A stretch of DNA of 64,000 nucleotides from Bacteroidetes bacterium OLB10 (GTDB lineage: Bacteria > Bacteroidota > Bacteroidia > AKYH767-A > OLB10), in the NCBI GenBank assembly GCA_001567275.1, contig LNBX01000033.1, forward strand, positions 1 through 64,000, read 5' to 3'. The position numbers were made by a program, and so were the translations under genes. The notes under the pieces are model-generated. The model worked only from the letters and a program-made list of their open reading frames with translations, was not told where the DNA came from and searched no databases. Positions within the stretch are counted from its first letter, which is position 1, and each line of letters begins with the position of its first letter. Below, piece after piece: positions 1 through 64,000 of this stretch.

Positions 1-418
1 CAAAAATTGAGATAACCTACCCCACCGACAGCCTTGCAGGTCGCAGGAACTGCGGTAAGAAACAAGTGATAAATTGCAGAGCATTGAGGGAAATTGTTTA
101 ACTGCCAGAATGGCAGAGGGTTGGATTGGGAGTTATTAGTTGAACATGCGGAAAGAGATAGCGGTTGGCTAAAAACTGGCAAAGGTTTGATGATTTGTAA
201 AAGATAAAATATATTTGAAGTTTAATAAATACCCCTACTTGTGGTGCAAAGCCAACCATTTTTGGTTGTATCTGAGACATATTGTGAGGGGTAGAGATGA
301 ATTGGTGGTAAGGCTATGACGAAAGTGCGAACTTGAAACTAACGAGCGCTGAATCAACTTGACACAAAACAAAAAACATATCGGAGTGGCACAGTTTTTT
401 AACAACACCCAACGCTTC

Positions 419-468
419 GTTTTTAAATTTTCTTTTCCTCCGCTCAAATTTTTAAAATGATTTTATTG
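419..468 (+). repeat. Inverted repeat copy A, left of the three-gene cassette
   Basis: Two AT-rich arms (419-436 and 447-468) surround a GC-richer core at 437-446. The left arm is identical over 18 bases to the reverse complement of 4673-4690. The right arm matches the reverse complement of 4639-4659 except for one extra A and one T/C change. The cores differ and appear flipped relative to the arms. The two copies bracket the methyltransferase-GHKL-AAA cassette. No transposase is nearby. It could be a dispersed intergenic repeat or a cassette boundary. Confidence 0.7.
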
Positions 469-596
469 CCCACCCAATTGCACACATTTGCCTTTGCCTG
501 CAACCGCACGAATCCAACCCGGAGGCAAAGTCAAAAGAGTGCAATCCCTCACACACAGGGACATACAAGGCACAGCATTTTTAAGAGGGAAAATGA

Positions 597-604
597 TATC
601 TTTG
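597..604 (+). promoter_or_regulatory. -7 promoter element for the D12 methyltransferase cassette
   Basis: TATCTTTG matches the Bacteroidota sigma-A -7 consensus TANNTTTG exactly. It lies 19 bases before the TTG start at 624, implying a very short leader. I see no clear TTTG -33 element at the expected distance. Confidence 0.55.
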
Positions 605-623
605 CATTCAAAAAAATATTAAG

Positions 624-1706
624 TTGACAGAAATAGATTTACAAGAGTTCCCAACAACAAGATACCAAGGAAGCAAGCGAAAAATTCTTCCTTGGCTTCA
701 CTCTGTTTTTAAAGATTTAGAATTTGAAACAGCACTTGATGCTTTTGGTGGCAGTGCTTCTGTAAGTTACTTGTTGAAGAAGATGAACAAGACAGTCACC
801 TTTAACGACAAACTTTTATTCAATCATATCATAGGCAAAGCAATAATTGAAAACAACCGAATAAAGCTTAACGAGCAGGATGTTTCCAATTTAACAAAGA
901 GAATTGAGGGAGTTAAATATTACCGATTTATTCAGAACAACTTTAAAGATGTTTATTACTTGCAGGACGAAAATGTTTGGCTTGATAGAGTAGTTTCAAA
1001 CATCTTTCAAATGAATCACTACCAACCCCATGTTCTACAATACAAAAGAAGTTTAGCTTATTACTCTTTATTCCAGTCAAGTATAATCAAACGACCATTC
1101 AATTTATTTCACCGCAAGAATCTTTACCTAAGAACCTCTGATGTTGAAAGAAATTTTGGAAATAAAACAACTTGGGACAAATCATTTGAAAATTATCTAA
1201 GAAAGTTTTCTGATGAAGTCAACTCACTTGTTTTTAACTCAGGTAGAAACTGCCGTTCACTTAATGAATCTGCATTTGACATTGCACCCGATGGCTACGA
1301 TTTAGTTTACCTTGACCCGCCATACTTACGAAAAGACGGCTCAAATGAATCATCAAATTATTTGAAGTGCTATCACTTCCTGGAAGGACTTTCAAAATAT
1401 CAGGAATGGAAAAATCTTGTTGACTTTGATAGTGTGAACTTGCGACTGAAACAAGACGAAGATTCAAACGACTTCTCAATGAATACAATTTATGAATCGT
1501 ATGAAAAATTGATTACTCGTTTCCAAAATAGTATCATTGTCTTATCCTATAAAAAAGGAGGAATTCCGTCAATTGATTATTTAGTTAACTTAGTAAAGAA
1601 AGTAAAAGGCAATGCACACACAGTAAGTATGCATTACAAGTATGCACTGAACCATCAAAACGGAGATGCAAAAAATAACAGGGAAGTCTTAATTATTGGG
1701 ATTTGA
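624..1706 (+). CDS. D12-class N6-adenine DNA methyltransferase (Dam-like)
   Basis: A 360-residue SAM-dependent adenine methyltransferase of the D12/Dam class. The order of motifs is that of the family: RYQGSK near residues 13-18 (start of the SAM-binding region), ALDAFGGSAS near 38-47 (motif I) and LDPPYL near 229-234 (catalytic DPPY). No ATG lies in frame near the 5' end; TTG at 624 is the best start because the RYxGSK motif follows within 13 residues, as is normal for the family, and a -7 promoter element lies just upstream. It is the first gene of a tight three-gene cassette, ending 4 bases before the GHKL ATPase gene. I infer it protects self DNA for a restriction-like system; the recognition sequence cannot be read from the protein. 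Confidence 0.85.
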   Translation: MTEIDLQEFPTTRYQGSKRKILPWLHSVFKDLEFETALDAFGGSASVSYLLKKMNKTVTFNDKLLFNHIIGKAIIENNRIKLNEQDVSNLTKRIEGVKYYRFIQNNFKDVYYLQDENVWLDRVVSNIFQMNHYQPHVLQYKRSLAYYSLFQSSIIKRPFNLFHRKNLYLRTSDVERNFGNKTTWDKSFENYLRKFSDEVNSLVFNSGRNCRSLNESAFDIAPDGYDLVYLDPPYLRKDGSNESSNYLKCYHFLEGLSKYQEWKNLVDFDSVNLRLKQDEDSNDFSMNTIYESYEKLITRFQNSIIVLSYKKGGIPSIDYLVNLVKKVKGNAHTVSMHYKYALNHQNGDAKNNREVLIIGI

Positions 1707-1710
1707 AATT

Positions 1711-3309
1711 ATGAGCACAGCAATAGGAAATTGGCCAAAGAAAATTACAGTCGACAAAAGAATCATTACAATTCTTAGTGGTTCTACCTACAACAATTTT
1801 CCGAAAGCCCTTAAAGAAATTATTTCAAACAGTTATGATGCCGATGCAAGTGAAGTAAAAATCACAGTTGATATAAAAGGCGAAACAATCACAGTTGAAG
1901 ATAATGGACTTGGAATGTCTGAAAGTGATTTTGATTTTTACTTGCGGATTGCTGGCAAAACTCGTTCAACAAGAGAGTTCACATTGTCAGGCAGAAAAAG
2001 GATTGGACAATTTGGTGTCGGTTTTCTTTCGGTGTTTCCTTTTTGCAGGACTTACAACATTGAATCAAAGAAGAAAGGTTCTCCTGAAATTATTTTCGCA
2101 GCAATACCAAATCACAAGTTTGTTGAAGAAGACCAAAAAGTTTTGACGGACATTGAAGAAATTCCGATTCAGGGAGGTAAGAAAATTGACAACAGCCAAT
2201 TGAATAAGCAATTCACAAAGATTAAATTGGTTGGATTCACCAGGTTAGCTAAGGATTTTTTCAAGCATGCTTACTTAGTTTCCCGAAGACGAGAAACAAT
2301 TCTGAATTACCCACCCCTACAACGATTAGAATGGGAATTATGTGAGGACTTACCTATTGAATTTGATTCACACAATGAGCTCTCAGAAAAGTTTGCTTAC
2401 AAATCCAATTTGCCTTTTCGTGTTTATCTTGATTCAAAAGATAAGCACTTGCTTAGAAATGTTCATGCAAATAATATTCTTGAAACTCACAAGGGAGAAT
2501 TTGAAACTATTGGAAAAATAAAATTCAAATTTTTTATTGCGACTGATTACAAGCCAGTCAAACCCGTTGAAGCCCGACATTTAAAAATGAGAAACTTTAA
2601 TGTAGGTGTTGGACCAAGAACAACATTTGGAGTTGGACTTGAAGGCAGAACCTATGCACGATTAGCACATTTAACAGGAGAAGTTCACTTTATTGACGGA
2701 ATGAATGATTTGATAAATGTAGCAAGAGACAACTTCAATTTCAGTCCTGACTATGAAGAATTGCAAGAGTATTTCAGAGGTAAATTACGCAAGTGGAGCG
2801 ATGAACTTGATAAGATTGACCAAGACGAAAAATTTATTTCGGCAGCCGAGGATAAGAAACATGTTAAAGATTTATCAGCACTGGTTAAATCAAATGTTAC
2901 GAAAAAAATCAGCGACCTTGAAAAAAGAGGATTTACGGTTTCAAAGGCAAAATCAAGTTCAGCAACTTCTACTCCGATAAAAATTGACAAAAAGAAAAAA
3001 GAGGTAATTGTTTCTGAGGACATTGAAAGTGAAGATGCAACAAAGACAATTGAGATTAACAGCAAAACTTTCAAACTCAAACTTGAGAATTGGGATACTG
3101 ATGATGATTACCCTGCTTGTAAGTTGAAAGGCAGAACTATTATTATCAACGAGGATTATCCATTATTCCGAAATAAAAAATTTCTTGATGTTTTTGTCAA
3201 ACTCCATTCTGTTTTGCTTTTGAATGTTGAGGACGGAGTAATAAGCAAAAAGGCATATCAATCATTGTTGAAGGACATTGATAAAACATTTATTGACTAC
3301 AAAAATTAA
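1711..3309 (+). CDS. GHKL (Hsp90/MORC-like) ATPase of a defence cassette
   Basis: A 532-residue protein with an N-terminal GHKL/HATPase_c_3 domain. The N box carries E36, N40 and D43/D45 in the series EIISNSYDADA, the G1 box is DNGLGM (64-69), and the G2 region GRKRIGQFGVGF is at 94-105. The C-terminal half is lysine-rich and I do not recognise it. I chose ATG 1711, 4 bases after the methyltransferase stop, over an in-frame TTG at 1696 that would overlap it. GHKL ATPases beside DNA methylases are a known association in restriction-modification contexts and are related to eukaryotic MORC proteins. Here it probably acts as an ATP-driven clamp or effector with the downstream AAA ATPase. No nuclease domain is visible. 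Confidence 0.8.
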   Translation: MSTAIGNWPKKITVDKRIITILSGSTYNNFPKALKEIISNSYDADASEVKITVDIKGETITVEDNGLGMSESDFDFYLRIAGKTRSTREFTLSGRKRIGQFGVGFLSVFPFCRTYNIESKKKGSPEIIFAAIPNHKFVEEDQKVLTDIEEIPIQGGKKIDNSQLNKQFTKIKLVGFTRLAKDFFKHAYLVSRRRETILNYPPLQRLEWELCEDLPIEFDSHNELSEKFAYKSNLPFRVYLDSKDKHLLRNVHANNILETHKGEFETIGKIKFKFFIATDYKPVKPVEARHLKMRNFNVGVGPRTTFGVGLEGRTYARLAHLTGEVHFIDGMNDLINVARDNFNFSPDYEELQEYFRGKLRKWSDELDKIDQDEKFISAAEDKKHVKDLSALVKSNVTKKISDLEKRGFTVSKAKSSSATSTPIKIDKKKKEVIVSEDIESEDATKTIEINSKTFKLKLENWDTDDDYPACKLKGRTIIINEDYPLFRNKKFLDVFVKLHSVLLLNVEDGVISKKAYQSLLKDIDKTFIDYKN

Positions 3310-3321
3310 ATCATACTGACT

Positions 3322-4551
3322 ATGCAGATAAATTATTTGAAAGTTGAGAACTTCAAGAGTTTGGTTAAAGTAGATGCAACAGGTTTTGGTTCGGTGAATT
3401 TTATTCATGGATTCAATAACAGTGGTAAATCAAACTTTCTAAAATTCCTTGAACTATTGTTCAGCCGTAAAACTGTTACAATACCAGAATCCTACACGGA
3501 TGAACTCAATATTTTAAGAACAAGAAATAAGGTAGCTGAAATCACTCCTTTTTGGCGTGGGTATATCTATGACATGCCTTTCATTTTTACAAACAATAAA
3601 AGGCAAACCAGTATTCTCTTTGAAGTTCAATTAGAGCTTAACAATAGCGAATATCCTCATTCAGAAGAACTTCTTGCCGCGGGATATCTTTATAATAACA
3701 GAGAAACTACTCCAATAAAAATTAAGGGGGAAATAGTTTCAATAAATCAGAATGACTCGCAGGTAATTTTGAAAGAAGTTAAGCTTCATGACATTACAAT
3801 TTTCTCAGACAACAACGGTGTTCCAAAATTCTTTGAAGCACCAGAAGGTTCTTCTCTTGCAAATAATGAAGGGCTTTTCAACGAAGTGATGGATGTGTTC
3901 AATAACTGTGTTTCGTTGATTGAGAGTGAGCGATATTTTAGCAAGGAAAAATTACAGCAAGACCCGCCTGATATTTTTGCTACTGGAAACTTTAAGAACT
4001 GGCTTTATGGCTTGAGTTTGGATGCTGACAGATTTGAAAAGTTCACCTCGCTGATTTCGTTCTTAGATAAATTTAATCTCACTTCAAAAGTTGCAAACGT
4101 CTTGAATGATAATCTCAAGAATTATCCTTTCATTAAAACTAAAATGACTTTTTCAAAATTCAAGGAAGAAATTGAAGTGATGCTTGAAAACCCAGTAGGA
4201 AGATTCCCTTTAAAGAATTTTGGAACAGGTGTTCAGCAACTGTTTTATATTCTATCAAGGATTTTTGATACTCCTTCAAAAATTATTTTGATTGAAGAAC
4301 TTGAATTGAACCTTTCACCCGAGTATCAGGAGTTGATAATAAATAACCTCCAGAAGTTCTTAGAAGAAAAAATACTTAGCCAAGTATTTTTCACAAGTCA
4401 TAGTGATTACTTAAACCGAAACGATTTTAAAGTTTACGAAGTGACCATTGATGCAAACGGGAAATCGGATATTAAGAGTTCAACCTACAATGGCTTGAAA
4501 GGTATGAGAAGAAACTTTTTAACATTTGCCGAAAAAGGAAAATTAGATTGA
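3322..4551 (+). CDS. AAA/ABC-type ATPase, OLD/RecF-like, third gene of the cassette
   Basis: A 409-residue SMC/RecF-type ATPase. It begins with the typical 'LKVENFKSL' strand and a Walker A GFNNSGKS (30-37). A signature-like FGTGVQQ segment lies near 300, Walker B with two acidic residues (ILIEELEL) near 321, and an H-loop FFTSHSDYL near 356. There is no TOPRIM domain after the ATPase, unlike full OLD nucleases. It starts 12 bases after the GHKL gene, so the three genes are very probably one transcript. I infer a sensor or motor role. Similar ATPases work in several anti-phage systems, but this exact partner set is not one I can name. Confidence 0.8.
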   Translation: MQINYLKVENFKSLVKVDATGFGSVNFIHGFNNSGKSNFLKFLELLFSRKTVTIPESYTDELNILRTRNKVAEITPFWRGYIYDMPFIFTNNKRQTSILFEVQLELNNSEYPHSEELLAAGYLYNNRETTPIKIKGEIVSINQNDSQVILKEVKLHDITIFSDNNGVPKFFEAPEGSSLANNEGLFNEVMDVFNNCVSLIESERYFSKEKLQQDPPDIFATGNFKNWLYGLSLDADRFEKFTSLISFLDKFNLTSKVANVLNDNLKNYPFIKTKMTFSKFKEEIEVMLENPVGRFPLKNFGTGVQQLFYILSRIFDTPSKIILIEELELNLSPEYQELIINNLQKFLEEKILSQVFFTSHSDYLNRNDFKVYEVTIDANGKSDIKSSTYNGLKGMRRNFLTFAEKGKLD

Positions 4552-4638
4552 ATCCTCTCACAAAAAATACTCTCTTAAAAACCGCTGCAAGCCAACGCTA
4601 CGAACCAAAGTTTTAAAGAGAATATTTTTTTCTCTAAC

Positions 4639-4690
4639 CAATGAAATCATTTAAAAATTCCTTCCCCCGCTCAAAAGAAAATTTAAAAAC
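4639..4690 (-). repeat. Inverted repeat copy B, right of the three-gene cassette
   Basis: Arms 4639-4659 and 4673-4690 are the reverse complement of the arms at 447-468 and 419-436. The core 4660-4672 has the same strand orientation as the other copy's core, so it is flipped relative to the arms. Together the copies frame the cassette at 624-4551. Confidence 0.7.
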
Positions 4691-4809
4691 CCCAACGCTC
4701 AGTGCAAACCCAACAAGACACATCATTTAATGTAAATCGCTTCGGACAAATTGTGCGCGGATTTGACACGACAAATCTTTGGACAGACAGCACGCCTTCC
4801 GGTAACACG

Positions 4810-4827
4810 GGTGGCAGTTGCGCCACC
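4810..4827. repeat. Short perfect inverted repeat (hairpin)
   Basis: GGTGGC and GCCACC are separated by six bases, giving a 6-bp GC-rich stem. No T-run follows on either side, so it is not a standard terminator. It may be part of a structured leader or repeat. Confidence 0.4.
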
Positions 4828-5104
4828 TCACACAAGAGGCGCAAAAAAAATTGCGTAGTGGTATGAATTAAGGTGCGCTATACGATTTGAAAAATATTAT
4901 TGGATTTATAATACTGTATAGGTAGCCTGAGCATCAAAATTGCTGAAGATTTGATTTACAAAATACACATTTTTGGGTCGGTTACAAGCAGATGCTTGCA
5001 ATAAGGTGTATTTTATTTTTCCGTTAATTTTAATTTTCAAATGAAAATTGTAGTATTGCGTGTGGTTGAGGGGGTGTGTTTGGGCAAAGCCAAAAGAGGT
5101 GTTT

Positions 5105-5137
5105 TTTGCAAACGCTTTATTGAAAACTGTATCTTAG
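5105..5137 (+). promoter_or_regulatory. Candidate promoter for the type I R-M operon
   Basis: A TTTG at 5105-5108 (-33 element) and TATCTTAG at 5130-5137 (one mismatch to the -7 consensus TANNTTTG) are 21 bases apart, close to the usual Bacteroidota spacing. The hsdR start follows 16 bases later. No other obvious promoter lies in the tightly coupled operon downstream. Confidence 0.45.
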
Positions 5138-5153
5138 AAACTTATTTTAACTA

Positions 5154-7925
5154 ATGCCAAATCAAAATCCAGAGCAAATCGCAAGAGATAATATAGACAA
5201 GCAGTTGACGGCTTGCGGTTGGATTATTCAGAATAAATCAACTTTAAATCTGAGTGCCGGAGTTGGAATTGCAGTGAGAGAATATTTAACCGATGTTGGA
5301 CCAGCTGACTATGTTTTGTTTGTTGACGGCAAACCTTGCGGCATTGTGGAAGCCAAGCGTGAAGAAGAAGGACACCGCCTGACAGTTCATGAAAACCAAA
5401 GTGAAGAATATGCAACGGCAAAACTCAAACACCTTGACAATGAACCTTTGCCCTTCGTGTATGAAAGCACAGGCGAAGTGACACGGTTCACAGATTTTCG
5501 TGACCCGAAACCCCGTTCACGAAATGTGTTTTCATTTCACAAGCCGGAAACATTTCGTGCATGGCTGAAACAAGAGGAATCTTTGCGGAGCAGTTTCAAA
5601 AATCTTCCACTCCTGCAAACAGAAGGTTTGCGTGATTGCCAGATAAACGCAATCACAAAACTTGAAAACTCTTTCAGGGAAATAAAACCAAAAGCCCTCA
5701 TTCAGATGGCGACAGGTTCAGGAAAAACTTTTACAGCAATCACTTCTATTTATCGTTTGCTTAAATACACCAAAGCAAAACGAATTTTGTTTTTGGTTGA
5801 CACCAAAAACCTTGGTGAGCAAGCCGAACAGGAATTCATGAATTTTTTGCCGAATGACAGCAACCAAAAATTTACTGAGTTGTATGGAGTGCACCGGCTG
5901 AAATCAAGTTTCATCCCCACGGACAACTTTGTTTACATCAGCACCATTCAGCGTTTGTATTCCATTCTGAAAGGAACAGAACTGGAAGAAAGTGCGGAAG
6001 AAGAAAATCCTAACGAAAGAAAATATCAGCCGAAAGAAATTCCACCTATTGAATATTCTGCAAAACTTCCGATTGAGTTTTTTGATTTTGTGGTGATAGA
6101 TGAATGCCACCGCAGCATTTACAATTTGTGGAAACAAGTGTTGGAATACTTTGATGCTTTTCAAATCGGTTTGACCGCAACACCCGACAACAGAACATTC
6201 GGCTACTTCAATCAAAACATCGTGAGTGAGTATTCACATGAGGATGCAGTTACGGATGGAGTGAATGTTGGCTTCAACACTTTTATCATTGCTACAAAAG
6301 TTACGCAACAAGGCGGAACAATCTGGAAAGGCGAATACATTGAACACAGGGAAAAACTTTCACGGAAGAAGCGTTGGGAATTGCAGGACGAAGATGAAGC
6401 ATATACAAATACACAACTGAACCGTGATGTGGTAAACCCAAATCAAATCCGGCTTGTTGTAAAATCCTTCAAAGAGCATTTGCCCGAAATGTTTCCTGAC
6501 CGCTACAATGACAACGGAGAATTTGAAACACCGAAAACTTTAATCTTCGCTTTGACAGATTCACATGCTGATGACATTATTCAGATTGTGCGGGAAGAAT
6601 TTGGCGAGGGGAATAATTTCTGCAAGAAAATTACTTACAAAGCAAACGAAGACCCAAAGAGTGTGTTGGCTCAGTTTCGCAACGACTACAATCCGAGAAT
6701 TGCAGTAACAGTTGACATGATTGCAACCGGAACAGATGTGAAATGTCTGGAGGTTCTCTTATTCATGCGTGATGTGCGGAGCAGAAATTATTTTGAGCAG
6801 ATGAAAGGTAGAGGAACAAGGGTGATTGATTTTGATGATTTGAAAAAGCGATCACCATCGGCAAAGTTTGCCAAAGACCATTTTGTAATTGTGGATGCAG
6901 TGGGAGTAAGCAAGAGTTTGAAAACCGACAGCAGATCATTGGAGAAAAGGCCGGGTGAACCATTGAAAGATTTGCTGGCAGCCATTGCAGTTGGAGCAAG
7001 AGACGAAGAATTGTTTTCATCCATTGCTAACCGATTAACACGATTGGAAAAACAAATCACAGAAAAAGAAAAGCAGCAGTTCACCGAAAAAGCACAAGGC
7101 AAAACAATCAATCAGGTTGTAAAAGAATTGCTGAATGCGTTTAATCCCGACACGGTTGATGAACTGAAAGCAAAAGTTGAAAGTGAACTGGCAGGTGAAT
7201 CGCCAATCAAAAAAGAAGAAGCATTCAAACAACTGCATGAGCAGTTGCAGAACAACGCTGCAAAAGTTTTCACAGGTGAGCTGAACGAATACATTGAGAA
7301 TGTGCGCAGAGCACACGAACAAAAAATTGACACCGTAAACCCCGATGAAATTATTCGCATTGGTTGGGACAAAGACAACGCAGCGAAAGCACAGGCATTG
7401 GTTGCTGATTTCAAAACATGGATTGAGCAACACAAAAATGAAATCACCGCTTTGCAGATTTTCTATGCACAAGCGTATCGCAGGCGTGAACTCACCTACA
7501 AAATGATTCAGGAAGTGATTGAAAAATTAAAGTTGGACAAGCCGACACTTGCACCTATGCAGGTGTGGCATGCGTATGAGCAATTGGAAAAGGTAACCGG
7601 CAAACCCCTGAGTGAATTGATTGCATTGGTTTCCTTAATCCGCAGGGTTTGCGGCATTGACAAAACGCTTACCAGCTATGATAATACAGTTGCTAAAAAT
7701 TTCCGTGACTGGATATTGAAAAAGAATGCCGGGAAGCATAACAGGTTCAATGAAGAACAAATGGCATTCATCAACATGATAAAGGAACAAATTGTAAATT
7801 CATTTCATTTTGAAGCAGATGATTTTGAGTTGATAGAGCAAGGCATGTTAGGCAGAGCATACAATGCTTTTGGTAATGAGTTGTATCAGTTAATTGATGA
7901 ATTAAACGAAGCATTGGCAGCATGA
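5154..7925 (+). CDS. hsdR: Type I restriction enzyme, R (motor/nuclease) subunit
   Basis: A 923-residue HsdR. The N-terminal PD-(D/E)XK nuclease is visible as GPADYVLF (49-56) and EAK (66-68). It is followed by a superfamily 2 translocase with Walker A ATGSGKT (186-192), DECH (316-319), TATP (341-344) and the motif VI region GRGTRV near 552. The long C-terminal part, after about residue 620, is predicted helical and normally docks to HsdM. With HsdM and HsdS it forms the ATP-dependent complex that translocates and cuts unmodified DNA. It is the first gene of an eight-gene operon. Its stop overlaps the next start by ATGA (7922-7925), so translation is coupled. Confidence 0.93.
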   Translation: MPNQNPEQIARDNIDKQLTACGWIIQNKSTLNLSAGVGIAVREYLTDVGPADYVLFVDGKPCGIVEAKREEEGHRLTVHENQSEEYATAKLKHLDNEPLPFVYESTGEVTRFTDFRDPKPRSRNVFSFHKPETFRAWLKQEESLRSSFKNLPLLQTEGLRDCQINAITKLENSFREIKPKALIQMATGSGKTFTAITSIYRLLKYTKAKRILFLVDTKNLGEQAEQEFMNFLPNDSNQKFTELYGVHRLKSSFIPTDNFVYISTIQRLYSILKGTELEESAEEENPNERKYQPKEIPPIEYSAKLPIEFFDFVVIDECHRSIYNLWKQVLEYFDAFQIGLTATPDNRTFGYFNQNIVSEYSHEDAVTDGVNVGFNTFIIATKVTQQGGTIWKGEYIEHREKLSRKKRWELQDEDEAYTNTQLNRDVVNPNQIRLVVKSFKEHLPEMFPDRYNDNGEFETPKTLIFALTDSHADDIIQIVREEFGEGNNFCKKITYKANEDPKSVLAQFRNDYNPRIAVTVDMIATGTDVKCLEVLLFMRDVRSRNYFEQMKGRGTRVIDFDDLKKRSPSAKFAKDHFVIVDAVGVSKSLKTDSRSLEKRPGEPLKDLLAAIAVGARDEELFSSIANRLTRLEKQITEKEKQQFTEKAQGKTINQVVKELLNAFNPDTVDELKAKVESELAGESPIKKEEAFKQLHEQLQNNAAKVFTGELNEYIENVRRAHEQKIDTVNPDEIIRIGWDKDNAAKAQALVADFKTWIEQHKNEITALQIFYAQAYRRRELTYKMIQEVIEKLKLDKPTLAPMQVWHAYEQLEKVTGKPLSELIALVSLIRRVCGIDKTLTSYDNTVAKNFRDWILKKNAGKHNRFNEEQMAFINMIKEQIVNSFHFEADDFELIEQGMLGRAYNAFGNELYQLIDELNEALAA

Positions 7926-8821
7926 GTTGGAACAAAAACAATATAGTAAACGAACCACCCGGAGATGATTGGGGAGGACCCTGGACTGAAAAAAAGTTAC
8001 AGGCGTTTTCAAAATATGTCTGGAGCTATCTCACCATCATGAAAAATTTTCCTTTTTGGGAAACCATTTACTTTGATGGCTTTGCAGGAAGCGGAACAAA
8101 AGAAAAAGAAGTAAACACTGAATTGTATAAACAGCTGAAAATAACAGAAGCGGAAGAGAAAACATATAAAGGTGCAGCCGAAAGAGTGCTGACTTTAAAA
8201 GATGATTTGACCTTCAATTATTATTATTTCATTGATAAGGAAGAAAAATCACTGAATAACCTAAAGGCAAAACTCAAAGACATCAAAGGAAAAAAGTTGG
8301 TGTTCCGTTCGGGCGACATGAATAAGCACATCAAAGATTTGGCGAAAGCCCTTCTTACAAAAGAAAAGAAATTGGCTGCTTTAATTTTCCTTGACCCATT
8401 CGGAATGCAGATTGACTGGACTTCTATTGAGGCATTGAAAGGCAGCCGTTCTGATGTTTGGATTTTAGTGCCTACCGGAGTAATCGTAAATCGTTTGTTG
8501 GACAGAGCCGGTAAACTGGAGCTCAGCGATAAGTTGGAATCGTTTTTCGGATTGCCGATTGATGAAATCAAAAAAATATTTTACAAACAGGAAAAGAAAA
8601 ATACTTTGTTCGGTGAAGAAGAAACCATCAGTAAAATTTCAAAACCCATTGAGCAGATTGCAAAGATTTACGCAAGCCGTATGAAAACAATATGGACGCA
8701 TGTAAGCGAAGAACCGTTGGTTTTGAAGAACCGGAACGGAGTTCCGATCTTTCATTTCGTGTTTGCATCCAATAATCAGACAGCGTTGAAGATTGCTAAA
8801 CAAATAATTCAAAACATTTAA
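7922..8821 (+). CDS. tcmP: TcmP family protein (three-Cys-motif partner)
   Basis: A 299-residue protein with the typical TcmP opening WGGPWTEKKL and a methyltransferase-like fold: DGFAGSGT at 52-59 resembles SAM motif I, and FLDPFGMQ near 160 resembles a catalytic loop. TcmP is named for its regular pairing with three-Cys-motif (Gp37/Gp68) proteins, and exactly that partner follows after 2 bases. Its biochemical activity is not established to my knowledge. It is embedded between hsdR and hsdS and overlaps hsdR by 4 bases, so it is made together with the restriction complex. A role in modifying or regulating the restriction response is inference. Confidence 0.85.
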   Translation: MSWNKNNIVNEPPGDDWGGPWTEKKLQAFSKYVWSYLTIMKNFPFWETIYFDGFAGSGTKEKEVNTELYKQLKITEAEEKTYKGAAERVLTLKDDLTFNYYYFIDKEEKSLNNLKAKLKDIKGKKLVFRSGDMNKHIKDLAKALLTKEKKLAALIFLDPFGMQIDWTSIEALKGSRSDVWILVPTGVIVNRLLDRAGKLELSDKLESFFGLPIDEIKKIFYKQEKKNTLFGEEETISKISKPIEQIAKIYASRMKTIWTHVSEEPLVLKNRNGVPIFHFVFASNNQTALKIAKQIIQNI

Positions 8822-8823
8822 TC

Positions 8824-9546
8824 ATGGCACAATCAAGTATTGAATGGACTGAAATGACCTGGAATCCCACAACGGGTTGCAATAAGATTTCGGCAGGTTG
8901 CAAATTCTGCTATGCAGAAGTAATGTCAAGGCGGTTGAAAGCAATGGGAGTTGAGAAATATAAAAATGGATTTGAGCTTGCCATTCACGAAAGCGAATTA
9001 CATACGCCTTACGAGTGGAAGAAACCGAAAATTGTATTTGTGAACTCCATGAGTGATTTGTTTCACAAAGATGTTCCGGTGAAATTTATTCAGAAAGTTT
9101 TTAAAGTGATGAAAGAAAATCCGCAGCATGTATTTCAAATTCTGACAAAGCGGGCTGATGTGCTTTTGTATTATGATAAAGAAGGTTGGTTGGAATGGAC
9201 ACATAATATTTGGATGGGAGTTTCGGTGGAAAGCGAAAAGGTGATGAAGCGAATTGACTTGTTGCGACAAACTAATGCACGGACAAAATTTTTGAGTTGC
9301 GAACCATTGATAAGTGAATTGCCAAACCTGAATCTGAAAAGTATTGACTGGGTAATTGTTGGAGGTGAAAGCGGAAGGACACCACGACCTATGAAAAAAG
9401 AATGGGTGATGGATATAAAAGCTCAATGCAAAAAAGCCAATGTTGCTTTCTTCTTTAAACAATGGGGAGGCACAAACAAAAAGAAAAAAGGAAATCTTTT
9501 AAATGGGAGAAAATATCTTGAGATGCCTGAAACAAATTTAGCATGA
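8824..9546 (+). CDS. Three-Cys-motif protein, DUF5131 (phage Gp37/Gp68 family)
   Basis: A 240-residue protein. It opens with the family hallmark IEWTEMTWNPTTGC and then a CX6CX2C cluster at C19, C26 and C29, which probably binds an iron-sulfur cluster or metal. The spacing differs from the CX3CX2C of classical radical-SAM enzymes, although the family is usually considered radical-SAM-like. A conserved VGGESG segment lies near 179-184. It follows its usual partner TcmP. The word 'phage' in the family name reflects where the family was first seen. Nothing else nearby is phage-like. Confidence 0.85.
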   Translation: MAQSSIEWTEMTWNPTTGCNKISAGCKFCYAEVMSRRLKAMGVEKYKNGFELAIHESELHTPYEWKKPKIVFVNSMSDLFHKDVPVKFIQKVFKVMKENPQHVFQILTKRADVLLYYDKEGWLEWTHNIWMGVSVESEKVMKRIDLLRQTNARTKFLSCEPLISELPNLNLKSIDWVIVGGESGRTPRPMKKEWVMDIKAQCKKANVAFFFKQWGGTNKKKKGNLLNGRKYLEMPETNLA

Positions 9547-9547
9547 G

Positions 9548-10601
9548 ATGAGAGGAGACTCAGAAATAGTTAAACAGTTGTTGATGAAAGCAAAAGACTC
9601 TGCGATGCTTGCGGTTGAATTTTATAATAAGCCTGCTGTAAAATTTAAGTCAGAAGGTTTTATTGCGATGATGATTATTGCATGGACTTCTCTCTATCAT
9701 GCTTACTACCTAAAGCAAAAGAAGAAACCGTATTTCAGAAAGAAGAACAGCGGAACAAAAAGACCGCACTTTGAAATCATCATTGAGAAACTCCCTGATG
9801 GAAGAATTATCAAGGAGAAAAAATGGTGGGATTTGCAAAAGTGCATTCAGGAATTTTACGGAAGTGATTCCGAAAATCCGGTTCGGGTAAATCTTGAATT
9901 TTTTATTCCATTGAGAAACATGATTGAGCACAGGTATTTACCAGAACTTGACATTCAAATATTCGGAGAATGTCAGTCGCTGCTTTTGAACTTTGACACT
10001 TTTCTTGAAAAGAACTTCGGCAGACCTCATTCGCTGAAAGCATTTTTATCTTTCAGTTTGCAGCTTGCGAACTCACCGCAAAACATCATTGAAGCAACGA
10101 AAAGAGAGTTAAAGAAAAAAGGCATAGCTAACATTGTTGAATACATCAAGAATTTTCGTTCCTCATTGACAACAGAAATTTTTGAAAGCCCTGAGTATTC
10201 TTTCAAAGCAGTTTTGATTCAGGTTAAGAATCATGAAAGCAAGGATGCACTGCCAATAAAATTTGTTCACTATGACAAACTCACAGAAGAACAAAAGCAG
10301 AATCTAAACGCTGCCGGAATTGTTTTGATAAAAGAAAAAGTTGTAAAAGTTACAGACACAGAATTTCTAGCGGATAAAATTTCTTATGATGAACTCACTG
10401 ATAAATTGAAAAAAACAATACCGGGCATCAAAATCAATCCTGAATTTCATTCCAAGAAAAGAGCTATAATTAAGAAGCGTCCTGAACTAATTCATCAAAG
10501 ACGACTTGACCCAAAAAAACCCAAAAAGTCAAAAGAAAGATTACTATTCGAAAGAAATTATTGTTGAATTTCAAAAAGCTTATGCTGCAGTTGAAGAATG
10601 A
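9548..10601 (+). CDS. DUF3644 protein with HEPN-like Rx4H motif (frameshifted near the 3' end)
   Basis: The uncorrected frame gives 339 residues ending at 10567. The family opening (KDSAMLAVEFYNKP, then EGFIAMMIIAWTSLYHA) and LEFFIPLRNMIEH are clear. R123 and H128 form an Rx4H motif like that of HEPN RNases. From 10542 the next frame reads YYSKEIIVEFQKAYAAVEE and stops at 10601, giving an ATGA overlap with hsdS. Deleting one A, most likely in the A7 run at 10513-10519, joins the two into 350 residues. The repaired overlap matches the coupling seen elsewhere in the operon. I treat the break as a probable sequence error. An RNase or abortive-infection role is inference. Confidence 0.8.
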
Positions 10602-11899
10602 TTGACCTTAACAACATACCACCCAATTGGACTACTGCTAAACTGGGAGAAGTGTGTGATAATATTTCTTTGAATGGAATAAAAATCAAACAAAAGCAAT
10701 ATCTGTCTTCAGGTAAATTTCCAGTTATTGACCAAGGACAGACATTGATAGGAGGTTATCATAACGAAGATAAATTTTTGGTAACTGGGGAGCCTCCTTT
10801 TATAGTTTTTGGAGACCATACAAAAGTGAAGAAGTATGTCAACTTTAAATTTATAGCTGGGGCAGATGGTATTAAAGTTCTTAAACCACATTCAGTATTC
10901 AACCCGAAGTTTTTTTATTATTTACTTTTTGCGGTAAAAATACCTGATAGGGGTTATGCAAGACACTTTCAGTTCTTAGTGAAAGAAGAAATCCCTCTTC
11001 CTCCCCTCCCCGAACAACACCGCATCGTTTCAAAACTCGAAGAGCTTTTTACCGAACTTGACAAAGGCATTGAGCAACTGCAAACCGCACAACAGCAACT
11101 AAAAGTTTACAGACAGGCAGTGTTGAAATGGGCGTTTGAAGCTGATACTCATAAAGAGTATTTGCTGAAAGATGTTTCAGTGAAAATTCAGATTGGACCA
11201 TTTGGAACTCAGCTACATAAAGAAGACTATATTGAATGTGGTATACCATTGATTAATCCGATGCATATTGAAAATGGTAAAATTGTTACAGATAACTCTT
11301 ACACCATTTCAAAAGAGAAAAGAGATAGTTTACCAAATTATATTTTGCAAGAGGGCGACATTCTTTTGGGTAGACGAGGGGAAATGGGAAGATGTGCTTT
11401 AATTGGAGATAAAGAGAACGGTTGGTTTTGTGGAACAGGTAGTTTATTTGTTAGACCCCAAAAAGAGATACTTAACTCAACTTATCTCTATTATTTCTTA
11501 AGTAGTGATATTACAAAAATATATCTTCAAGAAAATGCAGGCGGAACCACAATGGCAAATCTCAATTTGAAAATTGTGGGCAATGTCCCTATTCGCTTAC
11601 CAAATATTTTTGAGCAAATTCAGGTTGTTCACGAAATCGAATCCCGCCATTCAGTTTGCGATAAAATTGAAGAAACCATTGCCGACAGTTTGCAGCAAGC
11701 CGAAGCCCTGCGGCTGAGCATTTTGAAAAAAGCATTTGAAGGCAAACTGGTGCCGCAAGACCCCAATGATGAACCTGCACAAAAACTTTTGGAGAGAATA
11801 AGAGACCTTCGACAAGCTCAGGGCAAGCAAGGAAAGGCAAAGCCTGAGAAGAAGGAAAAAGTGAAAGCCCCTAAAAAGAAAGCGTTAGTGAATGGGTAA
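10598..11899 (+). CDS. hsdS: Type I restriction-modification specificity subunit
   Basis: A 433-residue HsdS with two target-recognition domains separated by conserved helical spacers. The first half (about 1-130) ends in PLPPLPEQHRIV and a helical segment to ~195. The second half ends in LPNIFEQIQVVHEIE and a matching helix with the typical LRLSILKKAFEGKLVPQDP. It sets the bipartite DNA target for both cutting and methylation. The C-terminal tail is lysine-rich and carries a short dispersed-repeat insertion (11807-11830). The start overlaps the frame-corrected DUF3644 gene by ATGA, and its end overlaps the DUF4062 gene by 8 bases. The target sequence cannot be inferred from the protein. Confidence 0.92.
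   Translation: MIDLNNIPPNWTTAKLGEVCDNISLNGIKIKQKQYLSSGKFPVIDQGQTLIGGYHNEDKFLVTGEPPFIVFGDHTKVKKYVNFKFIAGADGIKVLKPHSVFNPKFFYYLLFAVKIPDRGYARHFQFLVKEEIPLPPLPEQHRIVSKLEELFTELDKGIEQLQTAQQQLKVYRQAVLKWAFEADTHKEYLLKDVSVKIQIGPFGTQLHKEDYIECGIPLINPMHIENGKIVTDNSYTISKEKRDSLPNYILQEGDILLGRRGEMGRCALIGDKENGWFCGTGSLFVRPQKEILNSTYLYYFLSSDITKIYLQENAGGTTMANLNLKIVGNVPIRLPNIFEQIQVVHEIESRHSVCDKIEETIADSLQQAEALRLSILKKAFEGKLVPQDPNDEPAQKLLERIRDLRQAQGKQGKAKPEKKEKVKAPKKKALVNG
11807..11830. repeat. PELVEG-type dispersed repeat fragment inside hsdS
   Basis: The bases CTTCGACAAGCTCAGGGCAA begin here. On the minus strand this reads as a Pro-Glu-Leu-Val-Glu-Gly peptide, the mark of a widely scattered short bacterial repeat. It is in frame with hsdS and adds a short polar stretch to the C-terminal tail. 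Confidence 0.55.
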
Positions 11900-12521
11900 A
11901 ATAGTAGCCATACCAGTAAAGAAGAAAGCAGTTGCAAAAAAAGCAGTTGCCAAGAAGGCAGTTGTGTCCAAAAAGAAGCAACTCACAATTATGGTTTCTT
12001 CTACTGTTTATAACTCTGAATCCGATTTAGATCAGATAGCAGCAATTTTAGGGCAACAATTTGGATACAAAGTAATCATGTCTAAAGAAGGCAGTGTTTA
12101 TGTTTCAATGAAACACGTTAGCGATACTAAGGCTGCTTGTTTACAAGCTGTGAAGGATTGTGATTTATTTTTTGGAATTATTTTTCCAAGGTATGGCTCA
12201 GGTATTACTCATGCTGAATTTTTGAAAGCTAAAAGGCTTAATAAGCCCATGTGGTTTATTGCACATGAGAAGATAGAATTCTTGAGAAAACTTCTACAAC
12301 CAAAAATGTATACCAGAACAGGTAAACGGAAAAAATTTGAAATTCCTAAAACCGCTGTTTTGGATAGTGTGAAGGTTGTAGATATGTATAATGACGTTCG
12401 AAAATACTGGGTTCAGTCTTTTAAAAACATGGAAGAAGTGAAAAAATTTATTGAAACTCAATTCGGTGACATGAAGAAACGAATTCATGAGCTGGAAGAA
12501 CTTAAAAAGACAATCAAATGA
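11892..12521 (+). CDS. DUF4062 domain protein with Lys/Ala-rich N-terminal tail
   Basis: A 209-residue protein. Residues 1-29 are a basic low-complexity tail with repeated KKAVA units, resembling histone-H1-like tails. The DUF4062 core follows: the strand TIMVSSTVYNSE near 33-44, then CLQAVKDCDLFFGIIFPRYGSG and ITHAEFLKAKRLNKPMW. This layout resembles TIR-like or nucleoside-processing Rossmann folds, in which the acidic residue of the THAEF segment could be catalytic; that is inference from the fold. It overlaps hsdS by 8 bases and the AlbA_2 gene by ATGA. The tail may bind DNA or the restriction complex. Confidence 0.8.
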   Translation: MGKIVAIPVKKKAVAKKAVAKKAVVSKKKQLTIMVSSTVYNSESDLDQIAAILGQQFGYKVIMSKEGSVYVSMKHVSDTKAACLQAVKDCDLFFGIIFPRYGSGITHAEFLKAKRLNKPMWFIAHEKIEFLRKLLQPKMYTRTGKRKKFEIPKTAVLDSVKVVDMYNDVRKYWVQSFKNMEEVKKFIETQFGDMKKRIHELEELKKTIK

Positions 12522-14020
12522 AAGAAGAACAACTCATAAAAGACCTGATTAAGCAGGGAGAAAGCGAACAGCTTGAATTCAAAGAGTCTGTTCGGAAAGA
12601 AGATATTGCCAAAGTGCTTTGCAGTTTTCTTAACGGCAAAGGCGGGCGGGTTTTAGCCGGCATTTCGGAGAATGGCATACCTAAAGGAATTGCCAATGCC
12701 GAAAAGCATGTGGAGCAATTAAAGATGTTTTTACTTTCTGCAATAGTTCCCGAAGCACCCATTACAATTAGTATAGAACAGTTGGAAAAGAAGGATCTGA
12801 TTTTATTGAAAGTGTATGGTGGTTCCAAACAGCCCTATTTGTATAATGGAAGTATCTTCTATCGCAAAGGTGACCAAACCGTTAAGGCTACTTCACTTCA
12901 AATAGCCGAATTGATTCACGGTCGCCAAAAATCTGAAACCCATTGGGAAAGGCAACCTGCCCTGGGAGTTGACTTGGAAGATTTAGACCAAAAATTGATT
13001 CAATCTGTTATCAAAGAGTCAAGTGATAATCACAGGGGAAATTTTGAAGGGAAAAGGGTGATTGATTTTCTTTCGCATTATGGCTTATATCAAAATGGTT
13101 CCTTTACCAATGCCTGTGTGGTGCTGTTTGCAAAGAATCCGACAAAGTATTTACCACAAGTTCGGGTTCGCTTAACTGAATATGGGGAAGGAAAAACAGG
13201 CAATTCACTATTAAGAGATGAAGTATTTGAAGGCAATCTCTTTACTATTCAGGACAAACTGGAACGCTATATTGAAAATTTAGGTGTTAGAAGTGTGTTT
13301 GATAAGAACCAGTGGAAAAGAATAGATTTTAAGTTCCCTCCAAAAGCTTTGCAGGAAGGAGTTATCAATGCCTTAATGCACAGAGATTACAGCAGTCATT
13401 CAAGTAGTGTTGCAATAAGCATCTACCCTGATAGTTTTGTCATTTCTAATAGCGGTCATCTTCCTGATGATTTAAAGGTGAGTGAACTAAAGAAAAGCCA
13501 CCGTTCGCATCCGGTTAATCCTGACATTGCACATATTGTTTTTCTAAAAGGACTAATTGATAAACTTGGTAGGGGAACTATTCGGGTTGTAGAACTTTGT
13601 AGGGCAGAAGGACTAAAAGACCCTGTTTGGAAAGATACTATTGATGGGGTTACACTTACATTTAACGGTCCTAAAGCATTAGCTGCTAAAAAAGATACTG
13701 CTAAAAGTGATGGTGTAAATGATGGTGTAAATGATGGTGTAAGTGATGGTGTAAATAGATTGTTAGATGATGGTGTAAATGATGGTCTAATTGAGGGTGT
13801 AAGTGATGGTGTAAGAGTAGAGATAATCAAGATAGTTGAACTGATAATAGCTAGAGAAGGTGCAAATGCTCTCGATATAGCTACTAAAAGGGGTAAATCT
13901 AAGCCTACCATTGAAAGATACCTCAGAACAGCCAAAGAAGTAGGAATAATAGAGTTTAAAGGAGCACCAAAAACGGGGGGATATTATTTAACAACGAAAA
14001 TGAAGAAGCAATTAAAATGA
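12518..14020 (+). CDS. AlbA_2/Schlafen-domain ATPase with winged helix
   Basis: A 500-residue protein of the class often annotated as 'ATP-binding protein' or 'RecG-like'. The N-terminal AlbA_2 (Schlafen-type) domain shows QLEFKESV (18-25) and FLNGKGGRVLAGISENG near 37-53. A GHKL-type HATPase_c_4 domain follows, with its N box near EGVINALMHRDYS. After a variable linker of DGVN/DGVS repeats (13707-13817), a C-terminal winged helix ends in GGYYLTTKM. Such proteins commonly sit inside type I R-M loci; their role is unsettled, with regulation or nucleic-acid cleavage proposed. It overlaps both neighbours by ATGA, so it is fully coupled to hsdM. Confidence 0.85.
   Translation: MKEEQLIKDLIKQGESEQLEFKESVRKEDIAKVLCSFLNGKGGRVLAGISENGIPKGIANAEKHVEQLKMFLLSAIVPEAPITISIEQLEKKDLILLKVYGGSKQPYLYNGSIFYRKGDQTVKATSLQIAELIHGRQKSETHWERQPALGVDLEDLDQKLIQSVIKESSDNHRGNFEGKRVIDFLSHYGLYQNGSFTNACVVLFAKNPTKYLPQVRVRLTEYGEGKTGNSLLRDEVFEGNLFTIQDKLERYIENLGVRSVFDKNQWKRIDFKFPPKALQEGVINALMHRDYSSHSSSVAISIYPDSFVISNSGHLPDDLKVSELKKSHRSHPVNPDIAHIVFLKGLIDKLGRGTIRVVELCRAEGLKDPVWKDTIDGVTLTFNGPKALAAKKDTAKSDGVNDGVNDGVSDGVNRLLDDGVNDGLIEGVSDGVRVEIIKIVELIIAREGANALDIATKRGKSKPTIERYLRTAKEVGIIEFKGAPKTGGYYLTTKMKKQLK
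13707..13817 (+). repeat. 12-bp tandem repeat in the AlbA_2 gene linker
   Basis: About eight degenerate copies of GATGGTGTAAAT encode DGVN/DGVS. One interruption encodes NRLLD. The unit is a multiple of three, so gain or loss of copies changes linker length without breaking the frame. Confidence 0.8.
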
Positions 14021-15507
14021 GTAATGAAAATACATCAGGCATAATCAGTAAAGTTTGGAGTTTCTGCAACACCCTTCGTGATGATGGAGTGGGTTACGGA
14101 GATTATCTGGAACAACTCACTTACCTGCTGTTTCTGAAAATGGCAGACGAGTTTTCAAAGCCGCCATACAACCGCAAACTTCCAATCCCGAAACAATTCA
14201 ACTGGGAAAGTTTAACTAAGGAGAAAGGCGAAGATTTGGAAACGCATTATTCCAACCTGCTTCGTGAGTTGGCAAAAGCGAAAGGAATCTTAGGACAGAT
14301 TTTTACCAAGAGCCAAAACAAAATTCAAGACCCTGCAAAACTTTACAAGCTCATACGCATGATTGATGATGAGCAGTGGAGCACAATGGGTGCCGATGTG
14401 AAAGGACAGATTTATGAGGGGCTGTTGGAGAAGAACGCAGAGGACACAAAAAGCGGAGCCGGTCAATACTTCACACCCCGTGCTTTGATTCGTGCTATGG
14501 TGGAATGTATGCAACCGCAACCTATGAAAACTATTGCTGACCCCGCTTGCGGCACAGGAGGATTTTTTCTTGCTGCTTACGATTACCTCGCAAAACAAAA
14601 TTTGGATAAAGAGCAAAAAAAGTTTCTGAAATTCAAAACATTTTTCGGAAATGAAATTGTGCCGTCAACAAGGCGAATGGCTTTGATGAATTTATTTCTG
14701 CACAACATCGGTGATATTGATTCGGAAAATTTTATTTCCCCAACAGATGCTTTGATTGCCGATTCAGGTTTGAGAGCCGACTATGTTTTGGCAAATCCGC
14801 CATTCGGCAGAAAAAGCAGCATGACTTCAACCAACGATGAAGGCGAACAGGAAACAGAAGATTTGACTTACAACCGTCAGGACTTTTGGGAAAGCACCAG
14901 CAACAAGCAGTTGAATTTTGTGCAGCATATACGCTGCATGTTGAATACTACAGGAAAAGCGGCTGTGGTAGTGCCCGACAATGTTTTGTTTGAAGGTGGA
15001 GCAGGTGAAACGATTCGTAAAAAATTGATGGAGACAACCGACCTGCACACGATACTTCGTTTGCCGACAGGAATATTTTACAAGCAGGGAGTAAAAGCCA
15101 ATGTGTTTTTCTTTGACAACAAACGGGCAGCAAAAGAACCCTGGACGAAAGAAATTTGGTTTTACGATTTCAGAACGAACATTCACTTTACGCTGAAAAA
15201 AAATCCGTTGAAGTTGGATGACCTGAAAGATTTTATTTCTTGTTACAACCCAAACAACCGGCACAAGCGGAAAGAAACTTACAATGCTGAATCAAACAGC
15301 GAAGGCAGATGGCGAAAATTTTCTTACGAAGAAATTATTGCAAGAGATAAAACTTCACTTGACATCACTTGGATAAAAGACAAATCACTTGCAGACCTTG
15401 ACAATCTCCCTGACCCTGATGTGTTGGCAGGAGAAATAATTGAAAACCTGGAAGCAGGTTTGGAAAGTTTCAGAGAAATAATGATTACGATAAATGGAAA
15501 AGAATAA
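14017..15507 (+). CDS. hsdM: Type I restriction-modification methyltransferase subunit
   Basis: A 496-residue HsdM. The N-terminal helical HsdM_N domain (VWSFCNTLRDDGVGYGDYLEQ) is followed by the gamma-class N6-adenine methyltransferase core. This shows GAGQYFTPR, the SAM motif DPACGTGGFF near 178, and the catalytic NPPFG near 260. With HsdS it forms the M2S modification enzyme and the core of the restriction complex. It is the last gene of the operon, an unusual order since hsdM normally lies beside hsdS. Here the DUF4062 and AlbA_2 genes separate the two. Its length is normal and the reading frame is intact. Confidence 0.93.
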   Translation: MSNENTSGIISKVWSFCNTLRDDGVGYGDYLEQLTYLLFLKMADEFSKPPYNRKLPIPKQFNWESLTKEKGEDLETHYSNLLRELAKAKGILGQIFTKSQNKIQDPAKLYKLIRMIDDEQWSTMGADVKGQIYEGLLEKNAEDTKSGAGQYFTPRALIRAMVECMQPQPMKTIADPACGTGGFFLAAYDYLAKQNLDKEQKKFLKFKTFFGNEIVPSTRRMALMNLFLHNIGDIDSENFISPTDALIADSGLRADYVLANPPFGRKSSMTSTNDEGEQETEDLTYNRQDFWESTSNKQLNFVQHIRCMLNTTGKAAVVVPDNVLFEGGAGETIRKKLMETTDLHTILRLPTGIFYKQGVKANVFFFDNKRAAKEPWTKEIWFYDFRTNIHFTLKKNPLKLDDLKDFISCYNPNNRHKRKETYNAESNSEGRWRKFSYEEIIARDKTSLDITWIKDKSLADLDNLPDPDVLAGEIIENLEAGLESFREIMITINGKE

Positions 15508-15945
15508 AAGCCAGCGCAGCTCCAGAAGTATATCAGGATAAGCCGCAGGACTTGTAATGCCGATACCGGAAGCTCAAACAGCATCTTGCAAAAAAAGTGT
15601 ACTTCTACCCTACCGAATAACAAACATTAAACCTGAAAAACAAAAAAGCGGCAAGCTATAACAATGTTGATGTAATGCCTCTACCCTATTTTGGGGAATG
15701 CTATATATATATGTAACATGGTGTGCAGCAGTGTGAGTGGCAGGCTGAGGTTATGAGAGGAGAAAATTAAGTGTATGCCGTTGGCAGAAGGAATATGATT
15801 TTTAGGTTTGAGGTGAGATTATGTATATTTGGGGGGATAATGATTGTGCATTTGTAAGAACAGAGAACTTTAATATTTGAATTATAAAACACTAAAACGG
15901 AGTAGCCGAAAACCGACCAGAGTAGGCAATAAATAATTAACGCAA
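15508..15945. other. Intergenic region after the R-M operon
   Basis: No gene or clear terminator is visible. A short TA-repeat tract lies near 15702-15713, and the last 100 bases are AT-rich leader for the next lipoprotein gene. Confidence 0.55.
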
Positions 15946-16455
15946 ATGAAAAATTTACTTTCTATTACAACACTCTTTATAATGGCATCCATATTATATG
16001 GATGTACTGCACCTGATAAAGTTAAATCGGACACAGCAGTTGATAACACAGAAATTTCAAAGCAGGCAGTTGACAGTGCTTTTAAGCGAATGTGGCAGAA
16101 CGTTACTTACACGAACCTTGCCGGCTATATGAAGACAGATGTTGCAGATGATTTTTTTGCAATTGACGCAGACGGAGTAAGTGCAAATATGGAAGAAACG
16201 CTTGCTGACACGACAAGATTAAAAATGCTTGAATCATTAAAGTTTAAATTTTTTGACCAGAAGATTAAAGTATATGATCATGTTGCTATTATCAATGGAC
16301 GAGTTCAGGCTTTTTCGAACGATATATATGCAGCGGAAGTTTTGTACACAGCAGTATTTGTGGAGCAAGGCGGAGTTTGGAAGTATAAAAACTGGCAAGG
16401 AACATGGTCGAAAAATTCGCCACCACCACCTGCTTTTGCGAATGAAAAGAAATAA
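15946..16455 (+). CDS. Lipoprotein with SnoaL/DUF4440-like (NTF2-fold) domain
   Basis: A 169-residue protein. The signal peptide ends in a lipobox LYGC (Cys20), so it should be lipid-anchored, probably in the outer membrane. The mature part resembles SnoaL/DUF4440 NTF2-fold proteins: a helix with SAFKRMW, a DFFAID segment, DHVAIINGRVQAF, and near the end WKYKNWQGTW. In this family the cone-shaped fold often binds small ligands, but no catalytic role can be assigned. It is a single gene between two non-coding stretches. Confidence 0.65.
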   Translation: MKNLLSITTLFIMASILYGCTAPDKVKSDTAVDNTEISKQAVDSAFKRMWQNVTYTNLAGYMKTDVADDFFAIDADGVSANMEETLADTTRLKMLESLKFKFFDQKIKVYDHVAIINGRVQAFSNDIYAAEVLYTAVFVEQGGVWKYKNWQGTWSKNSPPPPAFANEKK

Positions 16456-16705
16456 TAAAGCAACTGAAACGAAAGAGCAGCACTACCGGTAACTTATAAT
16501 GATTGGATGTGTGAGTATTGAAACGGCTTAATATCGTACTGTCGGTTTTTTGAATTTAGTGATTTGTTACTTTTGAATGTGGATAGAGGGTGAAGCAGAC
16601 GAACGTTGTGTGGCACTTTGTTGCGACACTATATACAAATTCAATATGATTTGCCGTCATTTTGCCTAAATTGCAAAATACTAAAATGAGTCACATTATC
16701 TGAAA

Positions 16706-18106
16706 ATGAAAAAAATAGTAACCCACTTAAGCTTTATAGTATGTATGCATACTGCTATAGCGCAAAAACCAAACGTAGATTCGATACTTCAAAAAGTCGC
16801 AATAGAAAAAGATGAAGATAAAAAAGTTGATTTACTCGTAAGTCTGATATCTTCAGAAATTAATAACGACCCTAAATGGACTATTGAAACAGGATTAAAA
16901 TTATTGAACCAATCAAAAAGTGAAAATGACAATATTGAATTGTCAGTTGCTTATTCTTTTTTAGGACAAGGGTATCGGCTACTTGGAAACAATATTAAAG
17001 CCTTGGATTACCATCATAAAGGTATTGCTGCTGCGGAAAAAAGTAATAACTTGTCTGTTTTGGCGTTCGCAGAAAATCAAACGGCACATATCTATAAAGA
17101 CAGGCAGGAATATGATAAGGCAATCGACATATATCTGTCAGCAACAGCACATGCAGCTAAAGGAAAAAATGAAAAAATAAAAAGTTGGGGGCCTTTAAAT
17201 TTGGGAGGTGTGTATCTTTCCATTGGCAAATTAGACTCGTCATTAATGTATTCTCAAAGGGCTTATGAAAATGCTTTAAAAGTAAACTCCATTGTTGACA
17301 ACCCTTATTTATATAGTAACCTTGGTGGTGTGCAAAGTAAATTGGGCAATGCACAGCTTGCTGTAAGTTATTATAACATGGCCATTTCTCAATCGATAGG
17401 GTCAAAGAATATCAGGTATTTGAATATAGCATATACAGGATTAGCAGAGCATTATCAGCGATTTAATCAGAAAGATTCCTGTATAAGTTATGCAAAAAAA
17501 GCAATTACGGTTGTAAAAAATACTTCGTTTTTTTATCTGAGCAGTAAGCCGGCACAATTACTTACCGATATTTATGAAAAGAACAATTGTGATAGTACAT
17601 TGAAATATTCAAAAATATTTAAAACGGCAGTTGATTCATTGACCAGTGTCAAAACTAATCAACAAATACAATTAATGACTTTTGAAGAAGATTTACGGCA
17701 GCAGGAAGTTGCTGGAGAAAAGTTAAAAGCTGAAGAAGAAAGAAAACTAAATATTCAATACGCCTTAATAACCTTGGGCATTATTGTATTACTCACTCTT
17801 TATTTATTGCTTAGCCGCAGCTTTATTACTAACGCAAAACTCATAGAATTTTTTGGTGTTGTTGCATTGTTGATTGTTTTTGAATTTCTCAATCTGCTAC
17901 TTCATCCATTTTTAGAAAGAATAACTCACCACTCCCCCATTTTAATGTTGCTGGCGTTGGTTTGCATTGCTGCATTGCTTGTGCCATTTCATCATAAAGT
18001 AGAAAAATGGGCAACATCAAAATTAGTAGAAAAGAATAAAGAGATACGGTTGGCTGCTGCAAAAAAAACTATTGAACAGTTAGAAACAAAGGTGGGCGAC
18101 AAATGA
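16706..18106 (+). CDS. TPR-repeat membrane protein of signalling type
   Basis: A 466-residue protein. A signal peptide (about 1-19, ending AIAQ) is followed by tetratricopeptide repeats over roughly 30-310, with typical pairs such as ALDYHHKGIAAAEK and AIDIYLSATAHAAK. A charged helix leads to a transmembrane helix near 350-370 and one or two more to about 435, then a basic coiled-coil tail. The layout resembles the sensor half of Bacteroidota TPR histidine kinases and LuxR-type regulators, but no kinase or DNA-binding domain is present. Its partner, if any, is not in the neighbourhood. Confidence 0.7.
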   Translation: MKKIVTHLSFIVCMHTAIAQKPNVDSILQKVAIEKDEDKKVDLLVSLISSEINNDPKWTIETGLKLLNQSKSENDNIELSVAYSFLGQGYRLLGNNIKALDYHHKGIAAAEKSNNLSVLAFAENQTAHIYKDRQEYDKAIDIYLSATAHAAKGKNEKIKSWGPLNLGGVYLSIGKLDSSLMYSQRAYENALKVNSIVDNPYLYSNLGGVQSKLGNAQLAVSYYNMAISQSIGSKNIRYLNIAYTGLAEHYQRFNQKDSCISYAKKAITVVKNTSFFYLSSKPAQLLTDIYEKNNCDSTLKYSKIFKTAVDSLTSVKTNQQIQLMTFEEDLRQQEVAGEKLKAEEERKLNIQYALITLGIIVLLTLYLLLSRSFITNAKLIEFFGVVALLIVFEFLNLLLHPFLERITHHSPILMLLALVCIAALLVPFHHKVEKWATSKLVEKNKEIRLAAAKKTIEQLETKVGDK

Positions 18107-18270
18107 AATTAAAAATATGAGCTAACTACATCAGCATTGCCGCAAACCATGTGAACGAAAAAGCAAACAAACAATCTGTTTGTAAAGTGAGTTTTTCAGT
18201 TCGCTTCATTAATTTTACTATTTAACAGCCTGACACAAATATTTAATTAATAATTTAGAACTTCGATTTT

Positions 18271-19608
18271 ATGAAAAGCTTTATTTCATTCATCAGTCTG
18301 TTGTTGCTCTCAAATGCTTCAAGTGCTCAGTTTGGTGCACCGGTGATTATTGACAGTAATTATTCAGCTCAGATTAGAAACATAATTGCTGTTGATATAG
18401 ACAATGATGGTTTGAAAGATATTGTTGCATCGCACCAAACAGACACCATCAAGTGGTACAAAAATTTTGGGAATAATACTTTCTCAGCACCTGTAGTGTT
18501 GACATCCACTATTGCGAAACCTTTTTTTATTGACACCGGTGATGCAGATAATGATTCGAAAACAGACTTGCTGGTGGCTAATAATAATAGTAATAATTCG
18601 CAAGTAGTGCTGATAAACAACAATGGTTTAATCCCAACCATCATAGACAGTGGAATAGATCTGGGAACTTACCGCGCATATTTTTCAGATTTTGATAATG
18701 ACGGAGATGAGGACATTGTTGCATGCAGCGACTTAATGATTACGCTATATCTCAACAATGGTGCAGGTGTTTTTGGCAATAGAATTATATTGCTCAATGG
18801 TGCCGAATTTTATAATATGACTGTTGCAGATTTTAACGGAGATAACTTTCCGGATATAGGCCTGTGTTCATCAGACGGCATCGAAGTGCTGTTGAATGAC
18901 ACTTCGGGAGGATTGACTGCACCCAACTTACTTGATTTAAAACTTACCGGTTTTATTACCAATGCAGACATTGACAACGATGCACAAAAAGACCTTATTT
19001 TTCCAAACAGTTCACCTCATTACGATGTTTATAAAAACACCGGAGGAGGAACATTTATATTAAATCAAACCGTGGCTTTTTATCAACCAAACATTCAGAA
19101 CCCTCCATTTGCCATAGGTAACGTCAATGCAGACGCATTTCGTGATGCAGTTTATTCAAGCATTAATAACAACAGGTCGTTATATTGGCGGGAAAATGAC
19201 GGAGCAGGGAATTTTCAAAATGAACAGCTTATTGACAGCACTGAAATGTATGATGCGATTTTTTTGGCCGATATGGATAATGATGGCGATAATGATATTC
19301 TTTGGTATGGGTTTGACTTTAATGCCGGTCAGAAAAAAACAGGCTTTATAGAAAATAATACCTTCACGCTGGGGGTTGAAAATATAAAAACATCTCCGGT
19401 AAGAATTTATCCCAATCCTGCATCAACGTTGCTGAATATTGAATGTCAGGAAAAGATTACCGGTATTGAAATTTATTCAGCAAAAGGAGATAAAGTTGCC
19501 AGGTACAACACATCGATAATTGATATTTCGAACCTTGCGAAGGGCAGCTATCTGTTGAATGTAACAACCAACAAGAACACATTCACAACTGAATTTGTAA
19601 AGGAATAG
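18271..19608 (+). CDS. Secreted VCBS/FG-GAP repeat protein with T9SS sorting domain
   Basis: A 445-residue protein. The signal peptide (1-20, ASSAQ) precedes several FG-GAP/VCBS-type repeats rich in Ca-binding-like DxDxDG loops (DIDNDGLKD, DFDNDGDED, DMDNDGDND), which suggest a beta-propeller. The last ~75 residues form a type A T9SS sorting domain: VRIYPNPAS, a middle EIYSAKGDKV strand and the closing LAKGSYLLNV. It should cross the outer membrane by the type IX system and be released or anchored at the surface. The ligand is unknown. Confidence 0.85.
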   Translation: MKSFISFISLLLLSNASSAQFGAPVIIDSNYSAQIRNIIAVDIDNDGLKDIVASHQTDTIKWYKNFGNNTFSAPVVLTSTIAKPFFIDTGDADNDSKTDLLVANNNSNNSQVVLINNNGLIPTIIDSGIDLGTYRAYFSDFDNDGDEDIVACSDLMITLYLNNGAGVFGNRIILLNGAEFYNMTVADFNGDNFPDIGLCSSDGIEVLLNDTSGGLTAPNLLDLKLTGFITNADIDNDAQKDLIFPNSSPHYDVYKNTGGGTFILNQTVAFYQPNIQNPPFAIGNVNADAFRDAVYSSINNNRSLYWRENDGAGNFQNEQLIDSTEMYDAIFLADMDNDGDNDILWYGFDFNAGQKKTGFIENNTFTLGVENIKTSPVRIYPNPASTLLNIECQEKITGIEIYSAKGDKVARYNTSIIDISNLAKGSYLLNVTTNKNTFTTEFVKE

Positions 19609-19760
19609 ATGTAATTTAAAACACGCAAAAGTTTTGCAATTTGGCAGGTGAAGTGGTTTGATTGAAAAATATTTTCAGATTTATAAATTGATTCATTGTT
19701 TGACTCACGATAAATTGGGATGGTAAAGAACTATGACTTTGAAAAACCGGTGCCGGAAGT

Positions 19761-20162
19761 ATGAAAGATAAATTGCCTATAGGATATTATCTGAAAAATG
19801 CAGATAGATTACTGACAGAGGGAATCAACCACATTCACCGGGAGATGGGCATTACGAGAACAGACTGGCAGATACTGAATTCGATACATGAGAATGATAA
19901 AATAGATTTACAAAAAATCGCTGAACTGCTTACGGCATTTGCTGATAAGGAAACGATAAGCAATGCTATTTCAGCATTGGAAAAGCGACATTTGATAGTG
20001 GGTAACCAATTTTTATCGTTGACTGAAACAGGGAAAAAATTGTTTGAAACCTGTCTTCAAAAGCAAAAAGCTTTCAGGCAGAAATCAATGGAAGGACTCA
20101 CGCAGGAAGAGTATGTGCAAACTATTTCATTTCTTGAAAAACTGATTGATAACCTCAAATGA
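19761..20162 (+). CDS. MarR-like winged-helix transcriptional regulator
   Basis: A 133-residue protein with the MarR layout: an N-terminal dimer helix, TRTDWQILNSIHEN, the helix-turn-helix around ADKETISNAISALEKRHLI, then the wing NQFLSLTETGKKLFE and C-terminal helices. It probably binds an operator as a dimer and responds to a small ligand. It has no close divergent target gene. The convergent giant surface-protein gene ends 180 bases downstream. Confidence 0.75.
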   Translation: MKDKLPIGYYLKNADRLLTEGINHIHREMGITRTDWQILNSIHENDKIDLQKIAELLTAFADKETISNAISALEKRHLIVGNQFLSLTETGKKLFETCLQKQKAFRQKSMEGLTQEEYVQTISFLEKLIDNLK

Positions 20163-20287
20163 TTTTGTAGAAATACAATATCCCTCCTGCTCCGAACATT
20201 CAGCTTGAAAAAAAATTTACGGGTAAACGTAATCAAATAGCTTTTGAGTTTTCAGCAGAAAAAATCTGAAACATAAATGTTGGCAAA

Positions 20288-20321
20288 CAAAAAAGGCTGG
20301 CTCATATTTGAGACAGCCTTT
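20288..20321 (-). terminator. Intrinsic terminator of the giant surface-protein gene
   Basis: Read on the minus strand, AAAGGCTG pairs with CAGCCTTT, extended by an inner CTCA/TGAG pair, and is followed by a T-run. It lies just past the stop of the 2302-residue gene. Confidence 0.8.
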
Positions 20322-20343
20322 CATGTTATTCAATAAAACTGTT

Positions 20344-23300
20344 TTATCGCAACAGTGTAACAGTACCGTTATAATCGTGGCGCTTGCCGCTCTTAGTTGT
20401 TACAACGAGTGAATACACATAGGTTCCCTGAGGTGCAATGCCGCCATGGCCATCGCTGCCATCCCACGGTTTGCCCGGTGAATCGGTTTGATACAGCATT
20501 TCTCCCCAGCGGTTGAATATTCTCAGTTTAAATCCTGAATAATCCATATTGAATCCCGGGTCGAAGAATACTTCGTTGCGTCCGTCACTGTTAGGAGTAA
20601 ATGCATTGGGCACCCAGAAAGGATTGACTACAATGGTTTGCTCAGCAGAATCAACGCATCCTGAAATATTTTCTACTATGAGTTTAACTTTAAACTCACC
20701 TACATCAGAGAAATAATGTGATACGTTTTGCTCGAAGAGTGTGTCGCCAAGACCAAACACCCACTGCCAGCTAACAGCATAGTCTGACTCGTCAGTAAAC
20801 AATACCGGACCGCTGTAGATGTTGGTCATCATTGGGTCGGCTTTGAACTTAGCAACGGGAAGCGGATAGAAGAATACATCTACATCTTTCATCAGTGAAT
20901 CAGTACATCCAAACGGATTGGTAACAACTAATTTAATCTGATATGTACCGGGCACTGCAAACACGAGTGATGGGCTTAACATGTGTGAGAATACACTGTC
21001 GCCTACACTCCACTGGAATGTAGCTCCCGGCATGTATGTTGACTGATTGATGAAATGTATATTGGTGACCTCACATGACTTGCTGGTATCGTTGGTAAAG
21101 CTGACAACAGGATAAGGATGAGCAATGAATGCAAACGCAGGTGATGTGTTGGTACATCCGTTGGCATCGGTTACCTGCACAGTATAGTTTCCGGTTTGAC
21201 TTACGGTGAGCGTGCTTGCAGCACTGTTGTCGGACCAGAGGTAAGATGTGTAAGGCAATGTTGTTGACAATACTGAAGTTGCACCTTCACATACTGCACT
21301 CACTCCTGTGATGACCGGTTGCGGCAACGGATTGACAGTAATAGTTGCCATTCCGCTCATTTGTGTACCGGGACAATTGTTGTCGCTGATGGCAGTGAGC
21401 GAATAAGTGGATGTGGCAGCAGGGCTTAAACTCAACAGTAGCGGATTCTGAGATGTAGTAGCAGTTGTTGACTGACCTGTTGCATTATTCAGATAAGTAT
21501 AAGTAAATGGTGCTTCACCGGTGAACTGTAACTGTATTTGCGCAGTTTGGTTGAGACAAATAACAGGCGAACCTGAAATAACAGCCTGCGGCAAATCGTG
21601 AACAGTGATGGTAGTGTTTCCTGTAGCATTGGTCTTACATCCATACAAACCTGTTACCAATCCTGAAAGACTATAAGTAGTTGTACTGGTAGGTGTAACA
21701 GGAATAGTTACCGAAGGTGTGTTAGACACCACAGGGAAACTGGTAGTGCCATCAGAGTAGGTTACTGCATAAGGGCCATTGGCAGTGAAGTTAAGCGTGA
21801 TAGAACCTGATGTGCCGTTGCACAATGATGGCGTAGCAGTGGTGATAGCAACTGTTGGATTATCGAGCACAGTGACTGCCACATTCTGATTGATGGTAGC
21901 AGGACAATTGTCATCTTCAATGCTAACCAGTGTATAGTTGGTAGTGCTTTGCGGAGCTACATAGAATGAATAGCTGCTGCCGGCAGAATTAACCACACCC
22001 GCACCTTGCATCTGGAAGGTAAACGGTGCAACACCTGTAAACTGAATATTTAACTGCGTGCTGTCGCCTTTGCAAAGTGTATCACTTGCTGTTGTTATAA
22101 CGGCTTGCGGAATGGCATTTACAGAAACTACTGCACTTCCTGAAGCAGGGCCTGCACAGCCGTTGCCATCAATAGTAGCAGGCAGAGTATATACTGTAGT
22201 GGATGCCGGTGAAACAGGAATAGTAACAGAAGTAGCATTGGTAGTAAATGGTCCGTTGCTGACACCACCTGCAAGATAGCTGTAACTATAGGGAGCTTCG
22301 CCAGTGAAGTTGATAGTTAAGTTGGCTGAACTGCCTGCACAGATTGCAGTAGTACCTGATAAGGTTGCCCCCGGTGTTGGAACCACACGTACATAAGCTG
22401 ACTGATTAACGGCATTGTTGGTACAGTTGGCATCACTCAAAGTTATTCCTAAATCGTATGTTGAACTAACGGATGGCGAAACAGGAATGGTTGCAGAATT
22501 TGTTGGAGATGATAATGCACCTGAAGGTGTACCATTGGTTAAGTAAGTATAATCAAATGGCGGTGTTCCGGTAAACTGAATGGTAAGTGTTGTTGAACTT
22601 CCGAAGCAGATGGTATCATTGCCAGTGAGTGTTGCAGTAGGAATTTCATTAACAGTAACAGTGGCTGAACCTGCCATGTTAGTGCCTGTACAATAGTTGT
22701 CAGAAATAGCTATTGGCGTATAAGTTGTCTGCCCAACAGGAGGAGTAACTGAAACTACTAATGGATTGCTGCTGGTTGTACCACTGACATTTGAAGTACC
22801 GTTGAAATAAGTATAGTTAAACGGTGCATTACCTGTAAATGCCAGCGTGAAGTTGGCAGCTACACCATCGCACACTGTTGAATTGCCACTCACTGCCATT
22901 GTTGGCAATGGCCTTACAACAATTTGTGCAGTAGCAGGATTAACGGGTGAACTACATCCCATCAAACCTGTTACGTTTCCGATGAGTGAATAAGTTGTGG
23001 TACCTGTAGGAGGTGTAACTGTAACGGTAGATGAATTACCTGTACTCGATATTCCGTTGGTAACACTTCCATTGCTATACGAAGTGTTGAATGGACCAAT
23101 ACCTGTAAAATTAATGGTGATGCTTCCACTCTGCCCTGCACACAGATTAGGTGTGGTGGTTGAAATAACGGCAGTAGGCAAAGGTAACACAGTAACTTTT
23201 ACCGTTTGATTCATGTTGGCTGTACACAACTGATCATTTACCTGAACGAGTGTATAATTGGTAGTTGAGGCAGGTGATACAGGAATTATCTGCGGATTGG

Positions 23301-26300
23301 AAGATGCTGTTTGAACGCCCTGTCCTGACAGCTGATAGCTGAATGGTGCAGTGCCTGTAAACTGAATGTTGAGATTAGCAGAACCACCGCTGCAGATAGA
23401 ATCGGAAGCAGTGCTGATAACTGCAGTTGGCAATGGCCTTACTGTTACACCACCCAAACCACTTACCGAACCTTTACAAACGCCACTGAATACTGAATCG
23501 AGTTGGAAGGTAGTTGTAGAAGTTGGGCTTACAATAAGTTGATAAGGATTGTTGGATGTAGTTACAGGTCCGTAAGTATTTCCAAGTCCGTCTTTGTAAT
23601 AGAATGTCCAGGGTGCAGCACCTGAATTGAAGTTAACCAGCAGGGTGTCCTGATCACCGGTACAAATTGTTTTGTTTCCGCTGATTACAGCCTGCGGCAA
23701 TGTATTTACAGTGACAGTGGCTGTTGCAGGATTTGTATTGTTGGAACACAATGCATCACTGATGGTAGTACCAAGCGAATAAGTTGTAGTGGCAACGGGA
23801 GCTACTGTTACTGTATAAGGATTTGCTGATGTATTGAAATTGTTGGTGCCTCCGGGTGATGCAACAATACTTCCGCTGAATGGTCCTGTACCGGTGAAAT
23901 TAATGGTAAGTGTTGAAGTCTGACCGGCACAGATGGAGTTGGTGCCTGTAAGAATTGCTGTTGGTAATGGATTTACAGTTACTCTTACTGTATCGTTGAT
24001 ACCTGAGCGGGTACAACTTTTATCCGAAACTGTAGTAACAATATAATTGGTACTTGCAAGAGGATGTACGTAGAAAAAATAAGGATTTGAAGTGGCATTG
24101 GTATTTACCGGTGCTCCTGCATTGGTAACCAATCCAAATGTATAAGGTGAACCATTACCGGTGAAACTTACCTGCATGCGCACACTGTCGTTCAAACAGA
24201 TTACAGGATTTGTAGCTGCTGTAATATTTGCATTTGGAATTACACGCACGGTAACCGTAACCGTATTTGCTACATTACCCGGACAAGTCTTGGTTGAGCT
24301 GGTAAAGTTTACAAATGAATAAGTAGTTGTAGTAGTCGGTGAAACACTGAGTGTAGTAAATGCTGCATTGGTATTTACAGGAGTCAGTGTGTTGGTAGTG
24401 TTATCGCGAATGTTGCCAACATAAGGTGGTGTACCCGTAAAATCAACACGAATGGTTGTGGATGAACCTACACAAATGGTATCGTTTCCTGTAATTGACA
24501 TGGTAGCAGTTGGAACAGGATTAACAACAATTTTTCTGCTTCCTGACACTGTTCCCTCACAGGCATCTTCCACACTTAATAAAGTGTAGGTAGTGGTTGT
24601 TGCAGGATTAACGTTTACCACCAAAGGATTGGAAGCAGTAGTACCCGAAATATTTGGACCTGTAGAACTGCTGATAACATAATCCCATGGACCTGTTCCG
24701 GTGAAACCAATAGTAAGTGTAGAACTTCCTCCCACACAAATGGTATCATTGGATGTTACATTTATTGTAGCAGTAGGCTTAGGAGTGATAGTAACATTGG
24801 CAGTACCTGAGACTGTACCGGGACAACCGGCAGGCACCGTAATGCTGCCAAGTGTATATCCGAAATTACAATTCACCGGTACGCGAACAATATAAGGTGA
24901 AGTATTGGCAACAGCATTGACAACTGTTGTTCCCACACACCCCGGACCCGGAACATTATAACTGAAAGTCCAAGGAGGAGTGCCGGAAAATGTAAACTGA
25001 AGATTCACACTGTCGCCAAGGCAGGCACTTGATGGTCCTGATACTGCGATAACACCTGATGGAGCTGATGACACATTCACATTGATATTTGGAGTAGTAC
25101 TTGTACAACCACTCGGTGACTGAGTAATCACTGCATTATAAGAGCCTGTGGCACAAGCACTGATGTTTGAACTGTTGCCTCCATTGCTCCATGCATAGCT
25201 ATAAGTAAAACATGGATCATTAGGAACAGGACTTGCTGTTAAAGTAACACACTGCCCCGGACATAAATTAGTTGGTCCTCCTGCACTGATATTGGCAGTA
25301 AATGAATTGTCAACACTGATGGTAAAATGATTGGAGTTGGAAACGCATGGCAATGCATCACCAATGCTTACCCAATACTCAATGTTTCCGGTACAGATTG
25401 TTGTTGAAAATGGATCGGTAAATGTTGTTGGCCCTCCTTGCGGAATCGTTGTGACTAAAACCGGAGGAGACCCTGGCGGATACGATCGGTAAAGATTATA
25501 ATTTGCCGCTGCTGTTGGCGGATATGCTCCCTGAAACAGCGAATTCCAGCTTAACTGAATTCCACAATTGTCAACCCCTGACAGATCCATAGTTCTGATA
25601 ACAGGTGACTGAGCTGATAAGAAATTAACACCGCAGGTTGATTTGGTAACAACATAAAAATAGATGGGCTGTGTAGCAGCGTTGGCACCTATTAAACTTG
25701 TAAGTGTAGTACCGAGAATAGTATCTCCTTTTTGCTGATAATGATTTCCCCAGACACTGTCAACAAGGGTAAATGGTCCTCCCGCATTTGTTGAAGCATA
25801 TATATAATATGCATTGAAAACATTATGCGAATCAATAGGCATAGGTGGATTCCAGTAGAGACCAACATCACCTGCAGGATTCAATACAGTAGCACCTCTT
25901 ACATCAGGTGGCGGCAACGGTATAGGTGGCTCAACCGTGATGGCAATTGTAATAGTACTGATAGCCGGAGCAGGACAATAGTCGTCCTGTGCTTTGATGA
26001 TGAAGTAATAAGTATTCCTTCCTCTGATACACCCTGAAGGTGCAAGAATATGATTACAGTTGGTGACCCATGTAAACTGAATAAAATTGGCAATGGGTGA
26101 GACAGAAGGTAATAACTTGTTGAGATAGGCACAAGGCGGATAATCGCAGCCTGCATCGGAAGTTATAGGAGTTCCAAACTGATTGCTGTATCCCTCTATC
26201 TTAATATTCTGGAAACTACCCGAGCCTATGTTTTTCTGGAAATCTGTGGCATCAATCCTGAAGCGTACCGTATCACCTGCAAACACTGTAGTATCTTTCG

Positions 26301-27252
26301 CAGTTCCACCGGCAAATGGTAAATTGATTGCAGGAGGAAGATTTATGGTAGGTGGATTCTGAACAAAACAGTTGGTAGTTAACACTACTCCGTAGTCCCT
26401 GTAAATTTCTGCCACTTTAACTCCGCATTTATAGGAAGTAACTTTAATACAGGTAGCAAAATTTCCTGTAGTACCCATGGCAGTGGTCACGAAAAAATTA
26501 ACCTCGCCTGATAACGCGTCCATTGTAACACCTCCCGGTAACTGATTATTTACTGAGTATGGAGCGCTGAAATTGATAGTATTAGCACTAAATGCTGCAG
26601 GAGGACTTGTTGTAGGCTGGTCTATAGGATTTGCCCATTCACTTCTGAGAGAATCCAAATCATCGTCAACAGCAGTAGGGTTGTAGGTATATGGATAACC
26701 TATACAGATAAAAGTATTAGGTCGCTCTTTGAAGTAAGGTGATGAATCGTAGCACGGATTCATGTTTAAGCCCATATACGGATACATGGTTGCACGGATA
26801 GTAAAGCCTTGGCCTCCGCCACCTAAATTCACAAGTGAATTCCGGCAACAGTCATCAATGGCAAATGTCCAACCGGTTGCCGGTGGAGTACCGTTCAGAA
26901 AAACAGGATTGGTTTTCATGATAAATTCTTGAATTGCTCCTGCACTTGGGCTTGCACAGGTGAAACCACAGTTGGGAGGACTCAAGTCATTGATAACCGT
27001 TAAAGCTGAATTGATAGGAATTGAAGTCAATCCAGGATTTCCAAATACCTGCAAACTTGATGGAGGTGAAAATGTGATTCCCTGACAGTCTCTGTACGCC
27101 TTAATGGTAAACTGAAACTTACCTGCATCAGGTCCTGTCTGAATACATTGCCAGGTGATTTCACCTCCGAACAAATGAGAGGCTTTAGTGCTTACTGATG
27201 TCAGAAACAACAGTAACACCATAATGTAAAGTTTTCGATTCATAGCTTTCAT
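20344..27252 (-). CDS. Giant secreted Ig-like-repeat/PKD protein with gliding-motility C-terminal domain
   Basis: A 2302-residue surface protein. A signal peptide (about 1-24) precedes an N-terminal region of ~430 residues, a fibronectin-III-like segment near 455-560 and, from about 730 to 1970, 14 tandem Ig-like repeats of ~85 residues. Each repeat has a cysteine in an 'ICxGxS' segment, FTGxxPF and a TTTY strand. A fifteenth divergent repeat and PKD-like domains near 2045-2210 follow. The last ~90 residues are the gliding-motility-associated C-terminal domain used for T9SS export (VPNAFTPNSDGRNEVF, FNRWGEM, YVYSLVV). It probably acts as an adhesin. The frame is intact throughout, and a promoter and terminator flank it. 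Confidence 0.88.
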   Translation of the reverse strand: MKAMNRKLYIMVLLLFLTSVSTKASHLFGGEITWQCIQTGPDAGKFQFTIKAYRDCQGITFSPPSSLQVFGNPGLTSIPINSALTVINDLSPPNCGFTCASPSAGAIQEFIMKTNPVFLNGTPPATGWTFAIDDCCRNSLVNLGGGGQGFTIRATMYPYMGLNMNPCYDSSPYFKERPNTFICIGYPYTYNPTAVDDDLDSLRSEWANPIDQPTTSPPAAFSANTINFSAPYSVNNQLPGGVTMDALSGEVNFFVTTAMGTTGNFATCIKVTSYKCGVKVAEIYRDYGVVLTTNCFVQNPPTINLPPAINLPFAGGTAKDTTVFAGDTVRFRIDATDFQKNIGSGSFQNIKIEGYSNQFGTPITSDAGCDYPPCAYLNKLLPSVSPIANFIQFTWVTNCNHILAPSGCIRGRNTYYFIIKAQDDYCPAPAISTITIAITVEPPIPLPPPDVRGATVLNPAGDVGLYWNPPMPIDSHNVFNAYYIYASTNAGGPFTLVDSVWGNHYQQKGDTILGTTLTSLIGANAATQPIYFYVVTKSTCGVNFLSAQSPVIRTMDLSGVDNCGIQLSWNSLFQGAYPPTAAANYNLYRSYPPGSPPVLVTTIPQGGPTTFTDPFSTTICTGNIEYWVSIGDALPCVSNSNHFTISVDNSFTANISAGGPTNLCPGQCVTLTASPVPNDPCFTYSYAWSNGGNSSNISACATGSYNAVITQSPSGCTSTTPNINVNVSSAPSGVIAVSGPSSACLGDSVNLQFTFSGTPPWTFSYNVPGPGCVGTTVVNAVANTSPYIVRVPVNCNFGYTLGSITVPAGCPGTVSGTANVTITPKPTATINVTSNDTICVGGSSTLTIGFTGTGPWDYVISSSTGPNISGTTASNPLVVNVNPATTTTYTLLSVEDACEGTVSGSRKIVVNPVPTATMSITGNDTICVGSSTTIRVDFTGTPPYVGNIRDNTTNTLTPVNTNAAFTTLSVSPTTTTTYSFVNFTSSTKTCPGNVANTVTVTVRVIPNANITAATNPVICLNDSVRMQVSFTGNGSPYTFGLVTNAGAPVNTNATSNPYFFYVHPLASTNYIVTTVSDKSCTRSGINDTVRVTVNPLPTAILTGTNSICAGQTSTLTINFTGTGPFSGSIVASPGGTNNFNTSANPYTVTVAPVATTTYSLGTTISDALCSNNTNPATATVTVNTLPQAVISGNKTICTGDQDTLLVNFNSGAAPWTFYYKDGLGNTYGPVTTSNNPYQLIVSPTSTTTFQLDSVFSGVCKGSVSGLGGVTVRPLPTAVISTASDSICSGGSANLNIQFTGTAPFSYQLSGQGVQTASSNPQIIPVSPASTTNYTLVQVNDQLCTANMNQTVKVTVLPLPTAVISTTTPNLCAGQSGSITINFTGIGPFNTSYSNGSVTNGISSTGNSSTVTVTPPTGTTTYSLIGNVTGLMGCSSPVNPATAQIVVRPLPTMAVSGNSTVCDGVAANFTLAFTGNAPFNYTYFNGTSNVSGTTSSNPLVVSVTPPVGQTTYTPIAISDNYCTGTNMAGSATVTVNEIPTATLTGNDTICFGSSTTLTIQFTGTPPFDYTYLTNGTPSGALSSPTNSATIPVSPSVSSTYDLGITLSDANCTNNAVNQSAYVRVVPTPGATLSGTTAICAGSSANLTINFTGEAPYSYSYLAGGVSNGPFTTNATSVTIPVSPASTTVYTLPATIDGNGCAGPASGSAVVSVNAIPQAVITTASDTLCKGDSTQLNIQFTGVAPFTFQMQGAGVVNSAGSSYSFYVAPQSTTNYTLVSIEDDNCPATINQNVAVTVLDNPTVAITTATPSLCNGTSGSITLNFTANGPYAVTYSDGTTSFPVVSNTPSVTIPVTPTSTTTYSLSGLVTGLYGCKTNATGNTTITVHDLPQAVISGSPVICLNQTAQIQLQFTGEAPFTYTYLNNATGQSTTATTSQNPLLLSLSPAATSTYSLTAISDNNCPGTQMSGMATITVNPLPQPVITGVSAVCEGATSVLSTTLPYTSYLWSDNSAASTLTVSQTGNYTVQVTDANGCTNTSPAFAFIAHPYPVVSFTNDTSKSCEVTNIHFINQSTYMPGATFQWSVGDSVFSHMLSPSLVFAVPGTYQIKLVVTNPFGCTDSLMKDVDVFFYPLPVAKFKADPMMTNIYSGPVLFTDESDYAVSWQWVFGLGDTLFEQNVSHYFSDVGEFKVKLIVENISGCVDSAEQTIVVNPFWVPNAFTPNSDGRNEVFFDPGFNMDYSGFKLRIFNRWGEMLYQTDSPGKPWDGSDGHGGIAPQGTYVYSLVVTTKSGKRHDYNGTVTLLR

Positions 27253-27276
27253 AAATTATAATTTATATTTCCTTCA

Positions 27277-27309
27277 CAAATGTATAAATATTAGATGATA
27301 AAAAAACAA
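27277..27309 (-). promoter_or_regulatory. Promoter of the giant surface-protein gene
   Basis: On the minus strand TACATTTG (27284-27277) fits TANNTTTG, with a TTG about 22 bases upstream (27309-27307). It lies 25 bases before the ATG of the giant gene. Confidence 0.5.
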
Positions 27310-27370
27310 TAAATGCAATTTTTTTTGCACTTGTGAAAAAGCCTGAAAACCGGAGATAAAAAATTAACAA

Positions 27371-28639
27371 TTATCCTGCCACAACTTCCACCATTCTCTC
27401 TGTATGGAAATAGGTTTTTGCCAGGTGAATAAGTTGTTCAGGACTGATGTTTTTTATGACATGAAGATAGTTCTCGTAATATTTCATTTTCAATCCATAA
27501 ATGAGCGTAGATTTTATTCTATCAGAGATTGCCATTGGGCCATCCATACTTCGCTGAAGAGTTCCAATCATGTAATTCTTCACCAGTTGAAGTTCGTCTT
27601 CTCCTATCTCCTGCTCTCTTAGTATCTGAATCTCTTTGTAAATCTGAATGAGCGCATCCTCTTTTACTGTGGCTGCAACCTGTGTGGTAACAAAAAAATA
27701 TCCGCTGTGCACCATGGAAACAGTGGCTGATCCAATTCCATAGGTGTAGCCTTTGTCTTCACGCAGATTCGACATCAGTCTTGAACCAAAATATCCGCCA
27801 AGAACAGTATTCAACACTGTGAGTGAAGCAAAATCAGGATGTAGTTTATTGGGAATACGACAACCGATTCTAATGGCAGATTGCACAGCGCCTTCAACAG
27901 GAATAAAACTTTTCTGTGGTATAAATTCACTTGGGTAGTTCAGTTCAACAGGCTGATGCTGCACTTTTGATTTCCATTCTCCCAGAGTGTCGTTCAGATA
28001 TTGCAGTGTGTTATCATCCGTTTTTCCGCTGAGAATAGCAAGGCAGTTTTGCGGAGAATATTTTTCAGTGTACCATTTTTTAAGATCATTCTGTGAATGT
28101 TGCCGGTAGCTTTCTTCATCGGCAATTCGTCCATAAGGATGACCGGAAGGAAAGAGCAGATGATTGAATTTTACTCTTGCCAGATACTCCACTTTTTTGC
28201 GGTTGATACGCAACTGCTGAATGTTTTGTGTGGCAAACAATTCCATTTCTTCCTCCGGAAATACTGCATCTGTTAGCATTTCCATGAGCAACGAAAAAGT
28301 TTCTTTTGCAAAACGAGTTAGTGTAAACAATTTTACCGAAGCCACATCAGCAGTACATTCCGTTTCGATGTAGGCACCATAATAGTCGAATGCCTGTGAA
28401 AGTTCGTAAGCAGTTTTTGCAGATGTGCCCGCTTCCATCAGTTTATTTACCATGGTAGCAAGGGCAATTTTATCACCATACCACTCCCCTGCCCTGAAAA
28501 TGATTTCGAGTTTCAAAATTTCCTGCTCACCTGCATTTACGCAGTAAACTTTCACTCCGTTTTTTAATTCGAAAACTTCCGGTTCAGGTACTGTAATCTT
28601 ATCGGGAAGTTGCAATGCAGGCTCTGTTGTTCTGTTCAT
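27371..28639 (-). CDS. M16-family peptidase homologue lacking the zinc motif
   Basis: A 422-residue M16 (pitrilysin/MPP-like) protein. The fold is recognisable (LKNGVKVYCVNAG, LLFPSGHPYGR, VLNTVLGGYFGSRLMSNLRE, then KGYTYGIG), but the HxxEH zinc motif expected near residue 60 is replaced by ATMVNKLMEAGT. It is therefore the non-catalytic partner of the active subunit encoded just upstream. It corresponds to the inactive half of two-chain M16B enzymes. Its start overlaps the frame-corrected end of that gene by ATGA, so the two are coupled. Without a signal peptide, both halves are probably cytoplasmic. Confidence 0.85.
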   Translation of the reverse strand: MNRTTEPALQLPDKITVPEPEVFELKNGVKVYCVNAGEQEILKLEIIFRAGEWYGDKIALATMVNKLMEAGTSAKTAYELSQAFDYYGAYIETECTADVASVKLFTLTRFAKETFSLLMEMLTDAVFPEEEMELFATQNIQQLRINRKKVEYLARVKFNHLLFPSGHPYGRIADEESYRQHSQNDLKKWYTEKYSPQNCLAILSGKTDDNTLQYLNDTLGEWKSKVQHQPVELNYPSEFIPQKSFIPVEGAVQSAIRIGCRIPNKLHPDFASLTVLNTVLGGYFGSRLMSNLREDKGYTYGIGSATVSMVHSGYFFVTTQVAATVKEDALIQIYKEIQILREQEIGEDELQLVKNYMIGTLQRSMDGPMAISDRIKSTLIYGLKMKYYENYLHVIKNISPEQLIHLAKTYFHTERMVEVVAG

Positions 28640-29884
28640 TTTTTTTCTTCTTTCGTTTTGTAATACAATACCGATTCATTCTCCTGTCTGAAAATATTTT
28701 TTGCAACACTGAGAATTTTTTTCTCTTGTCACACTTCTATATGATTCAATCTGTTTGTTGATCAGTTCTGCACCACCTATCATTTCAAAGTAGGCAAGAT
28801 TTAATGCACGGTTGGCAATATTCATCTCTGAAAATACCAGTGCCGACTCAGTTTTCTGCTGAACGATTGTCAGCTCTTTTTCAGAAATTAATTCTGACGT
28901 AATTTTTGCAAGCTCAGCATCCAATGCTTTTTCTGCTGTTTGAAAAGAAATTTTTTCTTCCAATCGTCCGTCAATGATAAATAGACCTTTATCCAAATCG
29001 CCCGTGAAATAGGTGCTGAGTGCATTGAAAATTTTATCCTGTTTTACCAGTTTGTAATACAGTCTTGCTGATTTGCTTCCTGTGAGAACATCTGCTAAAA
29101 GCTCTGTTGCATGAAAGTCATCATCAAAACGTGAGCAGGCATGAAAGGCTTTGTAAATGGTGTTTGCAGGAACATCACGTTGCAATCCAAGTATTCGTTT
29201 TTCAGTCTGAGGAGGTTCCTGCGGAATGATTTTATTTTTTAAGGGGCGACTCACAATTTCGCCAAACCATTTTTCCGACAGCGTAAATGCCGTCTCCGGT
29301 TGTATGTTTCCCGACAGTGTGAGAATGGCATTGTCGGGGCGATACCATGTTGCAAAAAAATCTTTTACATCATTCATGGTAGCCTGTTCGATATGCGAAA
29401 TTTCTTTGCCGATGGTTGCCCAGCGGTAAGGATGAACTTTATATGCAAGTGGTCTGAGGTTTAGCCACACATCACCATAAGGTTGATTGAGATAACGTTG
29501 TTTGAACTCTTCGACAACCACATGCCGCTGCACATCCAGACTTTTTTCGGAAAAAGCAAGACTCAGCATGCGGTCGCTCTCCAGCCAAAATGCCGTTTCG
29601 ATATTTTGCGCAGGAAGAGTAAGATAATAATTGGTAAAATCGTTGTTGGTAAAAGCATTGTTCTCACCTCCTGCACGCTGCAACGGCTCATCATAAGACG
29701 GAATGTTTACAGAACCTCCAAACATGAGATGCTCAAACAAATGAGCAAAGCCTGTTTTGTTTTCATCTTCATTTCGCGCTCCTACTTTATAGAGAATATT
29801 CATTGCCACCAGCGGTGTGGACGAATCGTAATTTACAATGACGGTGAGTCCGTTTTTTAAAGTGTGTTTTTCAAATTTCAACAT
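28636..29884 (-). CDS. M16-family zinc metallopeptidase, catalytic subunit (frameshifted near the 3' end)
   Basis: The active partner of an M16 pair. The zinc motif HLFEH (H48, E51, H52) is intact, with a downstream VVEEFKQR glutamate and the SARLYYKLV segment. The uncorrected frame stops at 28676 after 402 residues, with the unlikely tail NSQCCKKYFQTGE. Removing one T from the T7 run at 28716-28722 (plus strand) changes the tail to ILSVAKNIFRQENESVLYY and moves the stop to 28636, where it overlaps the next ATG by ATGA. The restored product has 415 residues. It degrades peptides together with the inactive subunit. Its gene lies 3 bases after the upstream flavoprotein gene. Confidence 0.85.
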
Positions 29885-29887
29885 ATA

Positions 29888-30832
29888 TCAGAAAAGCTCT
29901 GCTAACATTTTTTTGGTGTTAATAAATTCGTTCCATACATCCTGCACAATTTCTGCAGCAGGCTTTATCTCTTTAATCACTGACGACACCTGCCCTATTT
30001 CCAGTTCGCCTTCATCCATATCGCCTTCAAACATTCCTCTCTTGGCTCTGGCCCTGCCCAAAAGTGTTTTCAGTTCTTCTTTGGTGGCACAACGTTGTTC
30101 TGCATCATGCACCTGATGGTAAAAATTATTTTTAATCAGCCTCACCGGAGCAAGTGCTTTCAGCGAAAGCATGGTATCACCATCATTGCATGATATAACT
30201 TTTTGTTTGAAATTTTCATGTGCTGATGATTCAACACTTGCCACAAAACGAGAGCCCATCTGCACGGCTTCGGCACCGAGTGCAAATGCAGCCAGCATAG
30301 ATTTGCCGGTTGAAATTCCTCCTGCTGCTATCAAAGGTAAATCTACAGCCTGACGCACTGCGGGGACAAGACATAATGTTGTTGTTTCTTCTCTTCCATT
30401 GTGGCCACCAGCTTCAAAACCTTCTGCAACGATGGCATCTACTCCTGCCTGCTGCGCTTTAAGTGCAAATTTTACATTGCTGATGACATGCACCACTGTG
30501 ATGCCTGCCGATTTCAGTTTAGGTGTCCATGTGGCAGGGTTGCCTGCAGAGGTAAAAACAATTTTTACTTTTTCAGCAATGATAATATCCATCAACTGCT
30601 CAATGTCGGGATAAAGCATAGGAACATTGACAGCAAAAGGTTGAGATGTGGCATGTTTGCACTTTTGAATATGCTGCCTGAGAATATCGGGATACATGCT
30701 TCCTGCACCAATAATTCCAAGAGCACCTGCATTGCTCACTGCACTGGCAAGTTCCCATCCGCTGCACCAAATCATCCCTGCCTGAACGATTGGATATTGG
30801 ACTGAGAACAGTTCTGTAATACGGTTTTTCAT
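29888..30832 (-). CDS. Nitronate monooxygenase-like FMN enzyme (2-nitropropane dioxygenase family)
   Basis: A TIM-barrel flavoprotein of about 314 residues. The family's markers are visible: YPIVQAGMIW near the start, EGFEAGGHNG, PLIAAGGIS and AVQMGSRF (phosphate and FMN contacts). It oxidises nitronates or related compounds with O2. FabK-type enoyl reductases share the fold, so the substrate is uncertain. I chose the ATG at 30832 (MKNRITEL) because family members start there. An in-frame ATG at 30850 would add six residues. It appears to head an operon with the two M16 genes. Confidence 0.82.
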   Translation of the reverse strand: MKNRITELFSVQYPIVQAGMIWCSGWELASAVSNAGALGIIGAGSMYPDILRQHIQKCKHATSQPFAVNVPMLYPDIEQLMDIIIAEKVKIVFTSAGNPATWTPKLKSAGITVVHVISNVKFALKAQQAGVDAIVAEGFEAGGHNGREETTTLCLVPAVRQAVDLPLIAAGGISTGKSMLAAFALGAEAVQMGSRFVASVESSAHENFKQKVISCNDGDTMLSLKALAPVRLIKNNFYHQVHDAEQRCATKEELKTLLGRARAKRGMFEGDMDEGELEIGQVSSVIKEIKPAAEIVQDVWNEFINTKKMLAELF

Positions 30833-31066
30833 AACAAAATATAATTGCAACTATAAGCAATTATTTATCATCTCACATCAGCCGGAAGGAAAGATTACTC
30901 ACATCAGCACGATGAAAAAATTCAATTGATTTGATGTTACATCTGATGTCTGATTTCAACATCTGTTTCTGCACAAACCTGTTTGCAACATGCCAACTTC
31001 ATTCCAATTAAAAACATGTGTTGTATTTTAGCATGCAGTTAAGTGATTAAAGAAAAATCAAACGCA

Positions 31067-31456
31067 ATGAAAAAGATATTTATGTTGGTGATAATGCTGA
31101 TGATGTTTCATCTGGCAGATGCACAACGAATATATGACGGCTCAGGAAAATCTATCGGAAGAGTAAATGGCGACAGGTATTATGATGCTTCGGGGAGTCA
31201 GATAGGTCGTGTGGATGGAGACCGCATTTATGATGGTTCAGGAAGAAAAATAGGACGGATAGATGGTGACAGAATTTATGATGCATCAGGTGTATCGTTG
31301 GGAAGAACGGATGGAGATCGCTTGTATGACAGTTCAGGGCGAAGAATCGGGAGAATTGACGGTGGCAGAATTTACGATGCCTCAGGAAGAAAGATCGGAA
31401 GAGCAGAAGGGTTGAGCAGAAAACAGATTATTTTATTCTTCTATTTTTATAGGTAA
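31067..31456 (+). CDS. Small secreted protein of six 16-residue repeats (4-fold beta-flower-like)
   Basis: About 129 residues. A signal peptide (to ADAQ) is followed by six tandem 16-residue units of the form RIYDxSGxxIGRxDGD, then a hydrophobic-aromatic tail (IILFFYFYR). The units resemble the '4-fold beta flower' proteins of Bacteroidota, which form small circular beta folds. No function is known to me. The repeat is also visible in DNA as 48-bp units. I start at ATG 31067, where the signal peptide begins, rather than at 31043. Confidence 0.7.
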   Translation: MKKIFMLVIMLMMFHLADAQRIYDGSGKSIGRVNGDRYYDASGSQIGRVDGDRIYDGSGRKIGRIDGDRIYDASGVSLGRTDGDRLYDSSGRRIGRIDGGRIYDASGRKIGRAEGLSRKQIILFFYFYR

Positions 31457-31482
31457 AAAAAAGACCGGTAAATTTTACCGGC
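31455..31482 (-). terminator. Intrinsic terminator of the ECF sigma gene
   Basis: On the minus strand a CCGGTAA/TTACCGG hairpin is followed by eight T. It lies 13 bases past the sigma-factor stop. On the plus strand no T-run follows, so it mainly serves the minus strand. Confidence 0.75.
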
Positions 31483-31494
31483 CTACTTTGATAT

Positions 31495-32019
31495 TTAATA
31501 AGTTAAAGTATCGTACACTTTGAGTTTTTCTTTCAGTTTCTGACGTGCTGTGTGAATTCTGATTTTAACTGTTCCCAGAGGAATAGCCAGATAACGTGCA
31601 ATTTCTTCGTACTTATATCCGCGGTAACTCATCATAAAAGGCACCTTCAGATTTTCGGATAAGCCATCAATGGCAGTGCTGATTTCTTTCATCACCATAT
31701 TGGCTTCGCCTCTGTTGCGTGTTGCATTTTTTGCATTGTTGATGTAAAACTGATTTTCGGTGTCGTCCAAAAAGGTTTGGCTTTTCACCATTCTGCGGTA
31801 GTTGTTGATGAAGATATTACGCATGATGGTATAGAGCCATCCGCTGAGGTTGGTACCTTTTTCAAACTTATCTTCATTCTTAAAAGCTTTGAGCATGGTT
31901 TCTTGAACCAAGTCGTTGGCATCTTCCAAATCCTGTGTAAGTTTTAATGCAAATCCTTTGAGTGGGCGATATTGATTTTGAACCAGTTCTCTGAACATTG
32001 TTTCTTCTGTTGCTTCCAT
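31495..32019 (-). CDS. ECF-type RNA polymerase sigma factor
   Basis: A 174-residue sigma-70-family factor of ECF size. Region 2 shows DLEDANDLVQETMLKAFKN and NLSGWLYTIMRNIFIN (-10 recognition). Region 4 shows KVPFMMSYRGYKYEEIAR and a helix-turn-helix in IPLGTVKIRIHTARQKL. No anti-sigma gene is adjacent, unlike many ECF loci; the neighbours are a beta-flower-like protein and a glycosyltransferase. It has its own promoter-like -7 element and terminator, so it is probably a single-gene unit. Confidence 0.88.
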   Translation of the reverse strand: MEATEETMFRELVQNQYRPLKGFALKLTQDLEDANDLVQETMLKAFKNEDKFEKGTNLSGWLYTIMRNIFINNYRRMVKSQTFLDDTENQFYINNAKNATRNRGEANMVMKEISTAIDGLSENLKVPFMMSYRGYKYEEIARYLAIPLGTVKIRIHTARQKLKEKLKVYDTLTY

Positions 32020-32049
32020 ATTGTTTAAAGTTTATGTTAAAAACCTCAA

Positions 32050-32057
32050 CAAATGTA
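32050..32057 (-). promoter_or_regulatory. -7 promoter element for the ECF sigma gene
   Basis: Minus-strand TACATTTG fits TANNTTTG and lies about 30 bases before the ATG at 32019. I see no clear -33 box. Confidence 0.45.
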
Positions 32058-32145
32058 CTCACAGATTATGAAGAACCTGTTAATGTTTAACTAATTTTAT
32101 TAAAAAGTTAAACAATTATGACAAAATCCTGATAATCAGCTAAAC

Positions 32146-32919
32146 TTAATAGAAAAAGAGATTGTAGGCTTTTTTGAAGTACTGCCCTATTTTTCTCAGT
32201 GGTTTACGCAAAGTGGTGAGCAAACCGGGCTTCAGGTTATTGAGCTTCCATGCCAGTTTGTCCTCGATATTGGCTTTTAGTTTTACGAAAAAACTGATGT
32301 TGCTGACACCACCCATTCGCATCTTAACAATGGTTTCGGGCAGGTAGGCAATTTTTATTTTGTGTTTATGTATCAAACGTAACATCAACTCATAATCTGC
32401 TGACAGTTTGAGATCGGTATTGATGTAGCCATATTTTTCATACACCGATTTTCGTACAAAGAATGTGGGATGTGGCGGCATCCATCCTTTTTTGAATGCA
32501 TCCGGTTCATACGCACCGGCTTTCCAAACACGCATCACCTTGTTGGTGTCGTCACGGTTCACAAAATTGAGGTCGGCATATACACCTTCGAGTTCAGGAT
32601 CTTTATTGAACAACTCCATTACATGCGACAACACCTGCGGATGTGCATAAATATCATCGGAATGCAATGCTCCAACAACATCACCGGTGGCCATTTTCAA
32701 TCCTTTATTCAATCCGAAATAAAGTCCTCCATCACGCTCCGAAACTATTTTGGTGATCTTATCCTTATATCGTTCAACAATACTCAGAGTCTGATCTTTT
32801 GATTTACCGTCAATCACCAGATATTCCATATCAGGATAATCCTGCATGACAACTGACTTGATGGTATCTTCAACTGTGGCAGCGCTGTTGTAAGTTATGG
32901 TAACGATAGAAACTTTCAT
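32146..32919 (-). CDS. Family 2 glycosyltransferase
   Basis: A 257-residue GT-A enzyme. It starts with KVSIVTITYNSAATVEDTIKSV and contains YLVIDGKSKDQT, ERDGGLYFGLNKGL and a D-x-D-like HSDDIYAH (metal and nucleotide-sugar binding). The latter half includes the acceptor-side LSADYELMLRLI. WcaA-like enzymes of this type add a sugar to a growing exopolysaccharide or lipopolysaccharide unit on the cytoplasmic face. It is the last gene of the minus-strand polysaccharide cluster. Confidence 0.88.
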   Translation of the reverse strand: MKVSIVTITYNSAATVEDTIKSVVMQDYPDMEYLVIDGKSKDQTLSIVERYKDKITKIVSERDGGLYFGLNKGLKMATGDVVGALHSDDIYAHPQVLSHVMELFNKDPELEGVYADLNFVNRDDTNKVMRVWKAGAYEPDAFKKGWMPPHPTFFVRKSVYEKYGYINTDLKLSADYELMLRLIHKHKIKIAYLPETIVKMRMGGVSNISFFVKLKANIEDKLAWKLNNLKPGLLTTLRKPLRKIGQYFKKAYNLFFY

Positions 32920-32973
32920 GATTCAAACGATTGGCTATTCTGTTTTACATTATTTACAAAAATAGGTTTCATA

Positions 32974-34125
32974 CTAACCTGCAAAGAGTTTTTTATTTTG
33001 AGTTATCGTATTGCTGTTGTTTAAAACCGAAGCTGCATACTGTACTGAAGCTGTTTGCCATTGGCTGTAAGTAACATTATCCATTGCTGCTGCTTTCTGA
33101 ATAGCTTCTTTAAACCCTGCTTCGTCAGCCAGGTCAATATCAAAACCTGCAAGCGCCTGCTCCAACTGGTGCCAGGGTGTGTTTTTGCTGATGATGACAG
33201 GAACCCCGGCAGCAAGACTTTCGATAATGGCATGGCCGTAATTTTCGTGCATGGTAGGCAAAATGGAAAAATGATTCCTGGCAAAAACTTTTGGTGTTTC
33301 ATCAGAAGAAACCACCCCTAAGTAGTTTGCACGGATATGATCCGGCAGTTTTGAAATCAGTGCCTCACATTCTTTCCAGTATGCATCATCTTCGAGTGTT
33401 CCGTAAATACTGAAATTGATTTTATTATCAGCAGGAATTTGCTGAAGCCATTGCAGCACGAGATGCAAATTCTTTTTACGCGAAATACGACTAAAAAAAA
33501 GTAAATTCAGTTCCCCTGATTTTTTTTGTTTGTCGGCAACAGTGTTGGTTTGTGCCGAAGATAAATTCAATGCAACAACCACCTCTGCCCTTTTTCCGAA
33601 AATGGCTTTAATCTCATCAGCTTCCTGAGTTGTACTTGCATGCCACCTCACTTTATCATACGTACCCATCATCTTCGAAAATGATATGAATGCAAGTTTC
33701 TTCAATGGTTTGATGGCAAGTGCTCCCGCTCCAAGCATGCCGCGTGGAGCAATGATGGCCTTGCACTTCAATTTCTTTTTGCGGATAACACGAAGAGGAG
33801 TAAGCGTAAACTGTCTCGAAAAAAAACTGTTCATGTAAATTATGTCGGGTTTCTCCTGTAGAATCAGCTCTTCCATAGCTTTGTAAGAGAAGCCTGCTGA
33901 AGAAAAATAATAAACCCTTGTTCCGTCATTCAGTGTATTCCACTGGTCAGATTTTACGGATGAATATGGTGTGTTATCACTGAAATCAGTATCGGACGTT
34001 ACTACAGAAAAATCAAAATCATCTTTCAGATTAAAAATAATGTTGGCACAGGAGCGTATAGGACCACCGGCCTTGTATCCGGGAAGATACCAGTCTATTG
34101 CTACCAATATTTTTTTCTTTGCCAC
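32974..34125 (-). CDS. Family 4 (GT-B) glycosyltransferase
   Basis: A 383-residue retaining glycosyltransferase. The N-terminal half opens with ILVAIDWYLPGYKAGGPIRS, the typical donor-cleft loop. The C-terminal half has LLFFSRISRKKNLHLVLQW and the nucleotide-sugar E-x7-E motif in HENYGHAIIESLAAGVPV. It lies 8 bases after asnB in a polysaccharide cluster. The sugar is not predictable. Confidence 0.88.
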   Translation of the reverse strand: MAKKKILVAIDWYLPGYKAGGPIRSCANIIFNLKDDFDFSVVTSDTDFSDNTPYSSVKSDQWNTLNDGTRVYYFSSAGFSYKAMEELILQEKPDIIYMNSFFSRQFTLTPLRVIRKKKLKCKAIIAPRGMLGAGALAIKPLKKLAFISFSKMMGTYDKVRWHASTTQEADEIKAIFGKRAEVVVALNLSSAQTNTVADKQKKSGELNLLFFSRISRKKNLHLVLQWLQQIPADNKINFSIYGTLEDDAYWKECEALISKLPDHIRANYLGVVSSDETPKVFARNHFSILPTMHENYGHAIIESLAAGVPVIISKNTPWHQLEQALAGFDIDLADEAGFKEAIQKAAAMDNVTYSQWQTASVQYAASVLNNSNTITQNKKLFAG

Positions 34126-34133
34126 AGTTTTTG

Positions 34134-36003
34134 TCAGTATTCAATTTTATTTTTTTCGAGCCAATGTTCCAATACAACACACAGCCACATATCGAGCCAG
34201 CGCACATCCTGAGCACCGTTTAAAAATCTGTTCCAACGGTTGAGCAAACCATCTTTATGTACAAATCCCTTTTCAGCAAGTGAGTGAATATGTTTATTGC
34301 AAAATTCTTTCAGCTCCGATTTTAGCCATCGCTGCCATGGAAAAACAAATCCCATTTTTTTGCGGTGCACTACTTCATCAGGCAATAAATCTCCCAGACT
34401 TTCAACCAACAGTTTCTTTGGGAAAACGGGATTCTTATAAGCATCGCTGATGCCCATTACATATTCCACCAGTTTATAATCAAGAAACGGAACCCGCACT
34501 TCAAGAGCTACTGCCATACTCATCTGATCGGTATCGCGCAGCAACACATTTTGCATATAGGTTGATATTTCTGCAACACTAACCTGACTTAACAATGGCA
34601 GTTTTTCATTTTCTCTTAGCAGTTCGTTCGCTGTTTGTTTAACCGAATCGTTGCCATTATATTTTTCAGAAATAATTTTACTGAGTTGAGAAATGCTGCT
34701 GATCTGTCTTGACACAGCAAACGTATCTCTCACTTTGTAAGACTCAGCCTTGATATATTGAGCCAGTTTTTCGCTCTGAGAATTGTTTTTTGCCATCACA
34801 ATTCCTGATGCCATTAATGCGCGCAGTGGCTGAGGTAATGACCACAACCATTTTTGCTGTTGCATTTTTTGTGCATAACGGAATACAGGATAACCTGCAA
34901 ACAATTCATCACCCCCCAAACCCGATAAAGCCATGGTGATACCTGCCTGACGTGTGATTTTAGAAACGATATAAGAATTGGGTCCGTCACCACTCGGATG
35001 ATCGAGAGCATTCATTGCTTCAGGCAACTGCTCCAGAAAATCTTCAGGTTTCAATAAAAACTCATGATGATCGGTTTTAAATTTTTTTGCCACCATGGCA
35101 GCAAACTTTGCTTCGCTGAACTCCGACTCATCAAAAGCAATGTTAAATGTTTTGACAGGTTGCGAATGGATGCGGCTCATGATGCCCACCACAGCACTGG
35201 AGTCAATACCTCCTGAAAGAAATGCACCGAATGGAACATCACTTATCAGTCTTCTTTCAACAGCCTCTACAAAAAAGTTGCTCTACGTGTTTACACACAT
35301 CTTTATAACTCTTGCCTTCTGAACTGTAATCTGCATTTTTGGCAACATTCCAGTACTCTTCTATCTCAAAAGAATTATTTTTTATCAATGCATAATGTCC
35401 GGGCATCAGCATCATCACATCCTGAATGAGAGTTTGCGGAGCATGCACAGTCTGATAAACAAAAAACTCATGGATGGCAGAGCGGTTCAGTTTACGAGGC
35501 ACAAGACCCGACTCAAGCAATGCACGCACTTCTGAAGCAAATACAAAAAGATTGTTGCTTCGGTAGTAATACACAGGTTTGATGCCCAGTCTATCGCGCG
35601 CAATAAACATTTCTTTCTTTTGCTTATCCCAAATAGCAAATGCAAACATTCCGTTGAAATGATGCACACACTGCTTACCCCATTTCTGATAAGCGGCAAG
35701 AATCATTTCAGTATCACTTCCTGATCTAAAATGATAATCGGACAACAGCTTTTTAACTTCCCGGAAATTATAAATCTCTCCATTGAAAATAATTTCAAGA
35801 TTTCCGTCATTGCTTTTCATAGGCTGATGACCTGCAGGAGAAAGATCAATGATGGCAAGCCTTCGATGACCTAAAGCCACATCAGCATCGGTATAATAAC
35901 CTTCGTCATCAGGACCGCGATGAGCAATGCACTTATTCATTACACGAATAACCTGTGCAGATTGTTCTTCTTTCAATCCATATATTCCGGTGATTCCACA
36001 CAT
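34134..36003 (-). CDS. asnB: Asparagine synthase-type glutamine amidotransferase (frameshifted)
   Basis: Two reading frames, 36003-35257 and 35192-34134, join into one AsnB of 622 residues if one T is removed from the T6 run (A6 at 35271-35276 on the plus strand). The N-terminal part has the glutaminase nucleophile Cys2 (MCGITG) and HRGPDDEG. The repaired middle reads QLFVEAVERRLISDVPFGAF and then LSGGIDSS, the PP-loop ATP site, missing from both broken halves. The C-terminal part has LGGDELFAGYPV. It transfers glutamine-derived ammonia to an acid. Inside a polysaccharide cluster the acceptor may be a sugar acid rather than aspartate; that is inference. Confidence 0.87.
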
Positions 36004-36006
36004 AAT

Positions 36007-37074
36007 TTATTCGTTATTTAAAAATTTCCATACTGTTGCAGCCCAAGTATCAGGAGTCATGCTCTTTGATAATTCGTGACTGTGCAATCCCATTTTTAAA
36101 AGCTGTTCATCCGACAGCGACATGGTTTTTCTCAACACTTCTTCAATAGAAGCAATGTCTTTGGGTTGATGATAAAAACCGTTTTTCCCTTCCTGTAAGA
36201 ATGCAGTTCCTGCAGGAGCCTTGGTGCTAAGCACAAGTGGAAAACCTGCAATGGCAAATTCATGTACCACTACTCCCCAGTGTTCATCATAAGTAGGAAG
36301 CATAAATACGCCTGTCTGCTCAACATAAGAAGCAAAATCTTTTGGCTGAATGAAACCAATATTTTTTATTTTTTCATGCTGAGGAAATTCAGCATCCAGG
36401 GGTCCTTTGCCTATGCACCACAACTCCCAATCGGTGGGTGTTTTTGACTGTACATTGATGAATGCTTTCCACAATTCACGAAGACCTTTGATATCGAGAT
36501 ATCTTCCAACAAACACAAACCTTCTTGGGAATTTTTTTTCTTTTATAGGCCACGTTTTCTTAAATATGGAATCAAACAATTCGAAATTGGCAGCATACAT
36601 TCCGGTTTTTATTTTACTGATGTCGAATCCAAGTTTTTTTGCATACACCACCTGTGGTTCACCGGGTACCCAGCAATGCGAAAATATTTTGGGCAGAATA
36701 AAGGGAGCTGTTACAGAAGCAACATGCTGCTTAAGTTTACCTTCCCACAAATTATCGAATGAAAGTATGGTAGGAATTTTTCCTGAATACTTTTTCGTTG
36801 CACTTACATAACCTTTGTCAACCCAACCATTGCAGAAAATAAAGTCAGGTTGCAAAGCTGCAATCATATTATCCAGTTTATCTCCTTCGTATTTTGTACG
36901 GTCGTAATAAGTTACATTTTCAATTTCTTCAAACTTAAAAGGCGCATTCGGGTCAAGCGGATAACGAACTACATGAGCCTCGACCGGAAAAAGCTGCACA
37001 GTTTTTTTCAGGCAAGCTTCCACATATCCTGCGGGTTCAAGATACAGGAACAGGGCTTTCTTCTTTTTCTGCAT
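36007..37074 (-). CDS. Family 4-like (GT-B) glycosyltransferase
   Basis: A 355-residue GT-B protein. The C-terminal half contains FVFVGRYLDIKGLRELWKAF, ELWCIGKGPL, GFIQPKDFASYV and the E-x7-E-like VVHEFAIAGFPLVL. The N-terminal half is divergent. The start overlaps the O-antigen ligase end by 38 bases, and its end lies 3 bases before asnB, so the genes are coupled. Confidence 0.83.
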   Translation of the reverse strand: MQKKKKALFLYLEPAGYVEACLKKTVQLFPVEAHVVRYPLDPNAPFKFEEIENVTYYDRTKYEGDKLDNMIAALQPDFIFCNGWVDKGYVSATKKYSGKIPTILSFDNLWEGKLKQHVASVTAPFILPKIFSHCWVPGEPQVVYAKKLGFDISKIKTGMYAANFELFDSIFKKTWPIKEKKFPRRFVFVGRYLDIKGLRELWKAFINVQSKTPTDWELWCIGKGPLDAEFPQHEKIKNIGFIQPKDFASYVEQTGVFMLPTYDEHWGVVVHEFAIAGFPLVLSTKAPAGTAFLQEGKNGFYHQPKDIASIEEVLRKTMSLSDEQLLKMGLHSHELSKSMTPDTWAATVWKFLNNE

Positions 37075-38355
37075 TAAACTGATCGTCTTTAGTGATTAAG
37101 GTAATAATTAATATCAATACAATATGAAAAGGATTTAGTGAACCCATTATCCAGGCTTCGAATGATGCTGAAAATAATACGGCAAACAGCAATGGAAATG
37201 CAAGTCGTGAATGAATCAATGCTTTGACAAATGTTCTGATAAAACCAACTGCAAATAAAATCAGACCAATAAGTCCGGTATTCATCCAAAGTGCAAGCCA
37301 TGAATTGTGCACTCCTCCCTGATGGCCTAACTGACTTAACCAGTGACGGTTTTCATAAAAGAACCATTCATCATAAGCAAAGCCTCTGCCTAAAAAAAAC
37401 TGCCCCTGAATTTCTTTCCATGCAGTACGCCAGGCTATCAAACGTCCTGACGCATCATTGATGGCTTCGGCACGAAGATATTGTCCTAGGCCGAGAGCCT
37501 CTACAATAGCCACAATATTCTGATTTATCAATTCGTAAACAACAATGGTTACTATCAATATGGCAAAACCTGCCAAATATCCCATCTCATAAAATCTTGC
37601 CAAAAACAAAAACAATATTATTGACATCATTGTATTACGCGACACAGCAAGCAGTGTTGATAAAATGATAAGTCCATAAACCATTCGTAAATCTGTATGA
37701 TTAAACAAATTGGGGAACTTTTTGGATGCGAAATAGGTGAGCATAAACAATAATGTACAGGCAATACCTACTCCATTGGGATTTCCATAAACACCACTGT
37801 ATCGCCCTACAAGAAATACCACATCCGGAAATAATGGAATCATGATAATACCTGCCAGCAGAATGCATGAAAACATCATAATTACGTCCTTGATAAACTC
37901 TTCGCCATGTTCACGGAATGCTTTGATAAAATATGCCGGTGTTACAGTAAACAGTAACATATAACTTAGTGTTTTCATTGCCGAGTTGGTAAAATTAACC
38001 ATAGGCGCCTGAGTTAACACAATTGCGCTCCAGATAAAAAATATTACGAATGGTTTAAAGTAATCGTTAAGTCCTCTAAAATTCTTTCGATCGAAAAAAT
38101 AAAAATGCAGAAATCAATACAATATAAAAAATTCTTGGCAGTAGCAGCATATAAAGCTTCATCTTGCCGATTGTCGCTCATTACAAGTAAAAACAGCAAA
38201 CCAAGTATAAGTTCCTTATACATTCCCTTTTGCTTGAGCATTACCACACTCAACACTACTGCTGCAACACCTACATACTGATTAATAATTCCACAGAACA
38301 CCCATGCAAGACACATGATAGCAAACTGAGAATTATTCTTTAGAAATGTAAGCAT
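37037..38355 (-). CDS. O-antigen ligase/polymerase-like membrane protein (frameshifted)
   Basis: Two adjacent frames (38355-38044 and 38020-37037) form one multi-spanning membrane protein of 439 residues if one T is added to the T-rich stretch near 38094-38106. The gap then reads FFDRKNFRGLNDYFKPFVIF and leads into IWSAIVLTQAPMVNF. The Wzy_C core includes YSGVYGNPNGVGIACTLLF, a periplasmic loop ending in FLGRGFAYDEWFF, and HNSWLALWMNTGLIG. Such proteins polymerise or ligate polysaccharide at the periplasmic face. The correction here is a missing base, whereas the other five breaks in this window have an extra base. Confidence 0.82.
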
Positions 38356-38385
38356 GATGATGGTTTCGGGTTACAAAAATAAAGA

Positions 38386-39519
38386 TTATGAGTTTGTTGA
38401 AGCTAATTTTATGAAAAGCTCAAGATGTTTGCGAGCAACTACAGACCACGTAAAATTTTCCTGCACACGTTGATATGATTTTTCTGAAAGCCGTTGCCTT
38501 GCATTCTCATTCAACACAAAATACTGTGAAATTGCATCTTTAAGTGATTTGACTGATGACTTTTCGATGATATATCCATTTTGCTGATCAACCATTTCAG
38601 TTGTTGCTCCTGTATCGGTTACAATAATGGGAAGTGAATAACTCATTGCTTCCAGCACAACTGTAGGCATACCTTCAAACAAAGTCGGGAGAACAAAAAT
38701 GTCACACTCACAATAAAGCTGATTTAATTTGGCATCATCAGCAAAACCATGAAATATGATATTTGGTTCCTTAACTGTGGATGTGAAATGTTCGAATAAA
38801 GGCCCCTTACCTACCAGATGAAATTCAAGTTCCTGTTTGTATCCTCCCTTATTCATTTGTGTAGCTGCATCCATCAAAATATTAATTCCTTTATTGGCAG
38901 CAAACCTTCCTACAAACAAAACTTTCAGAGGAGTATTGTTATAATTTTTTCTCTCAAATTTTTGAGCAGGTAAATTGATGGCATTGGGCAACACCACAAT
39001 TTTTGAATCAGCGTTTCTGATATGTTGTTTCAACAAACCTGTAAGTCTTCCTCCTAAAGAAACTACCCTGTGTGCTTTTGAAAATAAATATCCGAATATC
39101 CACTGATAAGGGATAGCCTTAAGTTTATCCTTTGTTGAAAGTGCCTGATAAAATTCCAGTCCGTGTGGATTAAGAATTACACGATGGCCTATTTTGCTGA
39201 TATTGTGCCAAACAGAAAATCCCTGTGCATAAATCAATGCATCAGGAAAATTCTGCAACTCCTGAAACACCTGTTGAGAATAATAGTATTCGTTGAGCAG
39301 ATAATTACTGCTGTGTTTATTACGCTTGATTCCAACCTCGGTAATTTTTAATGATGGGTCGAAGACATTAGCCTCATGATGCTGATGAATGACAACGATG
39401 TCAAGTTCATTTGTTCGGGCAAGTTCTTCGACCAACAGACGTGTATGTTTTTGAATACCTCCTACCAGTTGAGGATAAACACCATCTGTACAAAAAACTA
39501 CCTGCAGGCGTTTACTCAT
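38386..39519 (-). CDS. Family 4 (GT-B) glycosyltransferase
   Basis: A 377-residue retaining glycosyltransferase. It has GGIQKHTRLLVEELA at the N-terminal cleft, VLFVGRFAANKGINILMDA, FHLVGKGPLFEHF and the E-x7-E motif in FEGMPTVVLEAMSYSLP. The ATG overlaps the stop of the epimerase gene by ATGA (39516-39519), so the pair is coupled. Confidence 0.9.
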   Translation of the reverse strand: MSKRLQVVFCTDGVYPQLVGGIQKHTRLLVEELARTNELDIVVIHQHHEANVFDPSLKITEVGIKRNKHSSNYLLNEYYYSQQVFQELQNFPDALIYAQGFSVWHNISKIGHRVILNPHGLEFYQALSTKDKLKAIPYQWIFGYLFSKAHRVVSLGGRLTGLLKQHIRNADSKIVVLPNAINLPAQKFERKNYNNTPLKVLFVGRFAANKGINILMDAATQMNKGGYKQELEFHLVGKGPLFEHFTSTVKEPNIIFHGFADDAKLNQLYCECDIFVLPTLFEGMPTVVLEAMSYSLPIIVTDTGATTEMVDQQNGYIIEKSSVKSLKDAISQYFVLNENARQRLSEKSYQRVQENFTWSVVARKHLELFIKLASTNS

Positions 39520-40421
39520 TGCACAAGTGTTTTTATTCCTTCTTCAATACCAATCTTTGGTTCCCATCCTAAAGACTTCAACTTACTCACATCAGCGAGC
39601 AAATGCTGACGTTCAACCTTACGCACTCGTGCAGGGTCCACTTCAATTTCAATTTTTTCACCAATAGCTTTAGAAAATGCATCCACGATTTCAGTAACTG
39701 AATATTCAATACCACGACCCAAATTAAAGGTATGTATTCCCTCTTTCACCTGTGTAAGCAATGTTTCAACAGCAGCTGCCATATCAAAGGTGTGAATAAA
39801 ATCACGTTTAGGAGTAAGATTACCTAACTGAATTTTTCTTTTTCCTTCAAGCACCTGTTTTTGGATTTCAGGAATAAGATGAGGATTGGTTTCATTCGGC
39901 CCGAAAGCGTTGAAGAATCTGCACACCACTACAGGAATCTGCGATTGCAGATGAAACTCATTGCACAAATGCTCTCCTGTTAGTTTTGACAAACCGTAAA
40001 TATCCATTGGACCTGTAGCGAAAGTTTCGTTCACGGCATTGTCGTAAATTGGATATACTGCAGCAGTAGAGGCAAAAAATACTTTCTCTGGTTTATATTT
40101 TCGCGCAGCTTTCAGTATATGAATGGTACCGCGAATATTAATGTTGCTGCTCTCATAAGGATGCTGATTGCAATATGGAATAAAATGTATGGCCGCAAGA
40201 TGAATGATGATGTTCGGACGAATACTACCGATAATTTCATCCATCCGGTTTTCATCAAGAATATCTGCATTGAAGAAATGCTTATCGTCAACATTAATAA
40301 ACTGTCTGTTTCCGAAAGAAAGGTTGTCAATGACAAAAATTTCATGACCTGCTCTTTGCAAATGAGCAATAACTGCCGATCCGATAAATCCGGCTCCGCC
40401 TGTGACTAAAATACGTTTCAT
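39516..40421 (-). CDS. NAD-dependent sugar epimerase/dehydratase
   Basis: A 301-residue extended short-chain dehydrogenase/reductase. It has the Rossmann motif GGAGFIGS (8-15), the catalytic YGLSK (Tyr-x3-Lys) and the serine-containing FASTAAVYP. It resembles UDP-glucose 4-epimerases and related nucleotide-sugar enzymes and supplies an activated sugar to the neighbouring transferases. The substrate cannot be fixed. Confidence 0.87.
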   Translation of the reverse strand: MKRILVTGGAGFIGSAVIAHLQRAGHEIFVIDNLSFGNRQFINVDDKHFFNADILDENRMDEIIGSIRPNIIIHLAAIHFIPYCNQHPYESSNINIRGTIHILKAARKYKPEKVFFASTAAVYPIYDNAVNETFATGPMDIYGLSKLTGEHLCNEFHLQSQIPVVVCRFFNAFGPNETNPHLIPEIQKQVLEGKRKIQLGNLTPKRDFIHTFDMAAAVETLLTQVKEGIHTFNLGRGIEYSVTEIVDAFSKAIGEKIEIEVDPARVRKVERQHLLADVSKLKSLGWEPKIGIEEGIKTLVQ

Positions 40422-40502
40422 AAAAAATGGTGGTTTAAAAAAATATTCTACAATAATAATGTTTCAAAAGAAATGGTTATACGCAAAAAACGGGTTTAAA
40501 GT

Positions 40503-41621
40503 TTAATTCATAACTTGTTTTAGCTGAAGATATTTTTGTCTTTGCGAATCTTTGGTATAATTTTCTGTAACCAGTGTTATACAACGGTTTCGTTCTGCAG
40601 GCGATTGGCGGTTCAGCTTTATTGTTTCAGTGCTGTTCAGCACTTTTCCACAATGATTTGTTTCAACAAAAGCAGTGTAATCACCTATTTCTTCCGAAAT
40701 GAGTACCGGAAGTCCTGCTGAAAGATATTCTGCAAACTTGGTGGGTGATGCAACGCGGTTTGTAACACTTTTTTCACGCAGCAAAATTCCATAATCGCAG
40801 GATGTAAGCACAGAAGTTACCTCATGATGCTTCACAAATTTCTGAAATATTCTGTTGGGGAATTCTTTCTTTAATGCATCTACGTTTCTATCTTTTTCAG
40901 AGAGAAACAACACTTTGACATGCAGTTGTTCGTTAAGAATACGCTTCAAAAAATCATGAAGCATATCAAATGACTGCCATCCTGCTGTCGAGCCGGAATA
41001 AACCAAAACAATGTCCTGCTCACCAAATCCCATTTGCTCACGTGCTGATGCAATATTTTTTTCGTCAAGTGTTATTGCCTTAAAGCCTGTGTTGAGTGTA
41101 CAAGGAATTACACTGAAATCAGAAGATGTAAAGTCATATCTCTCATTCCAGTAACGAACCAATTCACTGGAAACGGCAATACGCCAGTCTGAATCAACCA
41201 CACATTGTTTTTCCCATTGGTGAATCAATTGTTTCCACTCGGGAAAAGGAACAACATTATATTCATTCCACTCGGCAGCAATAGCTCCCCGTCCGTCAAA
41301 ACATACTTTCAGTTTTAATATTTTCTTCAGTTGAATTGCCATTTTGCATGCCAGTACATTTCTGGCAATGATGTTTCGCTCTCCTGTAAGCAAAAGCACC
41401 ATCAATAAAATAAAACGGTTGAAGCCAAAGGCCGTCATACGAGGCAACATTGGCAAAACCCATGCATTTGGGTCGTCAGTTTTTATCCTTGCTTTGTTCT
41501 TATTATACTGATGAAGAGAGATAAACGCCACCAACCTGATTTTTGCATCAGGCAACGTATTCATGTACCTGCAAACATCTACCACCTGACTCGAAAAAAA
41601 CGCCCGAAGGCTGATCAGCAT
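40503..41621 (-). CDS. GT-B-fold glycosyltransferase, first gene of the polysaccharide cluster
   Basis: A 372-residue protein with a divergent N-terminal half (LLTGERNIIARNVLACK, KVCFDGRGAIAAEW) and a GT-B C-terminal half (IVLVYSGSTAGWQSFDMLH, CDYGILLRE, PTKFAEYLSAGLPVLIS). Its placement 80 bases before the epimerase gene suggests it belongs to the same cluster. Confidence 0.75.
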   Translation of the reverse strand: MLISLRAFFSSQVVDVCRYMNTLPDAKIRLVAFISLHQYNKNKARIKTDDPNAWVLPMLPRMTAFGFNRFILLMVLLLTGERNIIARNVLACKMAIQLKKILKLKVCFDGRGAIAAEWNEYNVVPFPEWKQLIHQWEKQCVVDSDWRIAVSSELVRYWNERYDFTSSDFSVIPCTLNTGFKAITLDEKNIASAREQMGFGEQDIVLVYSGSTAGWQSFDMLHDFLKRILNEQLHVKVLFLSEKDRNVDALKKEFPNRIFQKFVKHHEVTSVLTSCDYGILLREKSVTNRVASPTKFAEYLSAGLPVLISEEIGDYTAFVETNHCGKVLNSTETIKLNRQSPAERNRCITLVTENYTKDSQRQKYLQLKQVMN

Positions 41622-41721
41622 AAGTTAAATAAATCATACGGCCTCTTTACGACAAATTAAACTGATTGTTATATGTTTCTTTTTCTTTATCTGATTGAAT
41701 TATCAACATCAGAATGTAATC

Positions 41722-41753
41722 AAAAAAAAAACAACCTGCTTACGGGCAGGTTG
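41722..41753 (-). terminator. Intrinsic terminator of the downstream lipoprotein gene
   Basis: CAACCTGC and GCAGGTTG form an 8-bp stem. On the minus strand ten T follow. It lies 30 bases after the stop at 41783. Confidence 0.8.
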
Positions 41754-41782
41754 GTACAATTATATCAAATGAACGTGCTTGC

Positions 41783-42634
41783 TTATTGCATGTTTCTGTA
41801 ATAGGTTACTCCATTAATTACAATTCCTACTTCTGTATCGCAGGTGCCATCACCAAAGTCGATAGTTCTTGTGCTCATGCCTGAAGGAGTGACTTCGGCT
41901 TTCCCTTTTGTGATAAAACGGCAATCTCCATTGAGTACCAAAGGCTCTGTAATGGTAACATTAAAAGAAGTACCATTGAAAGCAACCCCATTACCGCTGC
42001 CTGAAAGTTCAAATATATCATCAGTAACTCCGGCTAATCCATCTGTAGAATAAGTAGTGCCCTCACCTGAAATGAAAGTGCGTGTACGTTGATTTTGCCA
42101 TGTCATGGTTTTGCCGTTAGGATCATTAATGGTAATATCATCATTAATAGAATATACTGATTGGTTTTGAGCATTCTTTCCGGTATAAGTAACTTTCATT
42201 GTACCATTGATTTTGTAATCATTCACAAAAAAGTTCTCAAACGTCACTGTATTTTCTTTGTTAAGATCGAGATAACTTCCTTCGTAACTGAGGTAAATAA
42301 TCCCTCTTCTTCTTTTGCCATCGCGGCAGGTAACATCAGTTACTCCAAAATCTAACTTCACCTTCTTTTCAGTAGCTGAAATATTTTCAGTGGTAATGGT
42401 TGCACAACCCGGTTGCATGATTGCATTGTTGTTGCTGTTACGATAATTCACCAGTTCGGCATAGGAGCCTGCCTGATCAACAATTTTACCTGTCTCTATA
42501 AGTGTATTCTCAGCAAATGCCATATCCTGCGAAACACTTACCTCATAATCGCCATCATCTTTGTCTTTGCGACAAGATATTACAGTGCCTAAAGCAGCAA
42601 GGGCGAGTACTGTTATGGTTATTTTACCTTTCAT
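41783..42634 (-). CDS. Predicted lipoprotein of unknown function
   Basis: A 283-residue protein with a lipobox VISC (Cys21) and an acidic linker (RKDKDDGD). The mature part is beta-rich, with repeated short strands such as GTMKVTYTGKN and TFISGEG, and two pairs of cysteines (in GCATITT, TCRDGK, GDCRF and GTCDTE) that could form disulfides. I do not recognise a named domain. It is probably an outer-membrane-anchored periplasmic or surface protein. It is a single gene with its own terminator, divergent from the TPR gene. Confidence 0.7.
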   Translation of the reverse strand: MKGKITITVLALAALGTVISCRKDKDDGDYEVSVSQDMAFAENTLIETGKIVDQAGSYAELVNYRNSNNNAIMQPGCATITTENISATEKKVKLDFGVTDVTCRDGKRRRGIIYLSYEGSYLDLNKENTVTFENFFVNDYKINGTMKVTYTGKNAQNQSVYSINDDITINDPNGKTMTWQNQRTRTFISGEGTTYSTDGLAGVTDDIFELSGSGNGVAFNGTSFNVTITEPLVLNGDCRFITKGKAEVTPSGMSTRTIDFGDGTCDTEVGIVINGVTYYRNMQ

Positions 42635-42857
42635 GATGGATACTATTTAACGGGGTGATACGTTAATTGGGCATATATGTTACAGTTTGTATCCGGCATC
42701 ATTCTGAAATTTCATCTTTTACTACCATTTTCAATTTAAACAGGAAGAATTCATCACCCAAAACACCACTTGCTTCTGACTAAAGTTATCCGCAAAACCT
42801 TGTTCATAAAAATACGCTTATGCAGAGCAAACTCATCTCTATCCACAGCAGGGAAAA

Positions 42858-42865
42858 TAAATTTG
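42858..42865 (+). promoter_or_regulatory. -7 promoter element for the large TPR gene
   Basis: TAAATTTG matches TANNTTTG exactly, 29 bases before the ATG at 42895. It lies after the upstream ATG at 42820, which argues that translation starts at 42895. Confidence 0.5.
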
Positions 42866-42894
42866 CATTTTGTATTAAATTTCGGAAAAAGAGC

Positions 42895-45800
42895 ATGACA
42901 AATAAATTACTGAGCAGTATTCTACTGTTCATTTTTCCGGCAATGCTTGCCGCGCAACAAACATCCGTTTATACCGATCCTGAATGGAGGTTTAAATCGG
43001 GACTCGATCTGATGCGAAAAGAAAAATACAGCGCTGCCGCTGAAGAATTCAACAAATCGCTTAATGATCAGCTGTCGGAAGCTTCAAGACAGGATGCATT
43101 ATACTACATCGGATTTTGCGCTGCCGAACTCTTCCATCCTGACGCAGCATTTTTGCTGAACGATTTTATCACAAAATATCCTCAAAGTATCAATGTTTCA
43201 CTGGCACATTTCCAACTGGGGCGTATTTATTACAAGCAACGTAAATACCGTGATGCTGCCAAACATCTTGAAGCAGTTGATGTGGCTTACCTGAAAAACG
43301 ATGAAGTAATTGAATATTATTTCAAAAAAGGATACTGCTATTTTATCAAAAAGGATTATGACAAAGCAGGAAAAAGTTTTTCGCAAATTATTAATGTAGA
43401 ATCAAAATACCAGACAGCTGCACAGTATTATAATGCTTATGTGGAATATTCACGTAATAATAATAAAGCTGCCCTCGAACAGTTTCTCAAACTGAAAGAT
43501 TCAGAAACATTCGGGCCACTGGTTCCACGTTTTATCACTCAGATTTATTTCGACCAACAGAAATATGATGAACTGCTGGACTATGCACTGCCCATGCTTA
43601 AGTCAGAATCTGTTCAGTATAAAACAGAAATAAAACGAATGGTAGCTGAAGCATATTACCGTAAAGGAAACTACGCCAAAGCAATTGCATATTTTGAAGA
43701 TTACTCAAAAAATACTCCTCAAACTTCAAGAGAAGATAAATATCAGATTGGTTTTTGCTACTACATGCAGCAGGATTATGCCAAAGCTGAAGAGTATTTT
43801 AAACAGGTAGTGAATAAGAGGGATAAGATTTCTCAAAGTGCTTATTATCATCTTGCCGACTGTTTGTTGAAGACTGGTGATAAACAAGGTGCATTAGCAG
43901 CATTTGAATCGGCATCAAAAATGGATTATGACAAATCCATTCAGGAGGAAGCATTATTCAACTTTGCAAAACTTTCCTGCGATCTTAATTTTCAGCCATC
44001 AACCATCAGGGTGATGAATGATTTTATGAAACGTTATCCGCAGAGCACTCATAAGGATGAAGTAAGCGAACTGCTGGCCACCATGTATATTCAAACCAGA
44101 AACTATAAAGAAGCATTGGCAGCCCTGGATGCTATAAAAAACCGTACAGCTGCAGGCAATGCTGCATATCAGAAAGTAGCCTACTATCGTGCAGTAGAAT
44201 TATTCAACGACAGAGATTATAATGATGCCATTAAACTGCTGAATAAAGCTATCACTACCAACAGTGATGCACTCATTCAGGCACAGGCAATTTACTGGAA
44301 ATCGGAAGCACTTTATAATCTTGGGAAGTATGATGATGCCATAAAAGAATATCGCATTTTCATTTATTCTCCTGCAGCTTTAAAACTTGATTTTTACAAT
44401 CGTGCCAATTATGACATTGGCTATTGTTATTACAAAAAAGCAAATTATAAAGAAGCTGCAACCTGGTTCAGGAAATATATTGCCACTCGAAGCCAGACTG
44501 ATGACAACCGCTATAACGATGCACTGGTGAGGATTGGTGATGCATATTTTATGCAACGTGATTTTACCAATGCTGAAAATTTTTACAATCAGGCTGTAGG
44601 AACAAAAGCATCTTCTTCTGATTATTCATTATTTCAACGGGGTATCATTTCAGGAATCAGTGGAAACTTACGTGGAAAAGTTGATGCCATGCAACAACTT
44701 ATTACAACTTATCCCAATTCCAATTATGTAGATGATGCATATTTTGAAAAAGCCAATGCGCTGGTGGCACTTGACAGAAGCAGCGAAGCTGAAACTGCTT
44801 ATAACAAACTCATTACCTCCTACCCTGCAAGTCCTTACATTAAAAAATCATTGTTGAACAAAGGACTCATCTACTATAACAATAAGAATGATGAAAAAGC
44901 AATTGAAACATTCAAACAGGTTGTTTCCAAATATCCTTCTACACCTGAAGCTGTTGAAGCACTGAATCAGATTAAAAATATTTATGTTACAGAAGGTAAT
45001 CCTAATGCTTATTTCAATTATGTTAAAAATATTCCTAACAGTGCTGTAAGCAGTGGTGCACAGGATTCCATTACCTATGAAGCCGCAGAACAACGATACA
45101 TGAAAGGTGATTATAAGAATGCAGGCAACGATTTCGTACAGTATCTATCCCGATTCCCTAATGGCTCCTATGTGTTGAATGCTACTTTTTATAAATCTGA
45201 ATGTGATTTTATTAATAAAGATTATACCAACGCTCTTAAAGGTTATGAAACCGTAAACAGTGCTCCCAAGAATCTGTTTACAGAACGTTCGTTGTTGCGT
45301 TCTTCAGCAATTTATTATACTCAGAAAAATTATGAGCAGGCACTGGCCTGTTATCAACGTCTGGAAACAAATGCTGACTATACAGATAATATTCTGATTG
45401 CTCAGACAGGAATTATGCGCTGTTATGACAAATTAAAAAACTGCTCTGCCGCATTGCCTTATGCCGAAAAACTTATTGGCAACAGTAAAGCTGATCCAAC
45501 TGCTATTGTAGAGGCGCACACAATAAAAGCTCGTTGTGCTATGCAAGCCAAAGATTACTCTGCTGCTGCAAAAGAATACGGAGTAATTGCAAAAGGCAGC
45601 AACAGCGAACTGGTAGCGGAAGCCAAATACAATTTAGCCTTAATTCAATATCAGTGGGGAAATTATAAAGATTCTCAGAAAAAATGTTTTGATGTGATCA
45701 AACAGGTTCCATCTTATGACTTCTGGATTGGAAAGTCATTTATTTTACTTGCTGATAATTATGTAGCTTTAAAAGATACTTTCCAGGCAAAACAAACTTA

Positions 45801-45948
45801 TCAGAGTATCATTGATAACTACGAGCGCAATGCTGATGACCCTGAAGACCTTCGTCAGATTGCAACTGAAAAACTTAATGCCATCATTGCATCTGATGCA
45901 CAGCGCGAATTAAACAAACCTAAGGAGGAGGGCGAAGATGAAAACTAA
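42895..45948 (+). CDS. Large periplasmic TPR-repeat protein
   Basis: About 1017 residues. A signal peptide (LLSSILLFIFPAMLAAQ) is followed by many tandem TPR-type helical pairs to the C terminus, e.g. AAEEFNKSLNDQ, AKAEEYFKQVVNK and AIKEYRIFIYS, ending in an acidic tail. I chose ATG 42895 because the signal peptide starts there and a promoter element lies between it and the earlier ATG at 42820. It resembles YbgF/BamD-like repeat proteins that scaffold envelope complexes. Its gene overlaps the outer-membrane barrel gene by 11 bases, so the two products probably work together. Confidence 0.82.
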   Translation: MTNKLLSSILLFIFPAMLAAQQTSVYTDPEWRFKSGLDLMRKEKYSAAAEEFNKSLNDQLSEASRQDALYYIGFCAAELFHPDAAFLLNDFITKYPQSINVSLAHFQLGRIYYKQRKYRDAAKHLEAVDVAYLKNDEVIEYYFKKGYCYFIKKDYDKAGKSFSQIINVESKYQTAAQYYNAYVEYSRNNNKAALEQFLKLKDSETFGPLVPRFITQIYFDQQKYDELLDYALPMLKSESVQYKTEIKRMVAEAYYRKGNYAKAIAYFEDYSKNTPQTSREDKYQIGFCYYMQQDYAKAEEYFKQVVNKRDKISQSAYYHLADCLLKTGDKQGALAAFESASKMDYDKSIQEEALFNFAKLSCDLNFQPSTIRVMNDFMKRYPQSTHKDEVSELLATMYIQTRNYKEALAALDAIKNRTAAGNAAYQKVAYYRAVELFNDRDYNDAIKLLNKAITTNSDALIQAQAIYWKSEALYNLGKYDDAIKEYRIFIYSPAALKLDFYNRANYDIGYCYYKKANYKEAATWFRKYIATRSQTDDNRYNDALVRIGDAYFMQRDFTNAENFYNQAVGTKASSSDYSLFQRGIISGISGNLRGKVDAMQQLITTYPNSNYVDDAYFEKANALVALDRSSEAETAYNKLITSYPASPYIKKSLLNKGLIYYNNKNDEKAIETFKQVVSKYPSTPEAVEALNQIKNIYVTEGNPNAYFNYVKNIPNSAVSSGAQDSITYEAAEQRYMKGDYKNAGNDFVQYLSRFPNGSYVLNATFYKSECDFINKDYTNALKGYETVNSAPKNLFTERSLLRSSAIYYTQKNYEQALACYQRLETNADYTDNILIAQTGIMRCYDKLKNCSAALPYAEKLIGNSKADPTAIVEAHTIKARCAMQAKDYSAAAKEYGVIAKGSNSELVAEAKYNLALIQYQWGNYKDSQKKCFDVIKQVPSYDFWIGKSFILLADNYVALKDTFQAKQTYQSIIDNYERNADDPEDLRQIATEKLNAIIASDAQRELNKPKEEGEDEN

Positions 45949-47650
45949 TCAATCAATAAACATTACAGCAATGACAAATCATTTTTCCATAAAATTAATT
46001 CCCTTTCTGATGTTGGTATTGTCAGGAAGTTCTTTGTGGGCTCAAACCACACGCGACAGTGTTAAGAATATTGGCAATGAAAATATTGTAGTGGTAAAAG
46101 ATTACCAGCCTACTCTATCTGATGCAGTTAAAATCAGTAACCTTCCGGCAGCTGATACAACTACTGCAAAAGAACTGAATCTGAGTTATAAGATAGAACC
46201 CAAACGCACAGAAACTCCTTTCAACACCACTCCCATTAAACCTGTCAAGATAAAAGATGATGAAATAAAGTTGTTGCACAGGGGATATGTGAAAGGTGGT
46301 TATGGAACACATAATACTCCTTATGCAGAAATATATTACAATGCATTACGCTCTAAAGAATTTGATGCAGGAATTCACTACAAACATTTGTCTTCAACAG
46401 GTGCCATAAAAAATTACGGAAAGACAGATAACAGCATCAACAGCCTGGAATTATTCGGTAAAAAATTTACGGAGTTGGGAACATTGCGTGCAGGAATAAA
46501 TCTTGACCGTAAGGTATATCACTTTTATGGATACGACAGGCAAGCTACTGTTTACAGCAAAGCCGAAACACGTCAGCTTTTCACGGGAATAGATGGCAAT
46601 ATTGGTTTTGATAATTTATCACATACAGAATCCACTTACAGATACGATGCAGGAATTTCTTTTTATGGATATAATGGCAAACGTGATTTTGGAAAGACAG
46701 GTGAGAGTAATTTTGCATTCAATGGTACTATAAAAAGACAAATTGCAGACCGTGATGCATCAGCTGATATAAAGGTTGATTACACACGCACCAATCTGCC
46801 TGTTGATTCTATAAACGGTAAAAATACGCTGGTTGGAATTTATCCGCGTTATACTTTTGAATTTCCTACTTTCAGACTGATTGCAGGAGTAAACACAGAG
46901 TGGGAAGCAAATCTGAATCCCAAATTTCACCTGTATCCTCATGTAGAAGCCAGATATAAATTAGCCAGTGATGTGCTGATGATACATGCACAGGTTACAG
47001 GAAATATGCAGAAGAACTCTTATAAAAGTTTAACAGGAATCAATCCGTTTACAGGTGATAATGTAATACCGGGTAATACCAACAATAAATTAGACATTTC
47101 AGGAGGGCTGAATATTAAACTGGACAAAGAAATTCTTTTCAGTGCTTCTGCTTCATTTAACAGATTAGTCAATGCGGTTTACTTTGTAAATGATTCATCT
47201 TCGGCTTTGGACTACACAACATTTTCTACAGTATATAGCGATGCTGATGTAATTAAAATTAAAGGTGAACTTATATTTGAGCGCAATGAAAAATTCAGTG
47301 CGCATATTGGTGCTGCTTATACCAATGATAAACCTGATGATCTTGCCAAAGCATGGTTTGTGCCGGCAGTATCTGTAAACCTGGGCGGATACTATGTGAT
47401 GCGAGATAAAATTATTCTGAAAACCGATATGTATTATCGTGGTGAAAGGTTTGCAGCTGCTTACGATGGCACAGGATTTCAGAAAATAAAAGGTTATTTT
47501 GATGCCAATCTGAATATTGAATACCGTTATTCAAAAATGCTTTCAGTATTTGCAGCTTTCAATAATATTGGATCTGTACAATATTTTAACTGGTATAATT
47601 ATCCCGGGTACAGATTTCAGGTTATGGGTGGAGCTACTCTATCCTTCTGA
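45938..47650 (+). CDS. Outer-membrane beta-barrel protein (TonB-receptor-like barrel without plug)
   Basis: 570 residues. A signal peptide ending SSLWAQ precedes an N-terminal linker (to ~110) and then alternating strands typical of a barrel, e.g. RGYVKGGYGTHN and AGIHYKHLSS. The last residue is Phe (GGATLSF), the usual outer-membrane insertion signal. No plug domain or TonB box is clear. A second in-frame ATG at 45971 would give a shorter signal peptide. The 11-base overlap with the TPR gene suggests a joint role, such as transport or scaffold anchoring. Confidence 0.75.
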   Translation: MKTNQSINITAMTNHFSIKLIPFLMLVLSGSSLWAQTTRDSVKNIGNENIVVVKDYQPTLSDAVKISNLPAADTTTAKELNLSYKIEPKRTETPFNTTPIKPVKIKDDEIKLLHRGYVKGGYGTHNTPYAEIYYNALRSKEFDAGIHYKHLSSTGAIKNYGKTDNSINSLELFGKKFTELGTLRAGINLDRKVYHFYGYDRQATVYSKAETRQLFTGIDGNIGFDNLSHTESTYRYDAGISFYGYNGKRDFGKTGESNFAFNGTIKRQIADRDASADIKVDYTRTNLPVDSINGKNTLVGIYPRYTFEFPTFRLIAGVNTEWEANLNPKFHLYPHVEARYKLASDVLMIHAQVTGNMQKNSYKSLTGINPFTGDNVIPGNTNNKLDISGGLNIKLDKEILFSASASFNRLVNAVYFVNDSSSALDYTTFSTVYSDADVIKIKGELIFERNEKFSAHIGAAYTNDKPDDLAKAWFVPAVSVNLGGYYVMRDKIILKTDMYYRGERFAAAYDGTGFQKIKGYFDANLNIEYRYSKMLSVFAAFNNIGSVQYFNWYNYPGYRFQVMGGATLSF

Positions 47651-47806
47651 TAAGTTAATCTGATTAGACATTGTAATTCTTCGGATTCTCTTCTTCTGTT
47701 TTTCAGATGAATTGATTTTTAAGTTATCTATCTGATATTTTATTTTTCATCTTACTGTCATATTCATTATTGAAACTTTGACTTGTGATTTTAGCAGGAA
47801 AATAAA

Positions 47807-48058
47807 ATGAAAAAGTTACTTATCGCTGTTGCACTTTTCACATTCGGAAGTGCATCTTTTGCTCGAGCTCAGAGTACAAAAACACCGGCTACAGCAACCC
47901 ATGTGCAACCAAATCCAAAAACTGAAAAAGTTGAAAAAACTGAAGCTAAGGATGTTCACACTGAGATAAAACAGGACAAGAGAACTACACGTCATGCTAC
48001 AGAAAAAAAAGAACATCATGATGCTAAAAAAGAATTAAGAAAAGAAAGTAAAGAATAA
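47807..48058 (+). CDS. Small secreted Lys/Glu-rich protein
   Basis: 83 residues. A signal peptide (to ARAQ) is followed by a highly charged, low-complexity segment rich in Lys, Glu, Thr and His (KTEKVEKTEAKDVHTEIK). I recognise no domain. A strong terminator follows at 48175, so it is a single-gene unit. It may be an envelope stress or metal-buffering protein, but that is a guess. Confidence 0.6.
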   Translation: MKKLLIAVALFTFGSASFARAQSTKTPATATHVQPNPKTEKVEKTEAKDVHTEIKQDKRTTRHATEKKEHHDAKKELRKESKE

Positions 48059-48174
48059 TCTTGCAGTTTTAGCCCAAATATACCATCTCAATCCAGTGGT
48101 AAAACAATGAAAAAGAAATTCATTGATATTTGGGTGGGTTTTTCAATAAACTGAAAAATCCGGATTTAACTAAA

Positions 48175-48209
48175 GGCCTTGTTCAGAAGAACAAGGTCTT
48201 TCTTTTTGT
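48175..48209 (+). terminator. Intrinsic terminator after the small secreted protein gene
   Basis: GCCTTGTTC and GAACAAGGT form a 9-bp stem with an AGAA loop, followed by a T-rich run. Confidence 0.75.
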
Positions 48210-48256
48210 ATAATACATAATTGTTGTTAATCTTAAATTTGTCAGTGAAATTAAAA

Positions 48257-48697
48257 ATGCATGGAATGCCCGATCTGAACAGATTTCTTCTTGCACAACA
48301 GGACAGTTATACCACAGCATTAAATGAAATAAAAAAGGGACAAAAGAAAAGTCACTGGATGTGGTATATATTCCCCCAACTAAAAGGACTTGGGAAAAGC
48401 CATTATGCAGAATTTTATGGAATCAATGACATGGACGAAGCCACTCATTATCTCCACCATCCTGTGCTGGGAAATCGTCTGAAAGAAATTTCCGGTGAAT
48501 TATTAAAGATAAAACACAATCAGGCCGATATTATTTTTGGTAAGCAGGATACTGTTAAACTTAAATCATGCATGACTCTTTTTGCACAAATTGCCCATTC
48601 AGATGATGTTTTCAGGAAAGTTCTTGAAAAATATTATAATGGAGAAATGGACTTAAAAACCTTAGCTCTTTTGCAAATCAATCCACCAATCAAATAA
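48257..48697 (+). CDS. DUF1810 family protein
   Basis: About 146 residues with the family's conserved core: LNRFLLAQQDSYTTALNEI, KKSHWMWYIFPQLKGLG and the later LKSCMTLFAQ. The function of DUF1810 is unknown. I chose ATG 48257 (or 48266, MPDLN) rather than the TTG at 48221, because family members begin just before the DLxRF segment. Confidence 0.8.
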   Translation: MHGMPDLNRFLLAQQDSYTTALNEIKKGQKKSHWMWYIFPQLKGLGKSHYAEFYGINDMDEATHYLHHPVLGNRLKEISGELLKIKHNQADIIFGKQDTVKLKSCMTLFAQIAHSDDVFRKVLEKYYNGEMDLKTLALLQINPPIK

Positions 48698-48812
48698 TAT
48701 TTCAGATAAGGTTAAGTTAATCCTCAACAAGGCATGTTTGCAATTGGAATTAATTTATTTTTGTGTTATTGCAAATTAGATTTACAGTTACCAAAATAGT
48801 CTGCAACAGTCT

Positions 48813-48820
48813 TACTTTTG
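48813..48820 (+). promoter_or_regulatory. -7 promoter element for the rhomboid operon
   Basis: TACTTTTG fits TANNTTTG exactly, 20 bases before the ATG of the first rhomboid gene. Confidence 0.5.
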
Positions 48821-48840
48821 CACTGATTTTTTAATTTTAT

Positions 48841-49680
48841 ATGCAGGAATTTCGACCCTCAAGTTTTAAGCTTTTGCCCGATGTCATTAAAAATATAATG
48901 ATCATCAGCGCGCTTGCTTTTTTTGCTAATATCGTTTTGGAGCAAATGGGCTTCAGTCTTAATGAAGCAGCCGGACTTTACCTTCCGGCCTCCGAAAAAT
49001 TTCACTGGTGGCAGTACATCACCTATATGTTCCTTCATGGCAGCTTTTCACATATTTTTCTCAACATGTTTGCTTTTTGGATGTTTGGAGGGATTCTGGA
49101 AAACCTGTGGGGGCCTAAGAGATTTCTGATTTATTTTCTTGTTACAGGACTTGGTGCTGCACTGATTCATACGCTCATTGGATATTACGAATTAGGATCA
49201 CTTCAGGAAAAAGCTCAGGCATTCTTAAATGCTCCGGGTGCTGATGCCTTTGCTGTTTTTGTAAGAGAGAATATTCCATATCAATATCTGAACCCTGAAT
49301 ACGCTTCAGCAGTGGAATCATTAAAACAAGCCTGGTATGCACATGGCGACAGTAATGTTATGGTTGAACAGGCACGTCAGTTAATAGATGAATATATCCG
49401 TTTCAAGACTGACATACCTACTGTAGGAGCATCAGGTGCCGTATATGGAGTACTGATGGCATTCGGAATATTATTTCCAAATACTCTTATCTATCTATAC
49501 TTTTTCATTCCTATAAAAGCTAAATATCTTGTAATAATTTTAGGCGGAATTGAGTTATATTCTGCATGGCAAAATAATCCTACCGATAATGTTGCACACT
49601 TTGCTCATCTTGGTGGAATGTTATTCGGATATATTTTGATACGAATTTGGAATAAGAATAACCGCTCATCAATGTACTGA
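48841..49680 (+). CDS. Rhomboid intramembrane serine protease
   Basis: 279 residues with the six-helix rhomboid core: WWQYITYMFLHGSFSHIFLN, the catalytic GASGAVYG near 195 (Ser197) and AHFAHLGGMLFG near 249 (His). A polar insertion of about 70 residues (roughly 115-185) separates the second and third core helices, longer than in typical rhomboids. It cleaves membrane-spanning substrates within the bilayer. A second rhomboid gene follows after 2 bases. Confidence 0.88.
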   Translation: MQEFRPSSFKLLPDVIKNIMIISALAFFANIVLEQMGFSLNEAAGLYLPASEKFHWWQYITYMFLHGSFSHIFLNMFAFWMFGGILENLWGPKRFLIYFLVTGLGAALIHTLIGYYELGSLQEKAQAFLNAPGADAFAVFVRENIPYQYLNPEYASAVESLKQAWYAHGDSNVMVEQARQLIDEYIRFKTDIPTVGASGAVYGVLMAFGILFPNTLIYLYFFIPIKAKYLVIILGGIELYSAWQNNPTDNVAHFAHLGGMLFGYILIRIWNKNNRSSMY

Positions 49681-49682
49681 CA

Positions 49683-50567
49683 ATGTTAACTTCTACACGA
49701 AAAACATTTTCATCGCTCAATACACTTGAACGAATTATAGCTGTTAACGTTGTTATTTTTCTGTTGGTAAACATAGGCAATGTGGTTTTGCGTCTTTTTA
49801 ATTTTCCGGAAGGCACTGTTAGCGACTGGATGTCGGATTGGCTGGCTGTGCCATCATCACTTAAATCGCTCATGTATAAACCTTGGACCATCATCACCTA
49901 TTGTTTTTATCACGAAAATTTCTTCCACATACTTTTTAATATGTTATGGCTTTTTTTCATGGGGAGAATTTTTACTGAATACCTGGGCGAAAAGAAAATA
50001 CTGCCGGTGTATCTTTTGGGTGGAATGATAGGTGCAGGTTTATTTATTCTATTCTACAACCTTTTTCCTTTATTCAACAAGGAAGTTAATTATGCTGTAG
50101 CATTGGGTGCTTCAGCAAGTGTATTGGCTGTGACTGTAGCTATTGCCACATTGCTTCCCGATTACGAGGTGGCAGTGTTTCTTCCTCAATGGCGTGTTAA
50201 ACTCAAATATATCGCGGTGGCTCTTTTCGTGATGGACTTATTAAGCATAACTGGGTCAAATGCCGGAGGAAATATTGCTCATATTGGTGGTGCTGTTTTT
50301 GGATTTGCTTATATACGACTTCTTAAAAAAGGCCACGACCTTACACTTCCGTTACAACAGTTTTTCGGCAGGATTTCGGGAGCAGGTAAACCAAAAATAA
50401 AAGTTGTTTACCGAAAAAGCAATACAGACGAAGATTATCTTACTAAGAAAAATAGTAAACAGGAAGTCATTGATAAGATTCTGGATAAAATAAGCCGTTC
50501 GGGCTATGCAAGTCTTTCAAAGGAAGAAAAAGACATTTTGTTCAAAGCCAGCAATAATCAAAAATAA
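49683..50567 (+). CDS. Second rhomboid-family intramembrane protease
   Basis: 294 residues. The core shows PWTIITYCFYHENFFHILFN, GASAS (Ser144) and NIAHIGGAVFGF (His). The C-terminal extension after about 210 is cytoplasmic and ends in a short helical domain (YASLSKEEKDILFKAS) common in Bacteroidota rhomboids. Ser and His are present, so it should be active. It is coupled to the preceding rhomboid gene, with 2 bases between them. Confidence 0.87.
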   Translation: MLTSTRKTFSSLNTLERIIAVNVVIFLLVNIGNVVLRLFNFPEGTVSDWMSDWLAVPSSLKSLMYKPWTIITYCFYHENFFHILFNMLWLFFMGRIFTEYLGEKKILPVYLLGGMIGAGLFILFYNLFPLFNKEVNYAVALGASASVLAVTVAIATLLPDYEVAVFLPQWRVKLKYIAVALFVMDLLSITGSNAGGNIAHIGGAVFGFAYIRLLKKGHDLTLPLQQFFGRISGAGKPKIKVVYRKSNTDEDYLTKKNSKQEVIDKILDKISRSGYASLSKEEKDILFKASNNQK

Positions 50568-50578
50568 TCCTATATCCT

Positions 50579-51658
50579 GTGAAGAATTTTGCATTGATCA
50601 GCATCACCTTTCTTCTCAGTGCAATTACACTGATGGCTTCACTGGCTCCTTATGTAAGTCCGGCAACAAGTTGGATAATTGCTTTATTTGGGTTGTTCTT
50701 TTTATACTTTTATTTATTGTTGGCAGCTTGGTCATTGGTAATAGTTTTTATCCGGAAAAAATTGCTTTGGTTTACATTGCCTGTTTTGTTATTAGGCCTT
50801 CGTATTTTTCTGAACTTCTGGAATTTCTCTTCAGATAAACCAACTACAGAATCCGGCAATACATTGAAAGTAGTTACTTTTAATGTAAGAGTATTCAATC
50901 TGTATAACTGGATACATAACCTCGAAACGCGTGCTGATATATTAAAGCAATTTCAGCAACAGGATCCGGATGTATTATGTATTCAGGAGTTCTATACCAG
51001 TGTAATCAAACCTTTCAATAACGTTAAATTAATCCCTTCCGTTATTCGTGCTAAAAATGTACACACCCTTCTTCCAATTAAAGAGCGTGGACAGGATGAA
51101 TGGGGAATTGCAACTTTTACTTCCTACCCTATCATACATAAAGAAACAATTTTTTCAGAACGTGAATCAGCAAATGGTTGCATAGCAACTGATATTTTAG
51201 TTGATAAGGATACGATTCGAATCTACAATGTACATCTACAATCTGTAAGGATGATGAATAAAGATTATCAATTCATTAATAATATTTCAAAACAACAATC
51301 AACTGGTCAATATCGCGGTGCATTCAGGTTAACCCAATTATTAAAACGGGCATTTGTAAAGCGAGCACGTCAGGCCGAAGCAATTGCAGCAAGCATCAAT
51401 GCATGTCGTTATAAGGTCATTGTGGCAGGTGATTTTAATGACCTTCCTTCCTCTTATGCCTATCATACAATAAGCAATTCATTAACGGATTCCTTTCTTG
51501 AAAAAGGAAAAGGACTTTCGCCAACCTACATTGGACCGCTTCCATGGTTGCGGATAGATTATATACTACACAGCCCTTCACTGCAATGTATCTCCTACAG
51601 CAAGTCGGGGCGCAAATTATCTGATCATCATTCAATTCAAGCCATATTTAAATATTAA
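50579..51658 (+). CDS. Endonuclease/exonuclease/phosphatase-family membrane protein
   Basis: 359 residues with a GTG start. Three hydrophobic helices (about 3-85) anchor an EEP catalytic domain: VVTFNVRVFN, DVLCIQEFY (metal-binding Glu), VHLQSVR, GDFNDLPSS and a final SDHHSI (catalytic Asp-His). Substrates of the EEP fold include DNA, lipids and phosphoesters; with the membrane anchor, a lipid or cell-surface role is as likely as nucleic acid. It starts 11 bases after the rhomboid gene. Confidence 0.85.
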   Translation: MKNFALISITFLLSAITLMASLAPYVSPATSWIIALFGLFFLYFYLLLAAWSLVIVFIRKKLLWFTLPVLLLGLRIFLNFWNFSSDKPTTESGNTLKVVTFNVRVFNLYNWIHNLETRADILKQFQQQDPDVLCIQEFYTSVIKPFNNVKLIPSVIRAKNVHTLLPIKERGQDEWGIATFTSYPIIHKETIFSERESANGCIATDILVDKDTIRIYNVHLQSVRMMNKDYQFINNISKQQSTGQYRGAFRLTQLLKRAFVKRARQAEAIAASINACRYKVIVAGDFNDLPSSYAYHTISNSLTDSFLEKGKGLSPTYIGPLPWLRIDYILHSPSLQCISYSKSGRKLSDHHSIQAIFKY

Positions 51659-51670
51659 CTGAAATTTATG

Positions 51671-51701
51671 CTTGTTTTTGAAAAAATTATTTCTATTTTT
51701 G
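51671..51701 (+). promoter_or_regulatory. Promoter of the Cas6-like gene
   Basis: CTTG (51671-51674) and TATTTTTG (51694-51701) are 19 bases apart, matching the Bacteroidota -33/-7 arrangement. The start codon follows 70 bases later. Confidence 0.5.
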
Positions 51702-51771
51702 AACCATTCAAAGAAGCTTTTACTCAACCATTTATACAAACCAACTTTTAACCAATTAATACTTTTCTTGT

Positions 51772-52506
51772 ATGCGCGTTAAAATTTCATTCACCAGGGA
51801 CAATAATTCCGGGAATACCATACCGCTACACCATCAGAAGTTGATTTTCGACAGCCTTTCATCAATTGCACGTGTGATTGGTGAAGACCGCAAGCAACTA
51901 AATTTTTCATCTCTCAAAGGAACCTCCAAAATACACAATGGGTTTATGAAGTTTCTGTCCTCGAAGATTACCCTCGTAGTTTCGAGCAGTAATGAGGATC
52001 TGATAAACAAACTTACGAATCATATTTTTGCTGAAGGGCGACTCACCATTGGCCGTATGAACTTAGTTCCAAAAGGCAAAGAAATAATTACCGATCCAGA
52101 GTTCAATACACAGATGCGTTACTTATGTATTTCACCTTTGGTATTATTTAGTCCGCAAAAAGACAGCAAACAGCCGGTGGAGTCCATTGATCCGCAAAGT
52201 CCGAATTTTTCTGACATCCTTTATAATCTTACTCTCGATTCAATGGAAAAATCAGGAATTTCTGAAAGCGTTATTTCTTCTTATTCAGAATTTGACATTC
52301 AGGCTGACACCGAATATTTGCAAAAAATGTCAGGGCAAAACAAGAAATACATTCGTATGTATCGCACTTCAGAAGGCAAAAATGTTGCAGGATACTTATT
52401 ACCATTTACGCTGCACGCCCATCCTGATGTACATAAGTTTGTTTGGCAAAATGGAATGGGTGCCTTAACTTATGAGGGGTATGGCATGCTTGACCTTGTA
52501 AAATAA
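51772..52506 (+). CDS. cas6: Stand-alone Cas6-like endoribonuclease
   Basis: 244 residues with the Cas6 RAMP layout. The N-terminal strand MRVKISFT is followed by IPLHHQKLIFDSL, where H20/H21 sit at the usual catalytic-histidine position. Then come FSSLKG, a middle MRYLCISPLVLF and the C-terminal glycine-rich loop NGMGALTYEGYGMLDLV that marks the family. Cas6 normally cuts CRISPR precursor RNA at repeats, but there is no array or other cas gene anywhere in this window. It has its own promoter and terminator. It may serve an array elsewhere or process other RNA. Confidence 0.82.
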   Translation: MRVKISFTRDNNSGNTIPLHHQKLIFDSLSSIARVIGEDRKQLNFSSLKGTSKIHNGFMKFLSSKITLVVSSSNEDLINKLTNHIFAEGRLTIGRMNLVPKGKEIITDPEFNTQMRYLCISPLVLFSPQKDSKQPVESIDPQSPNFSDILYNLTLDSMEKSGISESVISSYSEFDIQADTEYLQKMSGQNKKYIRMYRTSEGKNVAGYLLPFTLHAHPDVHKFVWQNGMGALTYEGYGMLDLVK

Positions 52507-52534
52507 TTTGCTTTTCAATTTTTTTCTTTAAAGT

Positions 52535-52565
52535 AAAATCAGGAAATTTAACCACCTGATTTTTT
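52535..52565 (+). terminator. Intrinsic terminator after the Cas6-like gene
   Basis: AAAATCAGG and CCTGATTTT form a 9-bp stem with an 11-base loop and a short T-run. It ends directly at the next start codon. Confidence 0.65.
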
Positions 52566-54494
52566 ATGTCCGTTTTAAAAAAAATATTTTTCATTGCGTT
52601 ACTTCTGTTAATTTTAACAGGAGGGTTACTGATTGCTCTGAGAGAAAAAATTGCTCAGGAAAAATTCAAATCGTTTGCAGAAAATTTTCATGTGCAAACA
52701 GGTGGCACTTTTACATTAGGAAAACTGCAGTTTAATGGGTTAAGGCAAGTAGAACTTAATAAAATAAACATATTATCCCCGCTGTCCGATACTGTTTTCA
52801 GTGCTGATACGGTAGTAGTAAATATTTCATTATGGAAACTTCTGAAGCTGCAGCCTCCATTGTCGTCAGTTTCCTGCTCAGATATTAAATTGAATTTAGT
52901 AATTACTGACAGCACAGCCAACTATAGTTTTCTTTTCAAGAATAAAAAAGACACTGTGCAAATTACAACCACACAACAGATTACTTTGGCAGACAAAGCT
53001 CAACGTTTGTGGTTGAAGCTAATGCAGATGTCTGACATCAATTTTTCTCTTCACAGGATGTCAATGGCAGTTACAAAAGACAGCGTCTCTAAATTATTTT
53101 ACATCCCAGAGATAAAGAACAGTCAGGGAATAAGTTCTCTCGAATTCATTGAGAAGTCAGGCATTCCTAAAAAATGGCAAATCAGGCTTCAGATCAGCAG
53201 TGATGAACATTTATTATCAGCAGGTATATCTTCTCAAAGTAATGCGTGGCTTCCTTTTCTGGAAACTGACAATCATCCAAAAGTTTCCGTTCAAAATGCT
53301 TCGTTATCTATTAAACAAACTCAAACGGATGCCTTCAGTATTCATGCATCATTGGACAGTTTAAACATCAACTACTGGCGTATTGCTTCTGAAACTGTAA
53401 GTTTTCCACTTCTTTCATTTAACTCCGATATCAGACTCTCGGAAAACACCGTTTCTATTGACAGCAACTCCGTTCTTAAAATTCATAAGGTAGCTATGAA
53501 AGCCGGTGGATATATCATGCCCGTTAATAACCTTAAGTTGCAATCAGACTTATCATTCCAAACACCTGCCGATTCTTTCTTCAGTTCCCTGCCTGATGGT
53601 ATATTTTTTCTTTTCAAAGGATTTAAAGCCCGAGGCGACATGGTATTTAATTTTCATCTGAAGCTTGATCTTGAAAAACCTGACTCACTTGAGTTGAATT
53701 CAAGTCTTTCAGCAAAAAACTTTAAGATTGAAAAATACGGAAAAGAGAATTTTGCAAACATCAACAACACATTTCTTTTTGATGCCTATGATGGCGACCG
53801 GTATGTGAAAAGTATTCTTGTAGGTAAAGAAAATCCTGATTTTGTTTCATTAGCCGATATAAGCCACTACCTTCAATATGCCGTTCTCACCTCCGAAGAT
53901 CCTTCTTTCTTTTATCATAGGGGTTTTATTGAAGATGCTTTCAGAGAAAGTATGATTGAAAACTTAAAAGCAAAACGTTTTGTAAGAGGGGGCAGCACCA
54001 TCAGTATGCAATTAGTAAAAAATGTTTTTCTTTCAAGGGAGAAAACTATTTCGCGCAAATTGCAGGAGATGTTAATCGTATGGCTTATCGAAAATCAACA
54101 TCTGGTGAGCAAAGAAAGAATGTTTGAAATTTATCTCAATGTGATTGAATGGGGTCCCGGTATTTATGGTATTAAAGATGCTTCTCATTTTTATTTTGAT
54201 AAAACACCTGCACAGTTGAACCTTGCTGAAAGTATTTACCTTGCAGGTATTATTCCACGACCTAAGTATTACAAATATTCTTTCGATTCTACCGGAAATC
54301 TCAAACCTTACCTTGCCTCCTATTATCGAATTATGACTAACAGGATGCTTGCAAAAACCTGGATTACACCCTTGGATACGTTTAACCTCGAACCACAGGT
54401 AAAACTAAAGGGACCGGCATTAAAGTATGTGGTTCCACAGGACAGTTCAGCTGCTGATACACTTGAAATGAATCAGCAATTTGAATTATTTTAA
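52566..54494 (+). CDS. Membrane-anchored transglycosylase (GT51) with AsmA-like N-terminal region, no transpeptidase
   Basis: 642 residues. A transmembrane helix (5-26) is followed by ~380 residues of beta-rich sequence resembling AsmA-type lipid-transfer folds. The GT51 domain then shows EDPSFFYHRGF near 444 (catalytic Glu), RGGSTISMQL near 474 and EIYLNVIEWGPGIYGI. It polymerises lipid II into glycan strands. Unlike PBP1a/1b it lacks a penicillin-binding transpeptidase domain; unlike MtgA it has the long N-terminal region. The start is fixed by the terminator ending just before it. Confidence 0.8.
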   Translation: MSVLKKIFFIALLLLILTGGLLIALREKIAQEKFKSFAENFHVQTGGTFTLGKLQFNGLRQVELNKINILSPLSDTVFSADTVVVNISLWKLLKLQPPLSSVSCSDIKLNLVITDSTANYSFLFKNKKDTVQITTTQQITLADKAQRLWLKLMQMSDINFSLHRMSMAVTKDSVSKLFYIPEIKNSQGISSLEFIEKSGIPKKWQIRLQISSDEHLLSAGISSQSNAWLPFLETDNHPKVSVQNASLSIKQTQTDAFSIHASLDSLNINYWRIASETVSFPLLSFNSDIRLSENTVSIDSNSVLKIHKVAMKAGGYIMPVNNLKLQSDLSFQTPADSFFSSLPDGIFFLFKGFKARGDMVFNFHLKLDLEKPDSLELNSSLSAKNFKIEKYGKENFANINNTFLFDAYDGDRYVKSILVGKENPDFVSLADISHYLQYAVLTSEDPSFFYHRGFIEDAFRESMIENLKAKRFVRGGSTISMQLVKNVFLSREKTISRKLQEMLIVWLIENQHLVSKERMFEIYLNVIEWGPGIYGIKDASHFYFDKTPAQLNLAESIYLAGIIPRPKYYKYSFDSTGNLKPYLASYYRIMTNRMLAKTWITPLDTFNLEPQVKLKGPALKYVVPQDSSAADTLEMNQQFELF

Positions 54495-54502
54495 AATACT
54501 AT

Positions 54503-55021
54503 TTAAAAGTTCTTTGTAATCTTTTCGCTCATCGGATTTACTGCAGAGCGATAACGATGAATGAGTTTCCCATTTTCATCCAGCAAAAACTTTTCGAAGT
54601 TCCATTTTATTCCCCCTGTGAAGTCAGGATTGGGTTGTTCGATAAGCCATTTAAAAAGCGGATGCATATCTTTTCCTTTCACTGAAATTTTCGCGGCCAT
54701 AGGAAATGTTACCGAATAATTTTTAGTACAAAACTCAGCTATTTCACTATTGGTGCCGGGTTCCTGCCATAAGAAATTATTTGCAGGAAATCCAATGACT
54801 ACCACCTTGTCTTTATATTTTTCATACAGTTCTTCCAATTCCTTATACTGAGGTGTATAACCACATTTGGAAGCAGTATTTACTATTAAAATTTTCTTGC
54901 CTTTATATTGAGATAAATCTATTTTCCCTCCTGTAAGTCCATCTACTTTAAAGTCATAAACTGTTCCTGCAGGACCACTCATGCCTGCTATTAATGTAGC
55001 CATAATTAAAATGAGTTTCAT
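54503..55021 (-). CDS. Glutathione peroxidase-family thiol peroxidase
   Basis: 172 residues with a possible signal peptide. The catalytic tetrad is visible: Cys53 in NTASKCGYT, Gln in NNFLWQEPG, and Trp and Asn in KWNFEKFLLD. It reduces peroxides, in bacteria usually with thioredoxin rather than glutathione. I chose ATG 55021 (MKLILIMATL) over the in-frame ATG at 55123, which would add an unrelated 34-residue leader. It is convergent with the GT51 gene, and the stops are 8 bases apart. Confidence 0.88.
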   Translation of the reverse strand: MKLILIMATLIAGMSGPAGTVYDFKVDGLTGGKIDLSQYKGKKILIVNTASKCGYTPQYKELEELYEKYKDKVVVIGFPANNFLWQEPGTNSEIAEFCTKNYSVTFPMAAKISVKGKDMHPLFKWLIEQPNPDFTGGIKWNFEKFLLDENGKLIHRYRSAVNPMSEKITKNF

Positions 55022-55181
55022 ATAAGAACGAAAATTAAAAATTAAACAGTGAAATTGTAAAAAAGTTTGAACCGGTGCAAACGGATAATGAAGACTTCGG
55101 CACACTCTGACTTCTATATGCAATTCGAATAATGCGGATTCTTATATAATTGATATGGATAATGGATATTGACTTTATGGC

Positions 55182-55216
55182 AAAAAAAAGAGGATAATAC
55201 TTTCGTATTATCCTCT
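55182..55216 (-). terminator. Strong intrinsic terminator of the ribosomal-protein operon
   Basis: AGAGGATAATAC and GTATTATCCTCT form a perfect 12-bp stem. On the minus strand the loop is GAAA, followed by eight T. It lies 27 bases after the frame-corrected rplQ stop. Confidence 0.93.
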
Positions 55217-55242
55217 TTGCAAAATAGTTTTTAATTAAATAT

Positions 55243-55714
55243 TTACTCTTCCGTCTTATCCGGAGCAGCAGCATCATCTGCTTTAGCTTTTGGCTTACGA
55301 CCTCTGCGGGTTGTTTTAGCCTTTTTTAGCAGGTGCTTTTTCTTTTATCATCAACTCGTTGAAGTCAACCAGTTCCATCATGCAGGTTTCAGCGGCATCA
55401 CCGGGTCTGAATCCTGTTTTCAGAATACGGGTATATCCTCCCGGACGTTCTCCGATTTTAGGAGCCACTTCCTTGAACAGTTCAGCTACTGCTTCTTTAT
55501 TCTGAAGATAGCTAAACACTGTTCTGCGCGAATGGGTGCTGTCTGCCTTTGATTTAGTGATGATTGGCTCCACATACTTGCGCAATGCTTTGGCCTTAGC
55601 TACTGTTGTAGTAATGCGTTTGTGCAAAATAAGTGATGATGCCATATTGGATAACATAGCCTCTCTGTGGCTATGCGTTCTGCCAAGATGATTAATTTTT
55701 TTTCCGTGTCGCAT
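55243..55714 (-). CDS. rplQ: 50S ribosomal protein L17 (frameshifted near the 3' end)
   Basis: The core begins [20 protein letters not shown] and matches L17 throughout. The uncorrected frame stops at 55316 after 132 residues. Removing one T from the T6 run at 55322-55327 restores the alanine-lysine-rich tail seen in Bacteroidota L17 ([19 protein letters not shown]), ending at 55243 with 156 residues. It is the last gene of the operon. L17 sits near the peptide exit tunnel and is essential, so the break is almost certainly a sequence error. Confidence 0.93.
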
Positions 55715-55737
55715 GATTCAATTTCCTTTTTTAATAA

Positions 55738-56730
55738 TTATTCTTTGTCGAGCAGATATTTCTGTATGTTCATTCCGAAAGTAAGATTCTTGCTGCGTAC
55801 TAGTTCTTCCAGTTCTGTAAGTGATTTTTTACCGAAATTTCTAAACTTAAGCAAGTCGGTTTTCGAGAAAGAAACCAAATCGCCCAGTGTTTCAACATCA
55901 GCTGCTTTAAGGCAGTTGAGCGCACGCACTGACAAATCCATATCTACCAGTTTTGACTTAAGCAACTGGCGCATGTGAAGTGTATTCTCATCAAACTCTT
56001 CAACCGGAGTTTTTGGTTTGGTGTCGAGCGTAATTTTCTCATCGCTGAACAGCATAAAGTGATGAATTAAAATTTCAGCAGCTTCACGCAATGCTTCTTT
56101 TGGATGAATGCTTCCGTCAGTAGTAATTTCAAGAACCAGTTTTTCGTAATCGGTTTTTTGTTCTACACGATAATTTTCAACTGAGTATTTTACATTTTTA
56201 ATTGGAGTGTAGATAGAGTCAATTGCAATGGTTCCGAGAGGATGACTGTTTGATTTGTTTTCTTCAGCAGGTACATAACCACGTCCTTTGTCAATGGTGA
56301 TGTCAATTACAATTTTCACTGAAGGGTCCATGGTGCAAATTACCAAATCAGGATTCAACACCTGAAATGCAGAAGTATGTTTGGCAATATCACCTGCAGT
56401 AAATTCAGTTTTTCCGTTTATTACCACCTGAACTTTTTCAGAGTCTGTACCTTCAATTTGTTTTTTGAAGCGAACCTGTTTCAGGTTTAGAATCATTTCT
56501 GTGATGTCTTCCACTACACCTTTGATAGTAGAAAACTCATGATCAACTCCGGCAATGCGTATATTGGTAATTGCATGTCCTTCCAGTGAAGAAAGTAATA
56601 TCCTGCGCAGCGAATTACCTACGGTAATTCCATAACCCGGCTCCAAAGGTCTGAACTCAAACTGTCCGAAAGTTTCGGATGAGTGGTTCATAATCACTTT
56701 GTCGGGACGTTGAAATGCAAGTATGGCCAT
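55738..56730 (-). CDS. rpoA: DNA-directed RNA polymerase subunit alpha
   Basis: 330 residues, full length. The N-terminal dimerisation domain contains [20 protein letters not shown]. The C-terminal domain has [20 protein letters not shown] and [15 protein letters not shown], the helix-hairpin-helix that contacts UP elements and activators. It lies in the usual rpsD-rpoA-rplQ order. Confidence 0.97.
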
Positions 56731-56796
56731 TTTATATTTTATTTTTTATGCTTTAATTATTGAACTTAATTTATTGTTTTCAGGGTTGATGAACTG

Positions 56797-57402
56797 TTAT
56801 TTAGAGTACAATTCGACAATGAGTTGTTCTTTGATATTCTCAGGAATCTCATCGCGTGATGGTGTTGTAACAAATTTACCCTGCATTGCAGTAGTATCCC
56901 ACTCCAGCCATCCGTATTTGTTAGAACGTGATGCTAATGAATCTGTAATAACTTCATTAGATTTTGAACGCTCTCTTACTCCAACAATATCACCCGGTTT
57001 AAGTATGTAAGATGAAATATTATTTACTTTACCATTTACAGTGATATGGCAATGGCTTACCAACTGACGTGCACCTGCACGTGAAGGAGCAATACCAAAA
57101 CGGAATACCACATTATCTAATCTCGATTCCATCAGTTTAAGCAGGTTTTCACCTGTGATACCATCTTTACGCAAAGCAATACTGAAGATGCGTGAAAACT
57201 GACGCTCCAGAATTCCATAGGTATATTTTACTTTTTGTTTTTCCAAAAGCTGAACAGCATATTCACTTTGCTTAGCGCGTTTTTTTGCTATTCCATGTTG
57301 CCCCGGAGGATAACTTCTCTTTTCGAAATATTTATCAGGGCCAAATATAGGCTCACGGAATTTTCGTGCTATTTTCGTTTTCGGACCAATGTATCGTGCC
57401 AT
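56797..57402 (-). CDS. rpsD: 30S ribosomal protein S4
   Basis: 201 residues, full length. [20 protein letters not shown] at the start and the S4 RNA-binding domain ([20 protein letters not shown]) are typical. It nucleates 30S assembly on 16S rRNA and represses its own operon in other bacteria. It is the zinc-free form: no N-terminal cysteine cluster is visible. Confidence 0.97.
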
Positions 57403-57443
57403 ATTTTATGAAACTGTTATATTAAATATTGTTATAATTCGGA

Positions 57444-57848
57444 TTATATTCTTCTGCGTTTAGGAGGACGGCAACCATTATGAGGTATTGGAGTAAGATC
57501 CAGAATTTCGGTAACTTCAATTCCTGAAGAGTGAAGTGTACGGATAGCAGATTCGCGTCCTGCCCCAGGTCCTTTTACAAAAACTTTTACTTTGCGAAGA
57601 CCTAAATCAAAAGCTACTTTGGCGCAGTCGGCAGCTGCTAACTGTGCAGCATAAGGAGTATTCTTTTTTGAACCTTTGAATCCCATTTTGCCGGCACTTG
57701 CCCATGAAATTACCTGACCTTGCAGATTTGTAAGGCTGATGATAATGTTGTTAAAAGTTGCATTGATGTGAGCTTCGCCTGCAGCTTCCACTTTTACTAC
57801 TTTCTTGCGGGTTGTTTTTGCCGCTGTACCTTGTTGTTGTTTTGCCAT
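57444..57848 (-). CDS. rpsK: 30S ribosomal protein S11
   Basis: 134 residues, full length. A basic N-terminal extension precedes [20 protein letters not shown], and the C-terminal [18 protein letters not shown] is the family signature. It forms part of the 30S platform. Confidence 0.97.
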
Positions 57849-57898
57849 TTTTTGAGTTATTCTGAAGATGAGTTGTTAAAGCTCATCTGTTCCTTTTT

Positions 57899-58276
57899 TT
57901 ATTTAGTTACTTTCTTTTTGTTTGCTACTGTCTTACGTTTTCCTTTACGTGTACGGCAGTTATTTTTTGTGCGTTGGCCACGAACAGGCAGTCCCAAACG
58001 ATGACGAACTCCGCGATAGCTTCCGATGTCCATCAGTCGTTTAATGTTCAGCTGCGTTTCAGAACGCAATGCACCTTCAATTTTTAAGTTGTCGTTAATG
58101 AATGAACGGATTTTATTCAGTTCCTCGTCATTCCACTCATCAACTTTCTTGTCGTAAGAAATGCCGCAATCGTCCAATATCTGCTGTGCAGTTGAGCGAC
58201 CAATTCCGTAAATGTAGGTGAGGCCTATTTCTCCTCTTTTGTTCTTTGGTAAATCTATACCTGCTATACGTGCCAT
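57899..58276 (-). CDS. rpsM: 30S ribosomal protein S13
   Basis: 125 residues. [20 protein letters not shown] at the start and the basic C-terminal tail after [15 protein letters not shown] are typical. It contacts the P-site tRNA and 50S bridge. The length is normal and the frame intact. Confidence 0.97.
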
Positions 58277-58325
58277 TTAATCTTAATTCTTTTTAATTTT
58301 TTGATATTCGTTTTTTCGGATGTAA

Positions 58326-58442
58326 TTATCCCTGACGCTGTTTGAAGCGCGGGTTCTTTTTGTTGATTACATACAGTTTGCCGTTACGTCTTACAATTTT
58401 GCAATCGGCACTTCTTTTCTTTAAACTTGGTCTGACTTTCAT
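58326..58442 (-). CDS. rpmJ: 50S ribosomal protein L36
   Basis: 38 residues: [20 protein letters not shown] then [18 protein letters not shown]. Only one cysteine is present, so this is the zinc-free (C-minus) form. It is very short and sits in its normal place between infA and rpsM. Confidence 0.95.
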
Positions 58443-58473
58443 TTCTGAATATTTATCTGTTAGTCAATAATCT

Positions 58474-58692
58474 TTATTTATAGCGGTAGGTTATTCTACC
58501 TTTCGTTAAATCATAAGGCGACATTTCCAACCGTACTTTGTCACCGGGTAATATTTTGATATAGTTCATTCTCATTTTTCCTGAAATGTGTGCAATAATC
58601 TCATGCCCATTCTCCAACTCCACTCTGAACATTGCATTGCTCAGCGCTTCGATGATGGTTCCATCCTGCTCTATTGATGATTGCTTTGCCAT
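58474..58692 (-). CDS. infA: Translation initiation factor IF-1
   Basis: 72 residues starting [20 protein letters not shown], with the OB-fold core [18 protein letters not shown]. An upstream in-frame start at 58737 would overlap map and add 15 unrelated residues, so ATG 58692 is chosen. IF-1 binds the 30S A site during initiation. Confidence 0.95.
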
Positions 58693-58700
58693 TTCTTTTT

Positions 58701-59522
58701 TTAAACTATATTTTTCTGTGTTGTGTGCACATTGCACAGATTCTTATTTTCTCTCTCACTATTTTCAATATCATCAAATGATGATAATATTTCTGCTTTT
58801 ATATTGTCAACTGCCACTGTATGTTCAAAGTGTGCCGATGGTTTCATATCGGCAGTAACTATGGTCCATCCATCCTTGAGTTGCCTTACATTTTTTGTTC
58901 CCATGTTTATCATAGGTTCAATGGCAATTACAAGCCCCGGCTTCAGCAACATACCCTGACCTGCTTTACCATAATTTGGTACTTCAGGTTTTTCGTGAAG
59001 CTGCTTTCCCACACCATGACCAACCAACTCACGAACGACTCCAAATCCATGCTCTTCGGCAAGTTTTTGAATGGCATTACTAATGTCGCCAATTCTGTTT
59101 CCTGCTATAGCTTTTTCAATTCCTCTGTAGAGACATGCTTTAGTGACTTGCATCAGTGTTGCTACATCTTCTGACACTTCTCCAACTGCAAATGTGTAGG
59201 CCGAATCGCCATAGTAGCCATTTTTCAGCACACCACAATCTACGGAAACCACATCGCCTTCCACTATCACTCTGCTACCCGGAATTCCATGAACTACTTC
59301 GGCATTTACGGAAACACATAAAGAGCCACTGAAACCATGATATCCTTTAAAGGCAGGAACAGCCTGATGTGAGCGAATGAAGTCCTCAGCAATTTTATCT
59401 AATTCAAGTGTGGTAACACCTGCTTTTAAATGCTTTGCTACTTCTGCTATAGTTTTTCCAACAAGTAAAGAACTAACTCTTATTAACTCAATCTCCTCTT
59501 TGGAGCGATATTCAACCTGCAC
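58701..59522 (-). CDS. map: Type I methionine aminopeptidase
   Basis: 273 residues. The metal ligands are visible: Asp in VDCGV, Asp in YGDSAYT, His in [12 protein letters not shown], Glu in AIEPMIN and Glu in HFEHTV. It removes N-terminal methionine from new proteins. The C-terminal ~20 residues are polar and variable. It lies 18 bases after secY. Confidence 0.95.
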
Positions 59523-59540
59523 GACCTTTCTTTTGTTTTA

Positions 59541-60902
59541 TTAAACAGGTGCACTAATGGATGTTCTTCCTTTAATACGTCCTGATTTCATTAATCCGTC
59601 ATAATGCCTCATCAGCAGATGACTTTCTATTTGTTGTAAGGTATCTAATATAACCCCTACAAGAATCAGTAATGATGTTCCTCCATAGAACTGTGCAAAA
59701 TTGTTGCTGACACCTAAAACCTTTGTCATAGCAGGTAATATAGCAACAATAGCCAGAAATATGGATCCGGGTAAAGTTATCTTAGACATCACATCATCAA
59801 TAAATGATGCAGTCTGTTTTCCGGGTTTGATTCCGGGAATAAATCCTCCGTTCTTTTTCATGTCATCAGCCATCTGATTAGGGTTGACAGTGATTGCCGT
59901 GTAGAAATAAGTAAAGAGAATAATTAACAATGCAAAGGACACGTTATATCCAACAGAGTGAAAATCTGTCATAGAGTGTGCTATTCCCTGCATGGATGAT
60001 GACTCAGGGAAGAATTGTGCAATCGTTGCAGGAATAAACATGATAGCCTGTGCAAAAATGATAGGCATTACACCTGCAGCATTTACCTTTAACGGAATAT
60101 ATTGTCTTACTCCTCCATACTGACGGTTACCTACAATTTTCTTTGCAAACTGAACGGGTATTTTACGTGTACCCTGTACCAGCAGAATACTTACAACTAC
60201 TACTGCAAATAAGGCTACCAACTCTACCAAAAACATGATAAGTCCACCACCGGTTTGATTCAGCCTTGACATAAACTCATCACGTAAAGCAAACGGGAGA
60301 CGTGCAATGATACCCACCATGATAAGGAGTGAAATACCATTTCCAATTCCTTTTTCCTGAATTCTTTCACCCAACCACATTACGAATAAGGTTCCTGATA
60401 TAAGAATGATGATAGAAGTAATCCACCATAAAGTGGGCGACAATGCGTCAGGGTTTGAATAAGCTATAATTGCAGACTGAGCCTGAGCACGAAGATTCAC
60501 CAGATAACCGGGTGCCTGACCTGCAACAACAAGCACAGTCAGCCAACGTGTAATCTGATTAATTTTATTTCGTCCGCTTTCACCTTCCTTCTGCATTTTT
60601 TGAAAATATGGAACTGCAACTCCAAGAATCTGTACCACGATTGATGCAGAGATATATGGCATGATTCCAAGAGCTACGATTGAAGCCTGAGAAAAAGCAC
60701 CACCTGCAAACATATCCAGTAAGCCGAATATTCCCTGAGAAGCCTGATTCTTTAAGCTTCCAAGCAAATTAGGATCAACACCCGGCAACACAATATGTGA
60801 TGCCAGACGATAAACAGCTATAAAAAGAAATGTATTGAGGAGCTTGGTACGAAGCTCTTCAATCTTAAAAATATTCCGTAATGTTTGTATCAGGTCTTTC
60901 AT
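59541..60902 (-). CDS. secY: Protein translocase subunit SecY
   Basis: 453 residues with ten hydrophobic spans. The signatures YRLASHIVLPGVDPN (plug/TM region), MPYISASIVVQIL and the TM loop GIKPGKQTASFIDDVM are visible. It forms the SecYEG channel. The start codon shares one base with the rplO stop. Confidence 0.97.
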   Translation of the reverse strand: MKDLIQTLRNIFKIEELRTKLLNTFLFIAVYRLASHIVLPGVDPNLLGSLKNQASQGIFGLLDMFAGGAFSQASIVALGIMPYISASIVVQILGVAVPYFQKMQKEGESGRNKINQITRWLTVLVVAGQAPGYLVNLRAQAQSAIIAYSNPDALSPTLWWITSIIILISGTLFVMWLGERIQEKGIGNGISLLIMVGIIARLPFALRDEFMSRLNQTGGGLIMFLVELVALFAVVVVSILLVQGTRKIPVQFAKKIVGNRQYGGVRQYIPLKVNAAGVMPIIFAQAIMFIPATIAQFFPESSSMQGIAHSMTDFHSVGYNVSFALLIILFTYFYTAITVNPNQMADDMKKNGGFIPGIKPGKQTASFIDDVMSKITLPGSIFLAIVAILPAMTKVLGVSNNFAQFYGGTSLLILVGVILDTLQQIESHLLMRHYDGLMKSGRIKGRTSISAPV

Positions 60903-61354
60903 TATTTCTCTTCAATGGTTGTAGTGCCACCAGCGGCTTCAATTGCATTTTTTGCGGTTGCTGAAAAAGCATGAGCTTTGATATTTACTTTAGCTTTCAG
61001 TTGTCCGCGTCCAAGTATTTTTACGAGATCTCTTTTGCTTACCAAACCTTTTTCGTATAATACTGTATGATCAACATCTGAAATACCATACTTTTCGTTC
61101 AGGCTTTGGATTACGTCAAGATTGATTCCGGTATATTCTACACGGAAATAATTTTTAAATCCAACTTTTGGCAAACGTCTTTGAAGTGGCATCTGACCTC
61201 CTTCAAAACCAACTTTGCTGGAATATCCTGAACGTGACTGAGCTCCTTTATGACCGCGAGTAGATGTTCCGCCATGTCCTGATCCTGTTCCACGACCTAT
61301 TCTTTTGCGGTTTTTTGTTGAACCTTTTGCAGGTTTTAAATTACTTAAGTTCAT
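60902..61354 (-). CDS. rplO: 50S ribosomal protein L15
   Basis: 150 residues with the glycine-rich N-terminal region KRIGRGTGSGHGGTSTRGHK and a C-terminal GRGQLKAKVNIKAHAFS. It assembles late on the 50S subunit. The end overlaps the secY start by one base. Confidence 0.97.
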   Translation of the reverse strand: MNLSNLKPAKGSTKNRKRIGRGTGSGHGGTSTRGHKGAQSRSGYSSKVGFEGGQMPLQRRLPKVGFKNYFRVEYTGINLDVIQSLNEKYGISDVDHTVLYEKGLVSKRDLVKILGRGQLKAKVNIKAHAFSATAKNAIEAAGGTTTIEEK

Positions 61355-61371
61355 AATTTCTTCTTCGATAT

Positions 61372-61552
61372 TTATTTTTCGGTTACTTCCACCAGATGTT
61401 TTACTTTAGCAATCATGCCCTGTATCTGAGGTGTATTCTCCTTTTCAACTGAATGATAAACATTTTTTTAAACCCAAAGCTTTTAAAGTAAGCTTTTGGG
61501 ATTTATGGCGGTCAATTCCGCTTTTCACTTGTTTTATAATTACTTTTCCCAT
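61372..61552 (-). CDS. rpmD: 50S ribosomal protein L30 (frameshifted)
   Basis: The uncorrected frame stops early after GLKKCLSFS. Removing one T from the T7 run at 61463-61469 gives 59 residues: MGKVIIKQVKSGIDRHKSQK, then LTLKALGLKNVYHSVEK and MIAKVKHLVEVTEK, the normal L30 length and signature. It lies between rpsE and rplO as usual. A ribosomal protein gene broken by one extra base in a homopolymer points to a sequencing error. Confidence 0.92.
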
Positions 61553-61574
61553 GAGATATTCCTCTCTTTACTTT

Positions 61575-62093
61575 TTAACCGTTAAATACTTTGCCTAAAT
61601 CAACACCGCGCTGATTGGCCACAGTAACAGCATCGCGCATCAAAGCAAGTGCATTAATGGTGGCTTTAACAACATTGTGCGGATTTGATGAGCCTTTTGA
61701 TTTTGCCAACACATCACTGATTCCAACACTTTCAAGAACAGCACGCATTGCACCTCCTGCAATTACTCCTGTTCCTGCAGCTGCCGGCTTCAAAAACACT
61801 TTAGCACCACCGAAACTTGCTTCCTGCTCATGAGGAACGGTAGTCTTATGTACTGTTACCTTTACAAGGTTTTTCTTTGCATCATCAATAGCTTTGGTAA
61901 TTGCATCAGTTACCTCTTTTGCTTTACCCAGGCCATAACCTACCACACCTTTTTCATCACCAACCACTACAATAGCTGCAAAGGAGAATGTACGACCACC
62001 TTTGGTTACCTTAGTTACTCTGTTTACTGCTACGAGCCTGTCCTTTAATTCGATTTCGCCCGGTTTTACTTTTTTATTCGCTGTTGCTAACAT
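61575..62093 (-). CDS. rpsE: 30S ribosomal protein S5
   Basis: 172 residues with [20 protein letters not shown] and the glycine-rich [10 protein letters not shown], typical S5 RNA-binding segments. It contributes to decoding accuracy. Full length. Confidence 0.97.
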
Positions 62094-62102
62094 GTTCTGA
62101 TT

Positions 62103-62453
62103 TTAAAATTTTAAACCACCTTCTCTGGCACCTTCAGCCAAAGCTTTTACTCTGCCATGGTATAAATAACCACCTCTGTCAAATGTTACTGCTGAAATAC
62201 CTTTTGCAATTACGCGCTCGGCAATCATTTTTCCTACCGAAGCAGAAATTTCAGACTTATTACCTTTGGCAATACCTGCTTCTGCTGATGAAGCAGCTGC
62301 GATTGTATGACCTGCAACATCATCTATAACCTGGGCATAGATTTGTTTGTTGCTGCGGAATACAGATAAGCGTGGCTTCTCCTGTGTTCCTTTAACGCTA
62401 CCGCGAATTCTCTTGCGGATTTTAGCTCTGCGTGAATCTTTAGTCTTTGACAT
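62103..62453 (-). CDS. rplR: 50S ribosomal protein L18
   Basis: 116 residues, including [20 protein letters not shown] and the C-terminal [19 protein letters not shown]. It binds 5S rRNA. Full length. Confidence 0.97.
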
Positions 62454-62460
62454 TACTTAA

Positions 62461-63015
62461 TTATTTTTTAGCTGCAGATTTTCCTGCTTTTCTTCTTAAT
62501 ACTTCACCTGTGAACTTAATACCTTTTCCTTTATAAGGTTCCGGTTTGCGCAGCGAGCGTATTTTAGCTGCTACCTGACCGATAAGTTGCTTATCATGGC
62601 TTTCGAGAATAATGGTTGGGTTGCTTCCTCTTTCTGTTTTGGTATTCACTTTAATTTCTGAAGGCAACTGAAACACTACGTGATGCGAATGGCCTAATAC
62701 AAGATCCAACTGTTGGCCCTGATGACTTGCTCTGTAACCAACACCTACCAGTTCCTGTTCAATTTTATAACCTTGTGATACACCTTTCACCATGTTATTG
62801 ATAAGTGCACGATACAATCCGTGCAATGCTTTATGCTGCTTTTCGTCAGATGCGCGTTTTACCACAACCTGACCACCATCTACTTCAACTGTTACACCCT
62901 CTGAGATAGCTTGTGTTAAAGTACCTTTAGGTCCTTTTACAGTAACCACATTATCTGCAACAGATACCTGAATACCTGAAGGGAGTGCTATGGGTAATTT
63001 TCCTATTCGTGACAT
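62461..63015 (-). CDS. rplF: 50S ribosomal protein L6
   Basis: 184 residues: MSRIGKLPIALPSGIQVSVA at the start and the conserved EPYKGKGIKF near the end. It lies near the factor-binding site. Full length. Confidence 0.97.
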   Translation of the reverse strand: MSRIGKLPIALPSGIQVSVADNVVTVKGPKGTLTQAISEGVTVEVDGGQVVVKRASDEKQHKALHGLYRALINNMVKGVSQGYKIEQELVGVGYRASHQGQQLDLVLGHSHHVVFQLPSEIKVNTKTERGSNPTIILESHDKQLIGQVAAKIRSLRKPEPYKGKGIKFTGEVLRRKAGKSAAKK

Positions 63016-63027
63016 CTTCTTATTCGA

Positions 63028-63426
63028 TTAATAAATATAACATAATACTTCACCGCCAACATTCAACTGGCGTGCTTCCTTGTCAGTCATAATGCCTTTG
63101 CTGGTAGAAATAATTGCTATTCCTAAACCGTTAATAATGCGAGGCAGTTTGTCGTGGCTGACATATCTTCTCAATCCGGGGCGACTCACTCTGCGCATTT
63201 TTGTAATAGCTGGCAGCTTAGTAACCGGATTATATTTTAATGCAACTTTTATATTACCCTGATGATTATCTGTTTCTTCGAATTTATAATTCAGAATATA
63301 TCCTTTGTCGAACAGAATCTTGGTAATTTCTTTCTTGGTATTGGATGCAGGAACTTCCACAACACGGTGATTTGCTTTCACTGCATTGCGTAGTCTTGTT
63401 AAATAATCTGCTATCGGATCCGTCAT
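63028..63426 (-). CDS. rpsH: 30S ribosomal protein S8
   Basis: 132 residues starting MTDPIADYLTRLRNAVKANH and ending with STSKGIMTDKEARQLNVGGE. It binds central 16S rRNA and often regulates the operon by mRNA mimicry in other bacteria. Confidence 0.97.
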   Translation of the reverse strand: MTDPIADYLTRLRNAVKANHRVVEVPASNTKKEITKILFDKGYILNYKFEETDNHQGNIKVALKYNPVTKLPAITKMRRVSRPGLRRYVSHDKLPRIINGLGIAIISTSKGIMTDKEARQLNVGGEVLCYIY

Positions 63427-63462
63427 TTTATTCTTATTGATTGATGAGTTAAAACTTTATTA

Positions 63463-63732
63463 TTACCAGCTGGCTTTGGTTACACCTGCAATTTTTCCTT
63501 CGAGTGCCATTTTGCGGAACAACACACGTGATATACCAAACTGACGCATATAACCGCGTGGTCGTCCTGTAATCATGCAACGGTTATGCAGACGAACAGG
63601 TGATGAGTTACGTGGCAGTAAAGCCAATGCCTGATAGTCACCTGCTTCTTTAAGAGCAGCACGCTTGGCAGCATATTTCTCTACAAGGCGTTCTCTTTTT
63701 CTGCTTCTTGCTTTTATTGATTCTTTTGCCAT
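63463..63732 (-). CDS. rpsN: 30S ribosomal protein S14
   Basis: 89 residues, the long zinc-free form: [20 protein letters not shown] at the start and [20 protein letters not shown]. It lacks the CxxC pairs of the short form. It lies directly after rplE. Confidence 0.96.
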
Positions 63733-63745
63733 ACTTTTTTATTTC

Positions 63746-64000
63746 TTAGTTATTAGATCCTGTTCTGAATGGTAAACCAAATTCTTTGAGTAATTCCATT
63801 GCTTCATTATCTGTTTTTGCTGAAGTAACGAAGGTGATATCCATTCCACGGATTTTACTTACTTTATCAATATTGATTTCAGGGAAAATGATTTGTTCAG
63901 TGATACCAAGTGTATAATTTCCTTTTCCGTCAAAACCTTTGTTGTTGATACCACGGAAATCGCGGATACGGGGCAGAGCAACTGATACCAGGCGATCGAG
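63746..64000 (-). CDS. rplE: 50S ribosomal protein L5, partial (start outside the window)
   Basis: The last 84 residues of L5. It enters the window as [19 protein letters not shown], continues with [16 protein letters not shown] and [13 protein letters not shown], and ends at the stop 63746. The 5' part lies beyond the window edge, so the truncation is an artefact of the window. L5 binds 5S rRNA. Confidence 0.95.

Follow-up and report, generated by a model that had tools for sequence, protein, structure and literature searches.

Cas6 proteins have been described in several variants that differ in how, and whether, they cut RNA. PfuCas6 relies on Tyr31, His46 and Lys52 (PMC3652601; PMC3727216). 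In Cas6e and Cas6f, the catalytic histidine is located in helix 1, and the CRISPR-linked, dimeric enzyme from S. solfataricus (Sso1437) cleaves RNA despite having no canonical histidine, by means of basic residues that differ from those discussed below (PMC3652601). Two further archaeal proteins, PhCas6nc (3qjj) and its Pfu counterpart (3ufc), come from organisms with CRISPR and are devoid of canonical catalytic activity.

Here, we analyzed a window of 64 kb of DNA from Bacteroidetes bacterium OLB10 (contig LNBX01000033.1), for which a first-pass annotation had reported an orphan Cas6-like gene. Such a gene is indeed present and stands alone: the open reading frame at 51772–52506 (plus strand) is intact, its bounds are exact and its product comprises 244 amino acids. 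This protein, referred to in the following as solo Cas6, is recognized by the Pfam model Cas_Cas6_C (PF01881; 54.4 bits at a cut-off of 23) and by PADLOC Cas6b (E 1.1e-24) and scores marginally under the cut-off of the NCBIfam cas6 model (TIGR01877; 58.6 bits, cut-off 58.65), with PF01881 and TIGR01877 both matching all 32 aligned family members. An AlphaFold model built from 26 orthologues (mean pLDDT 91.8) shows two RAMP/ferredoxin-like domains and aligns along its full length with archaeal Cas6 structures at Z scores of 24.6–26, the highest values extending over 222–225 residues. Since the profile matches are accompanied by a fold match over the whole length, the protein belongs to the Cas6 family. 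Family models, fold and orthologues rule out a chance or mis-called reading frame, and a viral origin is rejected as well, as no orthologue or other relative was found in the phages and IMG/VR viral contigs searched. PF10040 gave no match in the genome from which the window is derived, showing that a single Pfam model can overlook this family.

The closest solved structures are 5yi6 (Z 26.0, rmsd 2.4 over 222 residues) and the two Cas6nc proteins, 3qjj (Z 26.0, rmsd 2.3 over 225 residues) and 3ufc (Z 25.8, rmsd 2.3 over 225 residues), and PfuCas6 (3i4h/3pkm) is nearly as close (3i4h: Z 24.6, rmsd 2.2 over 214 residues). With PfuCas6 and 5yi6, solo Cas6 shares the full-length two-RAMP fold, the glycine-rich loop and a place outside a fixed effector complex, but its sequence identity to these proteins amounts to just 14–20% and it has no CRISPR system at its side. 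The resemblance to the Cas6nc proteins goes further in that solo Cas6, judged from its sequence, likewise lacks the canonical catalytic residues; unlike them, it is a bacterial core gene product, many of its hosts are without CRISPR, and it has an invariant histidine of its own, His21. Cas6e is structurally farther away (Z about 9). His21 is situated at the start of the very helix that carries the catalytic histidine in Cas6e and Cas6f, but the equivalence of these histidines is unproven, as a profile alignment with E. coli Cas6e covered the C-terminus alone and did not reach the N-terminal region containing His21.

To compare individual residues, 20 orthologues were aligned with 11 CRISPR-type Cas6 proteins from the same phylum. 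A catalytic-type histidine at the canonical position and the tyrosine in helix 1 are present in all 11 CRISPR-type proteins and in none of the 20 orthologues, and these columns were equated with PfuCas6 His46 and Tyr31 by motif position and not by a residue-level structural alignment. The histidine is missing because the loop that carries it is deleted between helix 1 and the NFSSLKG strand (51886–51924, plus strand), which itself holds the invariant residues S46 and K49. In its place, the orthologues have conserved a different set of residues: H21, K49, R195 and Y197 are invariant (20/20), and S46, D148, F174, D179, Y182, K191 and P211 are also common to them. At the position of H21 (codons of H20-H21-Q22 at 51829–51837, plus strand), 10 of the 11 CRISPR-type proteins have a tyrosine. 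The first-pass annotation had stated that the N-terminal histidine of Cas6 is kept. The conserved histidine lies at a different place and is therefore not the canonical residue, which has gone together with its loop. The same annotation was right about the C-terminal glycine-rich RAMP loop (G228-x-G230 ... G236-x-G238, codons at 52453–52494, plus strand): G228, G230, G236 and G238 are kept in 20/20 orthologues, and the loop is common to orthologues and CRISPR-type Cas6. A crRNA-processing Cas6 is recognized by a canonical histidine of the PfuCas6 His46 type together with the tyrosine, and neither is found in solo Cas6; it presents the Cas6 fold without the canonical catalytic histidine, as is typical of Cas6nc. 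With the canonical catalytic residues gone, solo Cas6 is at most a putative endoribonuclease. As H21 directly precedes helix 1 of the model (residues 22–36), a relocated active site around H21 is conceivable.

Solo Cas6 is not a sporadic gene. All 34 genomes of at least 90% completeness in the order to which the window's genome belongs carry exactly one copy, and when fragmentary genomes are included, it is found in 41 of 42, the exception being a single genome with a completeness of 58%. A scan of the class (296 genomes) retrieved orthologues from this order and from two further families, termed f19 and f42 here, at 170 bits or more, with the next match at 38 bits, and the gap persisted in a scan of the phylum (392 genomes; at least 328 versus at most 87 bits). 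Family f19 is probably identical to the Cyclobacteriaceae, because Flammeovirgaceae/Cyclobacteriaceae MAGs (L070, L071) match it in sequence type and gene order. Here, 103 of the 118 genomes contain the gene at 190–242 bits, clearly separated from other Cas6-like matches in the same genomes (20–46 bits). The remaining 15 lack it (G330, G335, G354, G357, G362, G367, G376, G377, G379, G384, G398, G413, G415, G418 and G431), and solo Cas6 is therefore dispensable in some lineages; as several of these genomes are paired by genus, the losses were probably few and clade-specific. In a phylogenetic tree, the orthologues group in one clade (99/99) that excludes 14 other Cas6 sequences; the order, f19 and f42 each form a clade of their own, as expected for vertical descent. 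The gene is under strong purifying selection, with dN/dS values of 0.006–0.051 across the nine pairs for which dS could be used, another four being saturated, and there is no frameshift or stop in any of the listed orthologues. In the named collection, the matches from the order all stem from uncultured assemblies, nearly all of them labelled as MAGs. The sole extrachromosomal copy, annotated as 'CRISPR-associated endoribonuclease Cas6', is located on a 600-kb replicon of Bernardetia sp. Wsw4-3y2 (L141, NZ_CP147018.1:328852-329664). This second replicon also carries purQ and rimM and may therefore be a chromid.

The genetic environment of solo Cas6 provided further information. The gene is preceded directly by ychF in 18 of 18 f19 loci examined, in both f42 loci and, within the window's order, in several families; in f19, ychF itself usually follows genes for an AI-2E-type transporter and a DUF3276 protein. 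This shared position suggests a common ancestry of the locus. YchF is a translation-associated ATPase; a functional link between the two proteins is speculation. In the window's own family, the gene has been relocated behind rhomboid and Exo_endo_phos genes. Because the neighborhood varies between families, there is no fixed functional partner outside f19. In the window, the upstream neighbor encodes an Exo_endo_phos protein (PF03372; 50579–51658, plus strand), a conserved neighbor in the window's family only, and the downstream neighbor encodes a protein with a transglycosylase domain (PF00912; 52566–54494, plus strand). The latter belongs to a cluster (C2) present in 25 of the compared loci, mostly directly 3' of the Cas6 gene; its product has an AsmA-like N-terminal part, and it pairs with solo Cas6 across families of the order. 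Two rhomboids, the Exo_endo_phos protein, the transglycosylase, GPx, RNA polymerase alpha and ribosomal proteins make up the neighbors in the window, in line with the housekeeping-type surroundings described initially. In a different part of the window (624–15507), a run of plus-strand genes resembles a restriction-modification or defense island, with methyltransferase-like, type I R/S/M-like and ATP-binding products as judged by their first residues only.

It had also been claimed that solo Cas6 has its own promoter and terminator. A generic sigma-70 and terminator scan revealed neither above chance, and these assignments therefore rest on a Bacteroidota motif, on conservation and on folding. 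A TAnnTTTG sequence corresponding to the consensus of the Bacteroidota -7 box (TATTTTTG; 51694–51701, plus strand) lies 71 nt before the start codon as a putative promoter element. It occurs in the same position in three relatives from the genus (TATTTTTG, TAAATTTG and TACTTTTG) and is also found in several f19 genomes. Downstream of the gene, a hairpin followed by a T-run (52535–52563, plus strand; nine pairs, -8.2 kcal/mol, z -2.6) is a probable intrinsic terminator and the sole hairpin of its sort within the window. Several relatives have a hairpin of unrelated sequence, again followed by a T-run, at the same site. We considered this hairpin as a substrate of solo Cas6 and rejected the idea: its sequence varies freely while hairpin and T-run remain, which makes a terminator more likely, and there is just one such structure in the window. 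Autoregulation via a shared 5' hairpin was also discarded, as the upstream regions are AT-rich and have no common structure by eye. Rfam gave no match in the window and, beside the gene in relatives, only one tRNA at one locus. On the whole, an independent transcription unit is plausible for this gene but unproven.

A very divergent solo Cas6 was encountered in another family of the Bacteroidia, f51 (L127:6880-7584, minus strand; L128:973-1680, plus strand). These proteins of about 235 amino acids match PF01881 with 82 bits and have no canonical histidine. Their genes adjoin housekeeping genes and a large gene (with a SpoIIE domain in the case of L127), and ychF is 4 kb away in L128. They may represent the same phenomenon, either as an independent branch or as one that has diverged far.

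The first-pass annotation had also considered that solo Cas6 might serve a distant array. If it acted in trans on pre-crRNA from a distant or cryptic array of a type I or III system, traces of such a system should be sought in the host genome. Two observations speak in favor of this explanation beyond the fold itself: stand-alone archaeal Cas6 proteins can serve several complexes (PMC3652601), and about 44% of the f19 genomes carrying solo Cas6 also have Cas1. However, a scan of the window found no CRISPR array, as had been reported, and searches of the window's genome for Cas1, DevR-type Cas7 and Csm1 found none of these three genes. Arrays were additionally sought with a pattern that required the usual Cas6-type handle, TTGAAAS, three times at the spacing of CRISPR repeats. 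In the window's genome, a MAG with a completeness of 96%, the single match was read as rpoC coding sequence. The pattern retrieved arrays in the positive controls G435, G386 and G360 as well as in the sister genome G003 and missed other controls, so that this is a partial test. With these three gene searches and the handle pattern, neither a CRISPR array nor effector genes were thus found in the host genome. The sister species G003, a member of the window's genus, has a long CRISPR array with a repeat of about 46 nt near Cas1 (L131, G003:C39:1-3600), although it shares its solo Cas6 with the Cas1-free genome studied here. Across the order, 7 of 33 clean genomes contain Cas1. Of the nine Cas1 matches, eight have about 99–116 bits and reside in open frames of about 300 amino acids, which suggests type II systems. 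Such systems do not use Cas6. All twelve Csm1 matches in the order are weak and below the cut-off; eleven cover the N-terminus of the profile only and, judging by protein length, are probably HD domains of RNase Y. In f19, 49 of 118 genomes have Cas1: solo Cas6 and Cas1 occur together in 45 genomes, the core Cas6 alone in 58, Cas1 alone in four and neither in 11 (Fisher p 0.27), so the presence of solo Cas6 is independent of Cas1. Furthermore, nine f19 genomes contain a second, low-scoring Cas6 of about 260–290 amino acids, which is a true CRISPR Cas6 and in seven cases is encoded within about 11 kb of Cas1. The type I/III systems therefore bring their own, different enzyme, and service to a distant array appears very improbable for solo Cas6. 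Even harder to reconcile with the data is a leftover CRISPR gene drifting toward loss after deletion of the rest of its locus. The lack of cas genes nearby and the disappearance of the canonical catalytic residues would fit, but the low dN/dS values, the intact reading frames, the retention in 34 of 34 genomes of the order and the inheritance of one orthologous clade along with the host lineages leave next to no room for it.

A single conserved copy, kept with or without CRISPR, combined with the loss of the cutting residues indicates that the protein has probably been recruited for an ordinary cellular RNA job. We therefore favor, with a probability of roughly 0.7, a domesticated Cas6, that is, an RNA-binding two-RAMP protein outside CRISPR that would act on host RNA. 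The original suggestion of a conserved solo Cas6 for non-CRISPR RNA fits well with its occurrence as a single copy throughout the order and in most of f19, the fixed housekeeping neighborhoods, the strong purifying selection and the independence from Cas1. The comparison with relatives lacking Cas1 points in the same direction, with conserved contexts and one copy in mostly Cas1-less genomes. Against this reading stand the absence of the gene from 15 f19 genomes, the changing neighborhood outside f19 and the fact that neither Rfam nor inspection of the upstream regions brought up a candidate substrate. The protein would have left CRISPR immunity, or would never have been part of it, before the sampled lineages diverged, two alternatives that the unrooted comparison does not distinguish, and would then have been passed on vertically as a single-copy core gene. 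From the retained fold and glycine-rich loop we infer that solo Cas6 binds RNA; the groove between the RAMP domains and the loop would recognize a small number of RNAs encoded on the chromosome, perhaps just one.

Whether the domesticated protein also cleaves the bound RNA is an evenly balanced matter. If so, H21, aided by K49, K191, R195 and Y197, would substitute for the lost catalytic site, and the cut is predicted to be metal-independent and to leave a 2',3'-cyclic phosphate. The ancestral site beside ychF hints weakly at a translation-linked RNA. We put forward, as a tentative proposal, a Cas6-derived housekeeping enzyme with a relocated site (H21, K49, R195, Y197) that in at least two lineages of the Bacteroidota would serve in the maturation or degradation of one particular chromosomal RNA, which may be linked to translation. 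A non-cleaving RNA chaperone or regulator that has kept the Cas6 groove, as in PhCas6nc and PfuCas6nc, is a sub-case of the domesticated Cas6 rather than its competitor and deserves a similarly cautious hearing. It would explain the loss of the canonical tyrosine and histidine in all 20 orthologues, and non-catalytic archaeal proteins account for two of the three solved structures that come closest. On the other hand, the catalytic PfuCas6 is almost as close (Z 24.6 versus 26.0), the newly invariant H21, K49, K191, R195 and Y197 resemble a polar site that has been maintained, and cleavage by SsoCas6 does not require the histidine (PMC3652601).

While the Cas6 family is well known, we found no description of a family like this one in the open-access literature searched on solo, orphan or core Cas6 or on Cas6 together with YchF, and an order-wide, CRISPR-independent core branch with different invariant residues was not found there. 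Should our interpretation be correct, an entire orthologous family, present in most members of two bacterial lineages, would carry the database name 'CRISPR-associated endoribonuclease Cas6' though unrelated to CRISPR, and the numbers of orphan cas genes in surveys would be inflated by it. Solo Cas6 would then clearly exemplify how an RNA-binding protein of CRISPR turns into a core cellular gene, or it would even be an older, pre-CRISPR form, and the range of RNAs that a Cas6 can process would become directly testable in cultured bacteria.
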